Below are positions 1 to 35,906 of a stretch of DNA of 35,906 nt, one piece after another. The DNA is taken from positions 1-35,906 of the forward strand of contig JAGWOC010000028.1 of the NCBI GenBank assembly GCA_028872875.1, written 5' to 3'. The position numbers and the translations under genes were made by a program. Numbering within the stretch: the stretch's first letter is position 1; each line of letters starts with the position of its first letter. Under the pieces are notes generated by a model. It did no database searches. It saw nothing but the letters and a program-made list of their open reading frames with translations, and was not told the DNA's origin. Source of the stretch: Chloroflexota bacterium (GTDB taxonomy: Bacteria; Chloroflexota; Dehalococcoidia; DSTF01; JACRBR01).

Positions 1-2515
1 GGCGCGCGCGGCGGCCCGGCTTCGCACCGGCCGCCGCCACCGCATCGGCCGATGCGCCGCGCGGCGTCAGGAACCGCACTTCGAGCCAGCGGAAGATGTA
101 GTCGACGATCGACGACGCCGTCGGGATCGCCGGGTTCGACGTCAGTCCGTTCGGCTCGAAGTGCACGCCGCGGAACTTCGCGACCAGGTTCTCAAGCGGG
201 ACGCCGTACTGGAGCGCCACCGATGTCAGCACCGCGACCGAGTCCATCAGCCCGCGGATCGTCGACCCCTCCTTCGAGATGTTGACAAAGATCTCGCCCG
301 GCTGCCCCTCCGCGTAGAGGCCGACCGTCACGTAGCCTTCTTGCTCGCCGACGCGGAACTTGTGCGTCACCGACTGGCGCTCGTCCGGCAGGTGGCGCCG
401 GTACGGCGTCCCCGCCGGGCGCGGCTCCAACGAACCCGCCGCCCGCGGATGCGCGCCGTCCATCAGCTCCTGGAAGCCGAGCGCAATCTCCGCCGCCGCC
501 GCCTCCGCCTGCTCGGGCCCCCTGGCAGTCGCGTGCGACAGCACCTGCCGCTCCCGGGCGCCGTCCCGGTACACGGTGATCCCCTTGCAGCCCTCGCGAT
601 ACGCCAGCATGTAGGCGCGCTCCACATCGTCGGCCGTCGCCTCGTTGCGGAAGTTGATCGTCTTGCTGACCGCGTTATCCGTGTGGCGCTGAAACGCCGC
701 CTGCATCCTGACGTGCCACTCCGGGTCGATGTCGTGCGACGTGATGAACACCCGCTTCGCCCACTCCGGCACGCCGTCACGCGCCCGCAGCGATCCGCCC
801 TCAGCCAGATCGCGCACCAGCTCGTCGCTGTAGAACCCCTCCCGCTCCGCCATCGCGCGGAACGTCGCGTTCACCTCCGGCAGCATCGTCGGCGTCGCCG
901 GATTCGCGCGGTCCAGGTAGTGGCGCCGCATGAACGCCAGCGCGAATGCCGGCTCGATACCGCCCGCGCAGCCGGCGATGATGCTCAGCGTGCCCGTCGG
1001 CGCTACCGTCGTGCGCGTCGAGTTGCGATAGCGATGGCCGCCGCGCGGGTCGCCCGACGCCGGGTCATAGATCGACCCGTGCCACGCCGGGAAGACGCCC
1101 CGCTCCTGCGCAAGCTGCATCGAGGCACGGTCCGCCTGCTCCTGCACGAACGACATCACGCGTCCGCCGAGCGCCAGCGCCTCTTCCGAGTCGTACGGGA
1201 TGCGCAGCGCGAACAGCAGGTCCGCCCAGCCCATCACACCCAGCCCGATCTTGCGAGTCTGCTTCGTCATGTCGTCGATCTGCGCGATCGGATAGTGGCA
1301 GCGGTCGATCACGTCGTCGAGGAAGCGCACCGCCAGCGCCACCGTCTCGCCGAGCGCGTCCCAGTCGATGTCTTCCGCCGGATCGTGCGCGGAGGAACTC
1401 CGCCGCCGCTTCGCCAGCGGTTCGCGGGCCACCTTCGCGAGATTGATCGAGCCCAGGTTGCACGACTCGTACGGCAGCAACGGTTGTTCGCCGCAGGGGT
1501 TCGTCGCCTCGATCCGTCCGAGCTGCGGTGTCGGGTTGTCGCGGTTGATCCGGTCGAGGAACACCAGCCCCGGGTCGCCGTTGCGCCACGCGTTCTCGAC
1601 GATCCGCCGGAACACCGCACGCGCTGGCAGCGTACCGGCCGGTTGCCGCGTGCGCGGGTTGACGAGCTCATACGTGTCGCCCCGCTCGACCGCCTCCATG
1701 AACCGCTCGGTCACGGCCACGCTGATGTTGAAGTTCTGCAGTGTCGTCATGTCCGACTTGACATCGATGAATCTCTCGATGTCGGGATGCTCGACGTTGA
1801 GGATCGCCATGTTCGCGCCGCGCCGCGTGCCGCCCTGCTTGATCGACTCCGTCGCCGCGTCGAACACCCGCATGAACGACACCGGTCCGCTGGCGACGCC
1901 GCCCGTCGTCGACACGCGGTCGCCCGCCGGACGCAGCCGGCTGAACGCGAAGCCGGTGCCGCCGCCGCTCTGGTGGATCAGCGCCGTGTCCTTCAACGCC
2001 TCGAAGATCCCCTCCATCGAGTCTTCGACGGGCAACACGAAGCACGCCGACAACTGCTGCAGCGGCCGGCCCGCGTTGCCCAGCGTTGGCGAGTTCGGCA
2101 GGAAGCGCAGCGACGTCATCAGGTCGTAGAACCGAGCCTCGCACGCGGCGACGGTGCCCGCCGCGTCCGCCGTCGCGTACGCGGCCTCTGCCTGCGCGAT
2201 GTCGTGCGCGACGCGCCGGAACAGGTCTTCCGGCGTCTCGGCCAACTCGCCACGCTCATCTTTCGCCAGATATCGTCGCTCGAGCACGACGCGCGCGTTG
2301 TCGCTCAGCGCAAGCGGCGCCCCGTGGGCGCGGGGACGCTTGTTCGCCGGCGGCGAGGGCGCCCGCCGCAGGGATGCCGGACCCGGCCCAGCCGGGCGGG
2401 CGCTCGTGGGGGCCGGCGTCCTCGACGCGCGCCGCCGCGCGGCGCCGCTCCGGGCGTTCTTCGACCCCGCGGTGCTCAGCCACGATGGCGGCTTCCGCTT
2501 GCGCTCGTCTGCCAC
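1..2515 (-). CDS. nrdJ: Adenosylcobalamin-dependent (class II) ribonucleoside-diphosphate reductase, 3' end cut by window
   Basis: Reduces ribonucleotides to deoxyribonucleotides with a B12-generated thiyl radical. The frame stays open from a GTG at 2515 to base 1 (838 codons) and runs off the window. Family hallmarks are visible: SACFVLP with catalytic Cys158, the motif NPCGEQPLLPYESC with Cys341, Glu343 and Cys352 (same C-x10-C spacing as Thermotoga NrdJ), GGTRRGANMAIL, and STRTTVAPTGTLSIIAG. The C-terminal part in view is an Ala/Arg-rich linker; the usual C-terminal Cys pair must lie outside. The first ~70 residues are an Arg/Pro/Ala-rich extension before the core begins (LSDNARVVLERRYL). 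GTG is chosen because an extended -10 box sits 6 bases upstream; there is no Shine-Dalgarno. Family assignment is certain; the start is likely. Confidence 0.95.
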   Translation of the reverse strand, partial: MADERKRKPPSWLSTAGSKNARSGAARRRASRTPAPTSARPAGPGPASLRRAPSPPANKRPRAHGAPLALSDNARVVLERRYLAKDERGELAETPEDLFRRVAHDIAQAEAAYATADAAGTVAACEARFYDLMTSLRFLPNSPTLGNAGRPLQQLSACFVLPVEDSMEGIFEALKDTALIHQSGGGTGFAFSRLRPAGDRVSTTGGVASGPVSFMRVFDAATESIKQGGTRRGANMAILNVEHPDIERFIDVKSDMTTLQNFNISVAVTERFMEAVERGDTYELVNPRTRQPAGTLPARAVFRRIVENAWRNGDPGLVFLDRINRDNPTPQLGRIEATNPCGEQPLLPYESCNLGSINLAKVAREPLAKRRRSSSAHDPAEDIDWDALGETVALAVRFLDDVIDRCHYPIAQIDDMTKQTRKIGLGVMGWADLLFALRIPYDSEEALALGGRVMSFVQEQADRASMQLAQERGVFPAWHGSIYDPASGDPRGGHRYRNSTRTTVAPTGTLSIIAGCAGGIEPAFALAFMRRHYLDRANPATPTMLPEVNATFRAMAEREGFYSDELVRDLAEGGSLRARDGVPEWAKRVFITSHDIDPEWHVRMQAAFQRHTDNAVSKTINFRNEATADDVERAYMLAYREGCKGITVYRDGARERQVLSHATARGPEQAEAAAAEIALGFQELMDGAHPRAAGSLEPRPAGTPYRRHLPDERQSVTHKFRVGEQEGYVTVGLYAEGQPGEIFVNISKEGSTIRGLMDSVAVLTSVALQYGVPLENLVAKFRGVHFEPNGLTSNPAIPTASSIVDYIFRWLEVRFLTPRGASADAVAAAGAKPGRRAR

Positions 2516-2521
2516 GACGCG

Positions 2522-2530
2522 AGTATAGCA
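2522..2530 (-). promoter_or_regulatory. Extended -10 promoter of nrdJ, leaderless
   Basis: On the minus strand TGCTATACT is followed by six bases and then the GTG of nrdJ. That spacing puts the predicted transcription start on the G of the start codon, so the mRNA would be leaderless. No -35 box stands out, which suits an extended -10 (TGn) promoter. Confidence 0.6.
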
Positions 2531-2735
2531 GAACGTCTGTGCGACGTGGTGGTTGCGCCGCGCACGTCGGGGCCCACCGGCGCATCGGTGCGGCAGCGTC
2601 GTCGCTCCTTGTCGCTGTGCGTAATGCCGCACCCGCTGTACCGTTGTTCTTGCTGACGACGTAGAGCAGGCGCCGCCGCGCGTGCCGGTACCAGCGCCGT
2701 CGGGATGCGGAACAGCAGTGGACAGGGGATTGTCG

Positions 2736-4226
2736 ATGCTCACGAGGTGGCTGCAGGATCAATCCGGAAGGACCGTCGTCGGCCTCGGGCTGAGCATCGC
2801 GCTCGTTGCTGGCTCGGTCTTGACGGCCGTCGCGCTCACCGCGGGCACCGCGCTGGCGTGGCACTACACCTACGGCTGCGACCAGAACGGCAACGTGGTC
2901 GGGACGATCACCTTCCCGAAGAACACGGCGCCGTTCTCCGTCATCCTGCAGGACCACGTGCCGGCCGACGCCCACTTCAAGGACGTCCCCGGCGCCACCG
3001 AGCTGATCACGCCCACCGCCAACCAGACCTCGGCACCCTTCACGCTGTCGACAGCAAACGTGCGCCCGGACGCGAACTCGCTGCGCATCGTCAACTCCGC
3101 CACGAACGAGAAGAGCGACAGCTTCCCGCCCTGCGGCGGACAGGTGTTGCCCACCGCCACGAGCACCGGCACGGGCACGGCCACCAGCACCGCAACAGCC
3201 GTCGCCACCAGCACGCCGTCTACGCAACCGTGCGAGACCGCCGGCGCGACGAAGACGCCCGAGTCCGGCGAGACGCAGACGCCGGAGGCAACGCAAACTT
3301 CCGAGTCCGACCACACGCACACGCCCGAGGCGGACAAGACGCAGACGCCGGAGTCCGAGCACACGCACACGCCCGAGGCGGACAAGACGCAGACGCCGGA
3401 GTCCGAGCACACGCACACGCCCGAGGCGGAGAAGACGCAGACGCCGGAGTCCGAGCACACGCACACGCCCGAGGCGACGGAGACCCCGGAACCGACTCAG
3501 ACCGCCGCACCCACGTGCACACCGCAGCCGACGCAGACCGCCGAGGCGACGCACACGCCGCAGGCGACGACGACGAACACCGCCATGCCGACGGCGACCA
3601 ACACCGCTGAATCGACCGAGACGCCGCAAGCCACAGAGACGCCGGAAGCTACGGAGACGCCGGAAGCGACGGCGACCAGCACGGCGATTCCCACGGCGAC
3701 CAACACATCCGTGCCGACGGCGACGAACACCGCCGTGCCGACGGCGACGAACACCGCCGTGCCGACGGCGACGAACACCGCCGTGCCGACGGCGACGAAC
3801 ACCGCCGTGCCGACGGCGACCAACACCGCCGTGCCGACGGCGACCAACACCGCCGTGCCGACGGCGACCAACACCGCGCAGCCGACGGCGACCAACACCG
3901 CGCAGCCGACGGCGACCAACACGGCAGTGCCGACGGCGACGAACACGGTTACGGTGCAGACCGCGACGAGCACCGTTACCGTCCAGACGGCGACGAGCAC
4001 GGCCGCTGCCGCCACGGCGACGCCGCCAGCACCGACGCCGACGCTCGTTTCCCTCGTCCTCGGCGCCACGCCGCCCGCGCGCGGCCGGCCGACGACGGGG
4101 CTGCCAAACACGGGCGTGGGCGCACTCGACAGCACGGGCGGGCGCATGCTGCTGGCGCTGCTCGCGCTCGCCGCGGCCGGCGGCCTGGCCGGCGTCGGAC
4201 TCGGGATGCGCCGCCGCAAGAACTGA
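2736..4226 (+). CDS. Secreted Thr/Pro-rich repeat protein with LPNTG sortase anchor
   Basis: A 496-residue surface protein. A basic N-terminus ([12 protein letters not shown]) and hydrophobic stretch at residues ~13-40 form a signal peptide. Residues ~42-145 are a small unrecognised domain (with GCDQNGN near its start and PPCGG near its end). Then come about 310 residues almost wholly of Thr, Pro, Ala, Glu and Asn: a 16-residue His/Thr/Glu repeat, then an 8-residue AVPTATNT repeat. The C-terminus has LPNTG at 456-460, a hydrophobic span and the tail RRRKN, a classic sortase cell-wall sorting signal. It is probably a stalk or mucin-like wall protein, a likely O-glycosylation target (inference). 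No sortase gene is in the window. Start ATG at 2736 has AGGGGAT a few bases upstream. A strong terminator follows. Confidence 0.85.
3303..3477 (+). repeat. 48-bp tandem repeat inside the LPNTG protein gene
   Basis: The string CACACGCACACGCCCGAGG recurs at 3312, 3360, 3408 and 3456, a period of exactly 48 bp (16 codons, unit of the form [16 protein letters not shown]). Copies are nearly identical at DNA level, so the array was expanded recently or is being homogenised. The unit is rich in His, Glu and Asp. Confidence 0.95.
3684..3947 (+). repeat. 24-bp tandem repeat (A[VQ]PTATNT) inside the LPNTG protein gene
   Basis: Eleven consecutive 24-bp units, starting at 3684, 3708, 3732 and so on to 3924, encode [16 protein letters not shown], six AVPTATNT, two AQPTATNT and one AVPTATNT. 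Differences are mostly third-base changes. Such units are common in Chloroflexota surface proteins. Confidence 0.95.
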
Positions 4227-4259
4227 CGACCCGGTTCCTCCTGATGGCCGGGATGGCCG

Positions 4260-4301
4260 CACACGAAGACGCCGCCTCTGACAGGGCGGCGTCTTCGTGT
4301 G
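4260..4301 (+). terminator. Strong stem-loop after the LPNTG protein gene
   Basis: A perfect 17-bp inverted repeat (CACACGAAGACGCCGCC and its complement) encloses an 8-base loop, starting 33 bases after the stop codon. No T-tract follows. Its strength and place make a transcription terminator or mRNA 3'-end stabiliser likely. Confidence 0.8.
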
Positions 4302-4373
4302 CCCGGCGCGTGACCCTAAGCCGCGGATGACGCACCATCTGTGGCAGAAGCGCGCGCGTAGCGAGGAGGATGT

Positions 4374-4676
4374 ATGATCGCGGTCATCGCAAAGCTGACA
4401 GTCCAGGATGGTAAGGGAGATGAGTTCAGCGCGGCGGGCGCAGAGATGGTCGCAGCCGTCAGCCAGCACGAAGCCGGCCGCACGCTGCAGTACACGCTCG
4501 CCCGATCACAGAAGGCGCCGAACGAGTTCTACTTCATCGAGGCCTACGCCGACGCGGACGCGATGGGCGACCACAGCAAGACGCCGCACATGGCCGCGTT
4601 CGGCGCGAAGATCGCGGCACTCCTCGCTGGCCGTCCCGAGATCATTCGGCTCGACCCCGTCGCGACGCTCGACTGA
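4374..4676 (+). CDS. Antibiotic biosynthesis monooxygenase (ABM) domain protein
   Basis: A 100-residue single-domain protein of the ABM / dimeric alpha-beta barrel family (YgiN-like quinol monooxygenases and relatives). It has the expected pattern: N-terminal MIAVIAKLTVQDGKGDEF strand and helix, the NEFYFIEAYADADAMGDH strand with a His, and the helix HMAAFGAKIAALL. The ATG has a near-perfect AGGAGG a few bases upstream. It stands alone: the repeat protein ahead ends in a terminator and the next gene is convergent. The substrate cannot be told from sequence; family members act on quinols or other aromatic compounds. Confidence 0.8.
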   Translation: MIAVIAKLTVQDGKGDEFSAAGAEMVAAVSQHEAGRTLQYTLARSQKAPNEFYFIEAYADADAMGDHSKTPHMAAFGAKIAALLAGRPEIIRLDPVATLD

Positions 4677-4733
4677 GCCGCTGGTCGCCCGGCCGCGGCG
4701 TCTCCGGGTTACAGCCGCCGCGTGGCGCGTCCG

Positions 4734-5204
4734 TCAGATCCGCGACGCTGCGTGGTAGATGTGGGCGATGCCGTGCATCACCACCATCTGCATCAGCAGG
4801 TCGCCGACGGGCATGTCGCGGAAGCCGCCGATCGTCACGCGCCGTTCCAGCAGCTCGTCCGGCGCTGCCCGCAGGTAGCCGATGACGCCGCCGTACGACG
4901 TCTCCAATTCGCTCACCAGGGCGGCGATGCTCTTGTCGGCGCGCTGGCCGACAAGCTGCGCGTTCATCGCATCGATGTTCACGTTGGCGCCGAGGTCCGT
5001 CCCGGCGGGCGCGCTCGCCATGCCGCCCACCATCGGCACCACGATGCCGCCGATCGCCGCGACGTGGGCCAGCACCTGCTTGTTCGTCCACCCTGCCTCG
5101 TCGGCGGCCATCGCCCATTCGTCGTCCGTAAAGCGGGCGCCGATGCGCCTGCTCTCGTTGATCAGCATCTGGATGCCGTCGATCAGTTCTGTCTTCGTCG
5201 CCAT
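4734..5204 (-). CDS. DinB-like / maleylpyruvate isomerase-type four-helix protein
   Basis: A 156-residue protein of the DinB / YfiT / MDMPI_N superfamily, four-helix bundle proteins that often bind a metal through three His and carry out thiol-dependent or detoxification reactions. Visible signs are the N-terminal helix KTELIDGIQMLINESRR, the segment WTNKQVLAHVAAIGG with a His at the usual place, and the C-terminal HGIAHIYH with the other two ligand candidates. The ATG at 5204 is chosen over an upstream in-frame start because AAGGAG lies six bases before it. It is convergent with the ABM gene and divergent from the HNH gene. The precise reaction is unknown. Confidence 0.75.
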   Translation of the reverse strand: MATKTELIDGIQMLINESRRIGARFTDDEWAMAADEAGWTNKQVLAHVAAIGGIVVPMVGGMASAPAGTDLGANVNIDAMNAQLVGQRADKSIAALVSELETSYGGVIGYLRAAPDELLERRVTIGGFRDMPVGDLLMQMVVMHGIAHIYHAASRI

Positions 5205-5292
5205 GCGCGTCTCCTTGCCCTCGTCCAATATCCGCCGTTTGCCCAAGATTGTAGGGTTGGCGGACGGTCACGCGACAGTGCGGCCAGCGGCG

Positions 5293-5322
5293 TTGCTCGC
5301 CATTTCGGCGCTTTGCTATGCT
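5293..5322 (+). promoter_or_regulatory. Promoter of the HNH gene
   Basis: TTGCTC at 5293-5298, an 18-base spacer, and TATGCT at 5317-5322 preceded by TGC (extended -10). The predicted start leaves a leader of about 17 bases before the ATG at 5346, with only a weak Shine-Dalgarno. Confidence 0.55.
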
Positions 5323-5345
5323 TGGGCCAAGTGTAAAGCGGGTCC

Positions 5346-5882
5346 ATGGGTGTAAGCACCAGCGTCCTCGTCCTGAACCAGAACTACGAGCCGCTGAACG
5401 TCTGCAACGCGCGCCGGGCCTTCGTGCTCGTCGACCGTGGCAAGGCGGAGGTATTGGAGCACGGCTCCGCGTTCCTGCGCTCGGCGAACGCCTCCTTCCT
5501 TCTGCCATCGGTGATCCGCCTCATCTACCTGATTAAGCGTCCACGGCCGCAGATGCGCCTTTCGCGCCGCGAGGTGTTCAACCGCGACCGCCACACCTGC
5601 CAGTACTGCGGGCGCCGCGGCCAGCGCGACCTCACGCTCGACCACGTCGTACCCCGGCACCGGGGCGGCCGCCACACCTGGGACAATCTCGTCACGGCAT
5701 GCAAGACGTGCAACCACCGCAAGGCTGGCCACACACCGCAGGAAGCGAAGATGGCCCTGCTCAAGCAGCCCCATCAGCCGCATGTGAACAACTACTACGT
5801 CGTCTACCCCTACCTGCGCAGCGAGGAGGGATGGCGCAAGTTCATCCCCGGCTGGGAGACCGCCACCGAAGGCTTCGCCTGA
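5346..5882 (+). CDS. HNH endonuclease family protein
   Basis: A 178-residue protein of the HNH family common in Chloroflexota, cyanobacteria and actinobacteria, starting with the typical VLVLNQNYEPLNVCNARRAF. The nuclease core is complete: a zinc pair CQYC, the catalytic stretch LDHVVPRHRGG, the Asn in WDNLVTACKTC with the second zinc pair, and NHRKAG. No methylase or phage gene lies nearby, so this looks like a stand-alone housekeeping HNH protein rather than part of a restriction system. Biological role unknown. It is read from its own extended -10 promoter and ends at a shared terminator with serA. Confidence 0.85.
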   Translation: MGVSTSVLVLNQNYEPLNVCNARRAFVLVDRGKAEVLEHGSAFLRSANASFLLPSVIRLIYLIKRPRPQMRLSRREVFNRDRHTCQYCGRRGQRDLTLDHVVPRHRGGRHTWDNLVTACKTCNHRKAGHTPQEAKMALLKQPHQPHVNNYYVVYPYLRSEEGWRKFIPGWETATEGFA

Positions 5883-5917
5883 GGCGCGGCGGCGGGTGGC
5901 GGCAGCGATAGCGGCCC

Positions 5918-5935
5918 AGCCCGCCCCGGCGGGCT
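5918..5935. terminator. Bidirectional terminator between the HNH gene and serA
   Basis: AGCCCG, a six-base CCCCGG loop and CGGGCT, followed on the + strand by TCTTC. It lies in the 61-base gap between two convergent genes. Confidence 0.6.
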
Positions 5936-5943
5936 TCTTCGTG

Positions 5944-7530
5944 CTACGAGAACTTCGTGACGCGCGCCGAGAGGATGTTCGGGATCGCCGCCAGCTCCTC
6001 GACCTGCTCCGGCGCGATCGGGTCGTCGATGCCGACCGCCATCAGCGCCTTCCCCCGCACCGCCGTGCGCCCCACGCGCATAAAGCTGATGTTGATATCG
6101 TGTTTCCCCAGGAACGTCCCCACCGCGCCGATCATCCCCGGACGGTCCTGGTTCTCGCACAGCAGCAGCCAGCCGTCGCCGGGCGGGATATCCACCCAGA
6201 AGTCGTTGATGGCGACGATGTGCGGCCCGTCGTGCGCGATCGTCCCCGTCACGTCGGTGTCGCCCGCGCTCGTGTGCACGTGCACGCGCACGAGGTTCGC
6301 GTACACCTCTTCCGCCGGGCCCTTGCGCTCGACGATCTTCATCCCCCGCGTCTCCGCGACGAGGTTCGCGTTCACGATCGTCACGTTCTCTTCGCTCACG
6401 GGCCCGAGCATCCCCTTGATCACCGCCGCCCGCAGGGCCGTCGTGTCGTGGTGCGCGATGTCCCCCAGGTAATCGATTTCGATGTTGCCCATCTGACCCG
6501 GCGCGAGCTGCGCCGCCAGCGACGCGGTCTTCTCCGCGACGGGGATGTACGGCGCCAGCACGCTCATCGTCTCCGCCGCGATCATCGGCGCGTTCACGGC
6601 GTACTGCGCCGGCTCTCCGCGCAGGACCGCCAGGATCTGCTTCGCGACGTCGACCGCCACGCGCTCCTGCGCCTCCCTCGTCGAAGCGCCGAGGTGCGGC
6701 GTCACGATGATCCGGTCGTGGTGCAGCACCGGGCTCGCCATGTCCGGCGGCTCCTGCGGAAAGACGTCGAGCGCCGCCCCGGCGACCCGCCCTTCGTCCA
6801 CCGCGCGCACGAGCGCGTCGATGTCCACGAGGTCCCCGCGCGCCGTGTTGACGAGCCGCAGTGAAGGCTGCACCTTGCGCAACTCCGCGTCTCCGATGAG
6901 GTGGCGCGTCTGTGCCGTCAGCACCGTGTGCAAGGTCAGGAAATCGGCGCGGGCCAGCAGGTCGTCGAGCGACGCGGCCAGCTCGACGCCGAGCACGGCG
7001 CCGCGCTCCGGCGACACGAACGGGTCGTACGCCACCACCGTCATGTCGAGCCCCTTCGCCCGCCGCGCCACCTCCGAACCCACCTGGCCGAGCCCGACCA
7101 CGCCCAGCGTCTTCCCGCGCACCTCCACGCCGATGAACTTCGAGCGCTTCCACTCGCCCGCCTTCAGCGACGCGTTCGCCTCCGGGATGTGCCGCGCCAG
7201 CGCCAGCATCAGCCCCACCGCGTGTTCCGCGGCCGAGATCGTGTTGCCGAGCGGCGCGTTGACGACGATCACGCCGCGCGCCGTCGCCGCCGCCAGGTCG
7301 ATGTTGTCCACGCCGACGCCAGCGCGCCCCACCGCCTGGAGCTGCTTCGCCGCAGCGAACACGGCCGCCGTCACCTTCGTTTCGCTCCGCACGACGAGCG
7401 CGTGGTACGCCGGGATCGCCGCGATCAGCTCCTCGCGCGAGAGGCCGGTGCGCACGTCGACGCCGGCCTCGCCGCGCAGCAGCTCAACGCCGTCCGCCGC
7501 GATCGGGTCCGCTACCAGGATCTTCTTCAT
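5944..7530 (-). CDS. serA: D-3-phosphoglycerate dehydrogenase
   Basis: First step of serine synthesis: NAD-dependent oxidation of 3-phosphoglycerate to phosphohydroxypyruvate. The 528 residues match the long SerA form: catalytic/NAD domain with VVGLGQVGSEVA (Rossmann Gly motif), substrate-binding RAGVGVDNIDL, catalytic Arg in NTARGD, catalytic His in TPHLGAST; then the intervening ASB domain and a C-terminal ACT domain (ENQDRPGMIGAVGTFLGKHDINI), which often senses serine. It lies downstream of a class V aminotransferase on the same strand, which suits a serine pathway cluster. There is no Shine-Dalgarno; TAACCT six bases before the ATG may be a -10 box giving a second, leaderless transcript (inference). 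Confidence 0.95.
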   Translation of the reverse strand: MKKILVADPIAADGVELLRGEAGVDVRTGLSREELIAAIPAYHALVVRSETKVTAAVFAAAKQLQAVGRAGVGVDNIDLAAATARGVIVVNAPLGNTISAAEHAVGLMLALARHIPEANASLKAGEWKRSKFIGVEVRGKTLGVVGLGQVGSEVARRAKGLDMTVVAYDPFVSPERGAVLGVELAASLDDLLARADFLTLHTVLTAQTRHLIGDAELRKVQPSLRLVNTARGDLVDIDALVRAVDEGRVAGAALDVFPQEPPDMASPVLHHDRIIVTPHLGASTREAQERVAVDVAKQILAVLRGEPAQYAVNAPMIAAETMSVLAPYIPVAEKTASLAAQLAPGQMGNIEIDYLGDIAHHDTTALRAAVIKGMLGPVSEENVTIVNANLVAETRGMKIVERKGPAEEVYANLVRVHVHTSAGDTDVTGTIAHDGPHIVAINDFWVDIPPGDGWLLLCENQDRPGMIGAVGTFLGKHDINISFMRVGRTAVRGKALMAVGIDDPIAPEQVEELAAIPNILSARVTKFS

Positions 7531-7555
7531 ATCGGCAGGTTATCGGGGTGCGCCG

Positions 7556-7690
7556 CTACGCGACAGTCAATCGCGCGCCTGCGGCCGCGGGGATCAGGAG
7601 CGATTTATCATCGTGCCCGATGTTCCAGAGCGCGAGCGTCCAGTCGTTCTCGTAGTCGTAGACCTCGTAGAACCTGCCGTCGTGGCACAG
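7556..7690 (-). CDS. Small unidentified coding frame between the aminotransferase gene and serA
   Basis: A 44-codon open frame ending in TAG at 7556-7558. It encodes a protein-like peptide (FYEVYDYENDWTLALWN, then HDDKSLLIPAAAGARLTVA). Third codon positions are overwhelmingly G or C, as in true genes here, and it fills most of the 179-base gap. No ATG, GTG or TTG start is visible in frame; the first plausible codon is a CTG at 7690 without a good Shine-Dalgarno. It may be a small gene with an unusual start, the surviving 3' end of a decayed gene, or a frameshifted piece. I do not recognise the family. Confidence 0.4.
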   Translation of the reverse strand: MCHDGRFYEVYDYENDWTLALWNIGHDDKSLLIPAAAGARLTVA

Positions 7691-7709
7691 ATCCCGAGGG
7701 CGCCCGCGC

Positions 7710-8816
7710 CTATGCCGCGACTGGCGCGAAGCCCACCCGCGGCAGCGCCAGCCGCAGCGCGTCCAGGCACGCCTGGATGTCCGCTTCCGTCACGAGGCCC
7801 AGGTGGCCGATGCGGAAGATCTTGCCCGCGAGCGGGCCCTGGCCGCCGGCGAGCACCGTGTTGTACTCCGTCCGCATCAGCTTGTTCAGCGCCGCGCCGT
7901 CGACGCCGTCCGGCACCCGCACCGCCGTCACCGTGTTCGAGGCCACGCGCTCGTCCGCCAGCAGCTTGAGCCCCAGCGCCTTGACGCCGTCGCGCGTCAT
8001 CTGCCCGATGCGCGCGTGGCGCGCGTGGGTCCGCGTCAGCCCCTCCGCCAGCAGCGTCCGCAGCGCGACGTCCATCGCGAAGTACACGCTCACGGCCGGC
8101 GTCCACGGCGTCTGGCCCTTCTCCAGGAAGCTCTTGGCCTTCGTGTAGTCGAAGTAGTAGCGCGGGCTCTTCGCCGCCGCGATCGCCTCCCACGCCCGCT
8201 TGCTCACCGACACCATCGCCATCCCCGGCGGCACCATCCAGCCCTTCTGCGAGCCCGTCAGCACCACATCGAGGTCCCACGCGTCCACCGGCAGCGGCAG
8301 CGAGCCCAGGCTGCTGATCGCGTCCACCAGCACCAGGATCTCCGGCCGCGCGCCGCGGATCGCCTTTGCGATCGCCGCGAGGTCGTTCGTCACGCCGGTC
8401 GAGGTCTCGTTGTGCGTGACCAGCACGGCCTTGTAGCTCGCATCCTTCCTGAGCGCCACTGACACCCGCTCCGGGTCGGCCGCCGTGCCCTGCTCGAAGT
8501 CCAGCGTGTCCACGTCCACCCCGTAGGTACGGCAGATGTCGGCGAAGCGGTTGCCGAAGACGCCGATCGACACGACCAGCGCCCGGTCCCCCGGCGACAG
8601 CGTGTTCACCACGGCCGACTCCATCGCCCCGGTGCCCGCCGAGGTCAGCGTCAGTACGTCGTTCTTCGTGTCGAACAGCGTCTTCAGGCCGTCGGTGATG
8701 CGCCGGACGATCTCCGCGAACTCGGGGCCGCGGTGGTTGATCATCTGGCGCGACATCGCCTGGAGCACGTCGTCGGGGCAGGGGGTAGGGCCGGGGATGC
8801 GCAGGTTCACGGACAC
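7710..8816 (-). CDS. Class V aminotransferase (alanine/serine-glyoxylate type), probable serine pathway transaminase
   Basis: A 368-residue PLP enzyme of the alanine:glyoxylate / serine:glyoxylate aminotransferase family. Visible are the N-terminal RIPGPTPCPDDVL, the INHRGPEF segment, the cofactor-contacting TSAGTGAMES, the Asp in LVDAISSLGS, and the PLP Lys in LTGSQKGWMVPPG. Its position just ahead of serA suggests that it serves as the phosphohydroxypyruvate or glyoxylate transaminase in place of SerC, as such pairs do in several bacteria and archaea (inference). The start is the GTG at 8816, with AAGGAG eight bases upstream. A good sigma-70 promoter lies about 70 bases upstream. Confidence 0.9.
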   Translation of the reverse strand: MSVNLRIPGPTPCPDDVLQAMSRQMINHRGPEFAEIVRRITDGLKTLFDTKNDVLTLTSAGTGAMESAVVNTLSPGDRALVVSIGVFGNRFADICRTYGVDVDTLDFEQGTAADPERVSVALRKDASYKAVLVTHNETSTGVTNDLAAIAKAIRGARPEILVLVDAISSLGSLPLPVDAWDLDVVLTGSQKGWMVPPGMAMVSVSKRAWEAIAAAKSPRYYFDYTKAKSFLEKGQTPWTPAVSVYFAMDVALRTLLAEGLTRTHARHARIGQMTRDGVKALGLKLLADERVASNTVTAVRVPDGVDGAALNKLMRTEYNTVLAGGQGPLAGKIFRIGHLGLVTEADIQACLDALRLALPRVGFAPVAA

Positions 8817-8882
8817 AGGGGGCTCCTTCTCGAGGGCCAGGCCAACCGGAGGAGATTGTGCACGCCCTCACATAGTGCGCTC

Positions 8883-8911
8883 ATGATAGGTCAGCCCGTG
8901 GACTCGATCAA
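8883..8911 (-). promoter_or_regulatory. Sigma-70-like promoter of the aminotransferase gene
   Basis: On the minus strand TTGATC, a 17-base spacer and TATCAT. The predicted start gives a leader of about 60 bases containing the AAGGAG of the aminotransferase gene. Confidence 0.6.
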
Positions 8912-8966
8912 GAATCGGCGGACGCGCGCGCCGCACGCGCGCCGCCGCACCCGCTGGACGTCAGAA

Positions 8967-8991
8967 GGGGCACGACCATCGGTCGCGCCCC
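8967..8991 (-). terminator. Terminator of the pilin genes
   Basis: On the minus strand GGGGCGCGACC, loop GAT, GGTCGTGCCCC: an 11-bp stem with one G-U pair, followed by TTCTG. The G-U pair exists only in the minus-strand RNA, which fits a terminator for the pilin operon ending at 9023. Confidence 0.65.
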
Positions 8992-9022
8992 TCGCTGCGG
9001 CTTCGCTGGACGATGCTGTCTC

Positions 9023-9256
9023 TTAGCAGGCGCTGCTCGACGGTGCGTTGTTGAGGCAGTTTGTCGCGCCGTTGAACGAGCCGACGATGGCGTTCCGGAA
9101 GAGGAATCCCGCACCGACGACCACAGCCACCGCGACGACGGCCATGATCAGTCCGTACTCGGCCAGCGTCTGGCCCTCTTCATCCTGGAACTTCGATGCG
9201 ATCGCCTGGCCGAGACTCTGGATGGCCACAGCAATGCGAAGGGTCAGTGTGTTCAT
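9023..9256 (-). CDS. Flp-type pilin (second copy)
   Basis: A 77-residue class IVb Flp pilin, the small subunit of Tad pili. A 28-residue leader precedes the prepilin peptidase site in EEGQTLAEYGLIMAVVAVAV (cleavage after the Gly expected), followed by the single hydrophobic helix and a short tail with two Cys, NCLNNAPSSSAC, that could form a disulfide loop. The start ATG follows AAGGGGGGAG. It is the second gene of a tandem pair; the tail is identical in protein to that of the first copy although the DNA differs at several third positions. No other Tad genes are in the window. Confidence 0.88.
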   Translation of the reverse strand: MNTLTLRIAVAIQSLGQAIASKFQDEEGQTLAEYGLIMAVVAVAVVVGAGFLFRNAIVGSFNGATNCLNNAPSSSAC

Positions 9257-9279
9257 AATCTCCCCCCTTGGATGTCCTG

Positions 9280-9314
9280 CTGGCGGGGTGCGGCACGGAG
9301 CCGCGCCCCGCCAG
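9280..9314 (-). other. Stem-loop between the two pilin genes
   Basis: CTGGCGGGG.GCGGC pairs with GCCGC.CCCCGCCAG around a five-base loop, with one mismatch. It lies in the 83-base gap between the pilin genes. It could slow decay of the upstream pilin message or partly end transcription so that the two pilins are made in different amounts (inference). Confidence 0.55.
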
Positions 9315-9339
9315 CTTGCTCTGCGGATGGATCAGTGGC

Positions 9340-9576
9340 TTAGCAGGCGCTGCTGGATGGTGCGTTGTTCAGACAGTTCGTCGCGCCCTTGAACGAGTTG
9401 ACGATGGCGTTCCGGAAGATGAAGCCCGCGCCCACGACGACGGCCACGGCGATGACCGCCATGATCAGGCCGTACTCCGCCAGCGTCTGCCCGTCCTCAT
9501 CCTGGAACTTCGCCTCGATCGCCTGTCCGATGCTCTGCAGGGCAACGACCACCCGGAGAGCCAGTTCGTTGATCAT
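9340..9576 (-). CDS. Flp-type pilin (first copy)
   Basis: A 78-residue paralogue of the pilin downstream, with the same layout: leader, DEDGQTLAEYGLIMAVIAVAV cleavage and helix region, and the tail NCLNNAPSSSAC with its two Cys. The start ATG at 9576 is preferred to an upstream in-frame codon because AAGGGGG lies a few bases before it, matching the second copy. It is probably the first gene of the operon, with a long leader back toward 9750. The facing genes on the + strand encode GT-C-like membrane proteins, so pilin glycosylation is possible but unproven. Confidence 0.88.
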   Translation of the reverse strand: MINELALRVVVALQSIGQAIEAKFQDEDGQTLAEYGLIMAVIAVAVVVGAGFIFRNAIVNSFKGATNCLNNAPSSSAC

Positions 9577-9752
9577 TCCCGTTCCCCCTTGGTTGGAACT
9601 ACACACCCGACCGGGGGCGATCGGGTTCCCTGCCTGCCTCTGGTCCTCTACGAGGGGTAGAAGGACGCCGCCCGGCCCCCGGACTGCGGGCGTCCAGCGC
9701 GTGCCGCCGGCCCTCCCGGCGCTGCTCGCGCTGCCAACTAGAGTCTCGGCAC

Positions 9753-9801
9753 GTCAGGGAATCCCTGTAGGGGTTTCTTCGGACTTTGTTAGGGATTCTT
9801 T
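9753..9801. promoter_or_regulatory. Three AGGG(A/G)-type repeats in the pilin / glycosyltransferase divergent region
   Basis: The 9577-9887 gap holds GC-rich sequence and then an unusually A/T-rich patch with three similar direct elements: GTCAGGGAATCC, TGTAGGGGTTTC and GTTAGGGATTCT, their AGGG at 9756, 9769 and 9791. The spacings are 13 and 22 bases. This looks like a regulator binding region for one or both divergent operons; no clear -10/-35 pair was found. Confidence 0.35.
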
Positions 9802-9887
9802 TACAACTTGCCCCCGCCGCTTCCACCGCGGCGCCCGCCGCTCATCCGCTGCCCGCGCCCGGCCGATACTCTCGCGGGGATATCAGA

Positions 9888-11552
9888 TTGCAGTTGCGCG
9901 CGCGTCCTGCATCGCGGCCGGAAGACGCACCGCTTCGACTCATCACGCCCGGTGCCGGCGTTGAGACGGACATCTCCCCGCGCGCCGCCGCGCTCCTGCT
10001 GCTCGGTGCACTCGCCGTCGGCTCCCTCGTGCGGGCGTCCTTCGTCCTCAGCTCCGGATTCCCCCTGAACGATGGAGGCATGTTCGTCGCGATGGTGCGC
10101 GACCTCCAGGCGTCGGCCTACCGCTTGCCCGCCTTCACGTCGTACAACGCCGAACACCTGCCCTTCGCCTATCCTCCGCTCGGCTTCTACCTGGCCGGCG
10201 TCCTCAACGACCTGACCGGCGCTTCGCTGACGCAGGTCCTGCGGTTCGTCCCCCTTGCGTGCAGTGCGCTCGCCGTCCCCGCCTTCTACCTGCTGGCGCG
10301 CGAGATGCTGCGCACACGCCAGGCCGTCGCCGTCGCGGTCTGGCTCTTCGCCTTCCTGCCCGCGTCCATCGCCTGGATGATCATGGGTGGCGGCCTCACC
10401 CGCGCACCGGGCTACCTCTTCGCGATCCTCACCCTCTCTGCCGTGCGTCGCATGTACCGCCGTCGCACGGCGTCCTCCGCGCTCCTCGTCGTCGTCGTGT
10501 CCTCGCTCGCCGTGCTCAGCCACCTCGAGATGGCCTGGTTTGCCGCCATCAGCGCCGCGGTGTTCCTCCTCGCGTTCGGCCGCGACCGGCGCTCCCTCGT
10601 CCTCACGGCCGCCGCCGCCGCAGGCGTCGCCGCGCTGACCGCGCCGTGGTGGCTCACGGTCGTCATCCAGCACGGCCCTGGGCCGTTCCTCGCCGCCGCG
10701 TCGTCGACGTCGTCATCGCCGTGGCAGCCGCTGACGCTCCTCGTCCAGTTCGGCGTCACCGGCGAGACGCTCTTCGCGCTCACCGGCGCGCTCGCCCTCC
10801 TTGGCATCGCCGCCTGCCTGGCGACGCGCCAGTACCTGCTGCCGTCGTGGCTGCTCGCGCTGGCCGTATTCGACCAGCGCGGCTTCCGCACCAGCGCGAC
10901 CGTCGTCGTGGCGCTGCTGGCGGCCGTCGCCGTGTGCGACGTGGTGCTCCCGCTCGCAGCGAAGTGGTCCCTGCCGTCGTCGCTCGCGTCTTCCGCCCGC
11001 CACGGGCCGCGTGGCGCACCGCGCTGGCTCGCGCCGGCCATGCTTGCGCTTGCCCTCGCGTATCCCGCGTTCTCGGTCCTGGCGACGCCGTCGAAGGTCC
11101 TCACCGGCATGAGCACGGACGAGCGGGCGGCGATGGCGTGGGTGCGCACGAACACGCCGCCGGCCGCCCGCTTCGTCGTCGTCAGCGGCGACGCCTGGTC
11201 GGTGGACCGCACGTCCGAGTGGTTCCCGGTGCTGGCCGGCCGCCGCAGCCTGGCGACCGTACAGGGCACCGAGTGGCTGCCCGGCGGCGCATATCACCGC
11301 AGGATCCGCCAGTATCAGACGCTCCAGGACTGCGCCGTGGCGGACGCCGCCTGTCTCGCCTCGTGGTCGGCCGGCAGCGGCGAGCGGTTCGATGATGTCT
11401 ACATCCCCAGGCTGTCGCCCAGGGCTGACACCACAAGCGGCGCGCCATGCTGCGCACCGCTCATCGCCGCCCTGCGCGCCGACCCACGCTACGCCGTGCT
11501 CTACGACGGCCCCGGCGCCGTCGTCTTCGCGCACCTGGCGGCAGGAGGATAG
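9888..11552 (+). CDS. Multi-pass membrane protein, GT-C glycosyltransferase-like (paralogue 1)
   Basis: About 554 residues with roughly ten hydrophobic spans and a C-terminal soluble region. The first external loop holds an acidic motif typical of GT-C enzymes (GFPLNDGGMFVAMVRDLQ), followed by HLPFAYPPLGFYLAG, as in PMT-like family 39 proteins that use lipid-linked sugars. The C-terminal domain contains RTSEWFPVLAGRRSLATVQG and CCAPLIAALRADP. It is paralogous to the next gene over its whole length. The start is uncertain: TTG at 9888 has GGGGAT upstream; an in-frame TTG at 9786 would add 34 Pro/Ala-rich residues. Function as a glycosyltransferase is inferred from architecture. Confidence 0.75.
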   Translation: MQLRARPASRPEDAPLRLITPGAGVETDISPRAAALLLLGALAVGSLVRASFVLSSGFPLNDGGMFVAMVRDLQASAYRLPAFTSYNAEHLPFAYPPLGFYLAGVLNDLTGASLTQVLRFVPLACSALAVPAFYLLAREMLRTRQAVAVAVWLFAFLPASIAWMIMGGGLTRAPGYLFAILTLSAVRRMYRRRTASSALLVVVVSSLAVLSHLEMAWFAAISAAVFLLAFGRDRRSLVLTAAAAAGVAALTAPWWLTVVIQHGPGPFLAAASSTSSSPWQPLTLLVQFGVTGETLFALTGALALLGIAACLATRQYLLPSWLLALAVFDQRGFRTSATVVVALLAAVAVCDVVLPLAAKWSLPSSLASSARHGPRGAPRWLAPAMLALALAYPAFSVLATPSKVLTGMSTDERAAMAWVRTNTPPAARFVVVSGDAWSVDRTSEWFPVLAGRRSLATVQGTEWLPGGAYHRRIRQYQTLQDCAVADAACLASWSAGSGERFDDVYIPRLSPRADTTSGAPCCAPLIAALRADPRYAVLYDGPGAVVFAHLAAGG

Positions 11553-13199
11553 ATGCGGCAGCCGCTCGCCGAGCCCGCGCCCCAGGCACGGCCGCACCTG
11601 GAGGAGGTGGTCCGCCCGCAATCCGGGGTACACCGACCGCCGCTGCTCCGTCTCGATCGGGCTGTCATCATCGGCACCGTCGCGGGCGCGCTCCTCATCC
11701 GCGGCCTCTTCGTCTTCGCGTCCGGCTTCCCCCTCAACGACGGCGGCCTCTTCTACGCGATGACGCGCGACTTGCAGGCCGCCGGCTACCGCTTGCCCGA
11801 GTACACGTCGTACAACGGCGCGCACATCCCGTTCGCCTACCCGCCGCTCGGCTTCTACATCGCGGGCGCACTCGCTGACCTGACCGGGATGTCCCTCGTC
11901 AACGTCTTCCGCTACCTGCCGCTGGCGTTGAGCATGCTCGCACTTCTCGCCTTCGTGCGCTTCTCGCGTCGCATGCTCTCGTCGCCGATCGAAGTCGCCA
12001 CCTCCGCCTGGGTGTTCGCGCTGCTGCCGCCGGCGTTCCTGTGGATGATCATGGGCGGCGGCGTCACCCGCGCGCTCGGCTTCGTCTTCGCGATCCTGAC
12101 CCTCGATCAGGTAGTCGTGATGTATCGTGATCGGCGGGTCGCTCGCTCGCTCGCTGTCGGAACGCTCGCCGGGTTGACGCTCCTCAGCCATCTCGAGATG
12201 GCGTGGTTTGTCGCGTTCAGCTCCGGGCTGTTCTTTATCGTCTGGGGCCGGCAGCGCGCCGGCATTTCCGCGACGCTCGTGGCCGCGTGCACCGCGCTCG
12301 CGGTCTCCGCGCCGTGGTGGCTCACGGTGCTCCTGCGCTTCGGTCCGTCGCCGTTCGTGGCTGCGGCTCGCTCGGGGACGCAGTCGCCCATTGAGCCGCT
12401 CTGGCTCCTCGCGAAGTTCAATCCGGCTTCCGAGCACGAGTTCGCCGTGCTCGGGGCACTTGGCCTGCTGGGCGTGCTCGCCTGCCTGGCGCGGCGGCAG
12501 TATCTCCTGCCCGCTTGGCTCCTGCTCGCCCTCTTGCTCGACCCCCGTGCTTTCCCGACGAGCGCCGTGCTCCCCCTCGCGCTGCTCGTGACGCTCGCCC
12601 TGCACTGCGTCCTCCTGCCGGTTGCGACCGGCACGTTCGTCGCCGGCGCCGCCGCACCCAGCCGCCGCGCGCCGCGATGGCTGCCGGCAGCCGCCCTCGC
12701 GTCCATCGCTGCCTATGCGCTGTTCTCTGCGTTCACGAGCGCGCCCTCCCTGCTCACGGGCATGACGCCCGCCGAGCGCCAGGCGATGTCGTGGGTGGCC
12801 CGTAACACACCGCCGGATGCACGCGTCGTCGTCGTCTCCGGCGCGGATTGGCCAACCGACCGCACGTCGGAGTGGTTCCCTGTGCTCACCGGCCGCCAGA
12901 GCGTGGCGACGGTTCAGGGATATGAGTGGCTCACCGCCGCGGGCGGGTTCAGCGCACGGGTGAGTGCATATCGCGCGCTGCAGGACTGCGCGAACGCCGA
13001 TGGCTCCTGCGTCGAACGCTGGGCTGTGCGGCACGACGCACCCTTTGACTACCTCTACATCCCCGTGGGCGCACCCAGCGGGAATCTCGCCACGGAGACG
13101 CCCTGCTGCGGCGCGATCGAGGCCGCGCTCCGCGATGACTCGCACTTCGTCCGTGTGTACGACGGCTCCGGCGCCGTCATCTACCGCCGGAGGTCCTAG
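11553..13199 (+). CDS. Multi-pass membrane protein, GT-C glycosyltransferase-like (paralogue 2)
   Basis: A 548-residue tandem paralogue of the preceding gene; the ATG follows its stop codon directly and AGGAGG lies just upstream, so the two are co-translated. Shared blocks include GFPLNDGGLFYAMTRDLQ, HIPFAYPPLGFYIAG, WMIMGGGVTRA, LLSHLEMAWF, APWWLTV, LLTGMTPAERQAMSWV and DRTSEWFPVLTGRQS. The acidic residue of NDGG is the candidate GT-C catalytic residue. It probably acts on a lipid-linked sugar at the outer face of the membrane; the acceptor is unknown. The protein ends in the motif CCGAIEAALRDDS...VYDGSGAVIYRR, similar to the ends of its neighbours. Confidence 0.78.
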   Translation: MRQPLAEPAPQARPHLEEVVRPQSGVHRPPLLRLDRAVIIGTVAGALLIRGLFVFASGFPLNDGGLFYAMTRDLQAAGYRLPEYTSYNGAHIPFAYPPLGFYIAGALADLTGMSLVNVFRYLPLALSMLALLAFVRFSRRMLSSPIEVATSAWVFALLPPAFLWMIMGGGVTRALGFVFAILTLDQVVVMYRDRRVARSLAVGTLAGLTLLSHLEMAWFVAFSSGLFFIVWGRQRAGISATLVAACTALAVSAPWWLTVLLRFGPSPFVAAARSGTQSPIEPLWLLAKFNPASEHEFAVLGALGLLGVLACLARRQYLLPAWLLLALLLDPRAFPTSAVLPLALLVTLALHCVLLPVATGTFVAGAAAPSRRAPRWLPAAALASIAAYALFSAFTSAPSLLTGMTPAERQAMSWVARNTPPDARVVVVSGADWPTDRTSEWFPVLTGRQSVATVQGYEWLTAAGGFSARVSAYRALQDCANADGSCVERWAVRHDAPFDYLYIPVGAPSGNLATETPCCGAIEAALRDDSHFVRVYDGSGAVIYRRRS

Positions 13200-13204
13200 C
13201 CGCG

Positions 13205-14743
13205 ATGTACGCACGCCAGTTCCGGCCCGACAGTCTCGAAGCGCCCGATGGCGCGCGTCCGCACCTGCGGCTCCTGCGCGGCGCCCCGCGCCTGCGCGGC
13301 GTGCCCATCGTCCGCGTGCAGCTCGCGATGATCTTCGCGGCCATCGCCGTCCTGCCCTTCGTGCACCGCGTCGACAACGATTTCTGGTGGCACCTCCGCA
13401 CCGGCCAGCTCATCGTCACCTCCGGCATTCCGATGCATGACCCGTTCTCGTGGACGATGGCCGGCAAGCCCTGGGTGGCGCACGAATGGCTGTCCGAGGC
13501 GATCATCTACGTCGTCGAATCGATGTTCGGGTACGCCGGCAACGTCCTCCTCTTCGACGCCGTTACCTTCGCCTCCATGCTGGTAATGTTCTCGCTCGGC
13601 CGCCGCGCGGGCGCCGGCACGCGGCCGCTGGTCGCGCTCACGCTGCTCTCCGGCGCGGTGCTGCGGATGTTCCTGACCGTGCGCCCGCAGCTCTTCTCCT
13701 GGCTCCTGTTCGCCGTCGTGCTGGCGCTGATCGAGCAGCACGACACCGGCAAGCCGGACGGCCCGTCTGGGAAGTCACGCGCCTGGTTGCTGCCGCCGTT
13801 GTTTGCGCTCTGGGCGAACCTCCATCTCGGCGTCTTCTACGGCCTCATGCTGCTCGCCTGCTGGGTCGCCGCCCGCGCCTGGGAGCGCTGGCGTGGCGAT
13901 GCCGGCGCTGACCTGCGCGTACCGCTCGCCGTGACTGCCGCCTCCATCGTCGCCGTCAGCGCGAACCCGCACGGCCCCGCGCTGCTCCTCTACCCGCTGC
14001 GCTACCTCCTCGATGGGCATGTCGCCAACGCGTCGGTCGCGGAATGGCAGCGGCCCGACCCCATCAACATCTTCCACTGGCCGATCTTCCTAGCCGCGCT
14101 GCTCCTCGTGCTCGCGGTCCTCTCGCGCACGCGGCCGCGCCCCTTCCTCGTGCTCGTCGCGCTCGCGACGGCCGCGCTCAGCATGGAGGCGGTGCGCAAC
14201 GCGCCGTTCGCGGCGCTGGTGGTGGTGCCCATCGCCGGCGGAGCGATGGCGCGGCGCTGGCGCGGCGCGAGCAGCGCGGCCGACTCCTCGGTGCGCACGC
14301 CGCTCGCCGCCGCCATCGCCCTGCCGCTGCTGGCGATGGCGCTCGTCGTCCCGGCCGCCCTCGCCTTCGGTGGCGGCGCGCTCTCGCTCTGGACGCCGTC
14401 GGCGCAGGGCTACCCCGCCGCCGGCACGGCGTACGTGCGCGACCACCTCGCCGGCCGGCGCCTCCTTGGCGACTACAACGCCGCCGGCTACGAGATTGAC
14501 AAGCTCTACCCGGGCACGAAGGTGTTCATCGACGGCCGCACGGACTTCTACGGCAACGCGATCCTCGAGGACTACCTGACGCTCACCGGCGCGAAGCCCG
14601 GCTGGCAGGCGCTGCTCGCGAAGTACCACCCGGACGTCGTCATGCTGCCCGAGAAGGCGCCGCTCATCGTCGCCTTGCGCGCCGACCCGGCCTGGCGCGA
14701 GGCGTTCACCAGCCCCGCCGCTGTCGTCATGGTGCGCCGCTGA
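13205..14743 (+). CDS. Multi-pass membrane protein with DNDFWWHLRTG motif, GT-C-like
   Basis: 512 residues, about ten hydrophobic spans. The first external loop carries HRVDNDFWWHLRTGQLIV and then HDPFSWTMAGKPWVAHEWLSE, signatures of a widespread uncharacterised membrane family that resembles GT-C sugar transferases. The C-terminal soluble part has GDYNAAGYEIDKLYPG and FIDGRTDFYG and ends ALRADPAWREAFTSPAAVVM. The ATG lies six bases after the preceding stop, so it belongs to the same operon as the two paralogues. Its last 87 bases recur, 87 % identical, 0.6 kb downstream beyond a hicBA module. Function unknown; glycosyl transfer is a guess from fold-level resemblance. Confidence 0.72.
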   Translation: MYARQFRPDSLEAPDGARPHLRLLRGAPRLRGVPIVRVQLAMIFAAIAVLPFVHRVDNDFWWHLRTGQLIVTSGIPMHDPFSWTMAGKPWVAHEWLSEAIIYVVESMFGYAGNVLLFDAVTFASMLVMFSLGRRAGAGTRPLVALTLLSGAVLRMFLTVRPQLFSWLLFAVVLALIEQHDTGKPDGPSGKSRAWLLPPLFALWANLHLGVFYGLMLLACWVAARAWERWRGDAGADLRVPLAVTAASIVAVSANPHGPALLLYPLRYLLDGHVANASVAEWQRPDPINIFHWPIFLAALLLVLAVLSRTRPRPFLVLVALATAALSMEAVRNAPFAALVVVPIAGGAMARRWRGASSAADSSVRTPLAAAIALPLLAMALVVPAALAFGGGALSLWTPSAQGYPAAGTAYVRDHLAGRRLLGDYNAAGYEIDKLYPGTKVFIDGRTDFYGNAILEDYLTLTGAKPGWQALLAKYHPDVVMLPEKAPLIVALRADPAWREAFTSPAAVVMVRR

Positions 14744-14810
14744 TGTAGGATCGTGGCGGACGAGCGGTAACGCGGGAGAGTCCCCGCACCCGCATTCTCG
14801 CGGAGGTGGC

Positions 14811-15023
14811 ATGGCGGCATCCGAGATCGTGTTCGCCGTCGATGAGGCGCCCGAGGGGGGGTACACCGCCCGCGCGCTGGGCCACCCCATCTTCACACAG
14901 GCCGATTCGCTGCCTGAGCTACGGGCGGTGCTGCAGGACGCCGTGCGCTGCCACTTCGAAGAGACAGACCGCCCGCGTGTCATCCGCCTTCACCTCGTCA
15001 AGGACGAAGTGATACCCGTTTGA
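14811..15023 (+). CDS. hicB: HicB-like antitoxin
   Basis: A 70-residue protein with the partial RNase-H-like HicB fold: EIVFAVDEAPEGGYTARALG, then FTQADSLPELRAVLQDAVRCHF. No DNA-binding extension follows, so it is a minimal HicB. It overlaps the downstream HicA gene by four bases, the usual antitoxin-first arrangement of hicBA operons. GGAGGT lies just before the ATG. It would neutralise HicA by binding it; without a DNA-binding domain, autoregulation would need another factor. Confidence 0.75.
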   Translation: MAASEIVFAVDEAPEGGYTARALGHPIFTQADSLPELRAVLQDAVRCHFEETDRPRVIRLHLVKDEVIPV

Positions 15024-15274
15024 GGCTTCCGCGTGACCTGTCGGGCGCCGAACTGGCATCGCTCTTGGGGCGGTTCGGGTATCAGTCGACAAGGCAGACG
15101 GGGAGCCATCTCCGCCTTACATCGACACGCAAGGGCACGCCGCACCACATCACGGTTCCCCTGCACCAGGACCTGAAGCTGGGCACGCTGAGCGGCATCA
15201 TCAGCGAGGTCGCAGCCTACCTGGAGATCGAGCGTGAGGAATGCGCAGAGGCTCTCTTCGGACGCGAGCGGTGA
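15020..15274 (+). CDS. hicA: HicA-family mRNA interferase toxin
   Basis: An 84-residue HicA (YcfA-like) protein with the double-stranded-RNA-binding-like fold. The catalytic His lies in TRQTGSHLRLTS, and the protein has the expected opening LSGAELASLLGRFGY and the strand HHITVPLHQDLKLGTLSGII. Such toxins cleave mRNA during stress. It begins at a TTG that overlaps the hicB stop (TTGA), implying translational coupling. The pair sits between the 3' end of a membrane protein gene and a second copy of that 3' end. Confidence 0.85.
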   Translation: MRLPRDLSGAELASLLGRFGYQSTRQTGSHLRLTSTRKGTPHHITVPLHQDLKLGTLSGIISEVAAYLEIEREECAEALFGRER

Positions 15275-15279
15275 ACGTG

Positions 15280-15366
15280 GCGCCGCCGATCGTGGCGCTG
15301 CGCGCCGACCCGGCCTGGCGCGAAGCCTTCACCAGCCCCGCCGCTGTCGTGATGGTGCGCCGGTAG
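15280..15366 (+). pseudogene. Duplicate of the 3' end of the 13205-14743 membrane protein gene
   Basis: These 87 bases align without gaps to 14657-14743. I count 76 of 87 identical; 27 of 28 amino acids are the same and nearly all differences are silent. The stop differs (TAG for TGA). An in-frame GTG at 15271 overlaps the hicA stop, but the encoded 31 residues are only the tail of the larger protein. It is best read as the remnant of a second membrane protein gene, or as the old gene end displaced when hicBA arrived. Confidence 0.8.
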
Positions 15367-15399
15367 CGTCGCGGAATGCAGGTTCAAGGGGGGACACCT

Positions 15400-15426
15400 C
15401 CCCCTCTCCGCCTGTCGGAGAGGGGG
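15400..15426. terminator. 11-bp GC-rich inverted repeat between the 3'-end duplicate and pyrD
   Basis: CCCCCTCTCCG, loop CCTGT, CGGAGAGGGGG, followed by CCGAGGGGTGAGGT. It lies between the convergent duplicate fragment and pyrD and can end transcription from both sides. Similar CCCTCTCC / GGAGAGGG inverted repeats are common dispersed intergenic elements in large bacterial genomes. Confidence 0.6.
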
Positions 15427-15439
15427 CCGAGGGGTGAGG

Positions 15440-16381
15440 TCAGCCGCGCGCCGCGCCCACGAGGTCCACCACGTCGGCGATGCCCTCATCGCGCAGGTAG
15501 GCTTCGATGCCATCGAGCACGTCGAGCGGCGCGCGCGGGTTGCGGAACGTCGCCGTCCCCACCTGCACGGCCGTCGCGCCCGCGAGCAGGAACTCCACCG
15601 CGTCCGTGCCGCTCATAATGCCGCCGCAGCCGATCACCGGCACCGCGACCGCCGACGCCACCTGCCACACCATGCGCAGCGCCACCGGCTTCATCGCCGG
15701 CCCGGAGAGCCCGGCGAAGACGCGCGTGATCCGCGGCCGCCGGTCGTGCGCGTCGATCGACATCGCCTGCAGCGTGTTCACCACGCACAGCGCGTCCGCC
15801 CCGGCGTCCGCCACCGCGCGGGCGATCGCGGCGATGTCGGTCACGTTCGGCGTCAGCTTCACGATGACGGGCAGCGTGCTCTGCCGCACCACCGCCGACG
15901 TCACCGCCGCCGCCGACCGCGCGTCCTGCCCGAACTCCATGCCGCCCTGCTGCGCGTTCGGGCTGCTGATGTTCAGCTCGAGGCCGGCGATGCCCGGGAT
16001 GCCTTCGAGCCGCGCCGCGCACTCGCCGTATTCTTCCGCTGTCGCGCCGAGGATGCTGACGACCACCGGCACCCGCCAGCGCTCCCACGTTGGCGCCATC
16101 TCCCGCACCACGCGGTCGATGCCGGCGTTCTGCAGGCCGATCGAGTTCAGCATCCCCGCGGGCGTCTCGTCGATGCGCCCGCCGGCCGGGCTGCCGGCCC
16201 GCGGCTGCAGCGTGGTGGTCTTGCTAACGATGGCGCCCAGCCGCTGGATGTCGAACGCCTTCGCCTGTTCGATGCCGTAGCTGAACGTCCCCGAAGCCGC
16301 CATCACGGGGTTCGCGAGCACCAGCGAGTGCTTGGCGGACGCCAGCTCGACGGACAGCTTCGGGGTCTCGGTGGAGTGCAT
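15440..16381 (-). CDS. pyrD: Dihydroorotate dehydrogenase, class 1-like, Ser at the catalytic Cys position
   Basis: Oxidises dihydroorotate to orotate in pyrimidine synthesis, with FMN. The 313 residues have the class 1B layout: ANPVMAASGTFSYG near the N-terminus, SKTTTLQPRAG, GMLNSIGLQN, VKLTPNVTDI, CVVNTLQAM, GLSGPAMKPVALRMV, IGCGGIMSGTDAVEF and GATAVQVGTATF; there is no N-terminal membrane helix as in class 2. The loop that holds the catalytic Cys in class 1 (NxSCPN) reads NISSPN here, so residue 140 is Ser, as in class 2 enzymes. No pyrK lies nearby, so the electron acceptor is open. A TATAAT box lies 11 bases before the ATG. Confidence 0.93.
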   Translation of the reverse strand: MHSTETPKLSVELASAKHSLVLANPVMAASGTFSYGIEQAKAFDIQRLGAIVSKTTTLQPRAGSPAGGRIDETPAGMLNSIGLQNAGIDRVVREMAPTWERWRVPVVVSILGATAEEYGECAARLEGIPGIAGLELNISSPNAQQGGMEFGQDARSAAAVTSAVVRQSTLPVIVKLTPNVTDIAAIARAVADAGADALCVVNTLQAMSIDAHDRRPRITRVFAGLSGPAMKPVALRMVWQVASAVAVPVIGCGGIMSGTDAVEFLLAGATAVQVGTATFRNPRAPLDVLDGIEAYLRDEGIADVVDLVGAARG

Positions 16382-16392
16382 CGGGTCGCGGG

Positions 16393-16398
16393 ATTATA
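16393..16398 (-). promoter_or_regulatory. -10 box of pyrD
   Basis: A perfect TATAAT on the minus strand ends 11 bases before the ATG, predicting a leader of only about 4-5 bases and no Shine-Dalgarno. TTCGGT lies 17 bases upstream as a poor -35. Confidence 0.6.
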
Positions 16399-16565
16399 GC
16401 CACACCGCGGCCGAGACCGAAGCGGGCAGTGTGCGCTACGCTGGATGGTGAAGGTCGAGCGCGCCGCGCGCCGGCGTTCGCGACGCGGCGGACCGGCCGG
16501 AAGCGGGTCGCATCGAGAGGTAGGGGTGCTGCTTGCCGCGCCCCCGGGGCTGGGAGTCGTGTCAT

Positions 16566-16793
16566 ATGGGCCGCAAGGAACTCGAAGCGCTGATCGCCGT
16601 CCTCCAGGATCAGCTCGCGAAGGGGCCAGACGGCGTCGTCGCCGGCACCTGGCAGGTCGTCTTCAGCCGCGACAGGCAGGCGTTCCTCTTCGAAAAGTGC
16701 GAGCTCGGGGCCTACTGCGAGGAGCGGCCCAGCGTCGTCGGGCTCGACGGCACGGTCCTCGACCGCGGCGGCCCCATCCTCGCCGACGCCTGA
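16566..16793 (+). CDS. Small hypothetical protein
   Basis: A 75-residue protein beginning MGRKELEALIAVLQDQLAKG and containing GTWQVVFSRDRQAFLFEKCE and YCEERPSVVGLDG. It looks like a genuine small soluble protein: a helix followed by several short strands, with two Cys seven residues apart. The ATG at 16566 is preferred to an upstream in-frame TTG because GGGAG lies about nine bases before it. It is divergent from pyrD and convergent with the HAD gene. I do not recognise the family. Confidence 0.6.
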   Translation: MGRKELEALIAVLQDQLAKGPDGVVAGTWQVVFSRDRQAFLFEKCELGAYCEERPSVVGLDGTVLDRGGPILADA

Positions 16794-16810
16794 CCGCCCG
16801 GACGGCGGCG

Positions 16811-17497
16811 CTATCCGCAGATGACCCGCTCTACGCGCCCGGCATCCGCCAGGTCGTCGAGCGCGAGGTCCGCGCCCGCTTCGCGCAGCTCGTCCGTGGC
16901 GTACCGCCCCGTCGCCACCGCCAGGGCGAAGGCGCCGTTCGCGTGCGCCGCAGCCACGTCCTGCGGCGTATCGCCGATGACGACCAGGCGCGCGCCCGCG
17001 CCGTCCCCGTCGCGCAGCCGCTCGATGCCGCGCGCGATCACCTCCGCGCGGTCGCCGGAGTCGTCGCCGAAGCCGCCCGCCATCGCCGGGAAGTAACCGT
17101 CGATGCCGAAGTGGCGCAGCTTCAATTCGCCGCCGCGCCGGAAGTTCCCGGTCCCCAGCCCCTGCACCACGTCAGAACGCGCCGACAGCGCGCCGAGCAC
17201 GTCGATGACGCCCGGCATCAGCGCCCCGCCCGGCGCCTCGTGCAGCGCGTCGCGCAGGTGCGGCACATACGCGTCGAGGAAGCGCGCGATCTCGCCCGGC
17301 ATGCGCTCGGCGGCGATGCCGTGCGCCCGCGCGGCATCGCCGAAGATCGCCGTGTCCGTGCGGCCCGAGAACTCGATGCCGCGGAAGGCATCATCGACGC
17401 CGTAGAGGTCGCGGAAGGCGCGCGCCATGGCGAGGCTGCCCGCCCCGCCCGTGTACAGCAGCGTGTTATCGATGTCCCAGAGCGCGATTGTGCGCAC
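16811..17497 (-). CDS. HAD-superfamily hydrolase, phosphoglycolate-phosphatase-like
   Basis: A 228-residue Mg-dependent phosphohydrolase with all HAD motifs: the nucleophile Asp in LWDIDNTLL, a cap domain (residues ~18-85), GTGNFRRG as motif II, a Lys region around ELKLRHFGI, and VIGDTPQDVAAA as motif IV. The start is taken as the GTG at 17497, which has AGAGGAG four bases upstream; a longer in-frame start would add 22 residues unlike a HAD N-terminus. It follows the rhodanese gene on the same strand with a 69-base gap. The substrate is unknown; phosphoglycolate or a nucleotide is plausible. Confidence 0.85.
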   Translation of the reverse strand: MRTIALWDIDNTLLYTGGAGSLAMARAFRDLYGVDDAFRGIEFSGRTDTAIFGDAARAHGIAAERMPGEIARFLDAYVPHLRDALHEAPGGALMPGVIDVLGALSARSDVVQGLGTGNFRRGGELKLRHFGIDGYFPAMAGGFGDDSGDRAEVIARGIERLRDGDGAGARLVVIGDTPQDVAAAHANGAFALAVATGRYATDELREAGADLALDDLADAGRVERVICG

Positions 17498-17566
17498 GGC
17501 GCTCCTCTGTGAGGCGCCGCCCCGGAGTCCGGCCGAGGCGGTTGTGGTACTCCGGGGCTGCACCTG

Positions 17567-17905
17567 TCATTCGACCGGCTCCCCCGCCTTGCGCCAGGCG
17601 TCGGTGCCGCCGTCGAGGTTGTAGAGGTGATCCGCCGGCAGCCCCGCCGCGGCCGCCATCTCCGCCGCCAGGGCGCTCCGCTGGCCGACGGCGCAGACGA
17701 AGACGATCTTCTTGTCCTGCGGTAGCTCCTCGCGCCGTGCGAACACGCTGTTCACGGGGATCAGCGTCGCCGATGGCACGTGCCCGGAGCTGTACTCGTG
17801 CGGCTCCCGCACGTCGATCACCACCACGTCGTCCTGGGCCAGCATCTCCTTCGCTTCCGCGACGTCGATGCGGTAAAACGGCTCGCGCTCGTCTTTGCGC
17901 GGCAT
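17567..17905 (-). CDS. Single-domain rhodanese (sulfurtransferase)
   Basis: A 112-residue rhodanese homology domain. It has the typical VVVIDVREPHEYSSGHVPSA segment, the active-site loop VCAVGQRSA with the catalytic Cys, and the closing NLDGGTDAWRKAG. It transfers sulfane sulfur as a persulfide on the Cys; the acceptor is unknown. AGGAGG precedes the ATG. TAGACT about 36 bases upstream on the minus strand may be its -10 box. It heads a two-gene group with the HAD phosphatase and is divergent from acsA. Confidence 0.9.
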   Translation of the reverse strand: MPRKDEREPFYRIDVAEAKEMLAQDDVVVIDVREPHEYSSGHVPSATLIPVNSVFARREELPQDKKIVFVCAVGQRSALAAEMAAAAGLPADHLYNLDGGTDAWRKAGEPVE

Positions 17906-18073
17906 CTCGCTCCTCCTTCATTGGGCACGCGGTCCCTCCCAGTCTAACCAAGCCCGCCGCGAAGCGGCAGGCGCCACTACGCCGGGCAGGCGCGCGCAGT
18001 CGTCATGCGGTCGATCCTCTACGTTCCACCCGCCAGTCCCCGACGCGCCACAGGCCGTCGCAAGCCGCCGCAG

Positions 18074-18103
18074 TTGACCGCATCCGCCGCGCAAGGCTAG
18101 ATT
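18074..18103 (+). promoter_or_regulatory. Sigma-70-like promoter of acsA
   Basis: TTGACC at 18074, an 18-base spacer and TAGATT at 18098. The predicted leader is about 33 bases and includes GAGGTG just before the TTG start. Confidence 0.65.
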
Positions 18104-18142
18104 GCCCCCGCCGGCCGTGTCGCAGTCGAACGAGGTGCACCC

Positions 18143-19885
<1,743 letters not shown>

Positions 19886-19942
19886 GGGCGCTCCTTGCCG
19901 CGTCCCGCGCACTGCTGCTGTGTGATACGCGTACCACGACCA

Positions 19943-19971
19943 TCGACCACCGCCTATCGACCCGCTAGAAT
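19943..19971 (+). promoter_or_regulatory. Sigma-70-like promoter of ftsY
   Basis: TCGACC at 19943, a 17-base spacer and TAGAAT at 19966. The predicted start near 19978 gives a short leader containing GAGGAGGT at 19987-19994. Confidence 0.65.
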
Positions 19972-20000
19972 GCCGCCTGACCCGACGAGGAGGTACCCCG

Positions 20001-20954
20001 CTGCTCCGCATCTTCAAGCGTACCCGCGAGACCGGCGAGAAGACCGAGCAGGCGCTCGAACGCACGCGCAAGGGCTGGTTCAGCGGCATCTCCGGCCTCT
20101 TCGACCGCGGCAAGATCGACGACGAGCTCTGGGACGAGCTCGAGGAACTGCTGATCGGCGCCGACAGCGGGGTCTCCACCACGCAGAAGATCCTCGGTGC
20201 GGTCCAGCAGCGCGTGGAGCGCGAGCGCATCAAGGATCCGGAGCAGGTGCGCCAGTGCCTGAAGGAGCAGCTCGTCGCCGTCCTCCGCGGCGGCGCCGCG
20301 AAGGGCCGCATCTGGGGCGAGGAAGACAGCCCGCCGCCGGATCGCCCATCCGTCATCCTCGTCGTCGGCGTCAACGGCACCGGCAAGACCACCAGCATCG
20401 CCAAGCTCGCCCAGTCCTACCGCGAGGAAGGCCAGAAGGTCGTCGTCGCGGCCGGCGACACCTTCCGCGCCGCCGCCATCGAGCAGATCAAGAGCTGGGG
20501 CGACGTCGTCGGCGCCGAAGTGATCGCCCACAAGCAGGGCGCCGACCCGGGCGCCGTGGTCTTCGACGCGCTCTCCGCCGCCGAGAGCCGCAAGGCCGAT
20601 GTCGTCCTCATCGACACCGCCGGCCGCCTCCACACCAAGTTCAACCTGATGGAAGAGCTCGGCAAGATCCGCCGCGTCATCGAGCGCAAGCTCCCCGAAG
20701 GCCCTGACGAGGTGCTGCTCGTCCTCGACGCCACCACCGGCCAGAACGCCCTCGTCCAGGCGAAGGCCTTTGCAGAGGTGGTGCCGATCACGGCGCTCTG
20801 CCTGACCAAGCTCGACGGCACGTCGAAGGGAGGCATCGTCTTCGCCGTCTCCGACCAGCTCCAGATCCCCGTGCGCTTCATCGGCACCGGCGAGCGCCCC
20901 GAGGACCTGACACCGTTCGACGCCGGCGAGTTCGTCGATGCGCTCTTCCGGTAG
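20001..20954 (+). CDS. ftsY: Signal recognition particle receptor FtsY, CTG start
   Basis: Membrane docking GTPase for SRP-bound ribosomes. 317 residues: a short basic N-terminus, the N domain (WFSGISGLFDRGKIDDELWDEL...), and the G domain with GVNGTGKTTSIAKLA (P-loop near residue 123), DTFRAAAIEQ, DTAGRLHTK, TKLDGTSKGG and GTGERPEDLTPFD. The N domain is coded well upstream of the first canonical start (a GTG at 20214), and between an in-frame TGA at 19923 and that GTG there is no ATG, GTG or TTG. A CTG at 20001 sits six bases after GAGGAGGT and is the best start. It lacks the long acidic A domain of Escherichia FtsY, as in many Gram-positive-type bacteria. Confidence 0.92.
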   Translation: MLRIFKRTRETGEKTEQALERTRKGWFSGISGLFDRGKIDDELWDELEELLIGADSGVSTTQKILGAVQQRVERERIKDPEQVRQCLKEQLVAVLRGGAAKGRIWGEEDSPPPDRPSVILVVGVNGTGKTTSIAKLAQSYREEGQKVVVAAGDTFRAAAIEQIKSWGDVVGAEVIAHKQGADPGAVVFDALSAAESRKADVVLIDTAGRLHTKFNLMEELGKIRRVIERKLPEGPDEVLLVLDATTGQNALVQAKAFAEVVPITALCLTKLDGTSKGGIVFAVSDQLQIPVRFIGTGERPEDLTPFDAGEFVDALFR

Positions 20955-21010
20955 GGGATACGCCAGCGCCCGGCGACGACTCGACATAACACTCATTGGC
21001 GCTCTCGCAG

Positions 21011-21315
21011 GCGGTCCGAGGCGGGTACTGGGCGGTGGGCGCGGGATCGCGCGGGCTGAAGGCCCGCGCTCCGGAGGCGGCGTGTCGGGCGCTGGGCGCG
21101 GGATCGCGCGGGCTGACGGCCCGCGGTCCGGAGGCGGCGTGTCGGGCGATGGGCGCGTGACCGCGCGGGCTGAAGGCCCGCGCTCCGGAGGCGGCGTGTC
21201 GGGCGATGGGCGCGGGATCGCGCGTGCTGAAGGCCCGCGGTCCGAGGCGGATACCGGGCGGTGGGCGCGGGATCGCGCGGGCTGAGGGCCCACGCTCCGG
21301 AGGCGGCGCTGCGGT
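21011..21315. repeat. Five-copy array of a 57-bp palindromic repeat
   Basis: The 413-base gap between ftsY and the next gene is mostly tandem repeats. Units beginning GGGCGCGGGATCGCGCGG start at 21037, 21094, 21151, 21208 and 21263 (periods 57, 57, 57, 55), with a partial unit before the first. Each holds a hairpin, CGCGGGC-TGAAG-GCCCGCG, and then the palindrome CTCCGGAG. Copies differ at several bases. The same unit occurs at 35786-35885. It resembles REP-type intergenic repeats. The array yields open frames in several phases, but these are not genes. Confidence 0.9.
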
Positions 21316-21352
21316 GGGCGGGCGAACTGACAGGCCGGTCCCTGACATGCGT

Positions 21353-21358
21353 TATGGT
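21353..21358 (+). promoter_or_regulatory. Possible -10 box of the DUF2298 gene
   Basis: TATGGT ends nine bases before the ATG at 21368, with CTGACA at 21327 as a distant -35 (20-base spacer). GAGG lies four bases before the ATG. Weak on its own; position is reasonable. Confidence 0.3.
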
Positions 21359-21367
21359 TGAGGACGC

Positions 21368-24085
21368 ATGAGCGAAACGCTTCGTTGGTGGCTGATCCTC
21401 CAGCTCACGGGCTTCTTCCTGCTGCCCCTGTGCCTCACCCTCTTCCGGCGGCTGCCCGATAGGGGATACGCGCTCTCCAAGCCGTTTGCGCTGCTCTTCC
21501 TGGGCTACGCGTTCTGGCTCCTGAACAGCCTCCGCGTCATCCCGAACTCGTCGGGCGGCATCGTCTTCGTGCTGCTCGCGCTCGCCGTGGTCGCCGGCGT
21601 CTTCGCCTACGTCCGGCGCGACGAGATGTGGGAGTGGGCGCGCGCGCACTGGCGCTACATCGCCGCCGTCGAAGCGCTCCTGCTCGTCGCCTTCCTCGTC
21701 GCGGCCTGGCTGCGCGCGCAGGTCGGCAGCATCGCCGGTACCGAGCAGCCGATGGACCTGATGTTCGTCAACGCCGCCACGCGCGCGTCCCACTTCCCGC
21801 CCCAGGATCCCTGGCTCTCCGGCCACACCGTCGCCTACTACTACTTCGGCTACCTGATCGTGGCGATGACCGGCCGCCTCGCCGGCGTCCAGCCCGAGGT
21901 CGCGTACAACCTGGGCCTCGCCATGACCGCCGCGCTCGCGCTCGTCGGCGCCGCCGGCGTCGCCTACAACCTGATCCGCCTGCACCAAGACGCCGCCGGT
22001 CCGGAGCCCCCTTCCGGTGGCGACGGCGCCCGAGGGATCCATCTCCCCGACGTGCCGTCGCTGCTCATCGCGCAGCGCTCCCGGCGCATGGCGCAGCCGC
22101 CGGCGCCCCCGCCCGTCACGGGCGCCGCACCCGTTCCCGCTGCCGTCGCGCCCGTCCGGCCGACGCCGCCTGCCGCCGCCGCCACCCTTGCCGCGCCTGG
22201 GCCGCGCCTCCCAGGAGGGGCGCATGGCTGGCGCGCGCCCGTCTTCGCGCTCGCCGGCGGGCTCATGCTCGTCGTGATGGGCAACCTGGTCGGCCTGCTC
22301 CAGTTCATGTCGGCGTACGGCATCGGCGGCAGCGGCTTCTACAAGTGGATCGACGTACAGGGGCTGACGGCCGGTATCCCGAGACACAGTTGGTATCCCA
22401 GCGCCTACTTCGGCTTCTTCAACGCCTCGCGCATCTACCCGCTCGACAACGCGCTGCCCGACAAGGGGCGCGTCATCACCGAGTTCCCGATGTTCAGCTT
22501 CATCCTCGGCGACCTGCACCCGCACGTCATGGCGCTGCCCTTCGTCCTGCTCGCCCTCGCGCTCGCGCTCACCCTGTACCGCAGCCGCGAGCCGCTCGAC
22601 ATCGCATTCTGGATCACGCACCCGCTCGTGCTCGTCGCCTCAGCCGTCGTGCTCGGCGCGCTCGCCTTCCTCAACACCTGGGATATCGCGACGCTGGCCT
22701 TCGTCGTCGTCGCCGCGGCCTCCGTCAGCAACTTCATGCGCGTCCGCCGGCTGACGCTCGACCTGCTCGTGCAGGTCGTCTCGTTCGCCGTGCCCCTGCT
22801 CTTGCTCGCGGTCGTCTTCTACCTGCCCTTCATCGTCTCGATATCCGGGAACTCGCAGGTCAACGGGCTCTACCCCGTCATCTCTGACCGCATCGTCTCC
22901 GTGCCGGGCACGCGGCCGGTGCACGCCCTGCTCTACTGGGGACCGCTGTTTGCCGTCGTGCTCCCCTTCGTCGCGAGCCGGCTCGCCGTCGCCCGCGACC
23001 GCATCTCGCTCCGCGGCATCTCCATCGCCGCCGCCGTGCCGATTGCGATCGTCGCCGCGTGGGCCGTGTACTTCGAGATCGTGCTCGCACCGGGGTTCCG
23101 TAGCGTCCCCCTCATCGGCACGCTGCTCGACAAGATCGCCGACCCGCGGAACATCCCCGGCGCGCACGGCCTCGCGGCGCAGATCGCCGACCGCGGCTCC
23201 GCGTGGTTCACCGACATCTTCTTCGGCGCCGCGCTCGCCACGGCGTTGCTCGCCCTCGGGCTCGAAGCCACCGCGAAGGACGATCGCGACCGGCGCGAGA
23301 GCGCCGTCTTCACGCTCGGCCTCATCGCGACGGCGCTGCTGCTCGTGCTCGGCACGGAGTTCTTTTACGTCGGCGACGTCTTCAACTCGCGCATGAACAC
23401 CGTGTTCAAGCTGTACTACGACGCGTGGCTGCTGCTCGCTGTCGCCGGCGGCTTCTCGCTCTTCCAGCTCGCGTCCTGCTGGCGGCCCGGCGTGCAGCGC
23501 GGGGCGGCGTACCGCTATGCGTGGGGCGCGCTCGCCGCCGTCTTCCTCGCCGCCGCCGCCCTCTACCCGATCGGCGGCACGATGGACCGCATCCGCCCCT
23601 ACGACGCCGCCGGCAACCTGATGAAGCCCGTCGACACCCTCAATGGCATCGCCTACTATCCGCCGGACGAGCTCAAGGCGATCGACTTCCTGAAGACGCA
23701 GGCCCAGGGCCAGCACCTCGTGATCGCGGAGGCCGTGGGCAACGACTACTCGTCCGCGGCCCGCATCTCCGGGGCGACGGGCATTCCGACGGTCATCGGC
23801 TGGGTCGGGCACGAGGCGCAGTGGCGCAGCGGCACGTGCACGGCGTGCGCCGGGCGCTTCGACGACGTGAACGAGCTGTACAAGACGGCCGACATGAGCC
23901 GTGTCACCGCCATCGTCCGGAAGTACGGCATCGACTACATCTACGTCGGGCCTCTGGAACGGCAGACGTACGGCGACGCCGCGCTTGCCAAGTTCCAATC
24001 GCTGCCGGTGGCGTTCCAACAAGGAACGGTTACGATATACCGGACAACGGCGACCCCTACCGGCGAGGTGCAGACGATCAGATGA
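21368..24085 (+). CDS. DUF2298 / YYY-motif multi-pass membrane protein (TIGR03662-like)
   Basis: 905 residues with many membrane spans. It carries the family name motif AYYYFGYLIVAMTG (residues ~155-168), the conserved GDLHPHVMALPF and the late block FYVGDVFNSRMNTVFKLYYDAW; the C-terminal soluble part contains HLVIAEAVGNDYSS and GIDYIYVGPLERQTYG. The family is found in Chloroflexota and archaea beside the TIGR03663 family, as here, and resembles GT-C sugar transferases; its reaction is not established. An approximately 80-residue Pro/Ala-rich insertion lies at about 205-290 between membrane spans. Its stop overlaps the next start (ATGA). Confidence 0.85.
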   Translation: MSETLRWWLILQLTGFFLLPLCLTLFRRLPDRGYALSKPFALLFLGYAFWLLNSLRVIPNSSGGIVFVLLALAVVAGVFAYVRRDEMWEWARAHWRYIAAVEALLLVAFLVAAWLRAQVGSIAGTEQPMDLMFVNAATRASHFPPQDPWLSGHTVAYYYFGYLIVAMTGRLAGVQPEVAYNLGLAMTAALALVGAAGVAYNLIRLHQDAAGPEPPSGGDGARGIHLPDVPSLLIAQRSRRMAQPPAPPPVTGAAPVPAAVAPVRPTPPAAAATLAAPGPRLPGGAHGWRAPVFALAGGLMLVVMGNLVGLLQFMSAYGIGGSGFYKWIDVQGLTAGIPRHSWYPSAYFGFFNASRIYPLDNALPDKGRVITEFPMFSFILGDLHPHVMALPFVLLALALALTLYRSREPLDIAFWITHPLVLVASAVVLGALAFLNTWDIATLAFVVVAAASVSNFMRVRRLTLDLLVQVVSFAVPLLLLAVVFYLPFIVSISGNSQVNGLYPVISDRIVSVPGTRPVHALLYWGPLFAVVLPFVASRLAVARDRISLRGISIAAAVPIAIVAAWAVYFEIVLAPGFRSVPLIGTLLDKIADPRNIPGAHGLAAQIADRGSAWFTDIFFGAALATALLALGLEATAKDDRDRRESAVFTLGLIATALLLVLGTEFFYVGDVFNSRMNTVFKLYYDAWLLLAVAGGFSLFQLASCWRPGVQRGAAYRYAWGALAAVFLAAAALYPIGGTMDRIRPYDAAGNLMKPVDTLNGIAYYPPDELKAIDFLKTQAQGQHLVIAEAVGNDYSSAARISGATGIPTVIGWVGHEAQWRSGTCTACAGRFDDVNELYKTADMSRVTAIVRKYGIDYIYVGPLERQTYGDAALAKFQSLPVAFQQGTVTIYRTTATPTGEVQTIR

Positions 24086-27000
24086 GCACGCAGGAAGAGT
24101 CCTACGGCACGACCGCAGACCGCCTGAAGGCCCTGGCGCCCAACGCGGCGACGCGCGAGCACCTCACCGCCCTTGCGACGCGCTACTGGGAGGTCGCCGC
24201 CTACGCCATCATCGCCGGCACGGCCGCCATCCTGCGCTTCTGGAACCTCGGTGCGCGCGCCTTTCACCACGATGAGAGCCTGCACGGCTTCTTCAGCTAC
24301 CAGTTCACGCAGGGGCTTCACCACTTCCTCCACTTCGGCGGTGGCGTCCCCGCCGATGTCACGTACAAGCATGTGCCGTTCATGCACGGGCCGTTCCAGT
24401 TCATCGGCCCGGGCTTCATCATGTGGGTCTTTGGCGACGGGAACTACCAGGCCCGGATCCTGGCCGCGACGATGGGGACGGGCCTCGTGCTGCTGCCGCT
24501 GCTGCTGCGCAAGCAGCTCGGGGTCTATGGCGCCCTCGCCACGTCGCTCTTCCTCGCCTTCTCGCCGACGCTGCTGTACTACAGCCGCTTTATCCGCGAG
24601 GACATCTACACGGCCTTCTGGACGTTCGGGATCGTCATCTTCATGTGGCGCTACCTCGAGTCGCGCCAGGACAAGTTCCTGTACCTGACCGCCGCGTTCA
24701 CGGCCCTCTCCTTCCTGACGAAGGAGACGACGTACATGACGGCCGGCGCGTTCCTCGTCTTCCTCGACTTCATGCTCGCCACGCACATCGCGGGAAAGAT
24801 CCGCGAGAAGTCGCCCATGGACGAGGTCCGCCACGCCGCGCTGGTCATCGGCCTGCTGCCCGTCGCCTGGCTGATCGCCCTCGGCTGGCCGCTGCTCTCC
24901 GATTGGCGGGCGAACTACGATCTCGACGAGATGCCTGCCGCCGGCAACCTGCTGATCGTCATGGGGACCCTATCCGCCCCGATGTACGCGGCGGGGGTGC
25001 AGTTCCTGCCCGGGTTCGGCGCCGTCTGGAAGAACCGCACCGGCAACGGCGATTCGCACATCGCGCCGCAGGAGACGACGGTCGCGATCGCGTCGGTCGT
25101 CTCGCTGATGGGCCTGGCCGTCGCGCTCGGCCTGTTCTGGCGCCCGAAGCAATGGCTGATCGCCGCCGCCTGCTTCTGGGTGCCGGTGGTGCTGCTGTCG
25201 ACGACGTTCTTCTCGAACTTCCCGGGCTTCATGTCCGTGGTCTGGGGGTCGATGGACTACTGGATCAGCCAGCAGGCCGTCGCGCGGGGCAACCAGCCCG
25301 AGTACTACTACTTCATGACCATCCCGGTCTACGAGTTCCTGCCGCTGATCCTGGCGACGGCCGCCCTCCTGTACCAGATGATCCGGGGCCGCCTCGACCA
25401 TGCGCTGATCGTCGCCGGCGGCTTCCTGGCGATCATCGTCCTGTTGTGGCTGCCGCCGGGCCCGCTGATCTCGAAGGCGCCGCTGCTGCACGTATGGCTG
25501 CCGTTCGCCATCGTCCTGCTTGGCATCATGACGTTCCGGATGGACATGTTCACGCGCTTCCTGTTCTTCTGGGCGGTGGCCACGAGCCTCAGCCTCACCG
25601 TGGCGAGCGAGAAGATGCCGTGGCTCAACGTCCACATCGCCCTGCCGCTGGCGGTGATCGCCGGCCGCTTCGTCGGCGAGGTGCTCGCGAAGAGCGACCT
25701 GCGCGACGACCTGCCAAAGGTCGAGCGCCTGGCACCGTACCTGTACGCGATCGTCGCCGCCGCGCTGTGCGTACTCGTCTTCATCATCGTCGGTCCGTTC
25801 AGGCTCGCCTCCGCCGGCGGCTGGATCCTCGCCGTTGTCGCCGCGGCCGCGTTCCTCTGGGCCTTCATGTCGTACAGCCGCCGCACCGCCATGCAGGTGG
25901 CGCTCGTCGGCCTCGTCGCCGCGCTGACCGTCTTCACCATCCGCGCCGGCGTGCTGGCCTCCCTCGAGCAGGGCGGTGTCAACCCCGCCGAAGCGTCGTA
26001 CTCGCCCGGCCTCTCGACGAACGACCATGGCGCGCTGCCCGTCGAGCTGCTCGTCTACACCCAGACCTCCGGGGACATCCCGATCCTCGTCGACAAGCTC
26101 GAGCAGTACGCGCGCCAGACGGGGAAGGGCAAGGCGCAGCCCGTCGTCGTCGACTCTGTCGATGGCTTCACGTGGCCCTGGGCCTGGTACCTGCGCCGCT
26201 ACACCGCCGTCCAGTACGTGGGCATCACGCAGGGCTACCAGCCGCCGCCGGGGGCCGTGCTCTTCATCGCCGACAAGGACGCCGCCCTGGTCAACCTCGG
26301 CGACGGCTACAACCCGGGCATCCGTTACCACCACCGCCGCTGGTTCCCGGAGAGCTACCGGGGCAAGAACGGCGTCTACTCGACGCACGACTTCTTCCGC
26401 GCGCTCTTCTCGAAGTCCGAGCTCAGCTACTGGCTCGACTACTGGGTCCGCCGCACGCCGCCCGACACGCTGGGCACGGTCGATGGCATCGCCTTCTTCC
26501 CGAAGGGCGCGAACGTCGTCCCGCAGCCGCCCGCCGGCCCGACCGTGCGCACCGAGGGCACCCAGCTCGTGATCGGCGGCTCCGGCAGCGCGGCCGGGCA
26601 GATGAGCCAGCCGTCCGGCGTCAAGGTCGACGCCGCGGGCAACATCTACGTCGCCGACACGAGCAACAACCGCATCTCGAAGTACGGCCCCGACGGCAAG
26701 TTCATCGCATCGGCGGGCGGCTTCGCCCAGGCGGGCGGCGCGCAGTTCACCCAGCCGTGGTCGCTCGCCGTTGCGCCCGATGGCAGCGTCTTCGTCGCCG
26801 ACACGTTCGGCTGGAACATCATCAAGCTCGACAAGGACCTCAAGAAGGTCAAGGAGTGGGGTGTCGGCTGCACCACCATCCCCAACTGCGACGAGTTCCA
26901 CCTCTTCGGCCCGCGCGACATCGCTATCACGCCCGGCGGCGACGTGCTGATCACCGACACCGGCAACGGGCGGATCATCGAGTACACGCAGGATGGCAAG

Positions 27001-27444
27001 TTCGTGAAGCAGTGGGGCAAGAAGTTCAGCGGCAGCGGCACGCCCGGCCCGCTCGACCTCAACGAGCCCGTCGGCCTCGCCGTCGCGGCCAACGGCGACG
27101 TCTACGTCGCCGACTTCTGGAACCGGCGCATCCTGCACTTCACGAAGGACTTCACGCTGGTGGGCCAGCCGATCCCTGTCTCCGCGTGGGGCAGCAACGC
27201 CGTCACCAACCGCCCGTACCTGGCGCTCCTCCCCGACGGACGCCTGCTCGCCACCGACCCGGAGCACGGCAAGGTGCTCATCTTCGCCGCCGATGGCAAG
27301 CCGGCCGGCGAATACAGCGTCCCCGGCGAGGGCAACGTGGCCGCGCGCCCGGTCGGCATCGCCGCCGACGGGACGAGCGTGCTCGTGTCCGACGGCGCGA
27401 GCAGCGTCGTGCGCAAGATCCCGCTGGCGGAGGTCGTAAAGTAG
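24082..27444 (+). CDS. TIGR03663-like (Agl23-type) membrane protein fused to an NHL beta-propeller
   Basis: 1120 residues. The N-terminal ~620 residues are a multi-pass GT-C-like domain with RAFHHDESLHGFFSYQF (acidic motif in the first external loop), YYSRFIREDIYTAFW, FLTKETTYMTA and ASEKMPWLNVHIALP, signatures of TIGR03663, whose archaeal relative Agl23 is linked to glycan export. Residues ~620-830 are a soluble sugar-enzyme-like region. The last ~290 residues hold six NHL repeats (VADTSNNRISKYGPDGKF, VADTFGWNIIKL, ITDTGNGRIIEY, VADFWNRRILHF, ATDPEHGKVLIF, VSDGASSVVRKI), enough for one six-bladed propeller outside the membrane. Co-translated with the DUF2298 gene. Confidence 0.87.
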   Translation: MSTQEESYGTTADRLKALAPNAATREHLTALATRYWEVAAYAIIAGTAAILRFWNLGARAFHHDESLHGFFSYQFTQGLHHFLHFGGGVPADVTYKHVPFMHGPFQFIGPGFIMWVFGDGNYQARILAATMGTGLVLLPLLLRKQLGVYGALATSLFLAFSPTLLYYSRFIREDIYTAFWTFGIVIFMWRYLESRQDKFLYLTAAFTALSFLTKETTYMTAGAFLVFLDFMLATHIAGKIREKSPMDEVRHAALVIGLLPVAWLIALGWPLLSDWRANYDLDEMPAAGNLLIVMGTLSAPMYAAGVQFLPGFGAVWKNRTGNGDSHIAPQETTVAIASVVSLMGLAVALGLFWRPKQWLIAAACFWVPVVLLSTTFFSNFPGFMSVVWGSMDYWISQQAVARGNQPEYYYFMTIPVYEFLPLILATAALLYQMIRGRLDHALIVAGGFLAIIVLLWLPPGPLISKAPLLHVWLPFAIVLLGIMTFRMDMFTRFLFFWAVATSLSLTVASEKMPWLNVHIALPLAVIAGRFVGEVLAKSDLRDDLPKVERLAPYLYAIVAAALCVLVFIIVGPFRLASAGGWILAVVAAAAFLWAFMSYSRRTAMQVALVGLVAALTVFTIRAGVLASLEQGGVNPAEASYSPGLSTNDHGALPVELLVYTQTSGDIPILVDKLEQYARQTGKGKAQPVVVDSVDGFTWPWAWYLRRYTAVQYVGITQGYQPPPGAVLFIADKDAALVNLGDGYNPGIRYHHRRWFPESYRGKNGVYSTHDFFRALFSKSELSYWLDYWVRRTPPDTLGTVDGIAFFPKGANVVPQPPAGPTVRTEGTQLVIGGSGSAAGQMSQPSGVKVDAAGNIYVADTSNNRISKYGPDGKFIASAGGFAQAGGAQFTQPWSLAVAPDGSVFVADTFGWNIIKLDKDLKKVKEWGVGCTTIPNCDEFHLFGPRDIAITPGGDVLITDTGNGRIIEYTQDGKFVKQWGKKFSGSGTPGPLDLNEPVGLAVAANGDVYVADFWNRRILHFTKDFTLVGQPIPVSAWGSNAVTNRPYLALLPDGRLLATDPEHGKVLIFAADGKPAGEYSVPGEGNVAARPVGIAADGTSVLVSDGASSVVRKIPLAEVVK

Positions 27445-27583
27445 GGCGGGGCCCACGTGCCCGCCCGCTCGTCTCCTCACGGAGGTCGTGAAGCCCGCTC
27501 GTCTCCGACGGCGCCGGCAGCGTCGTGCGCAAGATTCCGCTGGCGGAGGTCGTAACGTAGGGGCGGGGCCACGTGCCCGCCCG
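27382..27583 (+). repeat. Direct duplication of the 3' end and terminator hairpin of the TIGR03663-like gene
   Basis: The last codons of the gene and the GGGCGGGGCCCACGTGCCCGCCC hairpin after it (27382-27466) recur at 27498-27583 with few changes: the copy still reads VSDGAGSVVRKIPLAEVV and stop. Between them lies a shorter scrap (GGAGGTCGTGAAG at 27481). The duplicate has no start and is not a gene. Each hairpin may act as a terminator. Confidence 0.85.
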
Positions 27584-27614
27584 CGGCCATGACTCGACGC
27601 GCCGGCAGGCGTCG

Positions 27615-27650
27615 GTCCGGCTTCGCCGGACGCACAGCCGAGGGCGGCTG
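27615..27650. repeat. Two small palindromes in the 27445-27872 gap
   Basis: GTCCGGC-TTC-GCCGGAC at 27615-27631 and CAGCC-GAGGGC-GGCTG at 27635-27650. They look like ordinary intergenic hairpins. I see no gene in the rest of this 428-base gap apart from the duplicated gene end and the promoter listed next. Confidence 0.5.
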
Positions 27651-27794
27651 CGCTCCAAGCCGGCAGGCCCGCCTGGGTGTCGCGTTCGCTCAGGAGCATC
27701 CGGACGCGGTACGCTCGTCCACCGCGTGCCCGCGCGAGGCCCGCCCGCGCCTGCGCCCGGCTTCGGTGAGTGGCGGGGCCCTAGGGGCGCACCC

Positions 27795-27800
27795 TATAAT
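27795..27800 (+). promoter_or_regulatory. -10 box of the flippase-like gene
   Basis: A perfect TATAAT; no good -35 at 17 bases (GGCGGG). Predicted leader of about 65 bases that includes a hairpin at 27830-27852. Confidence 0.5.
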
Positions 27801-27829
27801 GCCCCGGCCCGAATGCCGAACATAAACAG

Positions 27830-27852
27830 AGGCGGCCAGCGGAAGGCCGCCT
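27830..27852 (+). promoter_or_regulatory. Leader hairpin before the flippase-like gene
   Basis: AGGCGGCC, loop AGCGGAA, GGCCGCCT: an 8-bp perfect stem between the TATAAT box and the Shine-Dalgarno GGGAG. It could stabilise the leader or act as a weak attenuator. Confidence 0.45.
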
Positions 27853-27872
27853 GATGCCGTCGGGAGTTCTCG

Positions 27873-29018
27873 TTGCTCAAGAGCCGCAGCTTCTGGATCG
27901 GCATGGCCGTTACGGCCCTCCTCGTCGGCTGGTTCGTCTGGCGCAACTGGGACAAGTTCCCCGATATGAAGCGCGCGTTCCAGGACGCCGACTGGCGCCT
28001 CGCGCTCCTCTCGCTCCCCGTCTACTTCCTCGGCCTCTTCGTGCGCACCGTGCGCTGGCAGTACCTCCTGCGGCCGGTCAAGAAAGTGGGAGCGCTCCGG
28101 CTCTTCCCGGTCGTCATCATCGGCCTCATGGCGAACAACGTCCTGCCCGCCCGTGCCGGGGAGCTGGCGCGCGCGTACGTGCTCGGCCAGCGCGAGCGCA
28201 TCAGCAAGACCACCTCGCTCGGCACGATCGCCGTGGACCGCCTGTTCGACGGCGTCACGCTGATCCCCCTCATGCTGATCGTCGCCGCCATCGCCGGCGA
28301 CAAGGCGAACTTCCGGGTGTTCGGACACAACCTCAACTTCGCCGGCCTCGGCATCGTCATGACGGCGCTCTTCGGCGTCGCCCTGGGGGTCCTCTTCTAC
28401 CTGGCCCTCTCAGACCGCGGGCGCCACCTGCTGCACCGCATGGTGCATCGCTTCGCCCCGCGGCGCCTGAAGCCGCACGTCGAGGGCCTGCTGCTCTCGT
28501 TCTTCGACGGCCTCCACGCCCTTCGCAGCCCCGTTGACCTCGCCGTGGCGTGGGTGATGTCGCTGGTCTCCTGGCTGCTCGAGGCCACGATGTACTACAT
28601 GGTCGCGCGCGCCTTCGGCATCCACGAGGGGTTCGAAATCTTCATCCTGATGACGGCCGCCGCCAACCTCGCCATCGCCATCGTCGCGACGCAGGGCGGC
28701 GTCGGCGCCTTCGAGCTCGTCGTCTCGAAGACGATCATCGCCTTCGCCGGCTCCGCCGCGGCCGCCGCCGCCGTCCAGAAGGACGCGGCCGCGTACGCGA
28801 TCGGCCTGCACGCGCTGCTGCTCATCCCCATCGTCGCCATCGGCCTGGCGCTGATGTGGTCGATGGACCTCAGCTTCAGCCAGATGTTGAGCAGCGGCCG
28901 CAGCGACGCGGAACCCGTGCCGGTCGCCGCGGAGGGCGCTGACGCCGCTCGCGTCGTGTCAGGCGGGCCGTCCGGCAGGCAGCCCAACCCCGCCGTCCAT
29001 GGGGGCGGCCGCAAGTGA
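27873..29018 (+). CDS. LPG_synthase_TM-family (UPF0104) membrane protein, flippase-like
   Basis: 381 residues with about eight hydrophobic spans, of the lysylphosphatidylglycerol synthase transmembrane region family without the synthase domain. Typical blocks are LGLFVRTVRWQYLLRPVKK, IIGLMANNVLPARAGELARA, TTSLGTIAVDRLFDG and the late IAIVATQGGVGAFELVVSKT. Archaeal and bacterial members are tied to lipid-linked sugar metabolism or export, fitting the neighbours. It starts at a TTG at 27873 with GGGAG six bases upstream. The stop overlaps the next gene's GTG. The exact transported or modified lipid is unknown. Confidence 0.87.
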   Translation: MLKSRSFWIGMAVTALLVGWFVWRNWDKFPDMKRAFQDADWRLALLSLPVYFLGLFVRTVRWQYLLRPVKKVGALRLFPVVIIGLMANNVLPARAGELARAYVLGQRERISKTTSLGTIAVDRLFDGVTLIPLMLIVAAIAGDKANFRVFGHNLNFAGLGIVMTALFGVALGVLFYLALSDRGRHLLHRMVHRFAPRRLKPHVEGLLLSFFDGLHALRSPVDLAVAWVMSLVSWLLEATMYYMVARAFGIHEGFEIFILMTAAANLAIAIVATQGGVGAFELVVSKTIIAFAGSAAAAAAVQKDAAAYAIGLHALLLIPIVAIGLALMWSMDLSFSQMLSSGRSDAEPVPVAAEGADAARVVSGGPSGRQPNPAVHGGGRK

Positions 29019-30475
29019 AGGTCGCCGTGATCGGCGGCGGTGTGGCCGGCATGGCCGCGTCGTACCGGCTGATGCAGGAGGGGCACGACGTCGCGCTCTA
29101 CGAGGCCAGCCCGTATCTCGGCGGCCTCGTGCGCACGTTCGAGGTCGGCGGCACGCGCCTCGAGGCCTTCTACCATCACCTCTTCTCCACCGATACCACC
29201 ATCCTCCGCCTGATCGACGAGATGGGCCTGGGCGACCGCATGCGCTGGATCGACTCGAAGGTCGGCTGGTTCACGGGCGGCAAGATCTACCCCTTCGTGA
29301 CGCCGCTCGACCTCGCCCGCTTCTCGCCGCTGCCGCTGGTCGACCGCGTCAAGCTTGGTCTCATGGGGCTCCAGCTCCGCAAGCGCGACGACTGGGAGGA
29401 GTTCGAGCAGATCACCGCGAAGGACTGGATCGAGAAGAACGTCTCGAAGAAGGTCTTCGAGCAGGTGTGGGGGCCGCTGCTGCACGGCAAGTACGGCGAC
29501 GCCTACGACCAGGTGGCCATGGTCTGGCTGTGGAGCAAGATTCACCTGCGCTTCGCCTCGCGGAAGGGCGGCCCCCTCCAGAAGGAGCAGCTCGGCTACC
29601 TGATGGGCAGCTTCGCCCTCTACGTCGACGAGCTCGAGCGCCGACTGCGCGCCGGCGGCGTCGATGTGCGCACGGGCGCCAGCGTCCGCCAGATCACCGC
29701 CGAGCGCGGCCGCGCCACCGGCGTCCTGCTGGCCGACGGCACAAAGCAGCCAGCCGACGCCGTCATCGCCGCCGTGCCGTCGGCGGTGTTCAAGAAGATG
29801 GCGCCACCGCTCACGCCCGACTACGACCGCCGCCTCGACGCCGTCGGCTGGCAGTTCGCGCTCTGCATGGTCGTGACGATGAGGCACCCCCTCTCGCAGA
29901 TCTACTGGATGAACATCCCCGACCAGAGCATGCCGTTCCTCGCACTCGTGGAGCACACGAACTTCATCGGCCCGGAGCACTACGGCGGCAACCACATCCT
30001 CTACATCTCGAACTACCTGGCGCCGGACCACGCGTACTTCGGCCTGAGCGAAGACCAGCTCTGGGCGCTCTTCGAGCCCGCCCTCAAGCAGATCAACCCG
30101 GCATTCTCGTCGGACTGGATCACCGGGCGCTGGCTCTTCAAGGGCCCCTACGCGCAGCCGATCATCACAACCAACTACCGCGACAAGCGCCCGGATCACC
30201 GCACGCCCGTCGAAGGCCTCTACCTGGCGAACATGACCCAGATCTACCCCGAAGACCGCGGCCAGAACTACAGCATCAAGATGGGCGAGGAGGTCGCGCG
30301 GATGGTCGTCGAAGACTACGCGCAGCGCGCCGCTTCCGCAGCGGACGCCGCCCCCGGCCGCGGTGGCGTAGTACGGGGCTCGCCAGCATCCGCAACCCGT
30401 TCCGCCGCCACAACATCATGCGCGACCCGACGGTCGTGTATGCGGCCTGAGGACGGGGACGACGCCTGTTTCTGA
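29015..30475 (+). CDS. FAD-dependent oxidoreductase, amine oxidase / protoporphyrinogen oxidase-like
   Basis: 486 residues as read. The FAD-binding N-terminus is clear: VAVIGGGVAGMAASYRLMQ, an Glu at the end of the second strand (ALYEASPYLGG), then LEAFYHHLFSTD. The C-terminal flavin motif is GLYLANMTQIYPEDRGQN. The family includes protoporphyrinogen oxidase-like and UDP-galactopyranose mutase-like enzymes often found in glycan clusters; the substrate is unknown. GTG start overlaps the preceding stop. After residue ~450 the frame loses its G/C-rich third positions, while a neighbouring frame (ending at 30450 with NPFRRHNIMRDPTVVYAA) has almost only G or C there, suggesting a frameshift near 30351. 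Confidence 0.82.
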   Translation: MKVAVIGGGVAGMAASYRLMQEGHDVALYEASPYLGGLVRTFEVGGTRLEAFYHHLFSTDTTILRLIDEMGLGDRMRWIDSKVGWFTGGKIYPFVTPLDLARFSPLPLVDRVKLGLMGLQLRKRDDWEEFEQITAKDWIEKNVSKKVFEQVWGPLLHGKYGDAYDQVAMVWLWSKIHLRFASRKGGPLQKEQLGYLMGSFALYVDELERRLRAGGVDVRTGASVRQITAERGRATGVLLADGTKQPADAVIAAVPSAVFKKMAPPLTPDYDRRLDAVGWQFALCMVVTMRHPLSQIYWMNIPDQSMPFLALVEHTNFIGPEHYGGNHILYISNYLAPDHAYFGLSEDQLWALFEPALKQINPAFSSDWITGRWLFKGPYAQPIITTNYRDKRPDHRTPVEGLYLANMTQIYPEDRGQNYSIKMGEEVARMVVEDYAQRAASAADAAPGRGGVVRGSPASATRSAATTSCATRRSCMRPEDGDDACF

Positions 30476-30484
30476 GACAAGGAA

Positions 30485-30498
30485 GAGGCGCGCGCCTC
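30485..30498. terminator. Palindrome between convergent genes
   Basis: GAGGCGCGCGCCTC, a perfect 14-base palindrome in the 32-base gap between the FAD oxidoreductase and acyltransferase genes. It may form a short bidirectional terminator stem. Confidence 0.4.
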
Positions 30499-30507
30499 GA
30501 AGCGGTA

Positions 30508-31785
30508 CTACGCCGCGCGCGGCTCCGTGGCAGCGCCCGGAGCAAACTCGCCGGGCGCCGGTGCCGGGCGATCCGCCGCGGCCTGAGCGCGCGTGACGAC
30601 GCGGACGCGCGCGTACGGGAAATATCGCTTCAGCTTCAGGAATTGTTTCTCGTACAGGTGCCAGCTCAGCCACGCCGCCGTCATGGAGAGCGTGAACGCG
30701 AGTGCCGCGAAGAGCAGCTCACTGAGCAACGGCGAGGCTGGAAACTTGGGCAGGATCGCGTGAATGCGGATGTGCCACGCAAGCCACGTGGCGATCGGCC
30801 AGTGAACGATGTACAGGCCATAGCTGTATCGGCCCAGCATCTTCAGCATGACGGGAGAGAAGAGCCGCTGAACCACCGATGCCGAGGGAGTCGTCAGTCC
30901 GTGCGCAAGCAGTCCGGCAAAGAACACCGCAAGCGCCGACAGTCCGAAGAGTTGTACGCCGGCGTTGAGGTTCGGCAGGCCGCCCGCAAGCACAACGACG
31001 AGCGCCAGCACCGCGCCGCTCACGAGCATCGCGGGTAGTGCCCCCGCGGAAAGCATCGCCCGACCGCGGGGACCTCGGATCAGCACCGCCATGATCGCAC
31101 CCACGGCCAGCGGGTCGAGTCTGGCGGCCGTGAACGTGTAGACCACGAATGGATTTGCGTGGTGCATGTGCATTGCCAGGCGCAACGCTGGCGCACCCGC
31201 GATGGCGCCCACACAGACCCAGACGAGCGCCCGCCGGTTGCACACGAGGACGATGGCTGGCCAGATGAGATAGAACTGCTCTTCCACGGCCAGTGACCAG
31301 AGATGCACGGTGCCGTACAGACTGACATTCCAGCCATCACGTAGGGCGATCCAGTAGTTGGAGAGATACGTCCAGTACCACGCCTGGTTTTGCTGGAGTG
31401 TCTGGTACTCTCTGCTCGACATGGAGTGCAGCGCCGGGAGCGCCACCAGCAGAAGCGCAAGGAACCCGTAGTACAGCGGAAAGATCCGCAAGAACCGCCG
31501 CGCGTAGAAGTTGCGGAAGTAGTGGCTTTCTGCTTGTTTGGCGTCCAGCAAGATCCCGGTGATCAAGAACCCCGACAGGACGAAAAAGAGATCGACACCA
31601 GCCCAACCGGCCCCGGTGATCGTTCTGAGCAGGACGTCGAGGCGCATCGGCTGTTGCCCGAAAGCCAGCATGTGAAGGTGCGTGACCATGACCGCCAGGA
31701 TGGCGACGCCGCGCGCACCATCGAGCCAGCCCACACGCGCGGCGTGGGCGGCACGATCGCCTTCTGGTGCCGTTGCCAGTGTCAC
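30508..31785 (-). CDS. Acyltransferase 3 family membrane protein
   Basis: 425 residues with about ten membrane spans, of the acyltransferase 3 / OafA family that O-acylates sugars of surface polysaccharides, glycolipids or antibiotics. Visible are the opening GWLDGARGVAILAVMVTHLHM with its family His, WAGVDLFFVLSGFLITGIL, RRFLRIFPLYY, LWSLAVEEQFYLIWP and the late LGRYSYGLYIVHWP. The GTG at 31785 is chosen because GGAGAG lies upstream and the family's conserved start follows within ~17 residues. Base composition is lower than around it (37 of 60 and 35 of 60 G+C at 31441-31500 and 31561-31620), hinting at later arrival. Likely modifies the surface glycan made nearby. Confidence 0.88.
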   Translation of the reverse strand: MTLATAPEGDRAAHAARVGWLDGARGVAILAVMVTHLHMLAFGQQPMRLDVLLRTITGAGWAGVDLFFVLSGFLITGILLDAKQAESHYFRNFYARRFLRIFPLYYGFLALLLVALPALHSMSSREYQTLQQNQAWYWTYLSNYWIALRDGWNVSLYGTVHLWSLAVEEQFYLIWPAIVLVCNRRALVWVCVGAIAGAPALRLAMHMHHANPFVVYTFTAARLDPLAVGAIMAVLIRGPRGRAMLSAGALPAMLVSGAVLALVVVLAGGLPNLNAGVQLFGLSALAVFFAGLLAHGLTTPSASVVQRLFSPVMLKMLGRYSYGLYIVHWPIATWLAWHIRIHAILPKFPASPLLSELLFAALAFTLSMTAAWLSWHLYEKQFLKLKRYFPYARVRVVTRAQAAADRPAPAPGEFAPGAATEPRAA

Positions 31786-31945
31786 GCGCTCTGCTCTCCG
31801 GTCTCGCCCTGGTTCCGTCCGGTGCGGTGCCCGCTTGCGCTTCCCCTGCCGCAGAAGTATCGGCGTCCGGGCCGGGCACAACGAGCGCGATTGCGCCCTC
31901 CAGCGGTGCCGCATCTCTCACCTCTTGCTTCGCGCCCTCGCACCC

Positions 31946-31975
31946 TTGTCCCTCCGCCTCCACCTCACCTATAGT
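31946..31975 (+). promoter_or_regulatory. Sigma-70-like promoter of the nuoE-like gene
   Basis: TTGTCC at 31946, an 18-base spacer and TATAGT at 31970. The predicted start lies about 7 bases before the ATG at 31989, so the leader is very short and lacks a Shine-Dalgarno. Confidence 0.6.
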
Positions 31976-31988
31976 GAAGCCGCGCACA

Positions 31989-32468
31989 ATGACGACGCCC
32001 GACAACGAAGCCACGATCGAGATCCAGCACCTCATCCGGGACTTCAAGCCGCTGGACGGCGACCTGCTCGGCGCCCTCCACGCCGTCCAGCACCGCTATG
32101 GCTACATCCCGAAGATCGCCCTCGGCGTCGTCGCCCACCAGCTCCGCCTCAGCGAGGCGAAGGTCTACGGCGCCGCCAGTTACTACAGCGAGTTCCGCCT
32201 GACGCCGCCGCCCGGGACCCTGATCGGCTGGTGCAGCGGCCCCGCCTGCCACCTCAAGGGCGGCGACCACGTGCGCCGCATCCTCGAGTGCCAGCTCGGC
32301 ATCGGCATGGAGCAGAACACGGAGGACAACCGCGTCGGCCTGCACCTCGCGCAGTGCAACGGCACCTGCGAGCGCGCGCCGCAGGTCTGGGTGGACGGCG
32401 AGGTCGTTGGGCCGCTCACGGCCAACGCCACCCTCGACCTCGTGCGCAAGCTGAAGGACGGCGCCTGA
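31989..32468 (+). CDS. NuoE-like [2Fe-2S] thioredoxin-fold subunit
   Basis: 159 residues of the 24-kDa / NuoE family. The N-terminal helical part has GALHAVQHRYGYIPK and LRLSEAKVYGAASYYSEF; the [2Fe-2S] ligands are in WCSGPAC (C-x4-C) and LAQCNGTC (C-x3-C), followed by APQVWVDGEVVGPL. It would pass electrons between the FMN of its NuoF-like partner and another carrier. It overlaps the partner gene by one base (TGATG). An in-frame GTG five codons upstream overlaps the -10 box and is less likely to be the start. No other complex I, hydrogenase or formate dehydrogenase gene is nearby. Confidence 0.9.
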   Translation: MTTPDNEATIEIQHLIRDFKPLDGDLLGALHAVQHRYGYIPKIALGVVAHQLRLSEAKVYGAASYYSEFRLTPPPGTLIGWCSGPACHLKGGDHVRRILECQLGIGMEQNTEDNRVGLHLAQCNGTCERAPQVWVDGEVVGPLTANATLDLVRKLKDGA

Positions 32469-34363
32469 TGCCCACCTACGGCGAGCTGCGCGCTGCCGCG
32501 GAACAGGCGTGGAAGCCCATCGCCGAACCGCCGCGCCCGCTCTTCGCCGTCTCGATCAACACCTCGTCGCTTGCCGCCGGCGCGCAGGCGACGCTCGACG
32601 CGCTGCGCGGCCTCGCCGACGCCGGCGGCTTCGACGTCATGCGCACCGGCGACACCGGCTTCGCCTGGGCGGAGCCGGTCGTGCAGGTCGTCAAGCCAGG
32701 CGGTCAGCGCGTCCTCTACGGCCCCGTCACCGCCGAGAGGGCCGCCGCCTTCGCGCAGGCCGCGGCCACCGGCGTCGCCACGGAGTTTGCTGTCGGCGTC
32801 ATCTCGGGTGATGCCGTCGCCGGCGTGCCGATGCTCGCCGACCTGCCGTGGATGAAGCTCCAGGTCCGCTGGATGATGGAGCACTGCGGCGTCATCGACC
32901 CGGAGGACATCGACCACTACATCGCGAACGGGGGCTACGCCCAGTTCGACCAGGCGCGCGCGCACAGCCAGGATGAGCTGATCGAGATCATCAAGGGCTC
33001 GACGCTGCGCGGCCGCTCCGGCTCGTTCTTCTCGACCGGCACCAAGTGGAGCTTCCTGCAGGGCGCGAAGGCCGAGCCCAAGTACCTCGTCTGCAACGCC
33101 GACGAGGGCGACCCCGGCGCCTGGGTCAACCGCGTCGTCCTCGAGAGCGACCCGCACCGGATGCTCGAAGGCATGCTGATCGGGGCGTACTGCACCGGCG
33201 CCACCTACGGCTGGATCTACATCCGCGACGAGTACCCTCTCGCCGCCGCGCGGGTCGGCAAGGCGATCGAGCAGGCGCGCGCGAAGGGCATCCTGGGCGC
33301 GGATGCGCTCGGCACCGGCGTCCGCTTCGATGCGGAGGTCGTGCGGGGCGCCGGCTCCTACGTCTGCGGCGACGAGACCGGGCTGATCGCGTCGGTCAAC
33401 GACGGCCGCGGCATGCCCAAGATCAAGCCACCGTTCCCGGCCCAGAGCGGCGTGCTCGACCAGCCCACCAACGTCAACAACGTCGAGACATACACGGCCG
33501 TCACCACGCTCCTGCGCCTTGGCGCCGATGCGTACAGCAGCGTCGGCACCGAGGTGAACCGCGGCACGAAGATGTTCACCGTTTCGGGCGATGTCGCGAA
33601 AACCGGCTGCCTCGAGGTGCCGTTTGGCACGAAGGTGCGCGACCTGCTCGAAGCCGCGGGCGGCGTCGCGGGCGGGCGGTCGCTGAAGGCGCTCCAGCAG
33701 GGCGGCCCGCTCTCCGGCATGCTGCCGGCGCAGATCGCGCTCGACCTCCCGCTCGAGCCCGAGCCGTTCCGGCCGCTGGGCGCCGGCATGGGCGGCGGCG
33801 GCCTCGTGTTCGTCGACGACTGGGCCTGCGTCGTCGACCTGAACCTGATGTTCGCGCACTTCCTGGAGGATGAATCATGCGCGCGCTGCACGACCTGCCG
33901 GGGCGGCAACCAGCGGATGGTCGAGATCTTCCGCCGCGTCTCCCGCGGTGAAGCGCAGCCCACGGACCCCGAGCACCTCACGTCGCTCGCCGCGTCGTTC
34001 CAGTACTCCAACTGCTTCCACGGCACGCTCTCGCCGACGATCATGAACAACACGATGCGGTTCTTCCGAGACGAGTACGACGCCCACGCCCTCGAACACC
34101 GCTGCCCGGCGAAGGTCTGCGAGGCGCTGATCCGCTACACCGTCGCAAACCAGACCGAAGCCGTCGCACATGCCGCGGCCGTCTGTCCGACGGGGGCGAT
34201 CGCACGGGACGGCGGCGCCTGGGCGATCGACGACACAAGGTGCATCCGCTGCGATGCCTGCCGCGAGGTCGCGCCCGGCGACATCGTCATCGAGGACCGC
34301 TACAAGGACGCGATCCCACTGCGCGCCATCGAGACCGCGTCCGTCGCCCGCGCGGGCGGCTAA
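32468..34363 (+). CDS. NuoF-like NADH:acceptor oxidoreductase subunit with degenerate accessory Fe-S domains
   Basis: 631 residues with HydB-like order: an N-terminal thioredoxin-like ferredoxin domain (~1-130), the 51-kDa FMN/NADH core, a [4Fe-4S] domain and a C-terminal ferredoxin domain. Core blocks: YLVCNADEGDPGAWVNR, GAGSYVCGDETGL, KPPFPAQSGVLDQPTNVNNV and ESCARCTTCRGG plus a later SNC for the N3-type cluster. The usual FMN loop GRGGAGFPTG reads GRSGSFFSTG. The N-terminal domain has no Cys, so no [2Fe-2S]. The last domain keeps only CPTGAI (~573) and CIRCDAC (~592), the ligands of a single [4Fe-4S]. Together with the NuoE-like subunit it probably forms a diaphorase; the partner enzyme is not in the window. 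Confidence 0.88.
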   Translation: MPTYGELRAAAEQAWKPIAEPPRPLFAVSINTSSLAAGAQATLDALRGLADAGGFDVMRTGDTGFAWAEPVVQVVKPGGQRVLYGPVTAERAAAFAQAAATGVATEFAVGVISGDAVAGVPMLADLPWMKLQVRWMMEHCGVIDPEDIDHYIANGGYAQFDQARAHSQDELIEIIKGSTLRGRSGSFFSTGTKWSFLQGAKAEPKYLVCNADEGDPGAWVNRVVLESDPHRMLEGMLIGAYCTGATYGWIYIRDEYPLAAARVGKAIEQARAKGILGADALGTGVRFDAEVVRGAGSYVCGDETGLIASVNDGRGMPKIKPPFPAQSGVLDQPTNVNNVETYTAVTTLLRLGADAYSSVGTEVNRGTKMFTVSGDVAKTGCLEVPFGTKVRDLLEAAGGVAGGRSLKALQQGGPLSGMLPAQIALDLPLEPEPFRPLGAGMGGGGLVFVDDWACVVDLNLMFAHFLEDESCARCTTCRGGNQRMVEIFRRVSRGEAQPTDPEHLTSLAASFQYSNCFHGTLSPTIMNNTMRFFRDEYDAHALEHRCPAKVCEALIRYTVANQTEAVAHAAAVCPTGAIARDGGAWAIDDTRCIRCDACREVAPGDIVIEDRYKDAIPLRAIETASVARAGG

Positions 34364-34390
34364 CGGGCCGGTCGCGCGCGGCAGGGGTAC

Positions 34391-34407
34391 AGGGGCGTTG
34401 TGCCCCT
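34391..34407. terminator. Shared terminator between nuoF-like and fmt genes
   Basis: AGGGGC, loop GTTGT, GCCCCT, in a 42-base gap between convergent genes. The fmt stop codon (complement of 34406-34408) lies partly inside the stem. Confidence 0.55.
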
Positions 34408-35407
34408 ACATTGGCGGAGCGGAGACGTTAGGCGCCGTCAACCGCGTCCCGACCAGCCGCGGATGTCCGCGGAGATACGCCGCCGCTGGCATCACCCGGC
34501 CGCCCGGCGCCTGCACCGAGGTCACCGCCACGGCGCCTTCCCGCGCAACCACGCCGAAGCCGGCGTCTGTGCCGTGCAGCGCGAACACAGACCCCGCCAT
34601 ACGGCCCGTCCGTAACGGGGCGTCTGGCCGGGGCGCTGCGGCGCCGCCGCGCTCGACCAGCAGGCACGCCAGGATGCGCAGCGGCTCGCCGCCAGCGTAG
34701 GTGTAGGCGCCGGGCCACGGGTTGTACGCCCGCACCTTGCGCCACACCGTCTGCGCGTCGTCGCGTTCCCAGTCGATGAGCGCGTCGGTCTTCCTGATCT
34801 GCGGCGCGTACGTCGCCAGCGCCTCGTCCTGCTCGACGGGCGAGATCGCGCCTGCCACGTACGCCGGCAACACGCGCATCAGCAGCTCCGCGCCCGCCTC
34901 GGCGACCTTCGGCGTCAGCGTGCCCGTCGTGTCCGAAGGCGCGATGGGCACGTGCACGCTCGCCAGCACCGGCCCGGCATCGAGCGCCAGCCGTACCCGC
35001 ATGATCGTGGCGCCGGTCTCCGCGTCGCCTGCGAGGATCGCCGCCGGGATCGGCGCGGCGCCGCGCCAGCGCGGCAGCAGCGAGGCGTGCACGTTGAGCA
35101 CGCCGAGCGGCGGCACGTCGAGCACCGGCTGCTTGAGGATCTGCCCGTACGCGGCGATGACGCCGATGTCCGGCGCCAGCCGACGCAGCTCCTCGACCGG
35201 CTCAGGCCGGCCGATCGATGCCGGCTGGCGCACCTCGATCCCGTGGTCCAGCGCCAGCAGCTTGACCGGCGGCGGCGCCGGGCGCCGGCCGCGGCCGACG
35301 GGCCTGTCCGGCTGTGTGTACACGGCCGCGACCTCGTGTTCGCTCTCGATCAGGCGCCGCAGCGCCGGCAGGGCGAACTCCGGCGAACCCATGAACACGA
35401 TGCGCAT
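34406..35407 (-). CDS. fmt: Methionyl-tRNA formyltransferase
   Basis: Formylates initiator Met-tRNA using 10-formyl-tetrahydrofolate. 333 residues: N-terminal catalytic domain opening MRIVFMGSPEFALPALRRL, the signature GVLNVHASLLPRWRGAAPI with the catalytic Asn and His, a later LDAGPVLA with the catalytic Asp, and the C-terminal OB-fold domain starting around the block KVRAYNPWPGAYT. The ATG at 35407 is chosen because homologues start here and an extended -10 box lies six bases upstream; a longer in-frame frame reaches 35566 but covers the divergent promoter. There is no Shine-Dalgarno. Divergent from acylphosphatase. Confidence 0.95.
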   Translation of the reverse strand: MRIVFMGSPEFALPALRRLIESEHEVAAVYTQPDRPVGRGRRPAPPPVKLLALDHGIEVRQPASIGRPEPVEELRRLAPDIGVIAAYGQILKQPVLDVPPLGVLNVHASLLPRWRGAAPIPAAILAGDAETGATIMRVRLALDAGPVLASVHVPIAPSDTTGTLTPKVAEAGAELLMRVLPAYVAGAISPVEQDEALATYAPQIRKTDALIDWERDDAQTVWRKVRAYNPWPGAYTYAGGEPLRILACLLVERGGAAAPRPDAPLRTGRMAGSVFALHGTDAGFGVVAREGAVAVTSVQAPGGRVMPAAAYLRGHPRLVGTRLTAPNVSAPPM

Positions 35408-35413
35408 CCCGCG

Positions 35414-35422
35414 AGCATACCA
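35414..35422 (-). promoter_or_regulatory. Extended -10 promoter of fmt, leaderless
   Basis: On the minus strand TGGTATGCT, then CGCGGG, then the ATG. The six-base gap puts the transcription start at the A of ATG. No -35 is evident. Confidence 0.6.
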
Positions 35423-35441
35423 CGGCCGCCGGAAGCGGGCG

Positions 35442-35447
35442 TATACT
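35442..35447 (+). promoter_or_regulatory. -10 box of the acylphosphatase gene
   Basis: TATACT, followed by a ~33-base leader with AGAGGTGGG before the ATG. It lies 22 bases from the opposing fmt -10 box, so the two promoters share their upstream DNA. Confidence 0.5.
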
Positions 35448-35486
35448 CTGCGGGGCGGTCGCGCAAGCCGCCCGAGAGGTGGGTGC

Positions 35487-35762
35487 ATGCAACGACTGCA
35501 CGCCCGTGTTACCGGGCGTGTCCAGGGCGTCGGGTTCCGCGAGTACGTCCGGCACCAGGCCGTCACGCACGCGCTGACGGGCTACGTGCGCAACGATGAG
35601 GACGGCCACACGGTCGAGGTCGTGGCCGAAGGCGACGAGGCCGCGATCGAGGCCTTCCTCGAGGCGCTCCTCGACGGCCCGCGCTTCTCCCGCGTCGAGC
35701 ACATCGACTCATCGCTCAGCGAGGCGAGCCACGCCTTCTCCCGCTTCAGCATCGAGTTCTGA
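35487..35762 (+). CDS. acyP: Acylphosphatase
   Basis: A 91-residue acylphosphatase that hydrolyses carboxyl-phosphate anhydrides. The phosphate-binding loop and catalytic Arg lie in VTGRVQGVGFREYVRHQA, and the catalytic Asn in LTGYVRNDEDGHTVEVV. The end SRFSIEF is the typical final strand. Length is normal for the family. The ATG at 35487 follows AGAGGTGGG. It is divergent from fmt and followed by the 57-bp repeat. Confidence 0.95.
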   Translation: MQRLHARVTGRVQGVGFREYVRHQAVTHALTGYVRNDEDGHTVEVVAEGDEAAIEAFLEALLDGPRFSRVEHIDSSLSEASHAFSRFSIEF

Positions 35763-35785
35763 TCCGCCGCCGCCTGATGCCACGA

Positions 35786-35885
35786 GCGCGCGACCGCGCG
35801 CGGGCTGAAGGCCCGCGCTCCGGAGGCGGCGTGTCGGGCGGTTGGCGCGTGACCGCGCGGGCTGAAGGCCCGCGCTCCGGAGGCG
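35786..35885. repeat. Two copies of the 57-bp palindromic repeat at the right edge
   Basis: The core CGCGGGCTGAAGGCCCGCG occurs twice, its GGGCTGAAG at 35802 and 35859, exactly 57 bases apart, each followed by CTCCGGAGGCG. Orientation and unit are the same as in the array at 21011-21315. The array may continue past the window. Confidence 0.9.
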
Positions 35886-35906
35886 CGTGCGCCGGAGGGC
35901 CGCGCG

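Follow-up and report, generated by a model that had tools for sequence, protein, structure and literature searches.

The tandem repeats found at two places in the window, i.e., the whole stretch of 35,906 nucleotides analyzed here (contig C81 of the source genome G000), very likely represent a REP family of the GTAG-tag superfamily that was dispersed by RAYT and then duplicated locally, head to tail. A REP-type element had been proposed in a preliminary description of this DNA, and this proposal is supported by the copy number of the repeat, its intergenic location, its foot tag, and the RAYT genes of relatives, which are flanked by the same stem. The source genome is a Dehalococcoidia MAG of 3.41 Mb in 234 contigs, 95.5% complete, and the closest named relatives of the FtsY protein from the window are Chloroflexi and Dehalococcoidia MAGs. 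The comparison set comprised eight members of the same bacterial family, namely, the source genome G000, its sister species G001, and the other relatives G002–G007.

Hairpin Arrays in the Window

The five-unit array (21030–21308, plus strand) lies between ftsY (20214–20954, plus strand, stop at 20954; TIGR00064, 323 bits) and a DUF2298/Chlor_Arch_YYY membrane protein gene (21368–24085, plus strand, assigned by family search). The second array follows acyP (35487–35762, plus strand, stop at 35762), identified by family search as an acylphosphatase gene, and both upstream genes are hence those named in the preliminary description. As also described there, all seven hairpins (five at 21049–21295 and two at 35798–35875) have the same stem and orientation and recur in a 57-bp unit, with the two arrays about 14.5 kb apart; TRF finds 4.9 copies of period 57 at 21030–21308 and 1.9 copies at 35797–35906.

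Each unit contains a 21-nt hairpin, GCGCGGGC-TGAAG-GCCCGCGC, with a predicted DNA folding energy of -12.6 to -12.9 kcal/mol (z from -2.3 to -3.5 for three core sequences). The window has 10 matches to GGGCTGAAGGCCC at two mismatches or fewer, compared to 1.64 expected, and none of 100 shuffles reached this number; the array units account for seven of these matches. The ftsY-side array opens with a first-unit leader that starts with a truncated hairpin end, GCGGTCCG (21011–21048, plus strand, delimited from the sequence and the leader block test), followed by hairpin 1 (21049–21069, from sequence and folding), which has the structure given above and the tag GGAG on the minus strand. The remaining hairpins, all on the plus strand, were delimited from the sequence. 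Units 2, 4, and 5 carry loop or stem substitutions: hairpin 2 (21106–21126) has the loop TGACG and the minus-strand tag GGAC, hairpin 4 (21220–21240) has one stem mismatch and is followed by a 55-bp spacing, and hairpin 5 (21275–21295) has the loop TGAGG and one stem change; hairpin 3 (21163–21183) conforms to the consensus. The 57-bp period, which had been called constant, thus holds for most units, but the spacings in the five-unit array are 57, 57, 57, and 55 bp.

The acyP-side array has a consensus first hairpin (35798–35818) and a second one (35855–35875), after which it is truncated because the contig ends. The terminal 110 nt of the window are 98% identical to the end of contig C140 in reverse complement, and the gene at the C140 end adjoins acyP in four relatives (G001, G003, G006, and G007), from which it follows that the acyP-side array continues on C140. 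The assembly broke inside this repeat (window 35797–35906 and locus L034), and REP arrays can cause such assembly gaps. Units 1–3 at 21051 are 91–98% identical to each other, and the unit at 35800 has 93% identity to them; since it is as similar to them as they are to one another, both arrays go back to a recent common source.

A second palindrome, CTCCGGAG, had been reported as a common feature of the units. It indeed follows three out of five units of the ftsY-side array and both units of the acyP-side one, but only nine out of 85 copies genome-wide, and hence was ruled out as a feature of the family. The arrays do not resemble CRISPR, as the spacers inside an array are nearly identical rather than unique. 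Elsewhere in the window, several overlapping tandem repeats with periods of 12–96 are seen at 3152–4002, within a long plus-strand reading frame.

Distribution in the Source Genome

The 15-nt core is found at 82 places of G000 with at most one mismatch (64 of them exact; 48 forward and 34 reverse), compared to four for the reversed control, and so further copies of the element do exist outside the window. The 21-nt hairpin, found at these 82 places, is thereby an imperfect palindrome of 20–40 bp at high copy number. The copies analyzed further were those in the loci fetched for these places, with at most two mismatches over 18 nt, which retained 85 copies and dropped six out of 91 (three or four mismatches). 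The 85 copies form 45 clusters, 26 of them single and 19 with two to nine copies. The largest array (L063, C139:11081–11780) has nine REP cores in units of 83–87 bp within one intergenic region.

All 40 pairs of neighboring copies within 300 bp are direct, and none is inverted. By eye, one diverged inverted partner was noticed on contig C213. The neighbor spacings range from 44 to 232 bp, and only 20 out of 40 are 55–63 bp, so that the 57-bp period is not universal: spacings of 55–63 bp occur in 12 out of 19 arrays, and the other seven have other periods with array-specific spacers. The information content is high across the hairpin and the next four or five bases and near background beyond.

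Despite 81% of the fetched DNA being called coding, 44 out of 45 clusters are intergenic, according to a simple codon-based gene caller written for this analysis. The only exception lies inside a gene that we take to be ileS, the name being assigned from the protein sequence. Many copies (those at L041, L043, L051, L062, and others), when inspected by eye, are followed by a conserved stretch GGTGA...TTCATCCGC...GGGTGGCGCC or similar. A T-box antiterminator, suggested by the GGTG...GGGTGGCGCC runs 3′ of many copies, was rejected, as Rfam yielded none in the 40 sources searched (a set outside which are L057, L058, L060, L061, and many overlapping loci).

Probable Gain and Expansion of Arrays Among Relatives

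The arrays are not identical in the relatives. The ftsY-side array is absent in all seven family relatives; at the orthologous site of the sister species G001, about 85 nt of unrelated sequence lie between flanks that are 95–97% identical. Likewise, no array is present at the acyP site of G001, where some 75 nt of unrelated sequence are found instead, with 94% identity at the acyP end and 92% at the C140 end. Neither is a clean empty site, as other sequence is present at both. REP arrays can thus arise between sister species with 92–97% identical flanking DNA.

The array structure also differs between species, which, together with the lack of arrays at both corresponding sites of G001, supports the tandem expansion suggested previously. 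As unit lengths vary from array to array, we infer that the hairpin was probably duplicated locally, head to tail, taking the adjacent DNA along. The ileS-like genes of the two sister species (L309 on G000 C179 and L310 on G001 C390) both contain two in-frame REP cores at the same place; the repeat units are 63 bp in G000 and 114 bp in G001, and the open frames are 1118 and 1134 aa, respectively.

Foot Tags and Loops

The hairpin-foot tag GGAG (in the TTCA orientation) is present in 67 out of 85 copies in G000. In whole genomes, the stem with GGAG is found 52 times in G000, 25 in G001, 26 in G004, 48 in G005, twice in G006, and never in G007, and the stem with GTAG is found 32 times in G005, four in G006, six in G007, and never in G000, G001, and G004.

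G005 therefore has both tags, and there the first loop base covaries with the tag, as tallied from the listed places of the stem-plus-tag pattern searches: with GGAG it is T in 42 copies, C in five, and G in one, and with GTAG it is C in 31 and T in one (Fisher p about 1e-15 for T against C, the copies not being independent of each other). Among the listed places, nearly all copies in G000 and G001 combine GGAG with C, and those in G004 mostly combine GGAG with A.

The cores differ as well. There are 64 exact TGAAG cores in G000, 28 in G001, 47 in G005, 10 in G007, and one in G004, with none in G002, G003, and G006; TGAAA cores number 76 in G006, 51 in G005, and 23 in G007. One locus of G007 (L302, contig C301) carries an array of GTAG-tagged hairpins, those with the loop CTTCA alternating with those having TTTTCA. 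In the sampled loci of G006, inverted as well as direct neighbors are seen; the loci of the relatives were partly picked for close copies, and direct and inverted spacings there are biased for this reason.

RAYT Genes and Their Hairpins

A RAYT-like transposase, for which the preliminary description proposed to look, is indeed encoded in the source genome, although its clade and its hairpins are different ones. The only Y1_Tnp gene of G000 (C128:4801–5130; 91.5 bits with the NCBIfam REP-associated tyrosine transposase model, cut-off 80) carries another hairpin in its flanks, GGACAGGTC-TTTA/TGAA-GACCTGTCC (L060:4687–4708 and 5227–5248; loops TTCA/TAAA on the plus strand), the core form of which has 11 exact copies in G000. 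Matches resembling the window core near this gene are at the chance level (three compared to 1.12 expected). These flanks and the chance-level matches rule the gene out as the cognate RAYT of the family.

Two relatives present a different picture. To the left of the RAYT gene of G006 (contig C28) lie two GCGCGGGC-TTTCA-GCCCGCGC hairpins at a distance of 114 bp from each other, and to its right lies the inverted GCGCGGGC-TGAAA-GCCCGCGC; the RAYT gene of G007 (contig C162) is flanked on both sides by co-oriented hairpins that have the GCGCGGGC stem and longer loops. The two proteins are mutual best matches with 48% identity, and the G006 protein is only 27% identical to the RAYT of G000. With the G007 RAYT as the query against the eight family members, this clade was found only in G006 and G007, the best matches elsewhere having at most 35% identity; in G000 and G001, the best match is the other RAYT, at 34–35%. 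G005, with its 47 exact TGAAG cores, yielded no Y1_Tnp match except for a weak fragment (E 1.3e-5), and G002 and G003 have neither TGAAG or TGAAA cores nor a Y1_Tnp match.

These comparisons rely on 71 out of 78 listed RAYT matches, the other seven not having been fetched as separate loci. A loose automatic rule, applied without a shuffle control, placed stem-matched hairpin pairs around RAYT genes at 45 out of 71 loci, and only clear cases in RAYT family f1 were used. In this family, two pairs look accidental (L102 and L103), and no pairs were found at L095 and L098. The flanking hairpins of L101 are co-oriented and have differing loops; for this reason they were missed by the pairing rule and were entered following inspection of the flanks.

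As the single RAYT of G000 is of a different clade and is accompanied by a different hairpin, the window family looks orphaned in this genome. Since no cognate RAYT was found in G000 or G001, and no Y1_Tnp match in G005, present RAYT-driven mobility is unsupported; in a MAG that is 95.5% complete and split into 234 contigs, a RAYT gene may be missed.

Origin of the Arrays

We suggest the following scenario. The family hairpin, GC-rich, with the loop NTTCA and, in the G000 lineage, the foot tag GGAG, would have spread in single-stranded form through the action of a RAYT/TnpA-REP, a Y1 HUH nuclease; members of the clade of this presumed enzyme are still adjacent to this stem in two relatives, but none was found in G000. 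Subsequently, judging from the repeat sequences, the hairpin with adjacent DNA would have been duplicated head to tail at about four in 10 sites, probably through slippage of replication at the hairpin or unequal recombination there, yielding array-specific units. The window itself contains two recent arrays with one common 57-bp unit. The simplest reading is that of a selfish or neutral repeat.

The same arrays could be produced by repeated head-to-tail insertion of a MITE-like mobile element, the unit being 57 bp or longer and consisting of the leader and the hairpin. Indeed, 17 out of 43 first units are preceded within 42 nt by a related leader, about 30 bp long, compared to 0 out of 43 and one out of 44 control stretches; besides, the two window arrays, 14.5 kb apart, share a 93% identical unit, and the 55–63-bp spacing recurs in 12 out of 19 arrays. 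However, by the same test the leader is missing from 26 out of 43 first units, seven out of 19 arrays have other periods and their own spacers, and neither terminal inverted repeats nor target duplications were delimited, so we consider such an element rather unlikely. A functional role at the RNA or transcription level, with the hairpins acting as attenuators or stabilizers of mRNA 3′-ends and the arrays being selected for, seems improbable. It agrees with the intergenic location of the clusters near gene ends, 10 out of 45 lying between convergent and 24 between co-directional genes, but at the co-directional sites the hairpin has the orientation of the genes in 13 cases and the opposite one in 11, 20900–21500 has no site resembling a terminator or a promoter, and the five-unit array taken as one RNA folds no better than shuffles (z -0.28). 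Moreover, none of the seven relatives has the array between the same two genes, and the Rfam search in 40 sources retrieved only three tRNAs, none of them a core copy.

The preliminary description also noted that the direct repeats flank a segment with glycan genes, which could be deleted or amplified by recombination between them. The units are suitable for that, being direct and 93% identical over 57 bp at a distance of 14.5 kb; still, the ftsY–acyP interval is kept in all three relatives that have both ends on one contig (G002, G003, and G006), and we regard a recombination hot spot as highly improbable. As the ftsY-side array is absent in these three genomes, the repeats on that side are younger than the interval and were gained after the split from these relatives. 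Compared to dispersal by RAYT followed by local duplication, a more autonomous history is a tentative possibility, with an orphan REP lineage that has lost its cognate RAYT, is no longer dependent on it, and keeps growing by hairpin-seeded, strictly head-to-tail local duplication, and the tag and the loop base co-switching between lineages. If so, each tag/loop pair would behave as if answering to a different enzyme.

Comparison With Known REP Systems

Many features of the family are familiar from the GTAG superfamily, whose REPs are defined by the foot tag and are known in Chloroflexi, e.g., GTAG-23 of T. roseum, which forms large clusters (Di Nocera et al., 2013, PMC3733652). Both are intergenic hairpins of 20–40 bp with an unpaired tag at one foot, both are associated with RAYT genes flanked by hairpins (here, in the relatives G006 and G007), and both form tandem clusters together with flanking DNA, occur in Chloroflexi, and have intragenic copies in tRNA synthetase genes (here, the putative ileS), which are among the intragenic GTAG REPs listed in that study (PMC3733652). 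Units of GTAG REP clusters are reiterated in tandem with flanking DNA of variable length, and a correlation between amplification and clustering has been suggested (PMC3733652). As such clusters have already been described, the window arrays belong to a known kind (PMC3733652). REPtrons can also be lost (PMC3733652). In contrast, the tag of G000 is mostly GGAG, which is outside the degenerate forms GYAG, GYRG, GTRG, GTMG, and GTGG listed in section 5 of the same paper (PMC3733652), no cognate RAYT was found for the G000 family, and the arrangement of copies is purely direct.

tnpAREP genes carry REPs of their own families in the flanks (Quentin et al., 2018, PMC6006769), and some TnpAREP proteins tolerate tag changes for binding, but less so for cleavage (PMC8266576). 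The RAYT genes of the relatives, with stem-specific hairpins on both sides and, in some cases, GTAG tags, are similar to these REPtrons (PMC6006769, PMC8266576). On the other hand, no RAYT of G000 has hairpins of the window family next to it. In REPINs and BIMEs, the copies form inverted pairs or alternate in orientation. The window family has short palindromic repeats dispersed with RAYT in common with them (PMC3116915), but its copies are arranged head to tail. REPs have been counted by RepRanger in Dehalococcoides mccartyi (PMC12306157); among the titles and opening parts of abstracts on palindromes or RAYT of Dehalococcoids, RAYT of Chloroflexi, and GTAG repeats of Thermomicrobium roseum, none deals with the window family.

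The clade is natural material for studying the joint change of REP tags, loops, and RAYTs, as it includes a genome in which a single stem has two tags with correlated loop bases, sister species that either have or lack the family, and ileS-like copies differently expanded in frame. Overall, the family is a further case of a largely known phenomenon; less usual are the direct orientation of all adjacent copies and the joint switch of the tag and the loop base in G005.

Follow-up and report, generated by a model that had tools for sequence, protein, structure and literature searches.

The locus raises the question of what a NuoF-like protein does, and with which partner, when its C-terminal ferredoxin domain holds the ligands for a single [4Fe-4S] cluster. 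The stretch of DNA that was analysed, called the window here, comprises 35,906 nucleotides of an uncultured Chloroflexota bacterium with a probably aerobic lifestyle. It carries the genes of a NuoE and a NuoF as a tight two-gene pair, with the ATG of nuoF overlapping the TGA of nuoE (TGATG; Table 1). A converging fmt gene lies 3' of the pair and a divergent acyltransferase-like gene 5' of it, followed farther upstream by LPG-synthase-like and amine-oxidase-like FAD genes. No NuoG, FNR-like, GltD-like or catalytic partner gene was found as a third partner among the neighbours in the window. Common descent links the NADH module of complex I with the electron-bifurcating HydABC/Nfn enzymes. The comparisons described below suggest, with a probability of roughly three in four, that NuoE-NuoF is the NADH-input part of a dispersed respiratory complex I and derives from a formerly bifurcating module of the HydABC/NfnABC type (Bfu).

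Table 1. Features of the NuoE-NuoF gene pair (positions in the window).
Feature	Position	Strand	Basis and remarks
NuoE / HydC-like subunit, thioredoxin-like [2Fe-2S] protein	31989..32468	+	PF01257 E 4e-32; Cys set CxxxxC...CxxxC intact
NuoF / HydB (BfuB)-like FMN subunit, 631 aa	32468..34363	+	PF01512, PF10531, PF10589; nearest solved: NfnB 9n5u, 9bov, StnB, HydB
N-terminal thioredoxin-like domain, residues 1-125, Cys-free	32468..32842	+	first Cys is C140; most outgroups 3-4 Cys, clade 0-3
NuoF core, about residues 145-540: FMN/NADH, SLBB, N3 [4Fe-4S] site C471, C474, C477, C516	32900..34087	+	Pfam, alignment
Zn/B2 site residues C454, H540, C546, C551, intact	within 33827..34120	+	alignment; first Cys assigned from alignment
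C-terminal ferredoxin-like domain, residues 554-612; one complete [4Fe-4S] ligand set C573, C592, C595, C598; cluster I ligands absent	34127..34303	+	alignment, AlphaFold2

NuoF matched the Pfam profiles of the FMN domain, SLBB and the N3 [4Fe-4S] domain, and weakly that of Fer4 at its C-terminus. It aligned over its full length with solved chains and shared 39-42% identity with the best of them. Its cysteines are located at positions 140, 209, 242, 300, 381, 454, 471, 474, 477, 516, 546, 551, 573, 592, 595 and 598. In the alignment with the solved NfnB, StnB and HydB chains, the C-terminal 60 residues form a ferredoxin domain in which C573, C592, C595 and C598 correspond to C4 to C7 of the eight-Cys pattern. 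The first CxxCxxC is replaced (NQTEAVAHAAAVCP) and so is the eighth Cys (EVAPGD). A preliminary description of the locus had proposed just this, namely that the cluster I ligands are lost and the full cluster II set is kept, and the alignment confirms it. With equivalents of C4-C7 only, the domain is not a 2[4Fe-4S] ferredoxin with eight Cys and two clusters; the predicted structure nevertheless keeps the ferredoxin fold. The domain reached a pLDDT of 92-96 in the AlphaFold2 model (37 sequences), and the model superposed on NfnB 9n5u over residues 22-612 with a Z of 49.7 and an rmsd of 2.0 Å (VIA-align). That the tail might not be a ferredoxin domain, named beforehand as a possible refutation, is thus ruled out by the alignment with solved chains, the model and the superposition. 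As a separate observation, the glycine-rich FMN loop, normally very conserved as GRGGAGFPTG, reads GRSGSFFSTG in this protein (33008-33055, residues 181-196), which is an unusual change; in most other members of the family the same loop reads GHSGSFFSTG.

The distribution of the loss was followed in 60 relatives and three further MAGs, the closest records being Chloroflexi and Dehalococcoidia MAGs. Cluster I is absent in 27 proteins including the source NuoF. The other 26 are about 46-94% identical to the source, and nearly all of the 27 represent one protein per species from independent MAG assemblies. An assembly error, the second possible refutation, is ruled out by the recurrence of the same residues in these homologues. 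In the maximum-likelihood tree, which was midpoint-rooted, the loss falls into one clade (support 100/99) of 28 proteins, namely the 27 with the loss and the NuoF of genome G034, which has no ferredoxin domain. The clade members are Chloroflexota (Dehalococcoidia-related) MAGs, and their genomes contain NuoEF, a NuoI-NuoG pair and a complex I cluster. The eight-Cys state was observed outside the clade in Chloroflexota, Elusimicrobia, Margulisbacteria and the solved bacterial and archaeal enzymes; because these relatives carry eight Cys, loss is the simpler direction than gain. Besides the clade, no cluster I loss was detected elsewhere in the phylum among the homologues fetched from a 300-genome draw.

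Three of the remaining Cys (C573, C592 and C598) do not vary within the clade, and C595 is conserved to 93%, compared with 59% for the mean column of the ferredoxin domain. C595 is missing in G005 and G007, and in the closed genome G276 the ferredoxin domain is deleted from NuoF. Most members retain the Zn/B2 site, and all have the NuoE Cys intact. Amino acid replacement is faster in the N-terminal and ferredoxin domains than in the NuoF core, and dN/dS was below 1 in all pairs tested. Judged from these alignments, the loss of cluster I is old and fixed, with erosion still continuing in some lineages, and the retained ligand set of the C-terminal domain appears to be held under selection. The earlier idea of a coherent loss rather than random decay therefore holds with regard to the single clade and the near-invariant remaining Cys, but erosion continues in G005, G007, G276 and G034. 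Likewise, the claimed absence of N-terminal Cys applies to the source NuoF, in which residues 1-139 contain none, whereas across the clade it is graded with 0-3 Cys left. Heme-copper oxidase is encoded in all clade genomes except G008 and G052. It also occurs in some eight-Cys outgroups, e.g. G028 and G032; with so loose a link, aerobic life as a straightforward cause of the loss was rejected.

Bifurcating and non-bifurcating β-subunits are separated by Met234, Phe367 and GGPSG in SLBB (T. maritima numbering; PMC7311640). The source NuoF has V220 and Y298 at the first two positions and GGPLSG at 412, and does not carry this signature. All three published HydB signatures are missing from the clade; M234 and F367 are absent in all 28 tree-clade members and in G276. 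In 28 of the 29 eight-Cys homologues outside the clade, both M and F are kept. The exception is the G024 homologue (L029 / L099), which has V, Y and DGPSGG at the signature sites together with all eight Cys, i.e. signature loss without cluster loss, and which counts against the complex I reading. M234 and F367 are likewise missing from four relatives outside the clade that have no ferredoxin domain (G020, G021, G040 and G044). For HydB of A. mobile, residues A202 and M204 given in PMC9304861 were used, whereas F182 did not match the chain numbering and was left out. Bifurcation is thus predicted to be absent in the clade.

BfuB proteins have five cluster sites, B1-B5 (PMC9304861, PMC8880783). 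Of these, the source NuoF has N3 (B1) and the Zn/B2 site intact, while one of B3/B4 and the N-terminal B5 Cys are lost. Not all HydB-specific metal sites are gone, which corrects the preliminary description: the Zn or B2 site retained here is the one described in PMC9499530 and PMC8880783. The C-terminal clusters of solved relatives are the proposed ferredoxin branch (PMC8880783, PMC10482914, PMC9499530). Because they form this branch in the HydABC, NfnABC and Stn structures, their loss would remove the ferredoxin branch and not the wire from NADH to the partner. The ligands of the FMN-to-partner wire (N3 to NuoG) are complete in the source NuoF, and the "shortened electron wire" assumed earlier was inexact, as the lost clusters belong to a side branch. 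The 51K FMN/NADH domain with its N3 ligands and the adjoining NuoE are as required of a complex I NuoF. With 383 bits, the protein stays below the cut-off of 558.65 bits of TIGR01959, the NCBIfam NuoF equivalog, which is a point against the complex I reading but is expected from Bfu ancestry. So it probably works like NuoF though it is not filed as a canonical NuoF.

As another point against the complex I reading, the four remaining Cys hardly vary, which suggests that cluster II still has a function. The one-cluster domain might be a docking site for reduced ferredoxin, which would feed NuoEFG and complex I beside NADH in a non-bifurcating or simplified confurcating manner. In favour of such a port are the conservation of C573, C592, C598 and C595 above the domain mean, the Zn/B2 site kept in most clade members and the binding of ferredoxin proposed for the C-terminal domain of relatives (PMC8880783, PMC10482914). 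However, the three bifurcation-signature residues are all lost, as are the N-terminal Cys, and the absence of C595 in G005 and G007 and of the entire domain in G276 and G034 indicates that a port is not essential to the family. A ferredoxin port is hence considered unlikely, and the related proposal that complex I takes electrons from both NADH and reduced ferredoxin through this single-[4Fe-4S] domain without any bifurcation is judged just as doubtful, if not slightly more so.

If NuoE-NuoF is the NADH-input part of complex I, a NuoG should receive its electrons. Profile searches found a single PF01257 protein in the source genome, the NuoE of the pair, and clade genomes generally contain one or a few NuoE, usually just that of the NuoE-NuoF pair. 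As a rule, they also encode one protein with a weak PF10588 (NADH-G) match, a NuoG of 820-905 aa, which is located directly 3' of a NuoI except in G036. In the source genome, NuoI (6569-7102) and NuoG (7098-9704) are encoded on contig C23 (L123). The one-operon arrangement of BfuABC is therefore not found here: NuoE (BfuC) adjoins NuoF, and NuoG (BfuA) is on this other contig. The 19 NuoI-linked NuoGs form a monophyletic group (100/100) whose subclades correspond to those of the NuoF tree. At the end of C23, about 1.2 kb after the intact NuoG, a fragment with 93% identity to the NuoG end was observed (10891-11217), which is a partial duplication or a strain mixture in the MAG. In G015 and G016 the NuoI-NuoG pair is present and NuoEF was not found in either assembly, which is a gap or a further change and counts against the complex I reading.

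The NuoG-like protein gave similar scores with TIGR01591 (formate dehydrogenase alpha) and with NuoG, neither of them reaching the cut-off, and outgroup operons carry FdhA-like partners with the motif CARLCHxP. NuoEF and the distant NuoG-like protein could accordingly be an NAD-dependent formate dehydrogenase. This Mo/W-ligand Cys motif, present in the outgroups G028 and G032, is however absent from all clade NuoGs with sequence at that position, so that the alpha subunit expected beside an FdsB is missing, and NuoG adjoins NuoI, a complex I subunit. A formate dehydrogenase is thus highly improbable. The NuoG without a Mo/W-ligand motif and with a linked NuoI is the one that complex I would need.

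The outgroup operons comprise genes for NuoE, an eight-Cys NuoF and NuoG/FdhA-like, FNR-like and GltD-like proteins. That of G028 adjoins mutS and mutL, and several clade members have NuoEF next to mutS or mutL, which suggests that clade NuoEF and the G028 operon share an ancestral locus. G039 is intermediate, with cluster I gone and NuoG still adjoining. In G034 (L097), genes for NuoE, the NuoF devoid of a ferredoxin domain and NuoG/FdhA-like, FNR-like and GltD-like proteins are directly followed by a complex I cluster (A, B, C, D, H), possibly an intermediate of the proposed transition. A NuoD cluster that has no linked NuoI is likewise present in G034 and is a further point against the complex I reading.

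Two complex I clusters were identified in the source genome. Cluster 1 (C99) contains A, B, C, D, H, I and J-N, and cluster 2 (C198) has A, C, D, H and J-N but none of B, E, F, G and I. For B and I, this absence from cluster 2 is real, because NuoC directly follows NuoA and NuoJ directly follows NuoH. Such a set (A, C, D, H, J onward, with B, E, F, G and I missing) was found in nine clade genomes including the source and the closed G276, although the cluster contig of G018 ends at NuoK; gene sets were read by tblastn and HMM, and most genomes are MAGs. All nine thus possess a membrane-arm cluster in need of the missing subunits. When NuoD and NuoI were cross-tabulated, most clade genomes showed one NuoD cluster without linked NuoI and a second NuoI beside NuoG. 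The exceptions are G001, G004, G007 and G047 with no NuoG in the assembly, G036, in which B and I form a pair of their own, and G039 with the older arrangement. Neither a NuoI-less NuoD cluster nor a NuoI beside NuoG was detected in the outgroups G028, G032, G042, G048 and G051. In G028, B and I lie inside the orthologous cluster, the subunits of which, except NuoK, score best to source cluster 2 and the unlinked B and I. Exactly two NuoB are present in six clade genomes, and one of the two is encoded in neither cluster. A distance of about 11 kb separates NuoEF from cluster 2 in G276. Since the peripheral-arm Fe-S subunits of cluster 2 are encoded elsewhere, NuoEF, NuoIG and NuoB are the candidate missing parts by elimination. 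Against the complex I reading, none of the clade genomes examined unites NuoEF, NuoIG and the membrane-arm genes in a single operon, and cluster 1 could use the same NADH module.

The standing of NuoE-NuoF as an isolated two-gene unit would also fit a role outside complex I, either as a free-standing NADH diaphorase (FP fragment) or as the NAD-reactive part of a different soluble enzyme; orphan NuoEF operons in Chloroflexi without complex I are known, and their function has been called unclear (PMC3971608). Against such a role, NuoG is co-inherited in an operon with NuoI, the complex I cluster is devoid of exactly the missing subunits, and the NuoF and NuoG trees mirror each other, which makes a free diaphorase distinctly improbable. 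The different partner suspected in the preliminary description is consequently supported and can be named: it would be NuoG, NuoI and complex I, in place of a soluble enzyme of the Nfn or formate dehydrogenase type.

In the preferred complex I reading, the ancestor would have been an electron-bifurcating Bfu module that served both NAD and ferredoxin. The module would have joined complex I via NuoG, now co-encoded with NuoI, and dropped its ferredoxin branch stepwise, with cluster I, the N-terminal cluster and the bifurcation residues gone. In the present enzyme, a hydride from NADH would be transferred to the FMN of NuoF, and single electrons would pass via N3 to NuoG, NuoI, NuoB and finally quinone, while the membrane arm of cluster 2 would pump. 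The C-terminal ferredoxin domain and the N-terminal [2Fe-2S] domain would represent the former ferredoxin branch and be dispensable. The remaining cluster II probably serves folding, contacts between subunits or some minor function, or persists as a leftover site that lies off the electron path or contacts ferredoxin. Physical assembly of these subunits with complex I is predicted from gene content and co-inheritance.

The order of thioredoxin-like domain, FMN/N3 core, Zn/B2 site and ferredoxin domain is shared with NfnB of NfnABC (9bp5/9bov from Caldicellulosiruptor, 9n5u from Thermococcus sibiricus), StnB and HydB, and these long chains gave Z values of 42-50 and 34-42% identity with the source NuoF. 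They differ from it in having the second C-terminal cluster, the N-terminal [2Fe-2S] and M234, F367 and GGPSG, all of which are lost in the source. In contrast to the Bfu family, no FNR-like, GltD-like or catalytic partner adjoins the source locus. The canonical NuoF / Nqo1 has the FMN/NADH and N3 sites, a Tyr at the F367 position and the NuoE partner in common with the source, at about 33-39% core identity, but has neither the additional N-terminal and C-terminal domains nor the Zn/B2 site. FdsB / HoxF and non-bifurcating HydB (PMC7311640, PMC8880783) resemble the source by the absence of the bifurcation residues and of the B2-B5 combination. Their C-terminal ferredoxin clusters are wholly absent, whereas the source NuoF keeps one of two ligand sets. 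That the HydB extras are absent in non-bifurcating enzymes was already known (PMC7311640, PMC8880783). No description was found in the literature searched of a ferredoxin domain whose half-loss is fixed in a clade and goes along with a complex I of dispersed Fe-S subunits.

The closest parallel in architecture is Nuo-Bfu, a predicted 14-subunit complex I with BfuABC in Geobacter and others, which likewise has a Bfu-type NuoEFG on complex I and has been proposed as an intermediate in complex I evolution (PMC9304861). It is encoded in one operon, has the full cluster set and is predicted to bifurcate, whereas the source has dispersed genes and a degenerate, predicted non-bifurcating NuoF. The clade and its relatives provide a graded series in one bacterial class, from eight Cys to four Cys, to the additional loss of C595 and to no domain at all. 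This series is tied to the loss of the proposed bifurcation residues and to a partner change from Nfn/Fdh-type operons to complex I, and it supplies natural variants for asking which parts of HydB bifurcation needs. It also suggests how the orphan NuoEF operons and the "incomplete" complex I clusters of some Chloroflexota fit together.

A second, solitary NuoF-like protein with 35% identity and no NuoE is encoded on another contig of the source genome (C100; L101 8807-10342), where it adjoins hemerythrin-like and thiamine-diphosphate-enzyme-like genes. Elsewhere in the window, a Thr/Pro/Glu-rich repeat protein (2682-4226, plus strand) has a C-terminus resembling that of a sortase-anchored surface protein, with LPNTG, a hydrophobic segment and RRRKN in succession, and two adjoining short genes on the minus strand (9026-9256 and 9343-9606) resemble those of Flp/Fap-type pilins.
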